Part shown: in pieces, positions 1-64,000 of the stretch
How positions within the stretch are numbered: position 1 is the stretch's first letter
Layout: every line of letters begins with the position of its first letter
From: Siphonodentalium dalli
Taxonomy: Eukaryota > Mollusca > Scaphopoda > Gadilida > Siphonodentaliidae
NCBI GenBank assembly: GCA_032622095.1
Contig: CP136063.1
Span: forward strand, 7,109,814-7,173,813
DNA: 64,000 bases
Direction of reading: 5' to 3'
Position numbers and translations under genes: made by a program
The notes under the pieces: model-generated
What the model saw: the letters and a program-made list of their open reading frames with translations, nothing else
Told to the model about the DNA's origin: nothing
Database searches by the model: none

Positions 1-1700
1 ATCAAGATGGTAAAATTCGATGTTATATGAAAAACACACATACATTCGTAGATATAGGCACCAGTTATTGCGTTTTTAACCCACACGATTTGATTCCTCG
101 TATGATAGTTAAAGAACTTTGAATTTGGTGGAAATCGGCGCTAAACATATATTTATCAGCTGTGTTGTGGTCCTCCCCTCCCTATCTCCGACTGAAGTGG
201 CGCCACTTTTGACATATTGAAACCGCACAATTATACTCATTATGAATATAGCTATATAAAAGGTTGCTGGAAATGGGCGACTAAACACGTTTGTATAACA
301 TTTAGTGCCCAATCTCTCACCCAAACGGCAACAGTACGGTGTACGGAAACCACACTATTAGATTCCTCGTATCACGGAGAACATGTATCAATTTGGTGGA
401 CATCGGCGCTAAAACAATTTGCTTATAATTCGTTGTGTCCCTCTACCAGGTATCCTCCTCGATCTTTGCACCCCTGACTCGAACGACCCAACTTTTGATA
501 CCTCTAGACACACTATTAGATTCATGATATCATGGAGATGATTATGTATAAGTTTAGTGGCAATCGCCGACTTGACAATGTTTTATCAAATATAGTGGCA
601 CCATCTCGCCAGAACGGAACTAACTGGACGCCTTTAAATCACACGATTATATTCTTCGGTTTATGGAGAATAATTTGTATCAATTTGGTAGAAATTGGCG
701 CTAAAAATACCCTTATCAATTGGGGTACCCCACTCCCCCTCAACGCACCCCTGACTCGAATAATGCCATGTGTACAGCGACAGTGGCAGTACCGAAATGT
801 TGTCATTAAATCACATGATTAGATTCTTCGTTTCACGGAGAAGAATGTGTATCAGTTTGGTAGAAATTGGCCATAAACATATTTTGTTATCAATAGTGAT
901 GCCCCCCTCCTATGTCTTCCCCTCCATGCACCATGACTCGAACGGCGCCACTTTTTACATTTTTAAACCACACAATGTATACGCCTGATACCATGGATGC
1001 GATTACGTATACGTTTGGTGGAAATCTAATTTATCAAAATTAGTGATCCACAACATCTTTTATTCGCACGATTAGATTTTTCGTATCATGAAGAACAATG
1101 TGTATCAATTTGGTGGACATTAACGATAACAATATGTGTTTATCAATTGTGGTGGCTCTCTCCCATTCAGTGCACCACTGACTCGAATGGCGCCATGCTT
1201 GGCATTTTAAGCCACGCCATTAGACTCCTGCTGTCATGAAGATTATTAGGTATAAGTTAGGAGGTAATCGGTGACTAACCAAATTCTATAAAATGTAGTG
1301 TCCTCCTCTCGCACCCGAATGGAACCAGTTTGGCGCCTTAAATCACATAATTAGTCTCCTTGTTTCATGGAGAAGAATGTGCATCCATTTGGTGGAAATC
1401 TGCGCTAAAATATGTTTATCATTTGTGGTTCCTTGCATCCTCACTCGAACGGCGCCACTTTGACACATTTAAACATACCGTTATATTCATGTCACAGAGA
1501 TGATTATCTATAAGTTTGGTGGACATCAGTGACAATTTTGTTTTGCTGCCCTGTCCCGGTTCTGTCCAACAGCGTCAATTTAGAAAAATATAACCCATAC
1601 CATTATCTTCCCCGTAAAAAGGTACCCCTGTTAGATCCCTTTTGTACCATCGAGATGGTCCCCCATCAATTTCTACAGAATACCGATAGACATACAGACA
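1..1700. repeat. Degenerate satellite, units of about 140 bp
   Basis: About eleven diverged units can be followed by the recurring blocks 'attagattcctcgtatcatgg', 'tgtatcaatttggtgg' and 'ctgactcgaacggcgcca'. Alternate units resemble each other more closely ('gatgattatgtataagtttag' type versus 'gagaacaatgtgtatcaatt' type), suggesting a dimeric higher-order repeat of about 280-300 bp. It probably continues left of the window. No coding potential was seen. Confidence 0.7.
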
Positions 1701-1865
1701 TGTACAAATATAGAAATAAATATAGTTAACATGAGCTCGGTTAAACACATCATGTCACTGATTGTCTATGTTCAGTCGAGTTATATTCGGGCGAAGTTCT
1801 CGTTATCCCTGGTCAATGATACGGCGAAGGACTGAAACAGCGGTAAACATCAAACAACACAAAGC

Positions 1866-2310
1866 ATGGCAACGAATGGTATTCCCCATAGCAACGAATG
1901 GTATTCCCCATAGCAACAACGCCAGCGAATGGTATCCCCCATAGCAACAACGCCAGCGAATGGTATAACATCATAGCCCCGACGCTAACGAATGATATAA
2001 CACCATAGCCCCAACGCTAACGAATGGTATAACACCATAGCCCCAACGCCAGCGAATAGTATAACAGCATAGCCCCAAACGACAGCGAATGGTATAACAT
2101 CATAGCCCCAACTCCATCGAATGGTATAACACCATAGCCCCAACGCCATCGAATGGTATAACACCATATGCCCATTGCTAACGAATGGTTGAACAGCATA
2201 GCCACAACCATAACGAATGGTATAACACAATAGCTCTAATTCTAACGAATGGTATAAACCCATAGCCCCAACGCCAACGAAGAGTATCACACCATAGCCA
2301 CAACGCTTGC
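1866..2310. repeat. Minisatellite, 32-bp unit
   Basis: About thirteen copies of a unit containing 'cgaatggtataacaccatag' plus 'ccccaacgc'. The first copies are shorter and carry 'ttccccatag'. Open reading frames across it reflect the repeat only. Confidence 0.85.
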
Positions 2311-4011
2311 AAAACATCTTACCTATTATGAGTACCTAATCCCGAAAGTAATAAACCAACATGTATCAAGTGAGAACCATAAACTATTAACATCTATTAT
2401 GATAATTCGTCATTCAGTCCTGTGGTGGTACCTGTCACGTGAGGCATTAAAGGTACGAGTCATGAGTGGCACTACAGACACTATGATTCATTCATGGTAT
2501 TGTCGTACGCGTTTCGTGACTTAGCAGAACTGCTTGTGTTTAACGAGGTCTATATAAATGCTTATATTTAGCATTTCACCGAGCGACTCACTTCAATTTA
2601 CGATTATGAACCCTTGAATTGGAAAATAAATTGGTCTTGCACAATACAAATGTACCTAACACGTAGTGCAGTCCACCGATATGTCAAATGCAGGGTGCGT
2701 TCGTGAATGTACAGCATGTATAGAGTATGCGACATCCGCCGTCTTCTTTGCTGTTGTGGGGTCATTATAAACAACCGTCCCTCTCATAACCGAACAATCA
2801 ATGGGCGGTCGGTCTATTCATTGTACGCACCGTACAATGTAAAGCCATATATTAGTATATACTATACATTCGTAGTAGTGGAGATGCACTGAGGGACGTT
2901 TCACAAAATCTAGTTTACTTTTGTTGTGATCATTACGAACACATTTTGAACGAGCATCGATAAATGAACGATACCTGAGTATTTTCAATTTATCCCATGT
3001 GGTTTGTGTAATACTTATATATCCATTTATTCCATGTAGTTTGCATGCAACTGATGTCCATTTGTTCCAAGCAACATGCATGCTAGTTATAGTAGGTAAT
3101 GTATAACTTCAGAGAAGCTGCGTGTGCATATTATTTAGTATACGATGATTACCGCGTGTTGATTATTACGTGGATTCTATGAACAATTAAATGACATATA
3201 TTTGGACTATTGTTTGATCGTATAATTGCAAACTATTCATTTTTGTTCATGCTTTCAAAATGTGTCCTCATAAGGCTAATACGTGGCGTGTGGCCTCGGA
3301 AACAACAAATTAAGGACATAAATTAATAACATTTGCGAAACCTATCTGCTACAGTTAATCCAAATGTGACTTATCAATTGTAAATCGTGACCAGAGTGAG
3401 TCAAATTAATGCACAACCAGTCATAACGCTTAATAATAACGGGTGTATCCGTCGTATAGCCCTCAATGGTCGCCTCAATCCCACATTACTATTGTGCATT
3501 ATGCGCTTCTCATTCATTCAGATAGTATCTCTCCATAAGTGCACACTCATGTTGAGTCATGTTGAGCTGTCGCGTGAATTCAATGGAAAATATCATGCAA
3601 TATCACACGTATCTATTCAGTTACTGGGTTAGTTTAACAAAGTGCCCAAAGCCTCAAACATTTAGCTTTTGTATCTGTTTAACTGTCTTTCTTCATGTTG
3701 TATGCCCATTAGTGTGTTATATAGCTCGGGTGATAGAGAAGCATGTGTAACACATCGCCGTTGGCTACACTGGTGCGAACATTTTCCATATGCCTCAGTG
3801 TAAACGTTTTAGTTGTACACATATATACTGTGTACACTGATATGCCGATGTCAATGATTTTCTTTGAAGCAGAAAGATGGATATTTGCCACCACCCTGTA
3901 TGCAAACAAATCGTATCCGTCAGATACGGAATTCACTTTTAAATATTATGTGTTCGCATCTTGTGTCAGAACCGCACTGAAATACGAACATGTTCAAACC
4001 GCACCATAGAT
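2311..4011. other. Intergenic, nothing recognised
   Basis: AT-rich sequence with only short random reading frames. There is a small direct repeat near 2995-3080 ('atttattccatgtagtttgc' and variants). No exon-like structure or known element was seen. Confidence 0.5.
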
Positions 4012-4395
4012 TTAAGGTGATATGAAACACTCCGGCAGGGTGATCAAATATAAATGGAGAGTAATCTTGTTCAAAATAGTAATTTTTACAAATATTATAT
4101 CCAAATTAAAAACAAACATCGTCATTCTTGTACATTAATTAAACGAAGTGACTTGATAGCGAAGTCGTTTTCGCTAATTTAACGCTGAGATATGCGTCCC
4201 GAATAGAGCAGTAAATATTTACAATTGAGCGTAGTTCAGACGATATTGTATATAGAACAGTACGGTCGATTTGCTTCAGATTTTCGGCGATTTTAGTAGA
4301 CTGCTATATTCCCCCAGTTGGCATAGCGTACTAACTGATCAGTTTCACACACCAGAAAAAGTACATAATATGTCTTTAAACTTCACTAAAATAGT
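4012..4395 (+). repeat. Dispersed repeat D, copy 1
   Basis: A block beginning 'ggtgatatgaaacactcc' and containing 'gatttgcttcagattttcgg' and 'ctgatcagttt'. It recurs as a part at 16601-16733 and in inverted orientation at 44485-44855. It has no recognisable ends or coding sequence. This copy has an uninterrupted 'gtctttaaacttc', the empty counterpart of the TTAA-MITE insertion site at 16734. Confidence 0.7.
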
Positions 4396-4706
4396 TATAA
4401 TCCTCGTGCCAATGGCTATTTTACCTGCGGAAATTCGGGGGAGGTGTGATTATTTTGTTATGATAAAAACACACATGACTACATGTATTGAAAATCAGGC
4501 TCCAGTGTCTATTTTATTATCTCCTATAAGAATAATAAAAATAATCTCGCATCCGCTAGATGTCGCTCCGCTGTTCATCTTATCCCGTCAGATCCCACAG
4601 TTCCATAGTGTTGCGCCAACTGCCCATCAGCGACAGACGCAATTGACGTCGAATATGTTAAGACTCAATGCAACCTTACATGCATATGCACTATTTGAAA
4701 CATATG

Positions 4707-4741
<35 letters not shown>
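4707..4741. repeat. (AT)n microsatellite
   Basis: A run of alternating A and T of about 35 bp. Confidence 0.95.
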
Positions 4742-4743
<2 letters not shown>

Positions 4744-7439
4744 TAGTTACAAGCGATCAAGCGAGGCACATACAAGAAACCCTGACACATTATCGGCATT
4801 AACATCAACATAACTATATTGCCATTCAGTGGATTTAAAGATACGGGCGGCGTTGGCGGTGGGTATTTTGTTAAAATATTCAGCTCCGTCAAAAACCGAC
4901 ATAAACAGAAATAATAGTAAATTCTAGACAGACTTTGTTCCTATACAGTATGTTATTGTCAAGTGTTTGTCCTTTGTTATGTAAACAAAAGCCAAAAAAC
5001 GTTACACAACCTGGCTTTTGTTTAGATCCGGATATGGTAAACATAAAGAGCGTTATTTGTTACTGTTTTCCTGATAAATAAAGATATAATAAAGAGCGCT
5101 TATATCAGTTTTGTGTGTTTAACCACTATAATTGTGCTATGTTATGTACACAGAATACAAACTTCTGTAACACGAGCAGGTCATTGTTTACGTACACCAT
5201 CGTACGTATTGACGACAATATACTATTTACGCGCTGACTATGTTTGGCATATGAACAAAACTATGTATATTTTAATATTCCTTCTGTTGATGGCTATTTG
5301 AACAAATGCGAATATTTCTGCAAAGAACGCCGCCGTGCCTTTAAACGTTGCGATATATTCGGTTCAATGAGCCCTTCTTGAAACATGGATATAACTAAAT
5401 ATGTCGTGTTTAGAAAGACCTGCCTTCAAACAGTGTTTTCAAAAATAGTATAATTTCTGTCCCAGTACGTGGAAGTTAGAAACATGTTATATTTAAATGC
5501 AGTTTTCTTATAGTGATATGTGACTTAAACTAAGTATGCATTCATTTATGAGCAGAACGTTCATACACTTATGGATGCCGGTTAGTCTGATACGACATGC
5601 ATCATTTATATTAATTTTATCTGCACCAACTGTCTACGACAACATATTAGTAATTGCACACCGTATAATCAATCGGAAGATGTTTCGGGCCAACGCGGAT
5701 ATTTTTGACAGACAACGAAGGTGCGACGTGTTTTTTTGTCATTTTCATGCTCTAGACAGCACAGGAAGAGAATGGAAACGTATATTTCCATTATTCCCCG
5801 ATTGCCCAGTGTGTGGATCATTTCCACACACGTGTAAAGTACTAGGGGGTGTAGGAGGTGCACACTATATATATTTTGGGCTGTACAAAACAGGTACCCC
5901 CGACAGAAAAATCCGTCCAGTTGACGAAACATACAGTTATTTCAATTAAATTGGCACCAGCCGGTCAATGTAGCGGAATGTCTTGGCAATTACCATTGCG
6001 AATTTCAGTTCATAATTTCCCGAAATGACCGATTGTAGGTATCAAATGGCATGTGTGAAGGAATAAGACTGTTCTCTGTATAAATTTTATTCATCTCTAA
6101 CATCATGTGGTAAGCAGCAAGTGTAGGTAACAATACAAAATGGTGAATCATCATGGATGCCACGAAAGGAAGGCGTCGCTTATTAATTAGAGAGCCTATG
6201 TTGGCATCTGCCAGATATGTCTGAAGAGCCAGAACTAATTAAAGAGTAGATTCATGTTTGGTTTATATATACGCTAATGACTTATAGCGGTCATTGGTAT
6301 CTTCCTTTGTCTGTCCTGATCGATGGGTGAACTGAAGTTGTCACATAAGACTTTCTCTGTGTGTAAATGTTCGCATGGTTCATAGGTCGTGGCCTCTTCG
6401 AGCATGACCTTGGTAATTTGGTTGGGGTCACTATCGTTCGATTATATTCCTGTCTCCCCCCATAGGTTAAGATAGATATATTTATTATGTACCATCACGT
6501 CATTTGAATAAGATAAGGGATAGGGGTGCATTACTCTACAAATGGTGCAGTGAACATTGACAACGCGGATGTATCGGGAGTGACAACACGGGTGCGACGT
6601 GCAGAGGAATTAGGGTTGAGTTCCTGGACATATATTTTTCAACTGGAAAACTGCAATAACGTCAACAGCCAACAGTCATAACGTCATTTAGCAACGAATA
6701 TGTTAAACAACGAAGAAGCAAACTAATAATCAAAAGTAGACTAGCCGTGTATTATATTGGATCTGTTGTGGTGCAAATTTCTCACACAAATCTCCGTCAT
6801 TTAGTAAAGGTACATTCTTTATAGAGTTATTACCCTTCGTATTTAATATGAAGCTAACATGCACGATTATCTATATATGTCGTGATTTAGTGGACAATCC
6901 CAAGCTCGCGTGCCACGCGTGGTCGGATTGTCCATTTATTAACGACCATTTTAGGTACCGACTGTCCATTTATAAGTGGACAATCTTATGCGCATTAGGT
7001 GCATTATATCGGTATCATTTATTAATACGAATTGTATATGCTCTTTTCCGTTCATATGCTGGCAACGTTGTGTTTTCGATCAGAAAATGCCTACTCAAAA
7101 TATTGTGCAAACTTGCCAGTGTATGAACATACCCTTACCAAGCATTTCTCAAAAGGTAAATTTCATGGTTGAAAGTTCAATAATGTTGTTACATGTGGGT
7201 GCGCGTATGTCACAATCGTACAATAGGGGATACATTCTATTTGACTTCTGGGCTAGACCCATGTGGCCATGTACGGAGATCTTATTTAAGTAGGACACAA
7301 TGCAACAACAAAAAATAGTAGTTGAATTAAAACCTCAAATTAAGTAGCATAATGATGCCTATCTTAACTGAACAGTTTTTCGGTATTAATGCTGCTTGAT
7401 GCAAGCCAAAAAGGGGACCTGCTTCAATAGGCCTGTCCC
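4742..7439. other. Intergenic, nothing recognised
   Basis: No element ends, tandem arrays or convincing exons. A 137-codon plus-strand reading frame at 5536-5949 has a CPVCG motif but no recognisable family, and its composition looks like the surroundings; I treat it as chance. Confidence 0.45.
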
Positions 7440-7953
7440 ATAGACACATAATCCGTAATATGTGACCCGCCATATCAAATCCAGTCGTAAGTCGGGATTA
7501 ATTGTACCCTGTGCCAATGCATTCTCTTATATATATGAGAGTCGACCATATGTCGCCTCGCATATATAAGAGAATGCATTGGCCTAACAATTTCTTATCA
7601 TTTTTAAAAAATAAATGTTTCTAACAATTTTTAGGACATAAAATAAAAAAACATCCATTACCCTGCAGGGAGCCCCACACATATATAGAAGCATATAGCA
7701 GAGTGTCGTCTGCTCATGTTTGTCTGGGGCTCTGCATGGGTGAAATTATAAAATTGTTAAAGAATACAAGAAAAAATTATTAAAATTGTAAAAAAATTGT
7801 TAGGCCAATGCATTTTCTTATATATGCGAGGCGATCTATGGTCGACTCTCATATATATAAGAGAATGCATTGGCACAGGGTAAAATTAATCCCGACTTAC
7901 GACTGGATTTGATATGGCGGGTCACATATGAGTAGGGTGTGTCTATCGATATA
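7440..7953. mobile_element. Fold-back element with 70-bp palindromes at both ends
   Basis: Two inverted arms (about 7440-7583 and 7804-7953) share 'gtgacccgccatatcaaatc', 'gtcgtaagtcgggattaat' and the palindrome 'ccaatgcattctcttatata'. The interior includes 'tgtctggggctctgcatggg'. It has no coding capacity. The same palindrome occurs inside the piggyBac-like MITEs elsewhere in the window, but the outer TTAA inverted repeats are absent here. Confidence 0.75.
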
Positions 7954-8905
7954 GTCTCATTCTTAGCAGTTCACAGCAACGAGCAATTATGTGTGTTTGA
8001 ATCGAGCCATGGTGGTCTGATGTCGATTTGAATACGTCAAATGTCGTCTAATAACCGGTCGCTGTTGTTGCAATTTAAAACGATAGAAAACTTCAGTCTA
8101 CTTCTATTAACCTACTACGAGTTACTGGAGTGCACATCAGGCATTTGGTTCGTCCAGTCTAGCGTAAACCATGCCCCACTAAATATGTACTCGATTGCCC
8201 TCTATACACAGCGGCAGTATGGCAGTGACCAACACTGTGGAAAACAAATCATAGTCATATGGCGCACTGTGCTATCTTTTTTTTTTAGTAAAGGACGCTA
8301 CACAATATATCTACAAGAAAAGAAGATGCATGCATCAGATCCCCCATGAATTATTTTACAAGATTTAATCACGTATATTTAGAAAGTATTATAAATTTAA
8401 TATATATATTTATAACACAATTAGCCCCTAATGTGGCCTCATGATTTAGCAAGACACACGTGTATTATCGGCACGCGCAGTGACGTAAGAACCTATACCA
8501 ATTATATTGATGGCAACGCCGGAATTTTAGTATTATGTTAAAAGTCCAGTGCATTTGTGGTTTCCACTCAAACTAATTGCAACAAACCAAGAAAGGCGAA
8601 ATTGATAATTTGTGAATTTTGTGAAATAATTTGTCCAATTTTGGTAAAATACTCAATTTATGGCCTTTCAACAATGTTTATACAAAAATAATATTTCACA
8701 AGGCCTTCCATTTGTATATTCATTTTCATAAAGTGCGTAGACAAACATGAATACAGAACATAAAACATTTCCCAGATACGTTCAGTATTTTTCGAGTTAT
8801 TTGCCTCCAAATTTGGGAGTTTATCTAATTTCAGAGCCGCAATTTATCAAAATTAGCAGAAATCCATTTTGTATGGTGTTGTATTTTGAAAACTAAAGAC
8901 CTGTT
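7954..8905. other. Intergenic, nothing recognised
   Basis: AT-rich sequence with no identifiable genes or repeats. A 102-codon frame at 8041-8349 has no family features. Confidence 0.45.
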
Positions 8906-9145
8906 TACCCTGTGCCAATGCATTCTCTTATATATACGAGTCGACCATAGGTCGCCTCGCATATATAAGAGAATGCATTGGCCTAACAATTTTTTACAAT
9001 TTTAATAATTTTTTCTTGTATTCTTTAACAATTTTATAATTTCACCCATACAGAGCCCCAGACAAACATGAGCAGACGACACTCTTCTATATGCTTCTAT
9101 ATATGGGTGGGGCTTCCTGCAGGGTAATGGATGTTTTATTAATGT
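8906..9145. mobile_element. Half copy of the fold-back element
   Basis: It begins with a complete palindrome ('ccctgtgccaatgcattctc') and continues with the reverse complement of the interior of the 7440-7953 element ('agccccagacaaacatgagc'), ending near 'ggatgttttatt'. The second palindrome is missing, so the copy is truncated. The interior lies inverted relative to its end, as expected when both ends are interchangeable palindromes. Confidence 0.7.
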
Positions 9146-10196
9146 CTTCTCCAGATTTTGCACAAACAAAAATGCTTTCTTTATGCATCTATATGATTGA
9201 GAAGACAAAAATAAAAAAAAAACATTCTTAAACAAATTGTGTCTTCCAGTGCATGGACAGCCAATTTGCCTGTGACCGAGAACCGGCGTGATGAAATAGC
9301 ATATTTGAGGTCATAGAACTCAATAAATATAAATAATCTACACATACTGGAATAAAACAGCTCTTGTCTGCAATGACTAGAATATGGTGACAAGATTATA
9401 ACCATTTGTGATTACACAATAACCCATTATCAACTTTCAAATTTGGAGTCAGTCTCTTGAACAAAATATTGTGAAATCCAGTAACTGTTGATTGGCTTAA
9501 TCAATGTAATCCTATTTTTCCAACATAAGTGTTTTAGGAGGAACGTTCAAATGATTATACACATTAAACACTTTTGTGTTCGAATATAGTCGATGGTAGT
9601 TCCGCTACATATATGTGTGGAGTTCTTAGTGGTACATGTACGGTGGCGCTATGGAGGTCCAATCTGCCATGTAATGTCAATGTTTTATGCAGATACAATA
9701 TTTAAATTCTGGAAAGTAGGGGTTAATATCGCCACACTTCTGCGCGGCCGCGGCCTCAAATAGTGCATGTACGGGTTTTCATAATATCTATACTGTTCTG
9801 GTCTTTAAAACCCGCCTAAAAACCATGCGGCAGGTCTGGCTGATTTGGATCATAGCAGTTACTGGCGATTTTTAGTCACGACACACTGTCAATATATTTG
9901 GGCTGATATTATGCGATTCGGGGCTGGATTAATACGATTCCATATGATAACAAAGAAAAGTAATAGTCATTTCGGGCTAACGTTTACTCCATGATGCCCG
10001 TGCGAATTATTTTGACACAGGGTAAACGCAGTTTCGCTTATTATATATCCCCTCTGGGGGGAATAAACGACCATATTAGATTGTGACCGCGTGTTGACAG
10101 CGGAACTTCCGTACTTATGCCGACGTACGATGTTGACAGCAGTATAATGACTGACAGCTGGTGAGAAGGAACAACATCGCGTTACAGAAATCAAGT
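9146..10196. other. Intergenic, nothing recognised
   Basis: No reading frame, tandem array or repeat end that I can support. Confidence 0.45.
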
Positions 10197-10647
10197 CCAA
10201 GGCTGAGTTTAGTGCGCCTGTCATTTGTAGAATGAGGTCCACAAAGGGTGAATTAAGTGACGCTATCCCACACATCGCGGTAGTATCACCAAATTCGCAT
10301 TATTGGGACCTCATTCTGCATGGCCTCATCTAATATGGGAGACATAGACTCAGATTGAAGTTCCCAAATAGTGTTGTATGCACCCATTGCGAACCTCGAT
10401 TATGCAACGTGTCATCTGCCAGTTTGGGGATACAGTGGAACTGAACTAAAACAATAGAATATGAGTTTATATATGAAATTGATAATAAAGAAACTTCCCC
10501 AAGAATATGAGGCCTACGCATAATGAGGTCCACAGAGGGTGAATTTAGTGACGCTAGCTTCGTAGCTCGCTATGCGGGATAGCGTGAATTAATTCACCCG
10601 TTGTGGATCTCATTATCCAAATGACATACACACTAAACTCAGACTTG
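10197..10647 (+). mobile_element. MITE family M, full-length copy
   Basis: A 451-bp element with terminal inverted repeats of about 45 bp ('ctgagtttagtg' ... 'cactaaactcag') that run into hairpins containing 'aatgaggtcc' and 'gggtgaatttagtgacgc'. The interior is non-coding. A second, reverse-oriented copy lies at 17405-17840 and a solo end hairpin at 11505-11665. The superfamily is unknown. Confidence 0.75.
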
Positions 10648-11288
10648 GTATGCTGTGAGGTGGGGGTACAAGTTACAGCCAGTGTTTTGCTGCATCGAAA
10701 GCAGTTTCGCATTCGGTGTCATGCATACCGCAGCTTTGTATGTCGAGACGAACGTGTCCAATACGACTGAGTTTAGTATTTAAAAATTGAAACAATAACA
10801 AGTCAAACCCCATTCCCACTATTTCTGATAATTATTAAACATGGTGTCTCCCAAACTCCAGGCAGAGTTATCTCACATCTCTCCGTTGAGATACCACTGC
10901 CATTTGGTAAGGATTTATTACGTGTTCTCAGTTCTTATGTTTCAGTATTAAAATTGTTCTTATCAATACAGAAAGAATTACCATTATTGCAAATATTTGG
11001 TGGTCAAAATAAGCTAATAGGTGACTAAATATAGTCCCGACGATATATAAAAATAGATGTTTCGGTCAGCAAAGTACCATTCTTGTGGGAGTGCTATATT
11101 GGAGTGATAACGTAGAGTGCGCTGCATGGAGTTTGGGTGTCTCCTCCGAAAGTCATCCACTGACTGGGTGCCAGACTGCCAGTTAATTGTATCTAACTGC
11201 GTAGAAGTCGGGAATTTAAAACATGAAATGCTGTTCGATTACTTATGTAATAGTAATGCAGTGCAACGTATGTTGTTTTTGTCACGAG

Positions 11289-11290
<2 letters not shown>
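10648..11290. other. Intergenic, nothing recognised
   Basis: No features supported. Confidence 0.45.

Positions 11291-11329
<39 letters not shown>
11291..11329. repeat. (TA)n microsatellite
   Basis: About 39 bp of alternating T and A. Confidence 0.95.
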
Positions 11330-11331
<2 letters not shown>

Positions 11332-11504
11332 TTTCGATCAATGTTGAATACAGATGTCCCCCAATTTATAAGAAACATTATTAAATTGGCCGAATGTGCG
11401 TCGTCGATATATATACCCCGGGGTTTAATTATTTAGGACAGTAGAACCACTACACTATGAAGCAATACATGGACACATTTGAAAGCTAATAACAATCAGT
11501 ACAC

Positions 11505-11665
11505 TATTTGAATAGTGTGCCTGACATTTGCAGAATGAGGTCCCCAGAGGGTGGATTTTGTGACAGTACCCCCCCCCCCCGTGCGTGATAGCGTCACTGA
11601 ATTCACCCTCTTGTGACCTCGATCACCCTCTTGTGACCTCGGTCACCCTCTTGTGACCTCGATCT
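11505..11665 (+). mobile_element. MITE family M, solo end hairpin
   Basis: Only one end hairpin of the 10197-10647 family remains. The loop carries a run of twelve C. The right arm tail 'tcaccctcttgtgacctcg' is repeated three times in tandem. Confidence 0.65.
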
Positions 11666-11714
11666 GCAATATATTTCTCGATATTTGCACTGCAACTTCT
11701 ACTTGTTCTCTTGA

Positions 11715-12080
11715 ATTGGTGATGGTTGCCTGAGGGTTAATTGGTGATGGTTGCCTGAGGGTTAATTGGAGATGGTTGACTGAGGGTTAATTGGTGATGG
11801 TTGCCTGAGGGTTAATTTGTGATGGTTGCCTGAGGGTTAATTGGAGATGGTTGACTGAGGGTTAATTGGAGATGGTTGCCTGAGGGTTAATTTGTGATGG
11901 TTGCCTGAGGGTTAATTGGTGATGGTTGACTGAGGGTTAATTGGTGATGGATGCATGAGGGTTAATTTGTTATGGTTGCCTGAGGGTTAATTGGTGGTGG
12001 TTGCCTGAGGGTTAATTGGTGATGGTTGCCTGAGGGTTAATTGGTGACGGTTGCCTGAGGGTTAATTGGTGATGGTTGCC
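11715..12080. repeat. Minisatellite, 25-bp unit
   Basis: About fourteen to fifteen copies of a unit containing 'gatggttgcctgagggttaa'; variants replace 'gcctg' with 'gactg' and 'ggtg' with 'ggag'. Confidence 0.9.
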
Positions 12081-12102
12081 GGAGAGCAAATTCGCGGGAC
12101 TC

Positions 12103-12648
12103 TATACCTTACTCGTATTTAAATTCGCGCAGCACTATGCGCGAATTCAAAACTGACAAAAATATTATCATAATATTTCTGTGATATTTTCGTATATGTT
12201 GGAGCTGATGACAGTTTCGGTTCTTAGTCATTGGAGATATGTAGTATATGTGTATAGTAAATACCATCGCAGCGGATTTACATTGTGTAGACAAACTAGT
12301 AACTACATACATCATAATTGTGTGGCGACCTGGAATATTACTATTTCTTATACAAGCATTTCAACAATGTTTATGTCACCATGATATGTCGCTTGAATTG
12401 TGAGCAATGGTCTTGATAGAGGTTAGCCGAATGTAAATAGATGCATACATGTATTGGCATAATATATGTCTACTCAACCGTTCATAATGTATGTACACTC
12501 AGAAACAGGACCATATTGTATCTCATGTGGACTGTGGTTTAGATTAATTTTGCATGGGAGTTGTACTATTTTTCGCTCAGTTTTAAATTCGCGCACCGAT
12601 CGGTGCGCGAAAAATATACTGCGCGAATTTAAATACGAGTAAGGTATA
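12103..12648. mobile_element. TA-flanked MITE (Tc1/mariner-like ends)
   Basis: Terminal inverted repeats of about 30 bp begin TACCTTACTCGTATTTAAAT and continue into subterminal CG-rich palindromes ('ttcgcgca...tgcgcgaa'). The element is flanked by TA on both sides, as expected for Tc1/mariner target duplication. It is 546 bp with no transposase. The superfamily assignment rests on the TA duplication only. Confidence 0.6.
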
Positions 12649-12704
12649 CGATAATAAAATGCATGCACGATGACGATAATAAAATACATGTACAATGACG
12701 ATCT

Positions 12705-13160
12705 ACTCAAATGTGATGCCGTTTGTACATAACAGTTATTTGCCTTTACACTAAAATGTGATGTCGTTTGTACATAACAGGTCTTTGCCTTTACACTCAA
12801 ATGTGATGCAGTTTGCACATAACTGGAATGCGACATTGCCTCATCAGTCGCTAACGCGAATTAGCAGGTCTTTGCCTTTGCACTCAAATGTGATGCCGTT
12901 TGTACATAACCGGTCTTTGCCTTTACACTAAAATCTGATGCCGTTTGTACATAACCGGACTTTGCCTTTACACTAAAATGTGATGACGTTTGTACATAAC
13001 ATGTCTTTGCCTTTACACTCAAATGTGAAGCCGTCTGTACATAACCGGTCTTTGCCTTTACACTAACATGTGATGCCGTGTGTACATACCGGACTTTGCA
13101 TTTACACTAAAATGTGATGCCGTTTGTATACATAACTGGACTTTGATTTTGCACCATCAG
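12705..13160. repeat. Minisatellite, about 45-bp unit
   Basis: About nine copies of a unit with 'ctttgcctttacactaaaat' and 'gatgccgtttgtacataacc'. Copies differ by scattered substitutions. Confidence 0.85.
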
Positions 13161-13709
13161 TCACTAACCTCTCAATGACAGATCCGTATAAATCCAGGAA
13201 ACGAGTTTATGTTATATATAGTGTTATCCTATGTTGTATGTACTATACACACACGTCACAACATACCGCTGATGAGGTTTGGTAAATTCGAAACTGTAAC
13301 GCACACTTACAAGCAATACGGCCTCTGTATGGATCTGCAGACTAGTTTAAGGCAGTAACGTTGACGTCATACACGTACTTTGAAAACGACAACGATTTAC
13401 TACCATTGTTTCGCAGAGAAAGACATTGACCCACCACATATAGCCGTTATTCACATTCACCCACCGCATCGCCATTATGCACAATCACACAATAATTGGT
13501 GCCGCTCAGGTGTGTGGTTTATTTAGTACCGGTAATTAGTGCATTGTGCATTTAAAAGCCGTTTTATCGATCAGACCGTTACACAGCGTATATTCATGAT
13601 TTAAAGGTCTTCGGAACATTCAAGGTCGGTCCTGCATTCGTTTGAAATCAGCCCGATAATGGGTCGCGGGACGATCGTACTGTAACGATTTGGGGACTGA
13701 TGATTTGGT
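13161..13709. other. Intergenic, nothing recognised
   Basis: No features supported. Confidence 0.45.
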
Positions 13710-14173
13710 TTAACCCTTTACCCAACAAAACGGCCAAAAACGCCCAAATAAAGCTTCAACAGCCTAAAATATCTTCGGCCTGTCTCAATAACACCATACA
13801 AATATGGATATCATTGGAACCGGTTCATTGACCACATTGTGATGGTTACAGTTATGCCCTGTGCCAATGCATTCTCTTATATATGCGAGTCGACCATATG
13901 TCGCCTCGCATATATAAGAGAATGCATTGGCCTAAAACAAATCTGTTTTAACACTTTTTACCATTTTTTCTTACATTCTTTAACAATTTTATAATGTTTT
14001 CTTACATTTTTTAACAATTTTTATAATATTTTTCTACATTCTTTAACAATTTTATCATTTTTAATATGTGTTAAGCCAATGCATTCTCTTATATATGCGA
14101 GACGACCTATGGTCGACTCGCATATATAAGAGAATGCATTTGCACAGGGCCGTTCTTTTGGGTAAAGCGTTAA
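13710..14173 (+). mobile_element. piggyBac-like MITE P, copy 1
   Basis: Flanked by TTAA at both ends, with inverted ends CCCTTTACCCAACA / TGTTGGGTAAAG. TTAA plus a CCCTTT start is typical of piggyBac elements. Inside lie a unique block ('aaagcttcaacagcc' ... 'ggatatcattggaaccgg') and two 70-bp palindromes ('ccaatgcattctcttatata') separated by an AT-rich spacer. There is no transposase. Confidence 0.75.
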
Positions 14174-14527
14174 AGGCACGGATGAACTGGGCGGTGTATG
14201 TGCCCGCTAAACAAGTAACACTCGTTAATTATGTGTGCAATATGTGATGCTTATATCAGGAACACTAATAATTAATTGAAATGACTGGAAGGGGCACTAA
14301 TAATTTACTAACTATTTACCGGCGCAACGCATGGACCCTAGCTAGTGCAGTATAATTTAGGCAATTCTCACCTTGGAATCATTATTGTGGGTCCATCGAA
14401 ATAGATGAGAATTATGTATTTTGTCTAGATATGTATGGATATATTCTCGCGAACATATATATTTCTAACCCAGGGTTGGTGGTAATAAATTAACTACCAT
14501 TAGTTGATTTGATCCAATAATTAAGCT

Positions 14528-14635
14528 ATAGGTACCATTGTGCTGGGTAAACCGTGTGCCCAGTGTGGATAATGTTTACCATTGTGCTGGGTAAACCGTG
14601 TGCCCAGTGTGGGTAATGTTTTACCCAACGCGATT
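14528..14635. repeat. 54-bp tandem duplication
   Basis: Two copies of a block with 'taccattgtgctgggtaaac' and 'cgtgtgcccagtgtgg'. Confidence 0.9.
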
Positions 14636-15925
14636 TAGAAAGTATTATCAGTGCATGCATCCAGATTTCCCGATAGCATGTTCAACAATATAAGTATATA
14701 TACAAACACTATGAAAACCTGGAATTATGCCATTCAAGTCCACTATTATGGGAGTCATGGAAACATAACGTATAACACATAGAAAAATGCATTTTATTAA
14801 GTAAAGAAATAAATATCCATTCATACAAAAATAGCATCACAATGTAAAATGCACAATGTAAAGTGTATGGCACTTAAAGCAATCATTAATTGTACTACTA
14901 ATAATCAAGAAATATGGCACTATTTAAAAAAAGATATAAGCATAATGAGTTTGTCTAGTAGTATAATGCCCTAAGCTCAATCATGTTAACATACATCAAC
15001 ATGTCTGGAAGACACATCTAAGTTTACAGCGTTGGAGGAGTTAAGCTCACCCCCGTCACGCCGCTTGCTTAACATAGTACATCAATACAACTCATTGGAT
15101 CACACTCACATGCCTTAATATACATCAAGCTACCTGTGAGATCCAACTCAGTGTATAGCGTTGGTGGAGTGTATACATATCCACCCTTGCCACACCCCTG
15201 CTGTATGTATTTTGTGGCGATTCGTAGAGGTCAGATTGTGGGTGCGCCCTGGTCACTCTCCATTATTACGCGCGCCGCGTGTATAACTGGTGGGGAGTTT
15301 CTCGCTTATCGTGTGCGCTGACATTATCAATGGGTGTTTTATTAGTTTTATTTATAGAATGGGAATGTTTGGGATGATTAAAAGTCAAACTGCGAGCTGG
15401 AGGCCGAGTCCGGTAAAAGGTGTAGTTGGGGAATTTGTTCGTTTATTGTCGTTAGCCAACGTTGATTAATGTTGATTTTTGGTTTGTGATAAACTATATG
15501 TCAATTACAAATAAAAGAAATTTCTGCAGCCCACTGGGGGTTGTGGTCGGAGACGGTCGATTCGGCCGCCGGTTCGTTAACTAGGTGCTGGTTGTTATTG
15601 TTATTTTAACGGAATTCTGAGTTGGTCATTCGCAAAACCAATATATTTTATATTCTACAATAATATTCTTGGGTTTATAATATATGATCTTGAGCGCGTT
15701 ACCATTTCTTACATTGGTTTTCTTGTTTATGTTGGGTCATATGAATACGCTCCAATCAAATTTAAAGTGGGCTACCACGAACAATCCTGGGTGATCCACA
15801 GTCGGCTCAGCCCAGTGTTGAGTGTTTTGCTTACCGCGCAGGTGGTACATGTACATGTAAAAGCACAAAACAAAAAACATGTTTACAATACAATGTCAAG
15901 CTGGAGACAGGATGAATCTGTAAAT
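14636..15925. other. Intergenic, nothing recognised
   Basis: No gene or element was seen. A weak repetition of 'gtgtatagcgttggtggagt' and 'gtttacagcgttggaggagt' (15025-15170) is the only structure. Confidence 0.4.
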
Positions 15926-16345
15926 ATACACCATGGAGGTACAGAAACCGTTATCAGGTCGCAAATATACATCATGGAGATACAGAAACCGTTATCAGGT
16001 CGCAAATATACACCATGGAGGTACAGGAACCGTTATCAGGTCGCTTTTAATATACACCATGGAGGTACAGAAACCGTTATCAGGTCGCAAATATACACCA
16101 TGGAGGTACATAAACCGTTATCAGGTCGCTTTTAATATACACCATGGAGGTACAGAAACCGTTATCAGGTCGCTTTTGATATAAACCATGGAGGTACAGA
16201 AACCGTTATCAGGTCGCTTTTAATATACACCATGGAGGTACATAAACCGTTAGCAGGTAGCTTTTAATATACACCATGGATGTACATAAACCGTTATAAG
16301 GTCGCTTTTAATATACACCATGGAGGTACATAAAGCGTTATCATG
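15926..16345. repeat. Minisatellite, 36 to 44-bp unit
   Basis: About ten copies of 'tatacaccatggaggtacag' plus 'aaaccgttatcaggtcgc', the longer copies with an extra 'ttttaa'. Open frames across it reflect the repeat. Confidence 0.9.
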
Positions 16346-16520
16346 TCGCTTTTAACATTGCGACAATCTTATGCGCGGCCAATTGTTTTCGATTTGACGA
16401 ATCCGACTAACTGTGATAATAGTTTAACAATATATTTCGGTTGACCACCCCCCCCCGTCGATATGTTGAGCATATATTTGTCACGACAGGAGTGGTATCC
16501 AACTATCTTACGAAAATCCT

Positions 16521-16600
16521 GTGGCAATGCATTCTCTTATAAATGCGAATCTCCCATAGGGAGCCTCGTATATATAAGAGAATACATTGCCACAGGATTT
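16521..16600. mobile_element. Solo variant of the 70-bp palindrome
   Basis: The arms are 'tcctgtggcaatgcattctc' and its complement, with a different centre ('ctcccatagggag') from the main family. It separates dispersed repeat D copy 2 from sequence to its left. Confidence 0.65.
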
Positions 16601-16733
16601 TCTATAGATTTGTACGGTCGATTTGCTTCATATTATCGGCGATGTTAGTAGAATGCTACATTCATGCAGTAAACATAGCGCCTGAATACTAACTAATCAG
16701 TTCCACGCACCCGAACAAGTCCATAATATGTCT
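16601..16733 (+). repeat. Dispersed repeat D, copy 2 (partial)
   Basis: Matches 4250-4380 ('gatttgcttcatattatcgg', 'aataatatgtcttt'-like end). It is interrupted at TTAA by MITE P copy 2. Confidence 0.7.
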
Positions 16734-17133
16734 TTAACCCTTTACCCAACAAAACGGCCAAAACCGGCCAAATAAAGCTTCAACAGCCTAAAATATCTTC
16801 GGTCTGTCTCAATAGAACCATACAAATATGGATATCATTGGAACCGGCTCCTTGACCACATTGTGATAGTTACAGTTATGCCCTGTGCCAATGCATTCTC
16901 TTATATATGCGAGTCGACCATAGGTCGCCTCGCATATATAAGAGAATGCATTGGCCTAAAAAAAATATTTTTTTAACACTTTTTACCATTTTTTCTTACA
17001 TTCTTTAACAATTTTATAATTTTTAATGTGTTAAGCCAATGCATTCTCTTATATATGCGAGGCGACCTATGGTCGACTCGCATATATAAGAGAATGCATT
17101 GGCACAGGGCCCTTCTGTTGGGTAAAGGGTTAA
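16734..17133 (+). mobile_element. piggyBac-like MITE P, copy 2
   Basis: TTAA-flanked copy with the same ends and the two palindromes. It sits inside repeat D; copy 1 of D (around 4375) shows the uninterrupted TTAA, which demonstrates insertion at TTAA. Confidence 0.8.
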
Positions 17134-17404
17134 AATTATTCTCTCGATCAAGCTACGCTTCACAGAGCCTAAAGGCTGTCAGTATCATTCACATTCAAAA
17201 TATTCATCGATTTGACATAAGTGTAATCACTATTATAACAATAACGTTTATACTAATGATAATTTGGGTTGCATTCGTCGGTTTGAGCATATATGTGTAT
17301 CGACATGAGTGGTATCAATATGTGCATGTATGGTATTTCATGGATATTTCCAGAAGTATAATAACTATGGTAAGCACCTGCTTGTATAAATGTGGCACTT
17401 CGGT

Positions 17405-17840
17405 TGACTACGTGTGAGTTTAGTGTGCCTGTCATTTGCAGAATGAGGTCCCAGCGGGTGAATTTAGTAACACTAACCCGCATAGCGGGCTAGTATCATT
17501 AAATTCACCCTATGTGGACCTCAGTAACCTCATTTTTTTCTGGAAAGTTTCTTTGTTATCAAATTTCCATAGAAACTTAGATTATATTTATTTGTTTTTA
17601 GTTTTGTTTCTCTATATTGCCTAAATTGGCAGACGACAAATTGCATAATCGAGGTCCCCAATGTATGTACATCACACTGTTCACCATCTGGGAACATCAA
17701 TCTGAGTCTATGTATCCAATAGCAGATGAGGCCATGCATAATGAGGTCCCATGAGTGTGAATTTGGTGATGCTAGCATGTTGTGCGGGATAGAGTCACTA
17801 AATTCACCCTCTGGGGACCTCATTATGGAAACGACAGTTG
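17405..17840 (-). mobile_element. MITE family M, copy next to the FRRS1-like stop codon
   Basis: Reverse-oriented relative of 10197-10647, with end hairpins at about 17438-17530 and 17735-17835 and a matching interior ('gatgaggccatgcataatga'). Its right end is about 16 bp from the stop codon of the FRRS1-like gene. It contains the nearest polyadenylation hexamer. Confidence 0.7.
17587..17592 (-). promoter_or_regulatory. Candidate polyadenylation signal AATAAA inside a MITE
   Basis: On the minus strand this is the nearest AATAAA downstream of the stop codon at 17856, about 265 bp away. It lies inside the MITE at 17405-17840. Use as a polyadenylation site is an inference. Confidence 0.35.
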
Positions 17841-17855
17841 AGCGTGTGTGTATGA

Positions 17856-17954
17856 TTACGGATTTTCCACAATGATAATGGCTATCAGAGCCGTAGCCAA
17901 TCCAATGCAGACGAAAACGTTCATGAAGAACAGAAACTGCTTGAAGTTCCGAGA
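17856..17954 (-). CDS. FRRS1: FRRS1-like exon J: final helix and stop codon
   Basis: A 99-nt terminal exon. After TTATTTTCAG|TCT it encodes [10 protein letters not shown], a hydrophobic helix ([19 protein letters not shown]) and VENP, then TAA at 17856-17858. A short basic/aromatic linker plus a last helix with almost no tail is the usual C-terminus of FRRS1-type proteins. The coding sequence stops about 16 bp from the end of a MITE, so the 3' UTR must start inside or run through that element. Confidence 0.85.
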   Translation of the reverse strand, partial: SRNFKQFLFFMNVFVCIGLATALIAIIIVENP

Positions 17955-20900
17955 CTGAAAATAAACAACATAACAACAATGTCAGTAGGTCATTTTCGAA
18001 CGTTATGAAGTACTATAGATCAAGTAATATATATAGGTCAAACCACATTTTTTTTCTCTCATGTATTCGTGTTTTTGGTACATTTATCAATTATTACTAA
18101 TCATATACACTGATATATTATGATTCTATGTATATCTTAATTTGTCGCCACCCCCCTCAAATGTGTTTTGCTCTATATTTGCCGGAAATGTTTCACATTT
18201 CTTAGTTAAAGATGGGTTATATGTTTAAATAACAAATTGTAGATAGTTTCCTACGTAAGTTGGACACGATTCTATCAATCAACATTGATGTTATATTAAT
18301 ATTATTTATCAAGTGCTATAAATCAAGCCACATTTCTTAGGTAATATATGGCCCATAGTAATGTAATTCACACCACGTGCTCAGACAGAGAACATGTAGT
18401 TAAATATGATAATTTCATAATTTCATTAGGGGTGCATCACAGTAGCAGCTCGAGATTGGATGATGTAACGCTTCCTCAAACGTCGTTTATGGATCGTGCC
18501 AATAACATAATCCAGATACTCTGTTAATAAACATAAGACATGGCACTCTAAATTACAACCTAACTATAACTACCCGGCCTAAAACTACTCTGACGTTTCC
18601 AACCTGCACAAGTCCCCTTTTATACGACAGCAATATAGGCTGTATCCAATAAGTGGTCAATACGACAGCAATATAGTCTGTATCCAATAAGTGGTCAATA
18701 CTCCTGCCCGACGCCCACGTGAGTTTCAGGCACCTCATGTGGCCCGCCCTTCACAATGAGTTATAGGTGGCACATGCAAGCCGAAATATATGCGTGACAT
18801 ACAATACTGGTTTGTTCCCGGGTAATCAGTTCAATTGTTATTGCGAAATCGGTTCACCTGACTAGTGAAACATCGGGCTAGGACGTTTGTTTGCTGTGAC
18901 ATAAATTCCTGATTGAGAAACATGTATTGACTAAGAAATAATGTTATGCAATGATATGGCATTTATCAGAACACCAAACAACTTCCCAGGTTTTGCATAG
19001 GTGGAATGTGACCTCTACGGGCATAGCCAAAGTAGACATTCATGGCATCACCTTGGAGTTGACCGCTGATCAGCAGCGCTCCAGTCACCATTTATCATCA
19101 TTATAATTAGACCCACTCTATTGGCTATATTATGTTTCCATTAGCTCAGACAGAGAACATGTATTTAAATATGATAATTTCATTAGGGGTGGATCACAGT
19201 AATGTTGATCATAGGAATTTGTCGCGGCGTCGCGGTAACTTCACAATACAGCGATATATCCAACAAAATTGTGTGTCTATATATTATGTTGAGTTGTATT
19301 CAAAATGAATACTCTTTGCTTCTAAGTAATGGTTAGAGCACAATAATTGTTCTTTACCAGAATCAATCGAGTCGAAGACGAGATATATTCTGGTAAAGAA
19401 CTATTCGCGTGCTCTGACCGACTTAGAGCACAATTGATCCCACACAATGCAATCAAATGAAAATGTGCCATTGAACGTGTTTTTACCACGACGCACAATC
19501 CGTGCGCTGGTCGCGACTGGACACAATAGCCAGTTAGCCACGCCCAACAACGAGAGTATCATATACTGATCGCCGTTGAATGTGAATAGATATGTCCGAA
19601 AAAAAACGCGGACTGGTCCCACTTTAAAGCACTTGTGCGATTTGTCTGGTATGAGTTGCGTGTGCCTAATGGGATAATCACTGAACTATTACTTCATCAA
19701 TTGTTGTGCTTTACGAAAAATCAGGGAACGATTGTAACAATGGGATTGTGCTATAAATACAATTACGCCATTTAATCCTACCCTGACTGGATCTTCCTTA
19801 AAGGCCCACTTAATTTTCGAGTTTCCAATTATTTTTGTTATAGTGACTTGATATACGGTTTTAATAACAATCTATGCCATAAAATATGATTAAAATGCTA
19901 TACTTCATCACTATTTGAAACATCTGTGTCTCAGAAGATGCCCACAGAGAAATAGAAAACTGCTGAAGACTTCCCCTCTCTGAAACCCAGAATGCAACAT
20001 AATTCAAACCTTTTTAATGAAAGGGGAAGAAGTCTATCATTAATATATAGAGTTATTCCCCCTGCTTTGAAAATAATACTGATTTTTACTTCAATCTTGA
20101 TGACAAAACTCAACAAAAACAACATGTCCACAGTTTATTACATCTGATAAGTTGATAATACAATGTTTGGAGCTTCCTCTTTCAAATGGTATATAATGTG
20201 GCATATATTTTATATAAAGTAATCTGGGGGTTCGAACATTAAGTGGGCCTTTAAATGTAGCGAAAACATTGTGGCTTTTATGTGTAACCATATAAGGTAA
20301 GGGGGTGTCTGACCAGGTGGCAGAACTGTCAAGGTTAGCGACCCCACACCTAGCACACCAGAAAGACAGAGAAAAGTCAAAGTAATGTGCTGGCAGGTGG
20401 ACCAGAAGGCCTTTTTGAAAGTCAACTAAAGAAAAAAGTAAAACGGCTAAGAACGCATTTGTCATAAGAATTTTACACACAATTGATACCGGTCGGTGCA
20501 AAATGTACGGTCTATATAAAGTGGTAGTATAGTCCCCCCGCAAGTTTGGAAACAATTACATATGCGTGACACGGAAAGGGTTATACAGTGTATTCCATAT
20601 AAAACGTAATATATATTAGTAAAACGCTATTTATATGGCCTTGTAATCTCAATGGGTTGATATATACGCGCCCAAGTACAGTATCTATGTATATATATAT
20701 AGGTATATGTGGTTATATGTGCTCATATACAACCCTACGTTGTTATTTAAGTAATATATGATGTGGATCCCACCACATCACCACTCTTCATATTATAAAC
20801 CGATAAGTGTCACATATATTTAACACGAATCTTATAAGAGGTATTTAACACGAATCTTATACTAGTAAGAGGTATGCAAGTTGGAATGTACTTCCCAACA

Positions 20901-23900
20901 ATTGTAGATGATTAGTATAGTATTCGGGAACATATATACATAGCGTTATCCAAGTTATCGTGTGTATGCGGTATGGGTGGTCTACACCATATAGTATTAT
21001 AATATATACACTGTAGGTATAACTAGAGTTAAACGCTCTCTATATTATATTGTTAAACGCTCTTTATGTGACCAAGTTAGCTATATATAGCTATCATATC
21101 GAAAACATTGTGGCAATATACCAGCTTATATATACGACTAATTCGAGTCTCACTCGCATATATAAGATAATGCATTGGCCTAACAACATTTGCATTGACC
21201 GTGTAAGCCAGTGCATTCTCATATATATTTGAGACTCTCCATGGGCGCCACTCTTGTTTATAATACACTATACTTACGACTCCACTCTTGGTATTTACTT
21301 TGTCCCGAGGATCATTTGACATTTCCTTCATCTCGTATTCCTGCGAGCGCCCTGGTAATGAGAGAAGGTTAGTTTAACGTTTCGAGCTACACCAGGGATG
21401 AAGCGCTATACAAATGCTATATATTATTATTATTATTATTAACCATACACACCCAGACAAAAATATATCGGTTAATTAATTTAATATTTGTTTGCATTCA
21501 TTTTAACTAACCAGTACCTATTCGGAATTTGCCATGATAACAATCGGTGACATCCGTCATTATTGTCTATAACACTACAATATATTTCTCTGTAACTAGT
21601 TTTCCCTTGACACCCTTCAGGTGATTTCTATTTTCCTGCAAATAATGGTGATATTATTTGAAATCGCATCGTCACTCTTAATTCACTGTCATATAATTTG
21701 ACCTTCGGCCTAATTTGAACCATTACTGCTTGTCGCGGCCATGAGTTATCTCCGTGAGTTAATGCTTTGCGCGCTCTTACCCCATTGTGTATGATTTCTC
21801 TGATTTATCCAACTTACAGTCATCATGTTTGATTCAAAATCGTTTGGAGTAAAACAATATATATTTTCAAAAAATCTAACTTTTTACACAAACACAACAC
21901 ACATTTAGATACATAGATATTTAGAAAGACGATTGGACAACAAGCAAAATACTTATTTAAAGTCCTCTCCTCGTGGAATAAATGTTACCTCATCATGCTA
22001 CGGAAATATCACTTGAGGTAAAGCAGACGTGATATATAGCTTTTGTTGGACTGGAATGTTATTACATATTTATAATTGAGATATGGATATAACATTGCGA
22101 TACGGGAGTTAAGGGCGAGGGTGAGAGAGAGAGGGAACGATTGAGTGAATGAATGAGCGAGCGAGAGATCGCTTTGAACAACATACACTAGATAACAAAA
22201 CAACACAACATCAACCATTCAGCGATGAAATCACTTGCACTTATGTGCCACGAGCACGGATGGGAAAACGCGGTTCATGCATAAAGCCACGTCGATTGTA
22301 GTGATATATGATAAACGGCCACTATATGATAAACGGCCACTATATGATAAACGGCCACTATATGATAAACGGCCACTATATGATAAACGGCCACTATATG
22401 ATAAACGGCCACTATATGATAAACGGCCACTATATGATAAACGGCCACTATATGATAAACGGCCACTATATGATAAACGGCCACTATATGATAAACGGCC
22501 ACTATATGATAAACGGCCACTATATGATAAACGGCCACTATATGATAAACGGCCACTATATGATAAACGGCCACTATATGATAAACGGCCACTATATGAT
22601 AAACGGCCACTATATGATAAACGGCCACTATATGATAAACGGCCACTATATGATAAACGGCCACTATATGATAAACGGCCACTATATGATAAACGGCCAC
22701 TATATGATAAACGGCCACTATATGATAAACGGCCACTATATGATAAACGGCCACTATATGATAAACGGCCACTATATGATAAACGGCCACTATATGATAA
22801 ACGGCCACTATATGATAAACGGCCACTATATGATAAACGGCCACTATCTAAAATAAACTTCTGTACCGCCAAGAATATTTCGGAATTTAATTTGTTTGGA
22901 AGTTCGTGAGATCCGTACAATAGGACCTTCGGTTTTGTATCATACTTACGGGTAACGTACTTGGAATTTCTGAGCTAGTTCTGGCGTAAAGAGGGCATTG
23001 GAAGATGAAATGGTAAGCTGATTCAATTTAAAAACTACCGTATTGACATAATGGTGATTCTTTCATGTGATTAATAATAATTTAGCCCGCTAAATTGCAT
23101 GTGTTTGTAAGTCTTTTCCTGACCTGAATTTGTAGTGACACCCACCAGAAACCAGGTTGGCTTTTATTGGTGCAGGTAGAAACAACAATATGTAACAATA
23201 TCTACTGATAGCTCGACGCTGCGTGAGTATGTTAATATCAAAGGTCATTGCCTTTGCTCCATACTCTATACATTTATCTCCGTGGGAAAGCGACCCTGTG
23301 TGAAAAGACTAGCTCATTTCGCCTACAAAGAATATATGTATATTAAACATGTTTGGAGGTGCACCGTATACGTGGTCCAATCGAAATGCGACACGGATTG
23401 GAGCAAGGGTGTTGGCCAGATATAGATATCTCGCAACCTCCACGCACGCTTAGCGTAAAGATGTAATATATATTGCTCTCCGTGACTGTTCGTTTGACGT
23501 GTTTATACTTGTGTTAATAAATCTCATTATGTCTAAGATTTCTTACTTAGTGGAAAGGAACCTGGGAGTACTACACATATAGCTGCCTTAACTAGCGTTG
23601 TTTTTTTAAATTAAGTTGCGTTTCCTCTGCACAAAACTGGAGTCCCCGATTGGCTATAGTGATGGTATTGAAGGTACTCAGTTGGGTATTAATGCTAACA
23701 CCCGGATAAGCGGTCGTGGCGATGTTCGTGTTGCATATACATACATCAATGTTGGGTATAAATGTTGTCTAAAATGCAATAAGGTTAGGATGTTTTGGTT
23801 AAAAGTGAATTTTGGGGTTTCGGTGTGCCCCTGGCCCCTTTATGCTGTAATTGCGAAACTTTATAGTTTGGTTTTGCCGTCAGCCCGGTGCTCCTCTCCT

Positions 23901-26900
23901 CGGGAACATCAATCCGGGGTACAACATATCAATGTGGGGTACAACATAATATCCGGAGTACAACAATCCGGGGTACAACAATCCGGGGTACAACAATCCG
24001 GGGTACAACAACCCGGGGTACAACAATCTGATATAAAACAATCCGGGTACAACAATCCGGAGTACATCAATCTGGGGTACAACAATCCGGGGTACAACAA
24101 TCCGGGGTACAACAATCCGGGGTACAACAATCCGGAGTACATCAATCTGGGGTACAACAATCCGGGGTACAACAATCCGGGGTACAACAATCCGGGGTAC
24201 AACAATCCGGGGTACAACAATCCGGAGTACATCAATCTGGGGTACAACAATCCGGGGTACAACAATCCGGGGTACAACAATCCGGGGTACAACAATCCGG
24301 GGTACAACAATCCGGGGTACAACAATCTGGGGTACAACAATCCGGGGTACATCAATCCGGGGTACAACAATCCGGAGTACATCAATCTGGGGTACAACAA
24401 TCCGGGGTACAACAATCCGGGGTACAACAATCCGGGTACAACAATCCGGGGTACAAAAATCCGGGGTACAACAATCAGGGGTACAACAATCCGGGGTACA
24501 ACAATCCGGGGTACAACAATCCGAGGTACAACATAATATCCGGAGTACAACAATCTGGAGTACATCAATCCGGGGTACAACAATCCGGGTACATCAATCT
24601 GGGGTACAACAATCCGGGGTACAACAATCCGGAGTACAACAATCCGGGGTACAACAATCCGGGGTACAACAATCCGGAGTACAACAATCCGGGGTACAAC
24701 AATCCGGGGTACAACAATCCGGGGTACAACAATCCGGGGTACAACAATCCGGGGTACAACAAACCGGGGTACAACAATCCGGGGTACAACAATCCGGGGT
24801 ACAACATAATATCCGGAGTACAACAATCCGGGGTACAACATAATATCCGGGGTACAACAATCAGGGGTACAACAATCCGGGGTACAACAATCCGGAGTAC
24901 AACAATCCGAGGTACAACAATCCGGGGTACAACAAACCGGGGTACAACAATCCGGGGTACAACAATCCGGGGTACAACATCAGGGGAACAACAATCCGGG
25001 GTACAACAATCCGGGGTACAACAATCCGGGGTACAACATAATATCCGGAGTACAACAATCCGGAGTACATCAATCCGGGGTACAACAATCCGGGGTACAT
25101 CAATCCGGGGTACAACAATCCGGGGTACAACAATCCGGGGTACAACAATCCGGGGTACAACAATCCGGGGTACAACAATCCGGGGTACAACAATCCGGGT
25201 ACAACAATCCGGGGTACATCAATCCGGGGTACAACAATCCGGGGTACAACATAATATCCGGAGTACAACAATCCGGAGTACATCAATCCGGAGTACATCA
25301 ATCCGGGGTACAACAATCCGGGGTACAACAATCCGGGGTACAACATAATATCCGGGGTACAACAATCTGGGGTACAACAATCCGGGGTACAACAATCCGG
25401 GGTACAACAATACGGGGTACAACAATCCGGGGTACAACAATCCGGGGTACAACAATCTGGGGTACAACAATCCGGGGTACAACATAATATCCGGAGTACA
25501 ACAATCTGGGGTACAACAATCCGGGGTACAACAATCCGGGGTACAACAATCCGGGGTACAACAATCTGGGGTACAACAATCCGGGGTACAACATAATATC
25601 CGGAGTACAACAATCTGGGGTACAACAATCCGGGGTACAACAATCCGGGGTACAACAATCCGGGGTACAACAATCCGGGGTACAACATAATATCCGGGGT
25701 ACAACAATCTGGGGTACAACAATCCGGGGTACAACAATCCGGGGTACAACAATACGGGGTACAACAATCCGGGGTACAACAATCCGGGGTACAACAATCT
25801 GGGGTACAACAATCCGGAGTACAACAATCCGGGGTACAACAATCCGGGGTACAACAATCCGGGTACAACAATCCGGAGTACATCAATCTGGGGTACAACA
25901 AACCGGGTACAACAATCCGGAGTACATCAATCTGGGGTACAACAATCCGGGGTACAACAATCCGGGGTACAACAATCCGGGGTACAACAATCCGGGGTAC
26001 AACAATCAGGGGTACATCAATCTGGGGTACAACAATCCGGGGTACAACAATCCGGGGTACAACAATCCGGGGTACAACAATCCGGGGTACAACAATCTGG
26101 GGTACAACAATCCGGGGTACATCAATCCGGGGTACAACAATCCGGAGTACATCAATCCGGGGTACAACAATCCGGGGTACAACAATCCGGGGTACAACAA
26201 TCAGGGGTACAACAATCCGGGGTACAACATAATATCCGGAGTACAACAATCCGGGGTACAACAATCCGGGGTACAACAATCCGGGGTACAACAATCCGGG
26301 GTACAACAATCCGAGGTACAACAATCCGGGGTACATCAATCCGGGGTACAACATAATATCCGGAGTACAACAATCTGGAGTACATCAATCCGGGGTACAA
26401 CATAATATCCGGAGTACAACATAATATCCGGAGTACAACAATCTGGAGTACAACAATCTGGAGTACAACAATCCGGGGTACAACAATCCGGAGTACATCA
26501 ATCCGGAGTACAACAATCCGGAGTACATCAATCCGGGGTACAACAATCCGGAGTACAACAATCCGAGGTACAACAATCCGGGGTACAACAATCCGAGGTA
26601 CAACAATCAGGGGTACAACAATCCGGGGTACAACAAACCGGGGTACAACAATCCGGGGTACAACAATCCGAGGTACAACATATTATCCGGGGTACAACAA
26701 TCCGGGGTACAACAATCCGGGGTACAACAATCCGGGGTACAACATAATATCCGGAGTACAACAATCCGGGGTACATCATAATATCCGGGGTACAACAATC
26801 AGGGGTACAACAATCCGGGGTACAACAATCCGGAGTACAACAATCCGAGGTACAACAATCCGGGGTACAACAATCCGGGGTACAACAAACCGGGGTACAA

Positions 26901-29900
26901 CAATCCGGGGTACAACAATCCGGGGTACAACATATTATCCGGAGTACAACAATCCGGGGTACATCAATCCGGGATACAACAATCCGGGGTACAACAATCC
27001 GGGGTACAACATAATATCCGGAGTACAACAATCCGGAGTACATCAATCCGGGGTACAACAATCCGGGGTACAACAATCCGGGGTACAACATAATATCCGG
27101 AGTACAACAATCCGGGGTACATCAATCCGGGGTACAACAATCCGGGGTACAACAATCCGGGGTACAACATAATATCCGGAGTACAACAATCCGGAGTACA
27201 TCAATCCGGGGTACAACAATCCGGGGTACAACAATCCGGGGTACAACAATCCGGGGTACAACAATCCGGGGTACAACAATCCGGGGTACAACAATCCGGA
27301 GTACATCAATCCGGGGTACAACAATCCGGGGTACAACAATCCGTGGTACAACAATCCGGGGTACAACAATCTGATATAAAACAATCCGGGTACAACAATC
27401 CGGAGTACATCAATCTGGGGTACAACAATCCGAGGTACAACAATCCGAGGTACAACAATCCGGGGTACAACATAATATCCGGAGTACAACATAATATCCG
27501 GGGTACAACAATCCGGAGTACATCAATCTGGGGTACAACAATCCGGGGTACAACAATCTGGGGTACAACAATCCGGAGTACAACAATCCGGGGTACAACA
27601 ATCCGGGGTACAACACTCCGGGTACAACAATCCGGAGTACATCAATCTGGGGTACAACAAACCGGGTACAACAATCCGGAGTACATCAATCTGGGGTACA
27701 ACAATCCGGGGTACAACAATCCGGGGTACAACAATCCGGGGTACAACAATCCGGGGTACAACAATCCGGGGTACAACAATCCGGGGTACAACATAATATA
27801 TATGAATCGATGACACCTGTTCGGAAAAGTTTATAATTCCGTATCAGTGTTATGTGAGTTAATTAGTATTATAATAGTCGAGCTTCTACGTATTAGATGC
27901 TCGTAAGTGGAATAGGAAAAGCATGATATCTTGGGGAATTGTATTTACTTATATACCATGTGGGTGAATACATAATGTGGTGTTTGGTAATACACATCGG
28001 GATTGGTCCCGCTGTTATGGTCATTTCCTATGACCATATTTGGGAGCCGTCTTCGTTGTGTGTAGGTCTTGGCTGGGAGTAAGATGTGTGAGGCTTCCTT
28101 AAGGAACCGAACACGGATATTCGAGTTTTTGGGTTCTACCTGTTGGGACAATTACATGTATATAATTTATACGCAGTGTTATATATCATTGAATCAAGTT
28201 ATGGGAATAAAATGGGGAATGGTTAGTTATGTCACAGTTATCACATCAGCGGGTCAGTTGAGTTGGCTATTTATGGAACAGAATCATTCGCGGTAACATT
28301 CATGGAGCACCAAAAGCGTACCGAGAAGGACAATTTTATCTCGTTAGGATAATATGGTTCTTTATAATATGTCAGGTCCATGAAACTCACCAGAACGCTC
28401 CTCACAGCACTTGGTTATCTGCAGCCAGAACATAACGAATGCGTACCAGGCAACAAAGGCGTACAGTATGTATGTGACGTAGTCTGGTATAGTCAGGTCA
28501 TCCATTCGGATGCCTCCGAAGATTGCAACAACTGTGAAATATAATATAAATCATGTGATGTAGGTCGGTATTGTCAGGTCATCCATTCGGATTCCCCGGA
28601 AGAGTGCAACAACTGTGGAATCTCCTATACATTTTGAGACTTCCGTATATTTGTCCTCTATAGAATCGAAAACGGCTGTCTCGATTGAGCTCAAACTTCC
28701 CATCTAAGGGTAAAAATTAACGGGAATCGCCTTCGCGGCGTTTTGGAGAAGCTCTGATCACTCATTCTCCACTCCCAATCACAAAAACGGCACTGCGGGG
28801 GTTGATGACGTGATAATTTAATGAGCGTTTGTATATGACGTGTCGTTATAAAAGAGCGTTTGTTTACAATTCAACACAACGTTATCGCTCGAAATTTAGC
28901 ATCGAAAAAATTGAATTTCTTTCATCAAAAACATAATTACGCGTTGGACTGTCATTTTAAGGAATATGTAAGTATTACACACTGACACACCAAGCCTCAG
29001 CTTACAATTTTGAAAAATAAGAGTTTTATCGACATAAATCGATTTTAATGGGAAATCCTGTGTTAAAATTTAGCATCGACACATTTTAATTTCTTCCATC
29101 TAAAACATAATTACGTGTTGGACTCTGTCATTTTAAGAATATATAAGTATTACACTCAGACACATGAAGTCTCAGCTTAATTTGTTTAGAAATAAGAGTT
29201 TTATCGACTTTTAATGGGGCATCCTATGTTAATAAATTTGAGAGCCCTGCGAGTGTTTGCACCAGGTCTATATTTGACAAATTCTACCTGATATATTTTG
29301 CTTTTGGAAACTGGGGATTTCTAATTTCGTAGTTAGGGCTTCCAATGGACGGGGGAGATTTTCGTCGGGTCAGTTTGTCCGCCTCAAGTGACCTTGACCT
29401 TGAAACGGGTACCCACAAATTACATTGGGCGATATCTCGGTCGTCAGCGGTGACATCGACGTGAAATTTGTTATGTATGGTCAACTCGGGACGGGGAATA
29501 TTTTGTTCGGGTTATATATGCCTGTACGGGGTTACTTTGAAAAACTAAAATTAATGGATCGACCAAAGCCATGGGACCAATGCCGCCAGTGGCGGGCTAA
29601 TCTGCTAGTATACTATAAATGATGTGAGTTAGTATGGTCTAGTCAAGTCATTAATCCGGATTCCTCCGAAGATTGCTACGACTGATGATATTTTAAAAGT
29701 ATGGACTGTGCATCAGTCGCTAAACGCATTACAAATGTGGAATATAATACAAAGTTATTATACAATGTTGTGTACAGTATGTGTTTTTCTTGTACTCGTC
29801 CAGGTTGTGGTGAAAAGTCAAATTGGACGAGACACGCAGTCGAGTCCAATATGACTTTTCACCGCAACCTGGACGAGTACAAGAAAAACTCATACTGTAC

Positions 29901-32900
29901 ACAAAATTGTATAATGACATTTGTTATTATCCATCTGTACGTTTATCAAAATGTTGGGAATAAAACTTTAGTGGTTACTGTTGGTATTTGTCGGCACTTA
30001 ATTCTCTATAAAAGCCTGTATTTGATCATCAGAAAGCATGATTTGGAACAGTAAACACGGAAATAAAAAAAAATTCAATGCGGAAGTGAAACGTCTGCTA
30101 AATCCACGAGCGCGCATCACAATTTCAACGATTCATTTCGAAAGAGTTAATTCGTGACGTCACAGAGTCCCGATAAAAAAGTAATATTGCACACTTGGGA
30201 GTCAAATATGACATTCGGGAGTCCAATAAGACTTTTTCCCGGATTATCACATGGCGGTTTTTGCCCAATCAGAAATAGATAATAATATAAATCATGTGAT
30301 GTAGGTCGGTATTGTCATGTCATCCATCCGGATTCCTACGAAGATTGCTACGATTGTGGATATAATATAAATGATGTGAGTTAGTATGGTCTAGTCAAGT
30401 CGTCAATCCGGATCCCTCGGACGATTGCTACGACTGAGGATATATACAGCGTATGCACTGTACACCTGTCGCTATACGCATTACAAATGTGGAATATAAT
30501 ATAAATCATGTGATGTAGCCATCATCATCATATATGTCGATATTGTCAGGTCATCGGATTCCACCGAAGATTGCTACGACTGTGGATATAATATAAATCA
30601 TGTGATGTAGCCATCATCATCATATAGGTCGATATTGTCAGGTCATCCGGATTCCTCCGAAGATTGCTACGACTGTGGATATAATATAAATCATGTGATG
30701 TAGCCATCATCATCATATAGGGCGATATTGTCAGGTCATCCGGATTCCACCGAAGATTAATACGAATGTGGAATATAATAGAACTTTCCCATGATGAAAA
30801 CAGAGATGCATACCGAATGAATTATAACATAGTAAAATCAGTAATGGAATCAGTTTAGATTTAACTCGCGTGATACCCAATAGTTGTTAGTGCTCTATAT
30901 ATAATGCATAAGAAAACTAACTTCATTTTACTGGTATGGATGGCAAAACACCAATAACATTGGGTCAATGTATATAACTGATGTTGGCCGTTAATGCAGG
31001 TAAAATATAATGGTATATTCGATACCCGATATACGAGAGGACGTGCACTTTCTTGCTCATTGTATTTAAACTTTCCGACTGATTCTGAATATGTCTATGC
31101 AGCTGCCTGTCAAAAGTACATGACAGCTTGTGCTGTGTAAGTCGTGCTACTCTTTGTTGTGTCAGTTAGAGAAGAGATACAATGTTCCAATGATGTTACG
31201 TCGGGTTATGCTTCGTTAGACTTTTACATGTACTTGAATGTGGAATACATAACTACAATGCATGGCGCCTAACGCTAGTGTATATATCTTCGGATAACGA
31301 TCAACGTTATTCACCATCTGACGTTTGCAACATACCGAATTATTAATTGTATGCTACTTGTATTTCCATATTATTTCCGCACTGGACAGGGGGGGTCGGA
31401 TTTTTTTTTCAGACACTTATGCTACTTTTTTGCTGATGACAACGTTTTGGACCCACCCACCCCGATCCCAATTTTTTTCCATTCCATTTCCATTTTGTTC
31501 CAGTCATGTTTTGATATCCACCCCTTGTGGAACGCAAAACACAAACATACAGAGAAAACAAGGACCAAACCTCCTACATTGAGATTCAGTGAATCTAGTA
31601 ATGAACAACAGGACTGGTTCTAGCAGTGGATTTTGTCCCTAGAAACATGTGAATAGTCTGCTTACCGATCTAGCACAAATAATGGTGAGTACATTAAAAT
31701 ACCCCAAGCTGATCATTCAGTCCCTTGGCAAAATCATAGTAAAAACAATATAGCTGAGTGTCCAAGAAAGAAATTATGAAAAGCTTTAATTTCTCACAAA
31801 ATACTGAGCTTCCAAAGTTTACAATTTTGTTTGGACAAAATATGACAAACAGGATATAGTTATTCCTCTTGTGTCATTTGAAATCTTTAGCAAATGAGCC
31901 AATGTCAAGAAAGGTTAATATTACGATTGATTCCAATTGATTGGTCAGGATTGGTTAGGAATTTTATAACGTTCACAGTTTATCTTGTATGAATTCAGGA
32001 ATCTTGTATGAGTTCAGAATAGGCATTAGTTCTATTGGACTGCTCAGGTGTAGCATGTGAGAGTAAAGCATATAATACAAAAACAAACCTACACTTTTAG
32101 TACAAACCTGTATTAACTCATTCATGACTATATTAGATTGTGAATTATTACCATTTTCTATCTCTTTTGTCACATATGAGATAATTGTGTTATCCACTCA
32201 CAAGTCTAGTAGGTTACATGTTTTTTTTTATTTATACATCAGTGTATACATCAGTGTTTGACCAGATTTGGCATTCAATTTATTTCTAGAATACTGCATG
32301 GGCGATTCAGCTGCATTAAAAGAATACTTTCCCTTGTCCTAAAGAGGCACAAACCAACATCCAATGGCCTAGCGTGTTTAGTGTTGCTGCATTTCCTTAT
32401 TATTGATTTCTTAGTCTTACAAACCAGTACAAACTAGTAAAAATCCAATAAAAGGTGTGAAGGAAAAAATATAATTTTGTCACTGAAAAAATTGCTTTGG
32501 GCTTATTTTGACACCCACCACCCCCATCATACGTGTCGGAAAAATTATTCCCCCTGCACTGGACAGACATGATGGTGTGCTTTTAAGCTCAGGGCCAAGA
32601 TATACCACACTAAAAGTCAACCAATCTAATATCAGCAAATTCGAATACAATAATTGTCATCTTTGCATCGTTTTCGGAAGGAGGGCTTGTTAGATGCAAA
32701 CAAATGCACGTTATCACACAGTGGGACCACGGCAGATCGGTTGGCAGTACTGTGCCACATTACTCGAATTTTGCATGACTTTGGTGCAATATAATGGAAC
32801 CGGTCTGATTTATTCCACAATAATTACGCTCAACTTACTTCCGAGCGCATGCGCACTAGCACCCACAATCCAATGCGCGACGTTGAATATCGGTCTCTTC

Positions 32901-35900
32901 TTGTCTTTTGGTCCAGGTCTGCACATAGCCATGAACGGCTGCAAAAGTAAAAATAAATATGCATATACTTATGGATGTAACATACGTATTTAGGTCTGAG
33001 TGCGAGAATACAAGTCATAATTTAAAGCAAGCACAGCAAACATCATATGCAATATAAGAACGTATAAATTACCGAAGGTTGTCAAAAATTACAACCACGT
33101 CTATTTCAAACACTTTGACTGCATATTTACATGAAACTAACACAGGTGTTGCTGCTAAAATGGTCACATCGGTTAAAACCGACATAAGCACAGATACTGA
33201 ACTATAGACATATCACACACATAGTGAATAGTATGTTATTGAGTTGTTATGAGAGCAAATTCCAAGTTATGTTGTAGTACAGTTAGTAACTAGTGTGAGA
33301 TAAGCAAAACACCCAACACCGCAGTAATAGTATCATTATTCTATGATACTAGTGTATTATTGCGGAAATTACAAACAATTGGTAACCTTTATTTCAAAGT
33401 TATAACATACAGCCAAGGACATCCGAGCCTTTAATGATATGTCTGAGATACCAACACAATTTATTAATAATTATTACAACAGAGTGGTTCATCAATTTAT
33501 TACAATTATGGGAATATGGCTGTTCTGTTAGTTGGTTTGGTATAAATCTCATCGTCATAAAATTTATTTCTGAGCAATCCATTATATAATAGAAATCATA
33601 TCAAATCAACATGTTGTGTCGCATACTGTACACACTCCCGCCTCGGCGGCCATATCGTTCCGGAAGCCGACTTCAGTGGGCAATTTGTGGCTCCTGTGTC
33701 GGAATATTGACAGAGTCGTTGTCTTGTTAACGTGCTGCTATGGCAAATTGTGTCGTTGTTATGCGATGTATTCTACATAAGTATACGAATCGACTAAATA
33801 TTTTGCCATCTCTGCTGATGCTGGTTATGTAACGATGTCCACACTATAATGCTGAGCTTGTGTTTGACAATAGATTGTGTGGATACATGGACACTTAACT
33901 TACATTTATCAGAGTCAGACCAACACATATCGTGCCGAACACTGGATGATATTTATGGATTATACTGTCAGAAGTTATCTGAAATAGAACAAACATTCAA
34001 ATTTATCGATCGTCCTATAATCATTGGAATATGCCAATTGTTTCTATATAAAACACGTACTAGAGCCACCATTTGACCACTTCATATACTTATTTGCATT
34101 TCGATATGGACAAAGGACATACATTGTAACGGTATCCATTCAACTAGTTCTAGAAAGAACGACACTTGTCTCAGTAAGATCTACCATAGTATGAACGTTG
34201 CATGTATGTGAACATCAGACTGCCGATTGACGTAATTAATATATAGGCCTCAGCTGTCAAAGCGTGTTGTTTTATATACTGTTTTGTATAATATATGTGG
34301 ACACATAGTTGCAATTTTCGATCAATGTGAACCAATCTTGTTGATGTAAGACTAATATCCAAGCTATATAAATGTATTCCCACAAGTATATAAGGTCTCA
34401 GTATAAGATTTCTTAGAGTTGGAATATATGGCTTGTTCTAAAACGTTTAATCTATGCTGTCTTTCAACCCGTTGAAACGAGGTTCATTGGCAGGTCATCG
34501 CAGTACAGTGACGGGATATATGTCAAGAATCAAATCTCTAACCGAAAGCGGTTTACATTCTAAATTTGCTTGAACATATATACACGGTTGGTTGATAGGA
34601 CAAACTAGTAACTGAGGTGTGGAAAATAGCAATGCATATTCAAGCATCAGTATAATCGTTAAAAACTTACATTTGTATCTGAAATTAAGAATGCTAATAT
34701 ATATCGATTGTGCCAATATTTTGAACATAAAGTTCACCTAAATCATTTAATATAATATGTTCGTAAAATGAACACAATCACTATCACTCGCAAATACAAT
34801 GACACGTGCACCAAAGGTCTAGTTCATCCACTGCATGAGCTCCATGTATTAGCTATGGGAACGGCTGAATCGAAGGTGTAGAGACTACAGCAACTGCATG
34901 CGTTCCAGGTATTAGCTATGTGAACGTCTGAATCGACGGTTTAGAGACTACAACAGCTGCACGAGTTCCATGTATTAGCTATGGGAACGGCTGAATCGAC
35001 GGTTTAGAGACTACAACAACTGCACGAGTTCCATGTATTAGCTATGGGAACGGCTGAATCGACGGTGTAGAGACTAAAACAACTGCACGAGTTCCCGGTA
35101 TTAGCTATGGGAACGTCTGAGTCGACGGTATAGACACTAAAACAACTGCACGAGTCCATGTATTAACTATGGGAACGGCTGAATCGACGGTTTAGAGACT
35201 AAAACACTGCACGAGTTGCGCACACCAGCTACCTGAACGTCCGAGGCGATGGTATGTTTAAGTATTACATTAGCCTGGCATGATATTCACCAATCAGTTA
35301 AAATCAAGTTTCCTTATTGGGGTTTGTGCGTGGTTTCCGAATTGGAAACAATGTGCAGGTAGCCTTATTTTAGCAACATTACATGTAAATCAGCCCATTG
35401 TTACTTAAACCAGTCCATGCTTACTTACATCAGACCATTCTTACTTACATCAGACCATTCTTGTTCCTTGACGAAAATAAGGATGAATCCAGTGCAGGCG
35501 CATAGAAATACGATCACCATACACGTCCTGTGAACCTATAAAATGAAGGCAAAGTTAAGCGTGGGAATGTGCAGAATGATATTAAACAGTGCTATGGACT
35601 TTTCCATAACTGTCAATACTATACTTATGTTCTACAAATCTGCTGCATTGAAATGCTGTAGTCATCCTACACGTGATATATGCACATACTTTCCGTATCG
35701 GTTTGTTTAATTACAAAGAATGTTTCTATTGTGACGTCATAATGTATTGATCTATCGATTTATACAACGATATTGGAAATCCAGCCATAATTAAAAAAAC
35801 TAGATTTAATTTTGCGTGACACACGTTATATTGTTCACACTTAAATATGCGGTGTAAACCTAATTACAATTGTAGGAATACGGTTTGTGTCATAACAACC

Positions 35901-38900
35901 GTAAGCTCTTCCCACTAATGAATATGCGTGGACACCTCCGGGAGTCACATGTAGTTTACGCGCATATATAATTAGGTGTGAGCCACATTTGGTTTAGACG
36001 CATAAATACGTTTGCTCGTTTCATGTGTTTTCATGTAACATCCATGTATTTGACTACATCTGTGTTTGATGTCATCGTTTGAACTCATGGCGTATTACCC
36101 TTGTATATACTACATCGTCGTTGATGAGTAGTTATCCGATAGATAATCTTAAGATAACATGTTCAACAAACAGGTCGTTTTTAAAACTTATTATCTACAC
36201 ATTTAAGTGCCGAAAAGGATAAACATGGCAACCGTTTATGAAGTCATGAATAAAGCCCTAGCAACTGATGACGCTCCCGGTGTCATTTCAACCTTTCCAA
36301 AATATGGGAACTCTTTGTTAACGTTCAAAATGATCTATTTTGGCTATTCGACTTTACTTTGGTATGTACGTTCCAAATATTTTCAAAATTTATGTAAACC
36401 GCTCCTGGATCATGACTCACAAATTTTGTATCATGGTGGACGGGAAAACCTGTATCTGCACAAATTGGGCAACAGAACCATAAACCACCCCATATCTTTA
36501 ATATGCTTTGCAGCTACGTTCCTTTTCCATCATGATATGCACACACCCGTTTTATGCACATATCACATGAAAAATTATATTAATAGCGACAGAATTATCA
36601 GTCATTTTACTATTCTATATCCTTTGTTGACTTATAGACAGCCGAGGGTTCGCCATCGGTTACCAGTCGATCCTTCATACTAGTATTTTCCTGCTATTCC
36701 GTGGGGTAGGTGTGGTGCTATCCACCCAGTTTGTAGTTACTAGGTCTTGACATCCCCTTGGCCATTTGGCATAAACCATAAAACATAAACAGGGGGCATT
36801 TGTACTTTGATTTATCTGTCATCTGATTGTGTTTCTTTAACATCACTCCAACACTAGTAGGTCATTCCCATGTACACCTTGTAAATTACTGTGACAACCT
36901 ATTTAGTATAAGACGGGATTAATGATAGGTCATAATTTGAACTATTTTTGTTGGTATCGCGGGTTATTGCAACCATGACAAGCCAACATGCAGATACGCA
37001 TGGCGCGATATAACCCCACATGCAGCATTGGAACGGCACAATACAACCCCACAACGAAAGCAGAGACGTGGCGACAGGGGGGTTTGGGGGGGGGGGTGTC
37101 TCACCCCCCAACTTTGGTCAAAATTTTCAACAGTTGGAAATTTCATACCTGCCAAAACATTAGATGGAAATTTCACACCAACAATAGGTTGAAAATGTTC
37201 TTGTAGTTTGATTTTCAAACAATTTATTGGGGGGGGGGATTGTTTTTGGACCAATATTTGCATATTTTCCTATTTTTTGTCAAAATATTGGAAAGAAATT
37301 GTCATCAGTTGGAAATTTTCCAACCTTATGGGGGGTGACAGGTTGGAAATTTCCAACACTTGGAAAGCTTGTGTCCTGGTCCCTCCCCCGTGGCCAGTCA
37401 AAAACTGATAGCTAAATTTAAGAAAACAATATGATCATACATTTGGTCATCATTGTCATTGGAATTGTCATCAGTTGGAAATTTTCCAACCTATAAAGTG
37501 GGGATGTCAGATTTTAAATTTCCAACTCTAGGAAGGCTTGATGCTAGTCTAGATGGTTGGATTTTGCGATTTTCTTGTTCAGATTTCAAAATTTTCGCAC
37601 ACCGGGCAGAACAACCACGGTCAGCCCGGTGTGTCCTGGTCTCTTGCCCGTAGCCGTGTGCATTTGTCTGGAGTTAGACCACTAGATGTTAGGATTTATG
37701 AAATTGTTCAGGTTAAAATATCTGAATGTTCTCATACCGGGAATTTAGAACCATGGTTTATGAATATATAGGATATTAGGCCTGAGAGTACTCAGGTGCA
37801 AGGGGGTGTGCAAATGGAATTATGCAAAACTTGTGTTTGGTCCGAATCTGATTCAAGGGGAGTGGTGCTGTTGGAATTTCCCAAGATGGACACCCCCAAC
37901 GGAGACCCTCTAGCCACGTCCCTGACCGAAAGGTGGAATGGTAGTACACGATGCATGTTCAAATTTGTCTGTGGGTCTCCACTTTGAGTATGCACAGTGA
38001 CATGTATGTTCTCAAGACAACAATGAATAATATGTCAATAGTTCTTTGTTTTGGCGATCGTTTGAACTCATGCCAGTGTGATTGTGATAATAATTCGTCA
38101 GCTTGACCAATAGTTATTAGTATAATGGGTGCGTGCTGGCAGGTTATTAGTATAACGAGTGCGTGCTGGTATGTTATTAGCACAAGTCCCTCTATTCGCA
38201 CGTGGATAAGACTGAAGAAACCGATGGACGAACATATCTAAAAATTTGCTCGGCAGGTAATTAACATTCATCATAATATAGTATGATGACGCGTCACACA
38301 AAATGCACCATGCTAAATATAGCAACGCGTAATTATACATACCTGAAACCATGCGTGCAGACCGGCGAACTTGGTGTTTGGCCATTGCATTTTGTACCAT
38401 GTTGCGCAAACTATCCCGATTGTAGCGAAACAAATCCATGCAGAAATCATCAAACAAGCTGCGAAATAGAGCATATGCATAGCATAAACCTTAACACTAA
38501 CACTAACCATAACTCGATCCCTGACCATATGCATAGCATAAACCTTAACACTAACACTAACCATAAATCGATCCCTGACCATATGCATAGCATAAACCTT
38601 AACACTAACACTAACCATAACTCGATCCCTGACCATATGCATAGCATAAACCTTAACACTAACACTAACCATAAATCGATCCCTGACCATTTGCATAGCA
38701 TAAACCTTAACACTAACACTAACCATAAATCGATCCCTGACCATATGCATAGCATAAACCTTAACACTAACACTAACCATAACCCTAACCCTAACCATAT
38801 GCATAGCATAAAACTTAACACTAACACTAATCATAACTCGATCCCTGACCATATGCATAGCATAAACATTAACACTAACACTAACCATAACCCTAACCCT

Positions 38901-41900
38901 AACCATATGCATAGCATAAACCTTAACACTAACACTAACCATAACTCGATCCCTGACCATATGCATAGCATAAACCTTAACACTAACACTAACCATAACT
39001 CGATCCCTGACCATATGCATATCATAAACCTTAACACTAACACTAACCATAACTCGATCCCTAACCATATGCATAGCATAAACATTAACACTAACACTAA
39101 CCCTAACCCTAACCATATGCATAGCATAAACCTTAACACTAACACTAACCATAACTCGATCCCTGACCATATGCATAGCATACACCTTAACACTAACACT
39201 AACCATAACTCGATCCCTGACCATATGCATAGCATAAACCTTAACACTAACACTAACCATAACTCGATCCCTGACCATATGCATAGCATAAACCTTAACA
39301 CTAACACTAACCATAAATCGATCCCTGACCATATGCATAGCATAAACCTTAACGCTAACACTAACCAAAACTCGATCCCTGACCATATGCATAGCATAAA
39401 CCTTAACACTAACACTAACCATAAATCGATCATATGCATAGCATAAACCTTAACACTAACACTAACCATAACTCGATCCCTGACCATATCCTTAACAAGC
39501 TGCGAAATAGAGCATATACATATCATAAACCTTAACACGAACATTAACCATAAATCGATTCCTGACCATATCATTAACAAGCTGCGAAATAGAGCACATA
39601 CATTGCATAAACCTTAACACTAACACTAACCATAAATCGATCCCTGACCATATGCATAGCATAAACCTTAACACTAATACTAACCATAAATAGAGCATAT
39701 GCATAGCATAAACCTTAACACTAACCATAACTCGATCCCTGACCATATCATTAACAAGCTGCGAAATAGAGCATATACATATCATAAACCTTAACACGAA
39801 CATTAACCATAAATCGATTCCTGACCATATCATTAACAAGCTGCGAAATAGAGCATATACATAGCATAAACCTTAACACTAACACTAACCATAAATCGAT
39901 TCCTGACCATATCATTAACAAGCTGCGAAATAGAGCATATACATATCATAAACCTTAACACGAACACTAACCATAACTCGATCCCAGACCATATCATTAA
40001 CAAGCTGCGAAATAGAGCATACACATAGCATAAACCTTAACACTAACACTAACCATAAATCGATCCCTGACCATATCATTAACAAGCTGCGAAATAGAGC
40101 ATATACATATCATAAACCTTAACACGAACCATAAATAGAGCATATACATAGCATAAACCTTAACACTAACACTAACCATAAATCGATCCCTGATCATATC
40201 ATTAACAAGCTGCGAAATAGAGCATATACATATCATAAACCTTAACACGAACCATAAATAGAGCATATACATAGCATAAACCTTAACACTAACACTAACA
40301 CTAACCATAACTCGATCCCTGACCCTAACCACGTTGAATTGCTGAGTGGGTATGTGCTCAACGGTGTTACTCAGTATTTGACTCAATTGACCAGCCAACA
40401 ACGCAGGTATACATGCGGCTTGAAACCCAACGAGTTAAGATACAGTTCAATTGATAGACAGTTGTTCGGCTCTGCCATGTTAAGAAATATGACAGAGAAC
40501 ATGGCAGATACAAATAAACTGTTCTTCCAAAGTATTCTGATTGTCTATATTTATTTTCATCGTTAATATCAGGGGACCCGTTCTTTATATCAGGGGACCC
40601 GTTCTTTATATCAGGGGACCCGTTCTTTATATCAAGGGACCCGTTCTTTATATCAGGGGACCCGTTCGTTATATATCAGGGGACCCTTTCTTTATATCAG
40701 GGGACCCGTTATTTATATCAGGGGACCCGTTCTTTATATTAGGGGACCCGTTATTTATATCAGGGGACCCGTTCTTTATATCAGGGGACCCGTTCTTTAT
40801 ATCAGGGGACCCGTTCTTTATATCAGGGGACCCGTTCTTTATATCAGGGGACCCGTTCTTTATATCAGGGGACCCGTTCTTTATATCAGGGGACCCGTTC
40901 TTTATATCGGCTCATTCTACTCGTTCAGCACCGTCTATACGCTATCGCATTCAACACGGACACACATGCAACGCCACTGACATTATTGCCGTGGGCTAAA
41001 AACCCCATCAAAACTAAGCTGCGATAGGATAATTTTATGATGAATAGTTATATTTGACATATATCAATATACGTGACACACAAAAGAAAGGTGAAGGAGA
41101 TGTAAAATAGCATGTATTTTAAACACACAACTGGTGTACTCGTTAGACATGTCACACACACTGGGTTTGAATGGTTCCCATAGTGCGATTGAAAAACAGG
41201 TAATAGTTCAAATTGTGTTCTGTTTTGACCAATATTAGTCCTATTGTCAAACTTTGGGACTGACATGGCCGCCTGTTCCTACATTTGAAGCTTAAGTGGT
41301 ATGTTTGTCTTGAGTGGTTAGAATCAAGTGGTTGCGCCCTGTCTGGTTAAATGCTAAATGGCAGTACTTAAACAAATGGCGTACATATAAAACAAAATTC
41401 GCTCGATTCGCACATATGCATTAGTAAACACATATGTATATCTACAGTATGGAAATACAAAATGTTAGACGAATAGAAAATAGTCCATATGATGCAAGGT
41501 CATAAACTCAAAATCACTGCCAGTGGTCCAAGACCATGCACTAACTTTGGATTGTCAAGACTTAAGTGGTAGTGCTCAATATGCTACTAAATTCAACTGC
41601 ACATCTTTCTGAACATACAGACAGCGTCCAAATTAAGTGGAAGCTACAAATATGGATATCATTGGAACCGGTTCATTGACCACACTGTGATGGTTACAGT
41701 TATGCCATGTGCCAATGCATTCTCTTATATGTGCGAGTCGACCATAGGTCGCATCGCATATATAAGAGAATGCATTGGCCTAAATAAAATATGTTTTAAC
41801 ACTTTTTACCATTTTTTCTTACATTCTTTAACAATTTTATAATTTGTTCTTACATTTTTTTACCATTTTTTATATATTTTTCTACATTCTTTGACAATTT

Positions 41901-44900
41901 TATAATTTTTAATATGTATTAGGCCAATGCATTCTCTTATATATGCGAGGCGACCTATGGTCGACTCGCATATATAACATAATGCATTGGCACAGGGCCG
42001 TTCTGTTGGGTAAAGGGTTAATCAAACGTAAAATTATCTGAACATATCCCACTGATCAATATAATACTTATGCGGTAAGAATATGTAACACCCACACAAC
42101 ATTCAATTACTCTTTGATAAATGGTAATTGATACCGAATCATCATATTGAAAGTGAGAAACGTTAATGTGAGCCCAATAGCCATATGAACGACGTTAGTG
42201 TTGGCACATTATTCCTACGAACGACTTCAACTTGCGAAATCGCCATATGCGGTTGCATTCGGTACAGTTTCAGATCTTCCTGAAATCGAACAAATAATTA
42301 AGCACTACATATTTCATTGATTGAATTATGTAAAATGTAAGCAGTTATATGTTATGTGAATAATCATATATTGAGATATACGCGAGATATATACGTCCAG
42401 CAGTTTGTGTCGTTGCCATGGTGGGAAATAACGTTGCCATGGTGTGATAGAATTGTGTAGCATGCATGCTGCAATATCAGATTGTTCGGTGAAATAATCA
42501 TGCATAGAACATGGCAATGAACACCATGTGGACAGCATGCTATATGTTATATGACATATGCCGTATGCTATATGTTATATGTTATATGCCGTATGATATA
42601 TGTGATATGCTATATCTTATTTACTATATCTTGCATACGCTATTGACTACACATCCACCGTGTTCCTTGACGCGAATCAACCCCGTCGTATGTATTAGTT
42701 ATGTATACTATCTGTGGGCTTTGACGGTTATTGGTCCCATAGTATTTGTTAGTTATTGATTAATAACAGTCGGCCTTGACTTGTGTTGGTCCGGTCGTAT
42801 TTATTAGTTGTTGCCTACTAGCCGTGGCCTAGACGAGTAGTTATTGAATACTATCCGTGGGCCTAGGCGAGTAGTTATTGTATACTAACCGTGGACCTCG
42901 GGGAGTAGATATTGAATACTAACTGTGGGCCATATCGACTAGATATTGAATGCTAACTGTGGGCCATATTGACTTGATATTGAATGCTAACTGTGGGCCA
43001 TATTGACTAGATATTGAATACTAACCGTGGGCCTTGTCGGTTAATTATTGAATACTAACCGTGTAACTTGAGAGGTAATTATTGAATACTAACCGTGAGC
43101 TTTTACGAGTTTTGGTCCCGTCGTATCCACAGTCCCCGTTAAATCGGCGACACTCTGAAAGTCGACTTTAGATGAAGAAACAACCGGTCGCAAGTCATGC
43201 TGAGTTATTGTGTGTGCTGACGAGCGCTTCCGCCGGCCCGATCCTGGAATTGAGCGGTAAGGTTATACATGTATTATTGTGTATGCTGACGAGCGCTTCC
43301 GCAGGCCCGTTCCCTGAATGGAGCGGTATAGTTATACATTTATTAGTGTGTATGCTGACGAGCGCTTCCGCAGGCCCGTTCCTTGAATGGAGCGGTAGAG
43401 TTATACATGTATTATTGCGTATGCTGACGATCGCTTCCGCCGGCCCGTTCCTGGAATGGAGCGGTAGAGTTCTACATTTATTATTGTGTATTCTGACGAG
43501 TGCTTCCGCCGGCAGATTCCTGGAATAAATTTATGCGTTATTTCTAGAAACTAGTTAACCCTTTACCCAACAGAACGGCCCTATGCCAATGCATTCTCTT
43601 ATATATGCGAGTCGACCATAGGTCGCCTCGCATATATAAGAGAATGCATTGGTTTAACACATATTAAAAATGATAAAATTGTCAAAGAATGTAGAAAAAT
43701 ATTATAAAAATTGTTAAAAAATTTAAGAAAAAATTAAAAAATTATAAATTTTTTTTAGGCCAATGCATTCTCTTATATATGTGAGGCGACCAATGGTCGA
43801 CTCGCATATATAAGAGAATGCATTGGCACAGGGCTAACTGTAACCATCACAATGTGGTCAATGAACCGGTTCCAATGATATCCATGTTTGTATGGTGTTA
43901 TTGAGACAGACGGAAGATATTTTAGGCTGTTGAAGCTTTATTTGGGCGTTTTTTGCCGTTTTGTTGGGTAAAGGGTTAAGCGCTATCATGTTAAGCGCTA
44001 TCATGTTAAGCGCTATCATGCAAATGATATATATCACGCAGAGAAATATCCGACTGGATGAACTCAGAACAATCCTAGTGGCACAAGAATACCAAATAAA
44101 CTAATTGATAATGGGATTTCTGAAGCCAAGGAAATTCCTCTCATAGAACTCTGCACAGATAAAACTAAAGAATGCGATCCCGAACTAAGTCCTTGTGTTG
44201 TTACGCAGTATTCTCGCAATCCAAATGCCATGCAAAAGGCTAGCTTATTAATACCTGTTCTTCATAAAAGTTCAAAGATGAAGGAACTGGTAAAACAAAT
44301 GGTCACCTACTGCAGAGCACACGACAGCCTCGGAATATAATTGTGATATTGTTATTGATTTCATCACGGCGGTCACGTGTCTGTGCTTATATTTTGGATA
44401 GATGCAATAACTAAATTATTAACACTGATTGCGGAACATTGTATGATATAGAAGAATATGTGGCTAAACTTAAATAGATTGCAATTTTGTCAAGTAAGAA
44501 TTAGGAATGATGTTTGTAGTCGAGTATGATGCTAATTGTACACGGGGCGACTGACTCCCATTGAACGTAAGTTAGAGTTTATGTGGTCGGGACTTAAATA
44601 CATATTATGTACTTGTTTTGGTGCATAAAACTGATCAGTTAGTATCCAGGCGCTATGTCAATTGGAGAAATGTAGAATTCTACTAACATTGCCGAAAATC
44701 TGAAAATCTCGATTCGGGACGCAACTATCGGAGATAAATTAACAAAAACGATTTCGCAATCGAGAGTTACTGCATTCGATTAATATACTACTTTGAACAA
44801 GATTATTCTCCATTCATATTTGATCACCATACCGGAGTGTTTCATATCACTTTAAGAGTACTCACCTGCCTGTGTTGGTCCCCTCGCGACCAGCATGAAA

Positions 44901-47900
44901 TACTGATTGTTGAGATCATACAGCTCGGTTACTCCACTCACGGAATTCTTCCTTGTGAATGAACATGTTATGGTACCATCCTTGTACGCAAACACTGTGC
45001 CACTTATCCCCGCAACGTTGTTTGGCTGAAAGGGATTTATCGTGTTATAGTATACGTAACCCACACGCCCATATAAAAATGTACCTGGGTAAATATTGGT
45101 GTTTACCTAGGTATACCCCGGTACATATAGGTTTTACCCTGGTTCCACCCAGGTCACACCCAGGTTACACCCAGGTAAATCGGGGATTTATATAGATTTA
45201 CCCAGGTGTTTTCGATATATGTTAGGTATAAACCCCAGTTTACCCGGGTTTTTACGGATTTACACCCAGGTATTTACACCAGGTATTTACACCCAGGTAT
45301 TTACACCAGGGTTTCGCCCAGGTATTTACTATAGTGTTCACCCGGATATATACACCTGTGGTATTTTGTTAAACTGTATAATCTGCATTGAAGTCACCTT
45401 ATTAACCCTTTCTATATTACAGCACCATTGGCGTGTAGTTACCTTATTAACCATTCTATATTAAATCATTAATTGACAGGTAGTTACCTTATTAATCCTT
45501 TCTATACTAAGTAACATTGGTGAGTAGTTACATTATTAACCCTTTCTATATTAAAGCACCATTGATGTGAAGTTACCTTATTAACCCTTTCTTTATTAAA
45601 GCATCATTGACGCGTAGTTACCTTATTAACCCTTTCTATATTAAAATATCATTGATGTGTAGTTACAATGTTAACCCTTTCTATAGTATAGCATCATTGA
45701 CGGGTAGTTGGCTCCTTAACTCTGTATATATCAAAGTATCATTGTCGTATATAGTTACCTTATTAACCCTTTCTATACTAAGTACCGTTGGCGTGTAGTT
45801 ACCTTATTAACCCTTTCTATATTAAAGCATTAATTGACAGGTAGTTACCTTATTAACCCTTTCTATACTAAGTATCATTGGTGAGTAGTTGCATTATTAA
45901 CCCTTTCTATATTAAAGCGCCATTGGCGGGTAGTTACCTTATTAACCATTTATGTATTAAAGCATCATTGACGTGTAGTTACCTTATTATAACCCTCTCT
46001 ATATTAAAGCATCATTATTGCTGGGTAGTTATCTTATTAACCCGTTCTATACTAAGTATCATTGGTGAGTAGTTACAGTATTAACCCTTTCTATATTAAA
46101 GCATCATTGACGTGAAGTTACCTTATTAACCATTTCTGTATTAAAGCAGCATTGACATGTAGTTACCTTATTAGCCCTTTCTTTATTAAAATATCATTGA
46201 CGTGTAGTTACCATGTTAACCCTTTCTATATTAAAGCATCGTTGACGGGTAGTTGCCTAATTAACCCTCTATATACTAAAGTATCATTGTCGTGTAGTTA
46301 CCTTACCAACCCTTTCTATACTAAGTATCATTGGCGTGTAGTTACCTTATTAACCTTTTCTATATTAAAGCATTAATTGACAGGTAGTTACATTAAACAA
46401 CCCTTTCTATACTAAGTATCATTGGTGAGTAGTTACATTATAAACCATTTCTATATTAAAGCGCCATTGGCGGGTAATTACCTTATTAACCATTTTTGTA
46501 TCAAAGCATCATTGACGTGCAGTTACCATATTATAACACTTTCTATATTAAAGCATCATTGACTGATAGTTACCATATTAACCCTTTCTATATTAAAGCA
46601 CCATTGGCGTGTAATTAGCTTATTAACCCTTTCTACGTTGAAGCAATAATTGACAGGCAGTTACCTTATTAACCCTTTTTATAATGAGTATCATTGGTGA
46701 TTAGTTACATTATTAACCCTTTCTACAATAAAGCATCATTGACATGTAGTTATCATAGTAGCCAGTTATATATTAAAGCATCATGGACGGTAGTTACCAT
46801 ATTAACCCTTTCTATATTAAAGCACCATTGGCGTGTAATTACCATATTAACCCTTTCTATATTAAAACATCATTGACGTGTAGTTACCCTATTAGCCCTT
46901 TCTATATTTAAGCATCATTGACGTGTAGAACTTTATCTTATTAACCCTTTCTTTATTAAAGCATCATTGACATGTAGTTACCTTAGTAACAATTTCTACA
47001 CTAAAGCATTATTGACGGGTAGTTACCTTATTAACCCTTTCTATATTAAAGCATCATTGACAAGAAGTTATTAACCTTCTATAATAAGTATCATTGTCGT
47101 GTAGTTAGTTACCTTATAAAACCTTTCTATATTAAGACGTCGATCATTGACGGGTAGTTGTTACCTTATTAATCATTTATGTATTCAAGCATCATTGACG
47201 AGTAGTTACCTTATTACTTGAAGTTTATTATGACAGTATGACAATACACTACCCCGGACAAATGAAGCAATATCATACTTTATCTAACAGCCTAGCTATA
47301 ATTAGTGAACATTAAACTGACAAACAGACAATTTTCAGGGCCATTATTTAATATTATAGGGATACAAAATAAAGAGATTTCTAATTATCAGTAAGAATTA
47401 TTCTCTAAGTGATACTTATTATTTCAAATAAATGATTGCATATACTATAGTAGACCATATACCAACAGGAAAATATTAGTGAATACAATTATTGTGTTTC
47501 AAAATTCGTTTCGTTTCGTTTCTGCAGCCAAATTACAATCTTAACTTTTAGTTATCGTTCTTCAAAATGAAGCGCGGATTATTCCTTGTGGTATTTTGAG
47601 TTAATTTTGTCGCGAATCAACGCGGATTGACAGAAGGAAATGGTGTATTGGCTACAAACGGATAAACTGTGGACTTATATATAAGATTCGCCGATTTCTC
47701 CCCATGGATGTGCGCAAATATCGAAAAAGACTGAATTTCATGTGACAAAAAATATTTCAATTCCCGGAACAGTAAGAATTAAGCTACGATAACGAAACGG
47801 ATCAACTATAGTATTGAACAGTACCTCAGCTACCTGGCCATAACCAGAATATTTTCTCAAAATTGAATTTGTGGTACCGGTACAATCATGATGTAGTGCC

Positions 47901-50900
47901 AGTGGCCTGCTCATAATGCACCTGTCCAGAAGAAGAAGAATTGAGAAGTTTGAAGATCATGGACTACGCAGACACCATCTGGGACCCCTACCAACAAAAT
48001 CACATCGACAAGCTGGAAAGAATCCAGCGTAGAGCAGCCCGTTTCATTAAAAGAGACTATAAGAGCAAAGAAGATGGATATATGACCAAGATCCTCTACG
48101 AGCTAGATTTACCAACATTGCAGAAACGGCGGAAAATAAATCAGCTGGGATTCATGAGTAAGGTGGTGGGTGGATTGGTCCCGGCTATACCACCTAATCA
48201 ATACTTTACACCCGAAACAAGGCGTCTTAGATCGCAGAGCAAAGTTCTGACAGGCTACGTCACCAGCCAAATTCCTCGGCACCTAATTTAAAGGAACAAC
48301 AGTCAGTGCTACGAGGCTATACCATACGTGTCAGCTCAGTTCGCTAATTCCACATGTGTTCGAACTATATGCGACTGGAATCAGCTGGAGGAATCCTTAA
48401 TCCTACAACAACAGCCTGTGGATTCCTTCAAGAGTGCGCTGAAGGAAAAGATCTGAGACTCTCTCGCCCGCTGCGAAATTACCATAATTGGGATCTGCAG
48501 CGTAACCATTCAGATTCAGATTGATCCATGATAGTAAGGGGTCAGTACATGTAGTAAGTACTGATAGTGATAAGCCTGCTGTACAATAATACTACTTTTG
48601 CTGTTTTACTGGTCTTAACTGAGTACTGTGTCAATGTGACATTGTTAATTCAGTTCCACTCTAATGTACATTAACTGGCAATGATGCATCTGACGCTATT
48701 AAAGGCACCGGTAATCCCTAAATACCAGGAGGACGCGGCATAGAAACTTGGTACAACAGTTGTTACACGACAAAGAAAATTATCAACAAGCTTAGTGAGC
48801 GTCATCATCAAAATTGCAAATTAAAACACGGCAATGGTAAATTGGTAATCCCTACATACCAGGAGGACAAGGCATTGAAACTTGGGACAACAGTTGTTAC
48901 ACGGCAAAGAAATTTAAAACACACTGTGCACAGATGAATGTTTATACATGTACTGTGCAGTCGAGATCACCTGGACTACAAATATTTAAGGATTATACTA
49001 TTTGATGAGTAGATGCGTGACTGATAAAAGAATTAGAGACTCCATATTTACTCGGAAGATAACAGTATACGATGCCATACAGTTGTTCCATAACACCTCA
49101 ACCTTTGGTGGATATAACAGTATTAAAACTAATGAAAATGATGAAAGCCAGACTCAACATCAAGACAACATGTGCATGCATAAGTGACGGTTCAATGATT
49201 TTGACTCCATCAGATGATATTTAAGCGACACCAATTTTTAAGTCTGGTTTACGATGTGGGGAGAAAAAAAGTAGATGCAGGAGGGAAAAAAATAAAAAAG
49301 ATTGTCCCCCCAATTTATATCAAGTAAATCGTGGAATTTTACATAAATTTTACAAAAATTGTGAAAAAATGTTTTTGAATGAAATTCTGTTCAAACCAAA
49401 CAAGACATATCTTGTCATGAAATACATGAAAATATGGATCTGTAAATGATCATAAGCAGAACCGGATGCGACAGCACATGAAAATCAGTACGCGTGTAAA
49501 ATATTTTGGGACAAAAAAAGTTAATTTTTTTTTCATGAAATGGAAACAAAGTTGTAGGAGGTGTTCGTAAACCAGACTTAAAAATTGGTGTCGCCTTAGG
49601 CTCATGTTAACACAGGATCACATATTCTCAAAATAATTGTCTCCCTCAAGTTGGCCTCAACCATACTAGTATTTATATTTGATAGAACCTCAGTGAGACC
49701 ATGTTGAAAATTACCATCAATGCAGTTCCAGTGTTGACGCAACGCGGTCATGTTACTTCAAACCAGTTGCAATGTTCCTTAGGCCAAAGAAAAAAGATAC
49801 TATGTTTCCGTACATCGACCGACCCTAAAAATAACCCGCCGACCCTAAACTTTTTATTGATATTTTGAGAAAAAGTCAAAATTTTTGCAATTTTAATTTC
49901 CTGAGAGTGGATCTCCTGCCTGCTTTATGTCTTGTTTGGGACTTATGGAACACTATCAACAGACATGGTGGGTGTGTATCTGTATATATACATGTAAAGA
50001 GGTTATCACTGCATATATTAGGGGTATACATGTACTAGTAGCTACTGTTTCCAAAAACCAGGCATGCTCGGTGGGTGTACTGGCTACCCCCAGACAATGG
50101 GATGTAATCGTCACAATACATGTACGGTATAATGGCGGTATTATTGGTAAAATTCTTATAAAAAGTTAGTGACATCAATTTTGTACCAAGTTTATAGCCA
50201 AATTTATGAAAATGTGGTATTAGATATAATAAAAAACATACGTAAGCATGAAGTAAGTTTGATTTTTTATCAATCTTAATGTATATTTCCACTGTGTTGA
50301 TCAAGTAATACTTTCCCCATGGCACGGGTTGGCATTTTATGTCACTTTGGTCGAGGTAGTTCAATATTTCTGCAGCTGGATAAAAAATATCAAAATAAAA
50401 TAAAATAAAAAAAATTCCCTACCTACCTACTAGTACCCTAAATTTTTTTACCGGAAACATACAATCTTTTTTCTTTGGCCTTTAGCATGGTAATTCGTGA
50501 AAATAAATGTCAATGCAACTTACTCTCAGGCTCCAAATAAAAGTGCAGGCCCAAATAATAGTGCGGGGGGGGGGGAATTCCATTGAAAGTTAATAAAAGT
50601 ACAGACCCAAATAATAGTGCAGGGGGAACTCTGAGCAAAACATCAACTGTGGTTAACCAAATAATTTTTATAGCAGGTTCAGGTATACGAGTCAACATGT
50701 AGTACAGGTACATGTATGTATCATGTGGTGTTTTTTTGGTTTGCCACATACTTGAATATGTACTCTTGAGTGCCTAATGTACGATTATTAAAATCGAGGT
50801 AAAATTCCCACCTGTACGATCGTTATTTGGTCCTGTACGTTTATTAAATTAACCAAAAGAAATAATTCACCAATCTTAAATTGTGTTATTCATATAAGAA

Positions 50901-53900
50901 ATGAACGGCGGTTTCAATGCGGTCATGGGGTTTTGACCGCGAGAAAAAATCAGCAAACTTCGGGGTTCATGCAGAGTTTGCTGATTTTTTTAACGCGGTC
51001 AAAACCCATGACCACGTTGAATCCGCCGTTTATTATTTATATTTATATACTTAAATTCATTATGAACTAGGATTGTATGTCTTTCCCATTATTTATTCAT
51101 CTATTTAAACAAACGCATGGAGTTCAGTTCAGACAGTTCGAATCCTTGTTTTTTGGAAAACCAAACATTTTGAGAATCCGTTCATGGAGAACGGAAGAAA
51201 CGCAATTTCACAGTAAAGTATAAACATATGACAAAATGTCTTGTTTAGCTAGTAACTAATGTAGACGTGTTGATCATTTTTACATCTGAATCATATAGAA
51301 ATCTTGAATTTGTGCTGATTTAAATTTTCATAGCTTCAAAATATTAATAAACGTGCAGACCCAAATAAGCACTGTGCAGGGGGGGGGGGATTTCCCAAGA
51401 AAAATAATAAACGTGGATGCAGCTGGTGCATGCATATTTATTTGGAGCCCAAGAGTAAAGAGGTGGAGGTGAATGTTACATGTAAGTTGTTATTAACGAA
51501 ATGGAACGATGCCTTTAATAGGTTCCACCAGCAATAAGTCGCGACTTCTTTATATTGGCCTCACAGATTGGTTTTTGTTGGCGTCATGCCTGTCGACCAT
51601 TATGATGGCCACATATATTGTCATATAACAGCGATTTACGATCTGTCTTGTTGGCTCATAATATAAATTAAGAAAGTGGCCTTGTGTTCGTTCCTTGCGT
51701 AAAAAAATATTTTTTAGTACAAACGTCCTCATTGATTGTGTCCCTCGACTCCTTGTGTAATTGGTCAAGTAACTTACATGTATGTACATGTACAGACCAC
51801 TCACAAATTTCTTAGAAAAGCGACCACATGTTCGAATCTACTTTGCGATTTTGGAGCAACGCATTTGTAAATGCGTTCATATTTTAACACATTTACCTTG
51901 ATTTATTCACAAACAAATGTCTTGATGCAGGCCTTAAAATCCATCAGATTTTTGGCAATAATCAAAATGTTAGTGTTTCACTTTCTACAGGGAATCAAGA
52001 CTTTTTACTAGAATCAAAATGAGAATCATGATTCTCAGATTCTGATTATAAAACAATTAATGTCAACAGTGTTTATTTATGTTTATTCCATTTTGAATGG
52101 AAAACTACATCATGAATGTCCGATTCCGAACATATACATGTACACCAGGAGTGGGAAAATAACACAGAATTATTCAGATGTGAATTTAAATTAAACAAAA
52201 TTATAACTAAAATTGCAAAATACACTATCGTATCGTTATTTGGGTGTTCATACTAGTATACTTTTTCGGCGCAATGATCGGTAATTTCAATGCGACTGCG
52301 ATTATTCCCAATGCAGTGCATTTAATTTAAATGCTGTCATTAAGGCATTTACAAAGTGGCGTGACACAATGCACCCTCAATGCATTTTAAATGCAACAAC
52401 CGCATTTCATTGATCCACGTTGTAAAGGACATTTATTTTTAGAATACATGTATGTACGTGTATATAACCACAAGAATAAAGAACAAATCAACTGTTTTTA
52501 TTACTTTGTAAACCTCTGATGTTTCCCATACAGTATACATTTGTATATTATAAACCATGTTACAGTAATTCTAGAGCTAATTAATCGACTCCTTAACTAC
52601 AGCAGAATTATGGGTAACTTTTCAGGATTTAGTCCGAAATATGGCTTGTTGCCATTCATCGGAAAGCTCTCACCGAGAGCTTTCCGATGAATGGCATCAA
52701 CCCATATTTCCGACTAAATCCTGAAAAGTTACCCATAATTCTGCTGTAGTTAAGGAGTCGATTAATTAGAGCATTACTGTATATCCTCTATAACTGTTTA
52801 TTCAACATCACGTGCTGCAATCCATAAATGCGGTTCAGATTTTGATGTCCGGTTCAACATTATTATCATATGGTTTGATAGCAGAAATACTCAGTTTGGA
52901 ATGTTATACCATACAAGTTTTACGAGTTGCTCTTGCTCAAGAATGGATAAATTTATAAACCTGATTTTTGGCGCATTAGTTAGAATTATATTTTTGCACA
53001 AGAACACACCACAAATATCGAACTGGACATCAAAAGCAGAACCGGATTGTATCGATTGCATAAACATAAGAAGTTGGTCACTGACCGACAATTGCTATTC
53101 TCTGGTGTGGTTTATAGGACTACCGTATGCAATGCCGACTTAAAAATAAAATTCACATAAACATCGCATGAAGCGGTCTATCCACAAACTCAGGTATTCG
53201 GTAATTCCAAATGTATGAACTATCACCATGATATCCCGGTATATCATTGTCAGGACTGTTTGTACAAAAGGTTGTTATTCTACTATGCATAATTTTGCTA
53301 TATCATTGTACTCGGACTGTATTGCAATGTAATATATCAGTACATGTACCGGTATACTGGGTGCACATTATATACATGTAGGCCTACTTTCACTTTAGTA
53401 CATGTATGTGTCATAAAAGACTCATGTTGTTAAATTGAAAAAAAACATGTGTGAAAACAGAGAGAATACACGTACATGTGCCGGTACTATATACCTCTTT
53501 GTGTGCTGTACTACCGGTACTATTCATGTACATGTACTACACTACAATAAGAGAAATTTTAATTGATTCTGCTGCCCTTGTGCCACAGGCCTCAAACACG
53601 CCAAACAAGTATCTGTAGCCAGGCCCACCAGTACCAGGCTACTAGTAAATGAAGTACTGAAAGTGTCACATCATTAATCGAGCCCAATCTTAGTTATACT
53701 AGTCTCTTGTGTAGTTTGGGTTACTATTAATAAGATATTTAATGAATGTTTGGAATGTATGGTAGCATTCTTACCTGGATCAACATATGCCATGCACAAC
53801 GCTGGTCATCATATCATCACCGCTGTTGGCAGTAAACCGCTCATCGGGCTATAACAGTTAGAGTTTTCCATACCAGGGCTAATCTAATCAGTTAAAATTA

Positions 53901-56900
53901 GTCATTTTAGAGGGAATACCAACCAGTGGAAGACGTACAAAAAGTCATGTATATTCAGATATCAGTTTTCGAGAAAAAACCCATCTTAGTCGAGCGGACT
54001 TAGAATATCGGGGTAAACTTAAATTTCATTCAGCAACACTTTCACAGCAGAATATAAAAATAGTACATTATAATCACTTACAGTACATGTACATGTAGCC
54101 CAAGTGCAGTGCTAGCCTATATTATATACTACCAAAACTTTTGGTCAGTTTCTCGATGACTGACACTTGTAAACGCTTGAACGGGTATATAGTACATGTA
54201 CATGTACATGTGTACCGTATGTGAATTAAAGATCTTATTAGTGACACAACAGGAGGCTAGACATACATTTGTAACTACAGTAATGCTCTAATTAATCGAC
54301 TCCTTAACCACAGCAGAATTACGGGTATTAAACTCGGGGAGAGCTTTCCGATGAATGGCAACAAGCCATATATCCGACTAAATCCTGAAAGTTACACATA
54401 ATTCTGCTGTGGTTAAGGGGTCGATTTCTTAGGGCACTACTGTATCTGTTTTAGTGCACATCAAATGTATTTGTTGTCTTTCCTCTTCTAATTTGTCTTT
54501 GGTTGTGTTCGCCATTTCGATGGACAACTACATGTACTGACATCAAATGACTGAAATGAGTCAAAATTTAGCAGTGCAGCCAATTATATAGATAAACAGA
54601 ATTAAATAGCATCCAAATTCCAAATGAGCATAAATGATAAAACAAACTTTATTGAGCACTCTTTTAATACTAGTAATTACAGCTACAATGAAAGCACCTT
54701 ATAAAAATTCTAAGTTTGGTAAAACTGTCTGTATACAAAGTTTATCTGGCCGTGATGAATAAAACCTATAAATGGGATCATATACATGTATGTTAGATAT
54801 CATTACATGATTATTTGAAAACACATATCCGTATGGAAAACAAACTATTTTACCACTGGCCAAGTGGTCCTGCTAATATGCTATGATGCTGGTGGTCCTG
54901 CTGAATTGCTATGATGCGGGTAGTGCAATTCATAGCAATTAAGCAGGACCCAACCGCATCATAGCACATTAGCAGGAACACTTGAACAGGGTATATTTAC
55001 AGTGTCAAATCGAATGGGCATCTTTTAACAATATTTTTGAACAATTTCCTAGAAGTGTTCGAAAATTGAGAACTGAATTTATATTTTTTTTTATGAGGTT
55101 TCGATTGAAAAATTTCTAACTTAGCTCATCAGGATTAACATTGTCGCACAGCTATATTCTCTTTCCCAACAAAGTCTATAGAACATACATGTAAAATTAC
55201 AGCTATGCTTTAATTAATCAACTCGCCTTATATTACTCGGGTATTACTGCAGTATTCAGGCGTGTTCATGCGATCAACCGCAGTCAGTTATACCGCCGCA
55301 GAATGTGGTCCACCTCACATTTGCAGTTAGGCTGTATTTTTCATGCGATGTTTATATGAATTTTGTTTTAAAGTTGACATTGTAATCACACCAGAATTTT
55401 TTTTTATTGTTTCAAAATGTCTAGATATAATTCAGAATTTTTGTGGTAAAAACAATTAACTTGGTTATCACAGTTAACACACTGTGGTAAGATTACCAGC
55501 GGATACCGCATGTCAACAGGGACTGCATGCTCTAATTAATTATCAGGTTTAACATGTTTATACTGGATACAGTTCATTTTAAAGGTACTCAATCCGGTTC
55601 GATGATACCCATATAATCAGATTCCAACATCATACATTTGTATTTAGAAAGGCTGCTTCAGTTACGTTATCAGAATTGATTAATTGCCCTAAAATAATGC
55701 TAACCACTGTCAACTAAAGTATACAATTGCCTGACATATGTTATTTATCAACATGTTGTTCTACAAAATTTGGCCTTATTATCAACAGAAAGCCTCTTGA
55801 TTTTAGAGTTATCCATCTTCATCTGAAATTTGGTCCGAGACCGTGGGCCACTATTAATTCTTGATCGTGAAAAATAGTATATTTCAAAAATTGATATCTA
55901 ATAACTCTGAGCTTTGATAGGTGGTGGGTTCCTCGACTCGTACCAAATATCTTTTACCCCCCCAAGTCCAAATAAAGAGTAATGTGCGAGCATTAATTCA
56001 GGGGGGCCCTTAATCAGATTATGCATCTTTAAATTCAAATACAGTTTAAAGATGCATAATCCGATTAAGTGCCCCTCATTTGCTATTTACATATACATGT
56101 ATATGGAATCGGGGGGGGGGGGTAAAAATATTTTAATCAAGTCGAGGGACCCACCTACATGTATCAAAGCTCAGAGTTATTAGATATCAATTTTAGAAAT
56201 TTTAATATTTATCACCATCGATACTTAATAGTGGCCCAGAAAAATTTGACGAGCCGACGGTCTCAGACCAAATTGCGGATGAAGATGGATAACTCTAAAA
56301 TGAAGAGGCTTTGTGTTGATAATAAGGTCAAACTTCGTCGAACAGCATGTTGATAAATATAACGTATCAGGCGATTTTATACTATACATGTAGTTGACAG
56401 TGGTTAGCATTATTTTTGGGCAATTAATCGATTCTGATATTACTGAAGCAGCATTTCTAAAAAAAATGTTGTTGTTGGAATCTAATTATATGGGGACCAT
56501 CGAATCTGATTAAGCACCTTTAATAGTTAGCTATATGAGTTATATACACATAAGGCGACACCAATTTTTAAGTCCGGTTTACGAACACCTCCTACAACTT
56601 TTTTTCCATTTCATGAAAATTTTTTTTACTTGTTTGTCCCAAATTTTTTTTACACGCGTACTGATTTTCATGTGCTGTCGCATCCGGTTCTGCTTATGAT
56701 CATTTGCAGATCCATATTTTCATGTATTTCATGACAAGAAATGTCTTGTTTGGTTCAGAATTTCATTCGAAAAGTTTTTTTTCACAATTTTTGTAAAATT
56801 TATGTAAAATTTCAAGATTTACTTGATATAAATTGGGGGGGGGGGGGGGACAATTTTTTTATTTTTATTTTTTTCCCCTCCTGCATCTACTTTTTTTCTC

Positions 56901-59900
56901 CCCACATCAGCCCACATGTTCGTAAACCAGACTTAAAAATTGGTGTCGCCTAATAAACATTTAAACTTTGAAAATTGTAGGTTTCCGGATGATAACTTCA
57001 GTTTGTGTGATCATATCTGAACCAAATGTGGTATGTAAGTTTATCAGACCAAAATACAGGTCAAGTTCGAATATAGGTGTGCTCCGCTCATTTTTGCGAG
57101 AGTTATGGCCCTTTTTCGTCTTAGAATCGTGTTAATTTCTGGTTTCCGCATCATAATTTTAGTTTGTGTGATCAAATCTGAATCAAATTTGGTATGATAG
57201 TTTATTATCCACCATTTCATGGGACACTGGTTGGATTGTTCTGAAATGTAGTATCGGATTTAGGGGACCTTGATATATTTTTCAGACAAGCTGATGCCCC
57301 AAAGAAGCCACCTTTTCTCACATTTGCTGAAATAGTATCCAAAACATCAACATATCAAGAGCCATTAGACTGAATTAGATAAAAATATATCACTTGGGTC
57401 TGTTTAAGCTGGAAAATACTCAAAATTTGTATAATTTTCGGCTATTATATCTGCATACTAGCCTTTTTGCTGAATCGTGAATGCCGGTTATATTGCCGTG
57501 TGAAATCCTAGTACCAGATAACATTGGGTATGTACATGTATATAGCATACCACCTGAAAATGGCTTGAATATCACATACCAAAGCGGGGTGGGGGTGTGT
57601 GTGACACCCTCCTTGATCATAGTCTGTATTCTACAGGGTATGTTAACTGTTTCGAGTTGGTGCAATTAATGTGATTGTTTAATCTCTACCATCTGAAATC
57701 TATTTATAGCATATTTTGCTATCTGATCAATATTGCTACTTAGTACTGATATAAAACAGGATAAAGATGGTGTGTCTCTTTCCCGAATGTTCTGTTTACA
57801 TGTACATTTGGGGGTTTATGAGTCAAATAATATCAGACAACATGTCCTTCTAACACTAAGAAATAATATGTTCTTATGAACCAGGACAAAATATGACTAT
57901 TTCTGGAGCATTACAGCACATTATTACAAATCTATATTTGTAAGCAGTAAGATAATGACGGGAAACATGTCCTCAGACTAAGAAATAATTTTTTGGTGTG
58001 TATTTCACACCACAGCTCATGTGTATACTCACATTAGTTTATGTCATTCAAAGGGAGAAACCCATTTAGAAAGTTTAAATGAGACAAAACTACCTCACTG
58101 TAGATGTAGTTGCAAGGTACAACATGTACATGTATTCTGGTAAATGACATTGGAACTAAAATAATGATTTTTGTGTCCACCGGTATGTCATGTACCGGTA
58201 CTAGTATACATTGCAACTACATGTACATGTAACTTGCCTAACATACCATATACATGTATGAAGAGGGACTTTGCAAGTGTTTTTTAATCAAAATTTTAAC
58301 CCAACTCTTGTTGTCAGTAAGTTTTAACCCATGCAGTTTAATGAGTTTATATATTTATATATTACATGTGTTTCTATACATGTATTTTATCTTTAGTTAG
58401 TTTGTTGTCCTTGAATAAACTTGTATTGCTGCACAATCAGTTTCCTTAATGTTCTATTATACTAAAACAACTCCATTGATAACAATACCCCTGCATCCCA
58501 TCAAAATCTACTTCATTGTCATCCTCATCATTTCACTTTGGTATCCCCACCCAGGTGTACCTTGGTGTTATTCACCCAGGTGTTCCTTGGTGTTTCCTAC
58601 CCATGTGTACCTTGGTGTTTTCTTACCCAGGTGTACCTTGGTGTTTTCTTACCCAGGTGTACCTTGGTGTTTTCTTACCCAGGTGTACCTTGGTGTTTTC
58701 CTGCCCAGGTGTACCTTGGTGTTTCCTTACCTGGGTGTACCTTGGGGTTTTCTAACCCAGGTGCATCTCAATGGGAAATCCACCTGGGTAAGAAAACACC
58801 AAGGTACACCGGCGTAAAAAAAACACCAAGGTATACCTGGGTTGGAAACATCAAGGTACACCTGGGTGGGGAACACCCAGGTAGGAAACACCAGGGTACA
58901 CCTGGGTGAATAACACCAAGGTACACCTGGGTGGGAAACACCCAGGTAGGAAACACCAGGGTACACCTGGGTGAATAACACCAAGGTACACCTGGGTGGG
59001 AAACACCCAGGTAGGAAACACCAGGGTACACCTGGGTGAATAACACCAAGGTAACCTGGATGGGAAACACCCAGGTAGGAAACACCAGGGTACACCTGGG
59101 TAAATAACACCATGGTACACCTGGGTGGGGAAACACCCAGGTAGGAAACACCAGGGTAGACCTGGGTGGGAAACACCCAGGTAGGGTACACCTGGGTGTG
59201 GTCACCTGGGTAATTACACCCAGGTTTACCCATACCAGGGTTTTTATCCAGTTTCAGGTGGGTAAATCATGGTAAAACCCAGGTTTCGCGGGGTCTTGAT
59301 GGTTGGTGGATGTCTTGGTAGATAGATTTTTACCTGGGTTTCGGCCCAAAAAACCTGGGTGGATTTACCCAGGTACATTTTTATATGGGCGGATCCTCAC
59401 GCGGCAGACGTGACGGAAGCATGCACCACGAACTGTCGTCTGCTCCAGTCTATGTGTTGTTCAATATGGGTTTGTAAATGTAGGATAAACAGTGACAATG
59501 TTAAATGGTGAATAAATATACCTGAAATCAAATTATGCAAATGCCTCAAATATTACACTTCAGTTCAAATTTTTGCAACTCAACCCTGACACATTTGCTA
59601 ACTGTGGAACGAATTCAATCAAAAGGGGTCATGTTGCATTAGTTTTGCATTTAATTGTCAAGTTCAATCATATATGTTATGCCACATGTTTTCATCGTTA
59701 ACCCTATCAATATAAATATTCATTAACAAGTAGTTATCCTTCAGATAATATGTTCAATAAAAACATATGTGACCTTGTTATCTGATCACTTCCCACCAAC
59801 GAATATGCGGCTGCATCGTTTTTATCGAAACCCGCATCAATACAAATAATGACGAATCAATCGGTGGGTCGTGGACATGTAACAGGTGGGCGGTCGTGCA

Positions 59901-62900
59901 TACCAGTGACCCCACACATACTTTGCATTGTATAGTGTCGATGAAATTGTCTATCACACAACATTTTCGAGACAAAATCACGTGACTTCCGGCAGTGGTT
60001 GCAACAAAATGAACAATTGCAGTATTTATTTATGTATGGATTGTTATTATTAATATGACCATATGCGCTAGCGTAATTAACGATAGTTGAAACTGTGACT
60101 TACGACGTTATAGTTCTGACGATGGTGATGATGATGATGATGACGAAGATGATGACGATGAAGATGATATGTTTGTGGTTATGGGGTTATATACACATAT
60201 TAATATTGTTGGACACCCCCCCCCCGTAAGTCATCTATCTTATAATTCACACACGTGTGTACTCGTGTACAGCTGGTTCGCAAATTGTTGCAGCGCCTAG
60301 ATCGGATAACATTTTATTAATTTTAAAATAGCACGATTACCCAACTGCAATAATGTGTATACGTGTGTTAGTATGTACGTTGGTTCGGTGGCGGTAACAT
60401 GGATGTTAAGTGTATGTGTGAACACAATGTTCCATTTAATATGATCGCACGTGACACGTAGTGGAGCAACCACACAAATACATCAGAACAATTTCAATCT
60501 ATACACGTAGTTTCCAACTGTTGCTGTGTCACGGCATGGGATTTCAAAATGTTGAATATTTTCACCAAAGTTGGAGGGGCGGTTTCCGCGGAACACTATA
60601 CAGTACAACCACCCTGCCACCACATCTCTCGTTAAAGCAACTCATACACCTCCATGCCAAACTAAACCTAGCAATTTCCCACGTTTATCTATGACAAATA
60701 TAAATGACTACATGAGCGCATTATCCCAAAATATCACTGGGCAATTCTTTCGCACGAACAGTTTCATGGGCTCTTGTCAATAGAAAACATCCCTCGTTTG
60801 AATCCAGTCTGCCTTTAGAGACGTCTCTTATTGCATTTAAGTGTATACATTGTGGAAGGCAGCTGAATTACCTCATGCAGGTCAAAAATTCAAACTGATA
60901 GTCAAAAGGACATTTGAAAACATGATGAAGAATACAATCTTATATATACACACTAGGTCAAAAGAAGAACAAACAAAAAAGGAAAAATGAAAACCAAACA
61001 AACAACACGTGTGTAGGGAGGGATCCAGGATCCCATATTTATTGTGTGCATATTGTATATAAAAAGTTGTATATGTGTTATGCGTGTTACTCATTAATTT
61101 GTGTCGTTGTAATAAAGCTTTGATTTGTGTACTGGTGACTAAAAGACTTATCAAAGTCAAATATGCATTATATACGCTGTTTCCTAACTTCTAACAAAAG
61201 CGATTATACGATGATAGAGCCTCTATTTATGTCCCGTGTTAGTACGGTCAATAAAGCGTGTATGTGTATATATAAGGCCGTGGCTTAAGAGCAGTATATC
61301 GCTCTTTAACTATATGGGCCTGACACGCTATATACCGTTCTTTAGTACCAAACGCTAAAGAGTGGTATACCACTCTTCATCTGTATGGGTCTGATACGCT
61401 TAAGAACGGTAGGCTATACCGCTCTTTAGCGGTTGGTACCAAGGAACGGTATGGGCCTACCGCTCTTCAGCGCTGGCACTAAAGAACGGTATACTGCTAT
61501 TCAGTGACAAACGTCAAAGAACGGGGCACAGGGGTGGTGTACATCGGTATATACCAATATTTAGCTATACATGGTCCTGGCGCGATAAAGAACGGTCTTA
61601 CATTATCATCCGTACTGCTCGATCTCCAGTGTCCTACTATAAAGAGCCGTATACCGCTCCTTAGCCCACATCGCTAAAGAGTGGCATACCGTTCTTGAGC
61701 CCTCAGTGCTAAAGCCACTTCGTATATAGTCTATAGTCTATAGTCTATAGTCTATAGTCTAGTGATGTGAAATCAGTGTTTCCGGTAGAGACCAAATGTG
61801 TCTGGATTATGGCTCACAAAGCCAAATGACGTAAACGACGTTATGGACCATGTCATGACGTCTTCTCTGGTTTTCGTTCAGCTAACCAACGAAATTGGTC
61901 AAAATAAAACTAATATATAGGCCTAAATCACATAGGAATTGTTCAGAAAAACTAAAGTTGGTAATTCCATAACCATCCCGTTGGTCCACTTCTGATTCTG
62001 TGATTTCACCATTTCTTTTGGGATATTATTGTTCCCAGGATGCTATGTGAAAGCGGAGGGGAAGTCACGTGATTTTTAACCTTTTTTTGTGCGCCATTTT
62101 TCATCGCGTCGAAATTCTGTTTCATGGTATTGTTAAAATTAATGACGTCATTCACGCCTAAACTTGAAAAGCAACAACGCGCCTGTGGCGCGTTGTGGTT
62201 GCTATAACTCCTTCAACACAATCATACCAAAGTGTATTCTTATAAACAGGTAGACAGAATGTAAAAGTTATAAGTTATGACACCACAACATGTTTGTGGA
62301 TCCATAGTTGGAATGTTTATGGATCTATAGTTGGAAGATATAAATATAAGGACAATTCGTCTAGTCAGAACTAAAGTGTTCTATCTCCATATTTGTATTT
62401 ATGTTTGAAATCGAGTTTATAATGTTGACCCCCCCCCCCGGTTCACATGTTCTCATAATATCCATCTTACTATTTCCTGAAAACGTATTGGTATCCGGTC
62501 CGAAAATCATAAGATATCGTGTATAACTATAACGAATTTGAATGAGAGGTTGTGTAAATCTGTTCCATCGCAAAAACTAACTTTTTTGACAGTGCTATAT
62601 TGATCTATCTCCACTATGGACCAATTTCTATATTTATTTTGTATCACGTAACAAATTTCAGTGCTAAAATGTTGTAGCTCTGACCTGCAATATATAGATT
62701 GCAATGAGGCCCTAACTTGACAGAGTGCCAGCGAAGTGACTTGTTGGCAATAATCCTTTCTCACGTCTTATGTCTAAGATAATTATTTGGCTAAAATGAC
62801 ATAGAAAATGGCGTGACTTGCACGTTTTAAATTATTGCAAAACACGAAAACTACTATATAGCACGGAATACAAACATAACATTTTACACAAATTATTCTA

Positions 62901-63483
62901 TATCCAAAGAATGTTTTCGTGATTACATCCAATATATCATATGTTTTGTCTGAAAGCTCTCGTATTTTCACACCAGCTATCATACCGCTGTGTGCTACCT
63001 CACATGACCGAATGAGAACATGTGAATCGGGGGGGGGGGGGGTCAACATTATAAACTCGATTTCAAACACAAATTTAAATATGGAGATCGAACACTTTAG
63101 TTCTGACGAGACGAATTATCCTTATATCTTCCAATTTTGGATCCACAAACATTCCAACTATGGATCCACAAACATTCCAACTATGGCTCCACAAAAATGC
63201 TGCGGTGTCATAACTTATAACCTTTACATTATGCACCCTGTTTATAGTAATACACTTTGGTATGATTGTGTTGAAGGTGTTATAAATGGAACATTGTGTT
63301 CACGTATAGACTTAACACTATGTCTTGCAATGCCGCATTACTTATGTCCGTGTTGAACAAGATAAAATGTAACCTTGTTTCCACGTATAAACTTACCGCT
63401 GGCAATTGCTTGTTCCATTTTCCCGGATTGAACGAGTTGCCAATGTTACCAGCCGTATCACATGACATAACGCTATCGCTGCC
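17856..63483 (-). CDS. FRRS1: FRRS1-like DOMON / cytochrome b561 gene, 3' part, ten exons
   Basis: Known of the family: ferric-chelate reductase 1-like proteins are membrane oxidoreductases with an extracellular DOMON domain and a six-helix, haem-binding cytochrome b561 core that passes electrons across the membrane. Seen: ten minus-strand exons with GT-AG borders and matching phases, 1008 nt in total, encoding the C-terminal 335 residues. DOMON marks are [15 protein letters not shown] and [16 protein letters not shown]. The b561 core has six hydrophobic helices and the expected histidines in KAH, WFQVHR, HKYHP and VAHW. The start codon, reeler domain and first part of DOMON lie beyond the right edge. 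Introns run from 1.0 to 18.4 kb and are swollen by tandem arrays. Exons are annotated individually below. Assignment to FRRS1 itself rather than another DOMON-b561 paralogue is less certain than the family. Confidence 0.9.
17955..19797. other. Intron I-J, low-copy part
   Basis: Mostly unremarkable. It holds a 38-bp tandem duplication at 18623-18698 ('gacagcaatatag' unit), a direct repeat of about 60 bp at 18378-18440 and 19142-19200 ('ctcagacagagaacatgta'), and an inverted repeat at about 19334-19416 ('tgttctttaccagaat'). Confidence 0.5.
19798..20254. mobile_element. TTAA-flanked MITE, second type
   Basis: A 457-bp element with short inverted ends AGGCCCACTTAAT / ATTAAGTGGGCCT directly flanked by TTAA. 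No coding capacity was seen. The TTAA target suggests another piggyBac-related family; the ends differ from MITE P. Confidence 0.55.
20255..22305. other. Intron I-J, other small repeats
   Basis: Includes a 27-bp tandem duplication at 20818-20875 ('tttaacacgaatcttata'), degenerate copies of the 70-bp palindrome at about 21140-21245, and a (TTA)n run at 21421-21441. The rest is unrecognised. Confidence 0.45.
22306..22845. repeat. Perfect 18-bp tandem array, 30 copies
   Basis: Thirty copies of ATATGATAAACGGCCACT, identical as far as I can read, in the intron between exons I and J. The unit is a multiple of three, so several frames on both strands stay open (MINGHY, YDKRPL, SGRLSY, VAVYHI repeats). 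None is a credible protein. Confidence 0.95.
22950..22969 (-). CDS. FRRS1: FRRS1-like exon I: tentative 20-nt microexon
   Basis: Exon H ends in phase 1 and the last exon starts in phase 0, so an exon of length 3n+2 must lie between them. The best candidate I found is 20 nt, with acceptor GCTCAG|AAA and a near-consensus donor CCC|GTAAGT. It adds EIPSTLP, a short cytoplasmic linker before the final helix. The total coding length becomes a multiple of three. Nothing else supports it, and a better exon could be hidden in the 10.4 kb between exons H and J. Confidence 0.4.
23908..27792. repeat. 3.9-kb minisatellite, 15-bp unit
   Basis: About 255-260 copies of CAATCCGGGGTACAA with ordered variants ('catcaatctgggg', 'cataatatccggag') that recur in blocks, indicating higher-order repeat units. 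It lies in the intron between exons H and I. The 15-bp period leaves frames open on both strands (NNPGY, LLYPG, PRIVV, PDCCT repeats); these are artefacts. Confidence 0.97.
28391..28531 (-). CDS. FRRS1: FRRS1-like exon H: last b561 core helices
   Basis: A 141-nt exon, phase 1 in and phase 1 out. It encodes [19 protein letters not shown], a helix [18 protein letters not shown], and a cytoplasmic Cys/Glu-rich segment KCCEERS. The acceptor is TTTCACAG|TT and the donor TCTG|GTGAGT. The upstream intron contains seven partial copies of the acceptor region and exon start between 28560 and 30780; five keep AG at the acceptor, and in those the phase is retained. Confidence 0.9.
28561..28625 (-). pseudogene. 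Copy 1 of exon H start with acceptor
   Basis: On the minus strand, CCACAG|TT is followed in exon H phase by [19 protein letters not shown] and then TGA. It is the longest and best-preserved of the exon H copies. Confidence 0.8.
28893..29236. repeat. Tandem duplication of about 175 bp
   Basis: Two copies beginning 'aaatttagcatcga' and containing 'aaacataattacg', 'gtcattttaag' and 'ataagagttttatcga'. Intronic. Confidence 0.8.
29620..29690 (-). pseudogene. Copy 2 of exon H start with acceptor
   Basis: The minus strand reads ATCAG|TC, then [16 protein letters not shown] and TAA, in the phase used by exon H. Confidence 0.75.
29752..29922. repeat. Hairpin element inserted among exon H copies
   Basis: Two arms of about 75 bp are near-perfect inverted copies ('tgtttttcttgtactcgtcc', 'aggttgtggtgaaaagtca') around a 20-bp centre. 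It looks like a short fold-back MITE. Its left neighbour 'acaaatgtggaatataata' is part of the surrounding repeat. Confidence 0.75.
30279..30450 (-). pseudogene. Copies 3 and 4 of exon H start
   Basis: Copy 3 has lost the AG (ACAATC) but reads [19 protein letters not shown] then TGA. Copy 4 reads [23 protein letters not shown] and TAA. Confidence 0.75.
30480..30775 (-). pseudogene. Copies 5, 6 and 7 of exon H start
   Basis: Units of about 95 bp with an added 'catcatcatcatata' spacer. Copy 5: [18 protein letters not shown]. Copy 6: [20 protein letters not shown]. Copy 7 has lost the AG and reads [10 protein letters not shown]. Confidence 0.75.
30790..32830. other. Intron G-H remainder, nothing recognised
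   Basis: AT-rich with homopolymer runs near 31389-31410 and 32221-32229. No exon or element was supported. Confidence 0.4.
32839..32938 (-). CDS. FRRS1: FRRS1-like exon G: b561 loop and fourth haem histidine
   Basis: A 100-nt exon, phase 0 in and phase 1 out. It encodes [10 protein letters not shown], a basic loop (KDKKRP) and [17 protein letters not shown]. 'QP..A..RP......R.IFN..HW..G..AH.L' is the family pattern, here with N in place of Q at the exon F/G junction; the His in AHW is a haem ligand. The acceptor is excellent (TTTTACTTTTGCAG) and the donor is GGAA|GTAAGT. No splice-site duplication is visible around it. Confidence 0.92.
33904..33978 (-). CDS. FRRS1: FRRS1-like exon F: b561 helix with HKYHP motif
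   Basis: A 75-nt exon, phase 0 at both ends, 25 codons: [20 protein letters not shown] plus LTLIN. 'H.xHPxxGxI' opens the third helix of the b561 core and carries a conserved haem histidine. The acceptor is TATTTCAG|ATA and the donor AAT|GTAAGT. No tandem copies of either splice site are visible near this exon, in contrast with its neighbours C, D, E and H. Confidence 0.9.
34826..35232. repeat. Minisatellite, 63-bp unit
   Basis: Six to seven copies of a unit with 'ggaacggctgaatcgacggt' and 'ctgcacgagttccatgta' in the intron between exons E and F. It shows no resemblance to exon sequence. Confidence 0.9.
35381..35460 (-). repeat. 20-bp tandem repeat of the exon E donor
   Basis: On the minus strand AAGAATGGTCTGATGTAAGT occurs twice exactly, then twice in diverged form. 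The first copy contains the end of exon E and its donor. Confidence 0.9.
35449..35535 (-). CDS. FRRS1: FRRS1-like exon E: b561 helix with QVHR histidine
   Basis: An 87-nt exon, phase 0 at both ends. It encodes [10 protein letters not shown] through a transmembrane helix to FVKEQEWSD. Joined to exon D it restores WFQVHR, where the His is a conserved b561 haem ligand. The acceptor is TTATAG|GTT and the donor GAT|GTAAGT. The last exon bases plus the donor are repeated exactly once 20 bp further on, so two identical donors compete. Use of the second inserts 20 nt and gives a stop codon immediately in exon F. Confidence 0.92.
36000..37070. other. Intron D-E part, nothing recognised
   Basis: A 158-codon plus-strand frame at 36207-36683 has no family features and is antisense to the intron; I treat it as chance. 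Confidence 0.4.
37075..37760. repeat. Degenerate repeat rich in GTTGGAAATTTCCAAC palindromes
   Basis: Several blocks carry 'cagttggaaattttccaacc' with short G runs, and part of this is a duplication of about 190 bp (37300-37390 versus 37465-37550). A hairpin with arms 'acaccgggc' / 'gcccggtgt' lies at 37600-37640. A related phrase recurs near 60548-60580. Origin unknown. Confidence 0.55.
38105..38180. repeat. Short tandem duplication of about 31 bp
   Basis: Two and a half copies of a unit with 'ttattagtataa' and 'gtgcgtgctgg' on the donor side of exon D. No exon sequence is involved. Confidence 0.75.
38343..38458 (-). CDS. FRRS1: FRRS1-like exon D: first b561 helix to WFQ
   Basis: A 116-nt exon, phase 1 in and phase 0 out. 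It encodes [10 protein letters not shown], then a hydrophobic helix, and ends [10 protein letters not shown]. The pattern 'KAHxxLMxxAW ... WYKxxWPN... WFQ|VHR' is diagnostic for the cytochrome b561 core of FRRS1 proteins. The acceptor is TATTTCGCAG|CTTGTT and the donor CAG|GTATGT. Its acceptor plus the first exon bases recur eight more times in the long array immediately upstream in the intron. Confidence 0.92.
38459..40335. repeat. 1.9-kb array containing copies of the exon D acceptor
   Basis: The proximal part (38462-39487) is about 19 copies of a 54-bp unit with 'atatgcatagcataaacctt', 'aacactaacactaacca' and 'tcgatccctgacc'; some units carry 'ccctaaccctaacc'. The distal part has longer units that add 'aacaagctgcgaaatagagc', which on the minus strand is the exon D acceptor and first exon bases. 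I count eight such copies at about 39494, 39577, 39753, 39837, 39917, 40000, 40079 and 40201. Long frames across the 54-bp part are artefacts of the period. Confidence 0.95.
40563..40908. repeat. Minisatellite, 21-bp unit
   Basis: About sixteen copies of AGGGGACCCGTTCTTTATAT(C) with a few substitutions. Confidence 0.95.
41646..42021 (+). mobile_element. piggyBac-like MITE P, copy 3, left end missing
   Basis: It contains the 'ggatatcattggaaccgg' block, both palindromes and the right end with GGGTTAA, but the left TTAA end and about 110 bp are absent. Confidence 0.7.
42022..42640. other. Intron C-D part
   Basis: Unrecognised except for a degenerate AT-rich run with 'tatgttatatg' steps at 42540-42630. 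Confidence 0.4.
42645..43093 (-). repeat. Tandem copies of the exon C end and donor
   Basis: From 42806 to 43093, about nine units of around 34 bp repeat the donor region (minus strand CACGGTTAGTATTCAATA). From 42645 to 42806, three longer degenerate units also repeat the last 35 or so exon bases; on the minus strand these read [20 protein letters not shown] and TTGPTQVKA against [11 protein letters not shown] in exon C. Confidence 0.85.
43094..43216 (-). CDS. FRRS1: FRRS1-like exon C: DOMON-to-b561 linker with first haem histidine
   Basis: A 123-nt exon, phase 1 in and phase 1 out. With one base from exon B it reads [11 protein letters not shown], then [13 protein letters not shown], and ends [10 protein letters not shown]. 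'H..xP..S..KVDF' followed by 'KLVKAH' is the expected linker of FRRS1 proteins before the first b561 helix; the terminal His is a likely haem ligand. The acceptor is CGCTCGTCAG|CA with a poor pyrimidine tract; the donor is CACG|GTTAGT. Both splice sites sit at the end of tandem arrays containing copies of themselves: 69-bp units on the acceptor side and units of about 34 bp on the donor side. The neighbouring phases confirm the boundaries. Confidence 0.88.
43217..43527 (-). repeat. 69-bp tandem array containing the exon C acceptor
   Basis: Five units, the first fused to exon C. The shared minus-strand segment CGCTCGTCAG|CA is the acceptor, giving four additional copies near 43285, 43354, 43423 and 43492. 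In phase the copies read A-YTIIHV then TAA. The antisense open frame ([11 protein letters not shown] repeats) is a by-product of the period. Confidence 0.9.
43555..43979 (-). mobile_element. piggyBac-like MITE P, copy 4 (reverse orientation)
   Basis: TTAA at both ends, inverted ends CCCTTTACCCAACA, both palindromes, and the unique block at the right instead of the left. It lies just beyond the exon C acceptor array. Confidence 0.8.
43976..44025. repeat. 15-bp triplication
   Basis: Three copies of TTAAGCGCTATCATG starting at the TTAA of MITE P copy 4. Confidence 0.9.
44062..44340 (+). pseudogene. Retroelement C-terminal ORF fragment, possibly Penelope-like
   Basis: An open stretch of 92 codons without a start. 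It contains '[19 protein letters not shown]' and '[10 protein letters not shown]...[15 protein letters not shown]'. This order (gyp.kLid.gi..A..ip, then vvT.n..NPn....lpvL..S..mkel) resembles the region after reverse transcriptase in Penelope-like and some other retroelements. No start, RT core or endonuclease is present. It lies antisense in the intron between exons B and C. The class is uncertain. Confidence 0.4.
44485..44855 (-). repeat. Dispersed repeat D, copy 3 (reverse)
   Basis: The reverse complement matches 4012-4395 through several blocks ('gatatgaaacactccgg', 'gatcaaatatgaatgg', 'ctgatcagtttta', 'agtacataatatg'). Its end is about 10 bp from the donor of exon B. Confidence 0.75.
44866..45025 (-). 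CDS. FRRS1: FRRS1-like exon B: DOMON domain, C-terminal part
   Basis: A 160-nt exon, starting in phase 0 and ending in phase 1. It encodes 53 codons from PNNVAGISG to [17 protein letters not shown] and [17 protein letters not shown] are hallmark late DOMON strands of FRRS1-type proteins. The acceptor is TTTCAG|CCA and the donor CAG|GTGAGT, close to consensus. It is separated from exon A by an 18.4-kb intron. On its 5' side the intron starts with a CCAGGT-type repeat and then a 45-bp array. On its 3' side it is followed within 10 bp by an inverted copy of a dispersed repeat. Confidence 0.9.
45068..45360. mobile_element. CCAGGT-type element with internal repeat expansion, copy 1
   Basis: It begins with 'cccatataaaaatgtacctg' and continues as degenerate repeats of the 'acccaggtatttac' kind. 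The same end in inverted orientation closes the related element at 58545-59392. Confidence 0.55.
45388..47216. repeat. 1.8-kb minisatellite, 45-bp unit
   Basis: About forty copies of a unit with 'gcatcattgacgtgtagtta' and 'ccttattaaccctttctata', upstream of exon B in gene orientation. The period of 45 leaves plus-strand frames partly open ([13 protein letters not shown]). Confidence 0.92.
47217..47940. other. Intron A-B part, nothing recognised
   Basis: No exon or element was supported. Confidence 0.4.
47941..48456 (+). pseudogene. Non-LTR retrotransposon (LINE) reverse transcriptase C-terminus, broken
   Basis: The frame reads [43 protein letters not shown], an in-frame TAA at 48289, and then continues in the same frame with [14 protein letters not shown] and FKSALKEKI to a TGA at 48454. 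'Y.s.vWdP...di.kLE.iQRrAarfi' followed by 'sL..RR...l' and a final 'DWN.Lp......FK..L' is the classic C-terminal tail of Jockey/CR1-type LINE proteins. The catalytic RT core is missing (5' truncation). It is antisense to the host gene, in intron A-B. Confidence 0.85.
48698..48920. repeat. Tandem duplication with about 135-bp spacing
   Basis: Two copies of a block with 'ggtaatccctaaataccagg' and 'caacagttgttacac'. Confidence 0.8.
49221..49598. mobile_element. PIF/Harbinger-like MITE, copy 1
   Basis: Inverted ends GCGACACCAATTTTTAAGTC... flanked by TTA on both sides. Three-base TWA target duplications are typical of PIF/Harbinger. The interior includes 'aaccggatgcgacagcacat'. No coding sequence. 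A second copy lies in opposite orientation at 56551-56953. Confidence 0.75.
50904..51031. repeat. Hairpin element
   Basis: Arms 'aacggcggtttcaatgcggt' and 'aaatcagcaaact' with their complements around a short centre near 50970; length about 128 bp. Confidence 0.75.
52561..52782. mobile_element. Fold-back MITE with TACAGTAAT ends, copy 1
   Basis: Near-perfect inverted repeat with arms of about 110 bp ('taattaatcgactccttaac', 'cataattctgctg', 'gctttccgatgaatggca'). Confidence 0.8.
53330..54225. repeat. ATGTAC-rich tract
   Basis: Frequent short runs of 'acatgtacatgta' and 'taccggtact', diffuse rather than tandem. Such tracts recur through 49-59 kb and are common in molluscan DNA. Confidence 0.5.
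54276..54444. mobile_element. Fold-back MITE with TACAGTAAT ends, copy 2, partial
   Basis: Same ends and arm sequence as 52561-52782, with most of one arm centre deleted. Confidence 0.75.
54859..54990. repeat. Hairpin with internally repeated arms
   Basis: Each arm carries two related blocks ('gtcctgctaatatgctatga', 'gtcctgctgaattgctatga'), so the hairpin appears to have formed from a duplicated unit. Confidence 0.7.
55580..56523. mobile_element. Fold-back element of about 940 bp
   Basis: Two arms of about 450 bp are inverted copies with roughly 80-90% similarity by eye, meeting near 56035 ('tttaaagatgcataatc'). The outer ends read TAAAGGTACTCAATCCG-like and its complement. No open coding sequence was found. 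The right arm carries a long G run at 56109-56122 that the left arm shows as a shorter C run. Confidence 0.75.
56551..56953. mobile_element. PIF/Harbinger-like MITE, copy 2
   Basis: TAA on both sides, ends GGCGACACCAATTTTTAAGT; inverted relative to 49221-49598. It carries a run of about 14 G. Confidence 0.8.
56960..57215. repeat. Degenerate repeat of about 160 bp, mollusc-type
   Basis: One and a half copies with 'gtttccggatgataacttca', 'gtgtgatcatatctgaacca' and 'gagagttatggccctttt'. Similar dispersed tandem blocks are frequent in marine mollusc genomes (recalled knowledge). Confidence 0.6.
57216..58544. other. Intron A-B part, nothing recognised
   Basis: No exon, element or tandem array was supported. 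Confidence 0.4.
58545..59392. mobile_element. CCAGGT-type element with internal repeat expansion, copy 2
   Basis: The left part is a direct array of 'acccaggtgtaccttggtgt' units. At about 58765 the orientation flips and the same unit continues reversed to about 59215. It ends with 'acccaggtacatttttatat' plus 'gggcg', the inverse of the start of 45068-45360. The antisense and sense frames ([14 protein letters not shown]) come from the repeat. Confidence 0.65.
59393..61260. other. Intron A-B part, low-copy
   Basis: Only a (GAT/GAC)n run at about 60120-60172 and a C run at 60216-60225 stand out. No exon was supported. Confidence 0.45.
61270..61700. repeat. Degenerate repeat of small palindromes
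   Basis: About ten scattered repeats of 'aaagaacggtataccgctct' and its near-complement 'agagcggtataccgttctt'; each unit is itself close to palindromic. Confidence 0.7.
61724..61762. repeat. 7-bp microsatellite (TCTATAG)n
   Basis: Five to six copies. Confidence 0.9.
62195..62460. repeat. Inverted repeat, left arm
   Basis: Its reverse complement matches 63008-63290 through 'gtgtcataacttataac', 'ggatccacaaacattcc', 'aactaaagtgttc' and a C/G run. The spacing is about 550 bp. The pair may be the ends of an element of about 1.1 kb just downstream of exon A. Confidence 0.7.
63008..63290. repeat. Inverted repeat, right arm
   Basis: Partner of 62195-62460. It contains a 17-bp tandem duplication ('ggatccacaaacattccaac') and a run of 14 G. 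It ends about 100 bp from the donor of exon A. Confidence 0.7.
63397..63483 (-). CDS. FRRS1: FRRS1-like exon A: DOMON domain, middle part
   Basis: An 87-nt exon, phase 0 at both ends, 29 codons. It begins [12 protein letters not shown] and ends GKWNKQLPA. GxDSVxxC followed by an asparagine-rich turn is the part of a DOMON domain that follows the 'GFSxDxxM' strand. The acceptor is pyrimidine-rich (cgtcttcag) and the donor is GCG|GTAAGT. It is the most 5' exon I can find; the preceding exon must lie beyond position 64000. A weaker copy of the donor region lies about 79 bp further into the intron. An inverted-repeat arm lies just downstream at about 63008-63290. Confidence 0.85.
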
Positions 63484-64000
63484 CTGAAGACGAAAATGCA
63501 TGAGTTAGCTAATTCAGACAAAGGCCAACGTGACACAATTGGAGCATTCCGAATTATCCAATACAATACTACTTTCACAAGACACATAATCAGTTACATT
63601 TTCCGATGTACTATTACATGTACTTGTAAAATATCAGTGCCGTCGAGGAATTTGGAGGATCCGAACTTTTTGATACCACTGCTAAGTTAGAATGACGAAC
63701 GTATACCACTGTCTGCATGGTATAATAACTAAATAACAAATAAATAACTTTCCATATGTATAACTTGTAAAAGAAAAAAACAAATTTGCATTAATTTGTG
63801 CTGAGAGACGGCTTATATGTTGGTTAGCGTGTGAGAGGCCTGCGGTATTACCATGGTCGCCCGCTCGGTGTCGCCCACACGTAACAATCAAAACACGTGT
63901 AAGGTTGGACAGTTGGGGCTTAACATGGCAGCATACTGTATTACTAACGTCGCTCACTCGTTGCCCACACGCGTAACGATCAAACCACATGTCAGATTGG
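63484..64000. other. Intron upstream of exon A, nothing recognised
   Basis: I looked for the preceding DOMON exon on the minus strand and did not find it. A direct repeat with 'ttgcccacacg' / 'tcgcccacacg' and 'taacaatcaaaacac' / 'taacgatcaaaccac' lies at about 63865-63990. Confidence 0.5.

Follow-up and report, generated by a model that had tools for sequence, protein, structure and literature searches.

The exon-intron junctions of an FRRS1-like gene carry tandem arrays in which an acceptor or a donor is copied, together with adjoining exon bases, into the neighbouring intron. Judged from its DNA, this arrangement is a further case of the 'mirages' described in amphioxus rather than a new system. 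The gene lies on the minus strand of the 64-kb stretch analysed here (the window, C3:7109814-7173813), within a 2.23-Gb genome of nine contigs, and contains DOMON and cytochrome b561 exons. Junction-spanning arrays recur in a close paralogue (P) and in at least two other loci. The arrays are probably mirage-type minisatellites, which would start with a chance duplication across a junction, turn over as arrays and leave tolerated decoy splice sites.

Homology, splice signals and the continuity of the spliced frame served to call the exons. Their letters, A to H, are those of the initial annotation and were assigned through coordinates, repeat periods and the exons said to be without copies. Exon A (63483-63397; all exons are on the minus strand) covers the middle of the DOMON domain and exon B (45025-44866) its second half; an earlier DOMON exon lies at 66.7 kb, past the window end. 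These are followed by exons C (43243-43094), D (38458-38343), E (35535-35449), F (33978-33904; 75 bp and phase-neutral), G (32938-32839) and H (28531-28391). Exon H encodes part of the cytochrome b561 domain and is based on homology to the paralogue and on the open spliced frame. Exons B, C, D, E, G and H form one open frame when joined, and their splice phases are the same in P, which supports the chosen junctions. Exon F was placed after this frame test. The surrounding region (C3:7040001-7183813, made up of L023, L005-L010, the window and L024) forms a minus-strand cluster in which at least five FRRS1-like genes or gene fragments, some of them apparently incomplete, lie in tandem.

For each junction we searched within 1.5 kb for the best ungapped copy with at least 6 bases on each side. 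In comparisons with the reversed neighbourhood a score of 18 is reached in 2% of cases and a score of 20 in none, so the junction copies are far above chance similarity. The acceptor of exon C has a 69-bp period with a score of 79 (99 bp, 90% identical), and TRF finds a 69-bp array (4.7 copies) at 43205-43526 on the minus strand, like all junction arrays of this gene, which includes the acceptor and about 39 exon bases. The donor of the same exon, CACG/gttagt (the slash marks the junction), is repeated with a 34-bp period (score 36) in an array of 8.6 copies at 42805-43097, and GT is lost in two of nine aligned copies. The acceptor of exon D, tttcgcag/CTTGTTTG, is copied upstream (score 62), and ctctatttcgcag/CTTGTT recurs eight more times, exactly or nearly so; the 54/82-bp array at 38472-40299 holds this acceptor and the first exon bases in eight units, and the periods range from 54 to 85 bp overall. 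The donor of exon E, GAT/gtaagt, is copied downstream with a 20-bp period (score 41) in a TRF array of 3.7 copies at 35389-35462, which includes 12-13 exon bases and is common to P. The acceptor of exon H, tttcacag/TTGTTGCA, is copied upstream at 81 bp (score 53). Both TRF and the copy search find this tandem copy (1.9 copies, with about 60 exon bases) at 28472-28621; seven extra copies reach back to 30.8 kb, and further units with a period of 80-93 bp, partly dispersed, lie at 29610-30780 (six copies, two without AG). The donor of exon A has a single weak copy at 81 bp (score 21). The same search within 1.5 kb finds no copy of either junction of exons B, F and G, of the exon H donor or of the remaining uncopied junctions.

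These scores bear out, in almost every detail, the pattern that the initial annotation had described, with copies at C, D, E and H, a weak sign at A and nothing at F and G. The differing periods that it listed are also found (69 bp for the C acceptor, 34 bp for the C donor, 54-85 bp for D, 20 bp for E and, where it gave 85-95 bp, 80-93 bp for H). Its view of the arrays as independent events agrees with the unit sequences, which differ as the periods do, and with P, which has other units at the C and D acceptors.

Tandem arrays as a whole make up 22% of the window and 26% of the FRRS1-like gene. The 54-bp unit of the array at 38472-40299 contains telomere-like (TTAGGG/TTAGTG) stretches, and a long inverted repeat, or hairpin, is present at 29800-29880 in the intron upstream of exon H. 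A 3.8-kb array of about 251 copies of a 15-bp unit occupies 23951-27793, close to a perfect array of 30 copies of an 18-bp unit at 22305-22847. A palindromic element, CCAATGCATTCTCTTATATATGCGAG..., probably a MITE, is repeated at 41700-42000, at 43580-43830 and at 7.4-9.1, 13.8 and 16.9 kb of the window, often paired around an AT-rich spacer.

In paralogue P (C3:7.048-7.062 Mb) six junctions carry separate arrays, whose units mostly differ from those of the window gene. These are the A donor (43 bp), the B acceptor (63 bp, 17.5 copies), the C acceptor (54-58 bp), the D acceptor (47 bp, 28 copies, with 26 extra acceptors aligned), the E acceptor (102 bp) and the E donor (20 bp). At the C acceptor the unit is 54-58 bp in P versus 69 bp in the window gene, and at the D acceptor it is 47 bp versus 54-85 bp. 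The sequences differ as well, so the arrays at both acceptors arose independently in the two genes. The 20-bp array at the E donor, common to both, is probably inherited. Beyond the pair, a 53-bp unit that comprises the acceptor and about 30 exon bases is present in 21-22 nearly identical copies in L016, a DOMON gene at C3:286.95 Mb, and the acceptor of an ABC-transporter exon (L040) is duplicated with a 27-bp unit. Unit lengths are 20-93 bp in the window gene and 20-102 bp elsewhere. A Pfam scan of one extra locus for more exons added little. Among other gene families of this genome, at least 24 cytochrome P450 matches, spread over many contigs, are full-length or nearly so in a single open frame exceeding 500 codons and apparently intronless, with many multi-exon ones besides, and tyrosine-phosphatase exons show a large clustered expansion around C5:43.8-45.3 Mb.

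The initial annotation knew of no described system with this pattern, but the amphioxus mirages match it closely. These tandem duplications of exon-intron borders are known since 2002 from Adh3, and they were later reported in the globins BflGb6 and BflGb9, in TnC (troponin C) and in PGBD5 (PMC3087553, PMC3902484). They are intronic and minisatellite-like, with units of 10-160 bp at both 5' and 3' borders and with AG or GT kept or lost; splicing is undisturbed in RT-PCR (PMC3087553, PMC3902484). Their array length is unstable between haplotypes and somatic cells. The arrays described here likewise have units that span the exon-intron boundary, involve both border types (the C, D and H acceptors; the C and E donors) and consist of imperfect units of 20-102 bp, within the range of the amphioxus ones. 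The anatomy is therefore alike, and the terminal copies leave an open frame common to P. Unlike in the published examples, the arrays involve five to six junctions within one gene, and extra copies number up to 26-27 in the other loci. The published mirages that we found are all from cephalochordate hosts (PMC3087553, PMC3902484). Two observations speak against a lancelet as the present host: its genome measures 2.23 Gb in nine contigs, whereas lancelet genomes are about 0.5 Gb, and a search for the GFP family gave no match. Searches for a mollusc haemocyanin beta-sandwich and for an arthropod cuticle domain likewise gave none; all three were run without a positive control. Since the host is thus probably not a lancelet, mirages may extend to another phylum, and these are possibly the first outside lancelets among the reports that we found.

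Within the units, intron DNA runs directly into exon DNA, which places the copying at the DNA level. In an array-rich genome, some 20-100 bp of DNA lying by chance across an exon-intron border would be duplicated in tandem, and the array would then grow and turn over by slippage or unequal exchange. Growth would be confined to the intron side, since a complete exon and its junction have to be preserved. The functional site would accordingly be the last, exon-proximal copy in acceptor arrays and the first copy in donor arrays; from the open frame we infer that splicing takes place at this terminal copy. The extra copies would be decoys, tolerated rather than selected for. The mechanism of duplication, the neutrality of the copies and correct splicing at the terminal copy are deduced, and this tolerated-decoy reading is supported by the share of arrays in the window, by their recurrence in P, L016 and L040, by the open frame of the terminal copies, whose phases are identical in both paralogues, by the like anatomy and undisturbed splicing of the amphioxus mirages, and by the ordinary diversity of the core dinucleotides described below.

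A role in splicing, with selection keeping the extra acceptors or donors because they raise splicing efficiency or provide alternative splicing, was one of the possibilities raised at the outset and now appears quite unlikely. AG or GT is still present in 68 of 80 copies in ten arrays, which would favour such a role. However, plain mismatch to the authentic site predicts 56 of 80, and about 67 of 80 are expected (an estimate from the retention figures) if the authentic core is frozen by selection, so that the observed retention is about what a frozen core would give. When the authentic copy is left out, at least 39% of the neighbouring dinucleotides vary as little as the core or less in every array. 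The core dinucleotides are thus as variable as their neighbours, several copies have lost AG or GT, and nothing indicates that selection maintains the copies for splicing. The upstream copies of the C and H acceptors in the window gene would, if used, run into in-frame stops (from the limits of the ORFs), and the 47-bp unit of P and the 53-bp unit of L016 would shift the frame. Tandem splice sites of the NAGNAG or GYNNGY type lie a few bases apart and are used alternatively. They resemble the present arrays in having neighbouring duplicate splice sites, but here whole units of 20-100 bp are repeated. NAGNAG sites and recursive splicing were rejected as explanations because the repeated units are whole blocks of intron plus exon.

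Two further explanations are less probable still. Repeat stutter in a long-read assembly is conceivable in that such arrays are difficult to assemble and the copies in L016 are nearly identical. In the majority of arrays in the window gene and P, however, copies diverge by 10-30%, either among themselves or relative to the authentic site, which stutter would not yield, and re-sequencing of lancelet PGBD5, which has the same anatomy, spoke against an assembly error (PMC3902484); an artefact is accordingly very hard to credit. Equally remote is the reading of the arrays as remnants of recent intron gain, in which an exon segment with AG and GT is tandemly duplicated (Rogers; Zhuo et al. 2007; Gao and Lynch 2009; potato RdRp, PMC4974935). 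Tandem duplications around splice sites are the raw material for this process, and duplicated DNA with splice signals is common to both cases. Intron gain, though, creates a new intron with matching borders, whereas the introns here are common to P in position and phase, and the donor and acceptor borders of the same intron are dissimilar in 10 of 10 introns (scores 0-4; the 95% point of the null is 6). The Rogers-type model fails here because these borders do not match.

The remaining alternative is that junctions are mutational hot spots for tandem duplication, for example because of co-transcriptional structure, R-loops or breakage at the edges of exons, or that anchored arrays survive and grow better. 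We hold this to be possible but doubtful. It was examined with 84-90 junctions in about 273 kb of genome sequence, and the outcome depends on how the arrays are counted. By base coverage there is no excess: a local copy exists at 37% of positions in the window gene, and circular shifts give on average 4.49 copied junctions out of its 12, where five are observed (P=0.50). Across 84 junctions, coverage relative to intron positions stands at 0.61 (95% 0.27-0.76). This test is biased against enrichment, because every copy is counted and long arrays inflate the intron background. When each array is counted once, the ratio for any copy is 2.2 (0.87-2.87), and junctions with three or more extra copies (K>=3, K being the number of extra copies) amount to 14 of 84 versus 1.64 expected. 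The window gene itself gives 5 of 16 versus 0.50, a test whose P value is unfair since the gene was chosen for showing the pattern. Without this gene and the recent duplicate P2 the count is 6 of 61 versus 0.89, with a locus bootstrap of 0-9.6 that reflects an excess residing mostly in P. The TRF-based collapsed test gives 3 versus 0.69 expected in the window gene and 5 versus 0.75 in P. Junction arrays also have more extra copies than intron units (median 4 versus 1).

Outside the FRRS1 cluster, however, 39 junctions give 2 versus 0.83 in the TRF test and 1 versus 0.22 at K>=3, neither significant, with an any-copy ratio of 0.74. The suggestion that junctions are preferred seeds gains from the five- to eightfold event-level excess, mainly in one gene cluster, and loses from base coverage. 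The enrichment within the FRRS1 cluster is suggestive, and genome-wide it is unproven. Anchoring may add to the excess, as a deletion that takes both an array and its junction would not be tolerated. For the tolerated-decoy reading, the excess at junctions and the longer junction arrays mean that purely random placement may be an incomplete account. We tentatively entertain, at less than even chances, that the borders act as genuine hot spots where multi-copy arrays arise or persist (about five- to eightfold over introns, with arrays counted once) in a non-lancelet animal, and that mirages are the product of a general process, mutational or of retention, connected with splice junctions.

Genes with 5-27 near-identical copies beside the true splice site are natural tests of how the spliceosome chooses its site, and junction arrays are raw material for intron growth and gain. 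Mirages in a non-lancelet host would mean that they are not peculiar to cephalochordates. If junctions turn out to be true hot spots throughout the genome, mirages would suggest that transcription or splicing is coupled to a mutational process, which is testable in any well-annotated genome.
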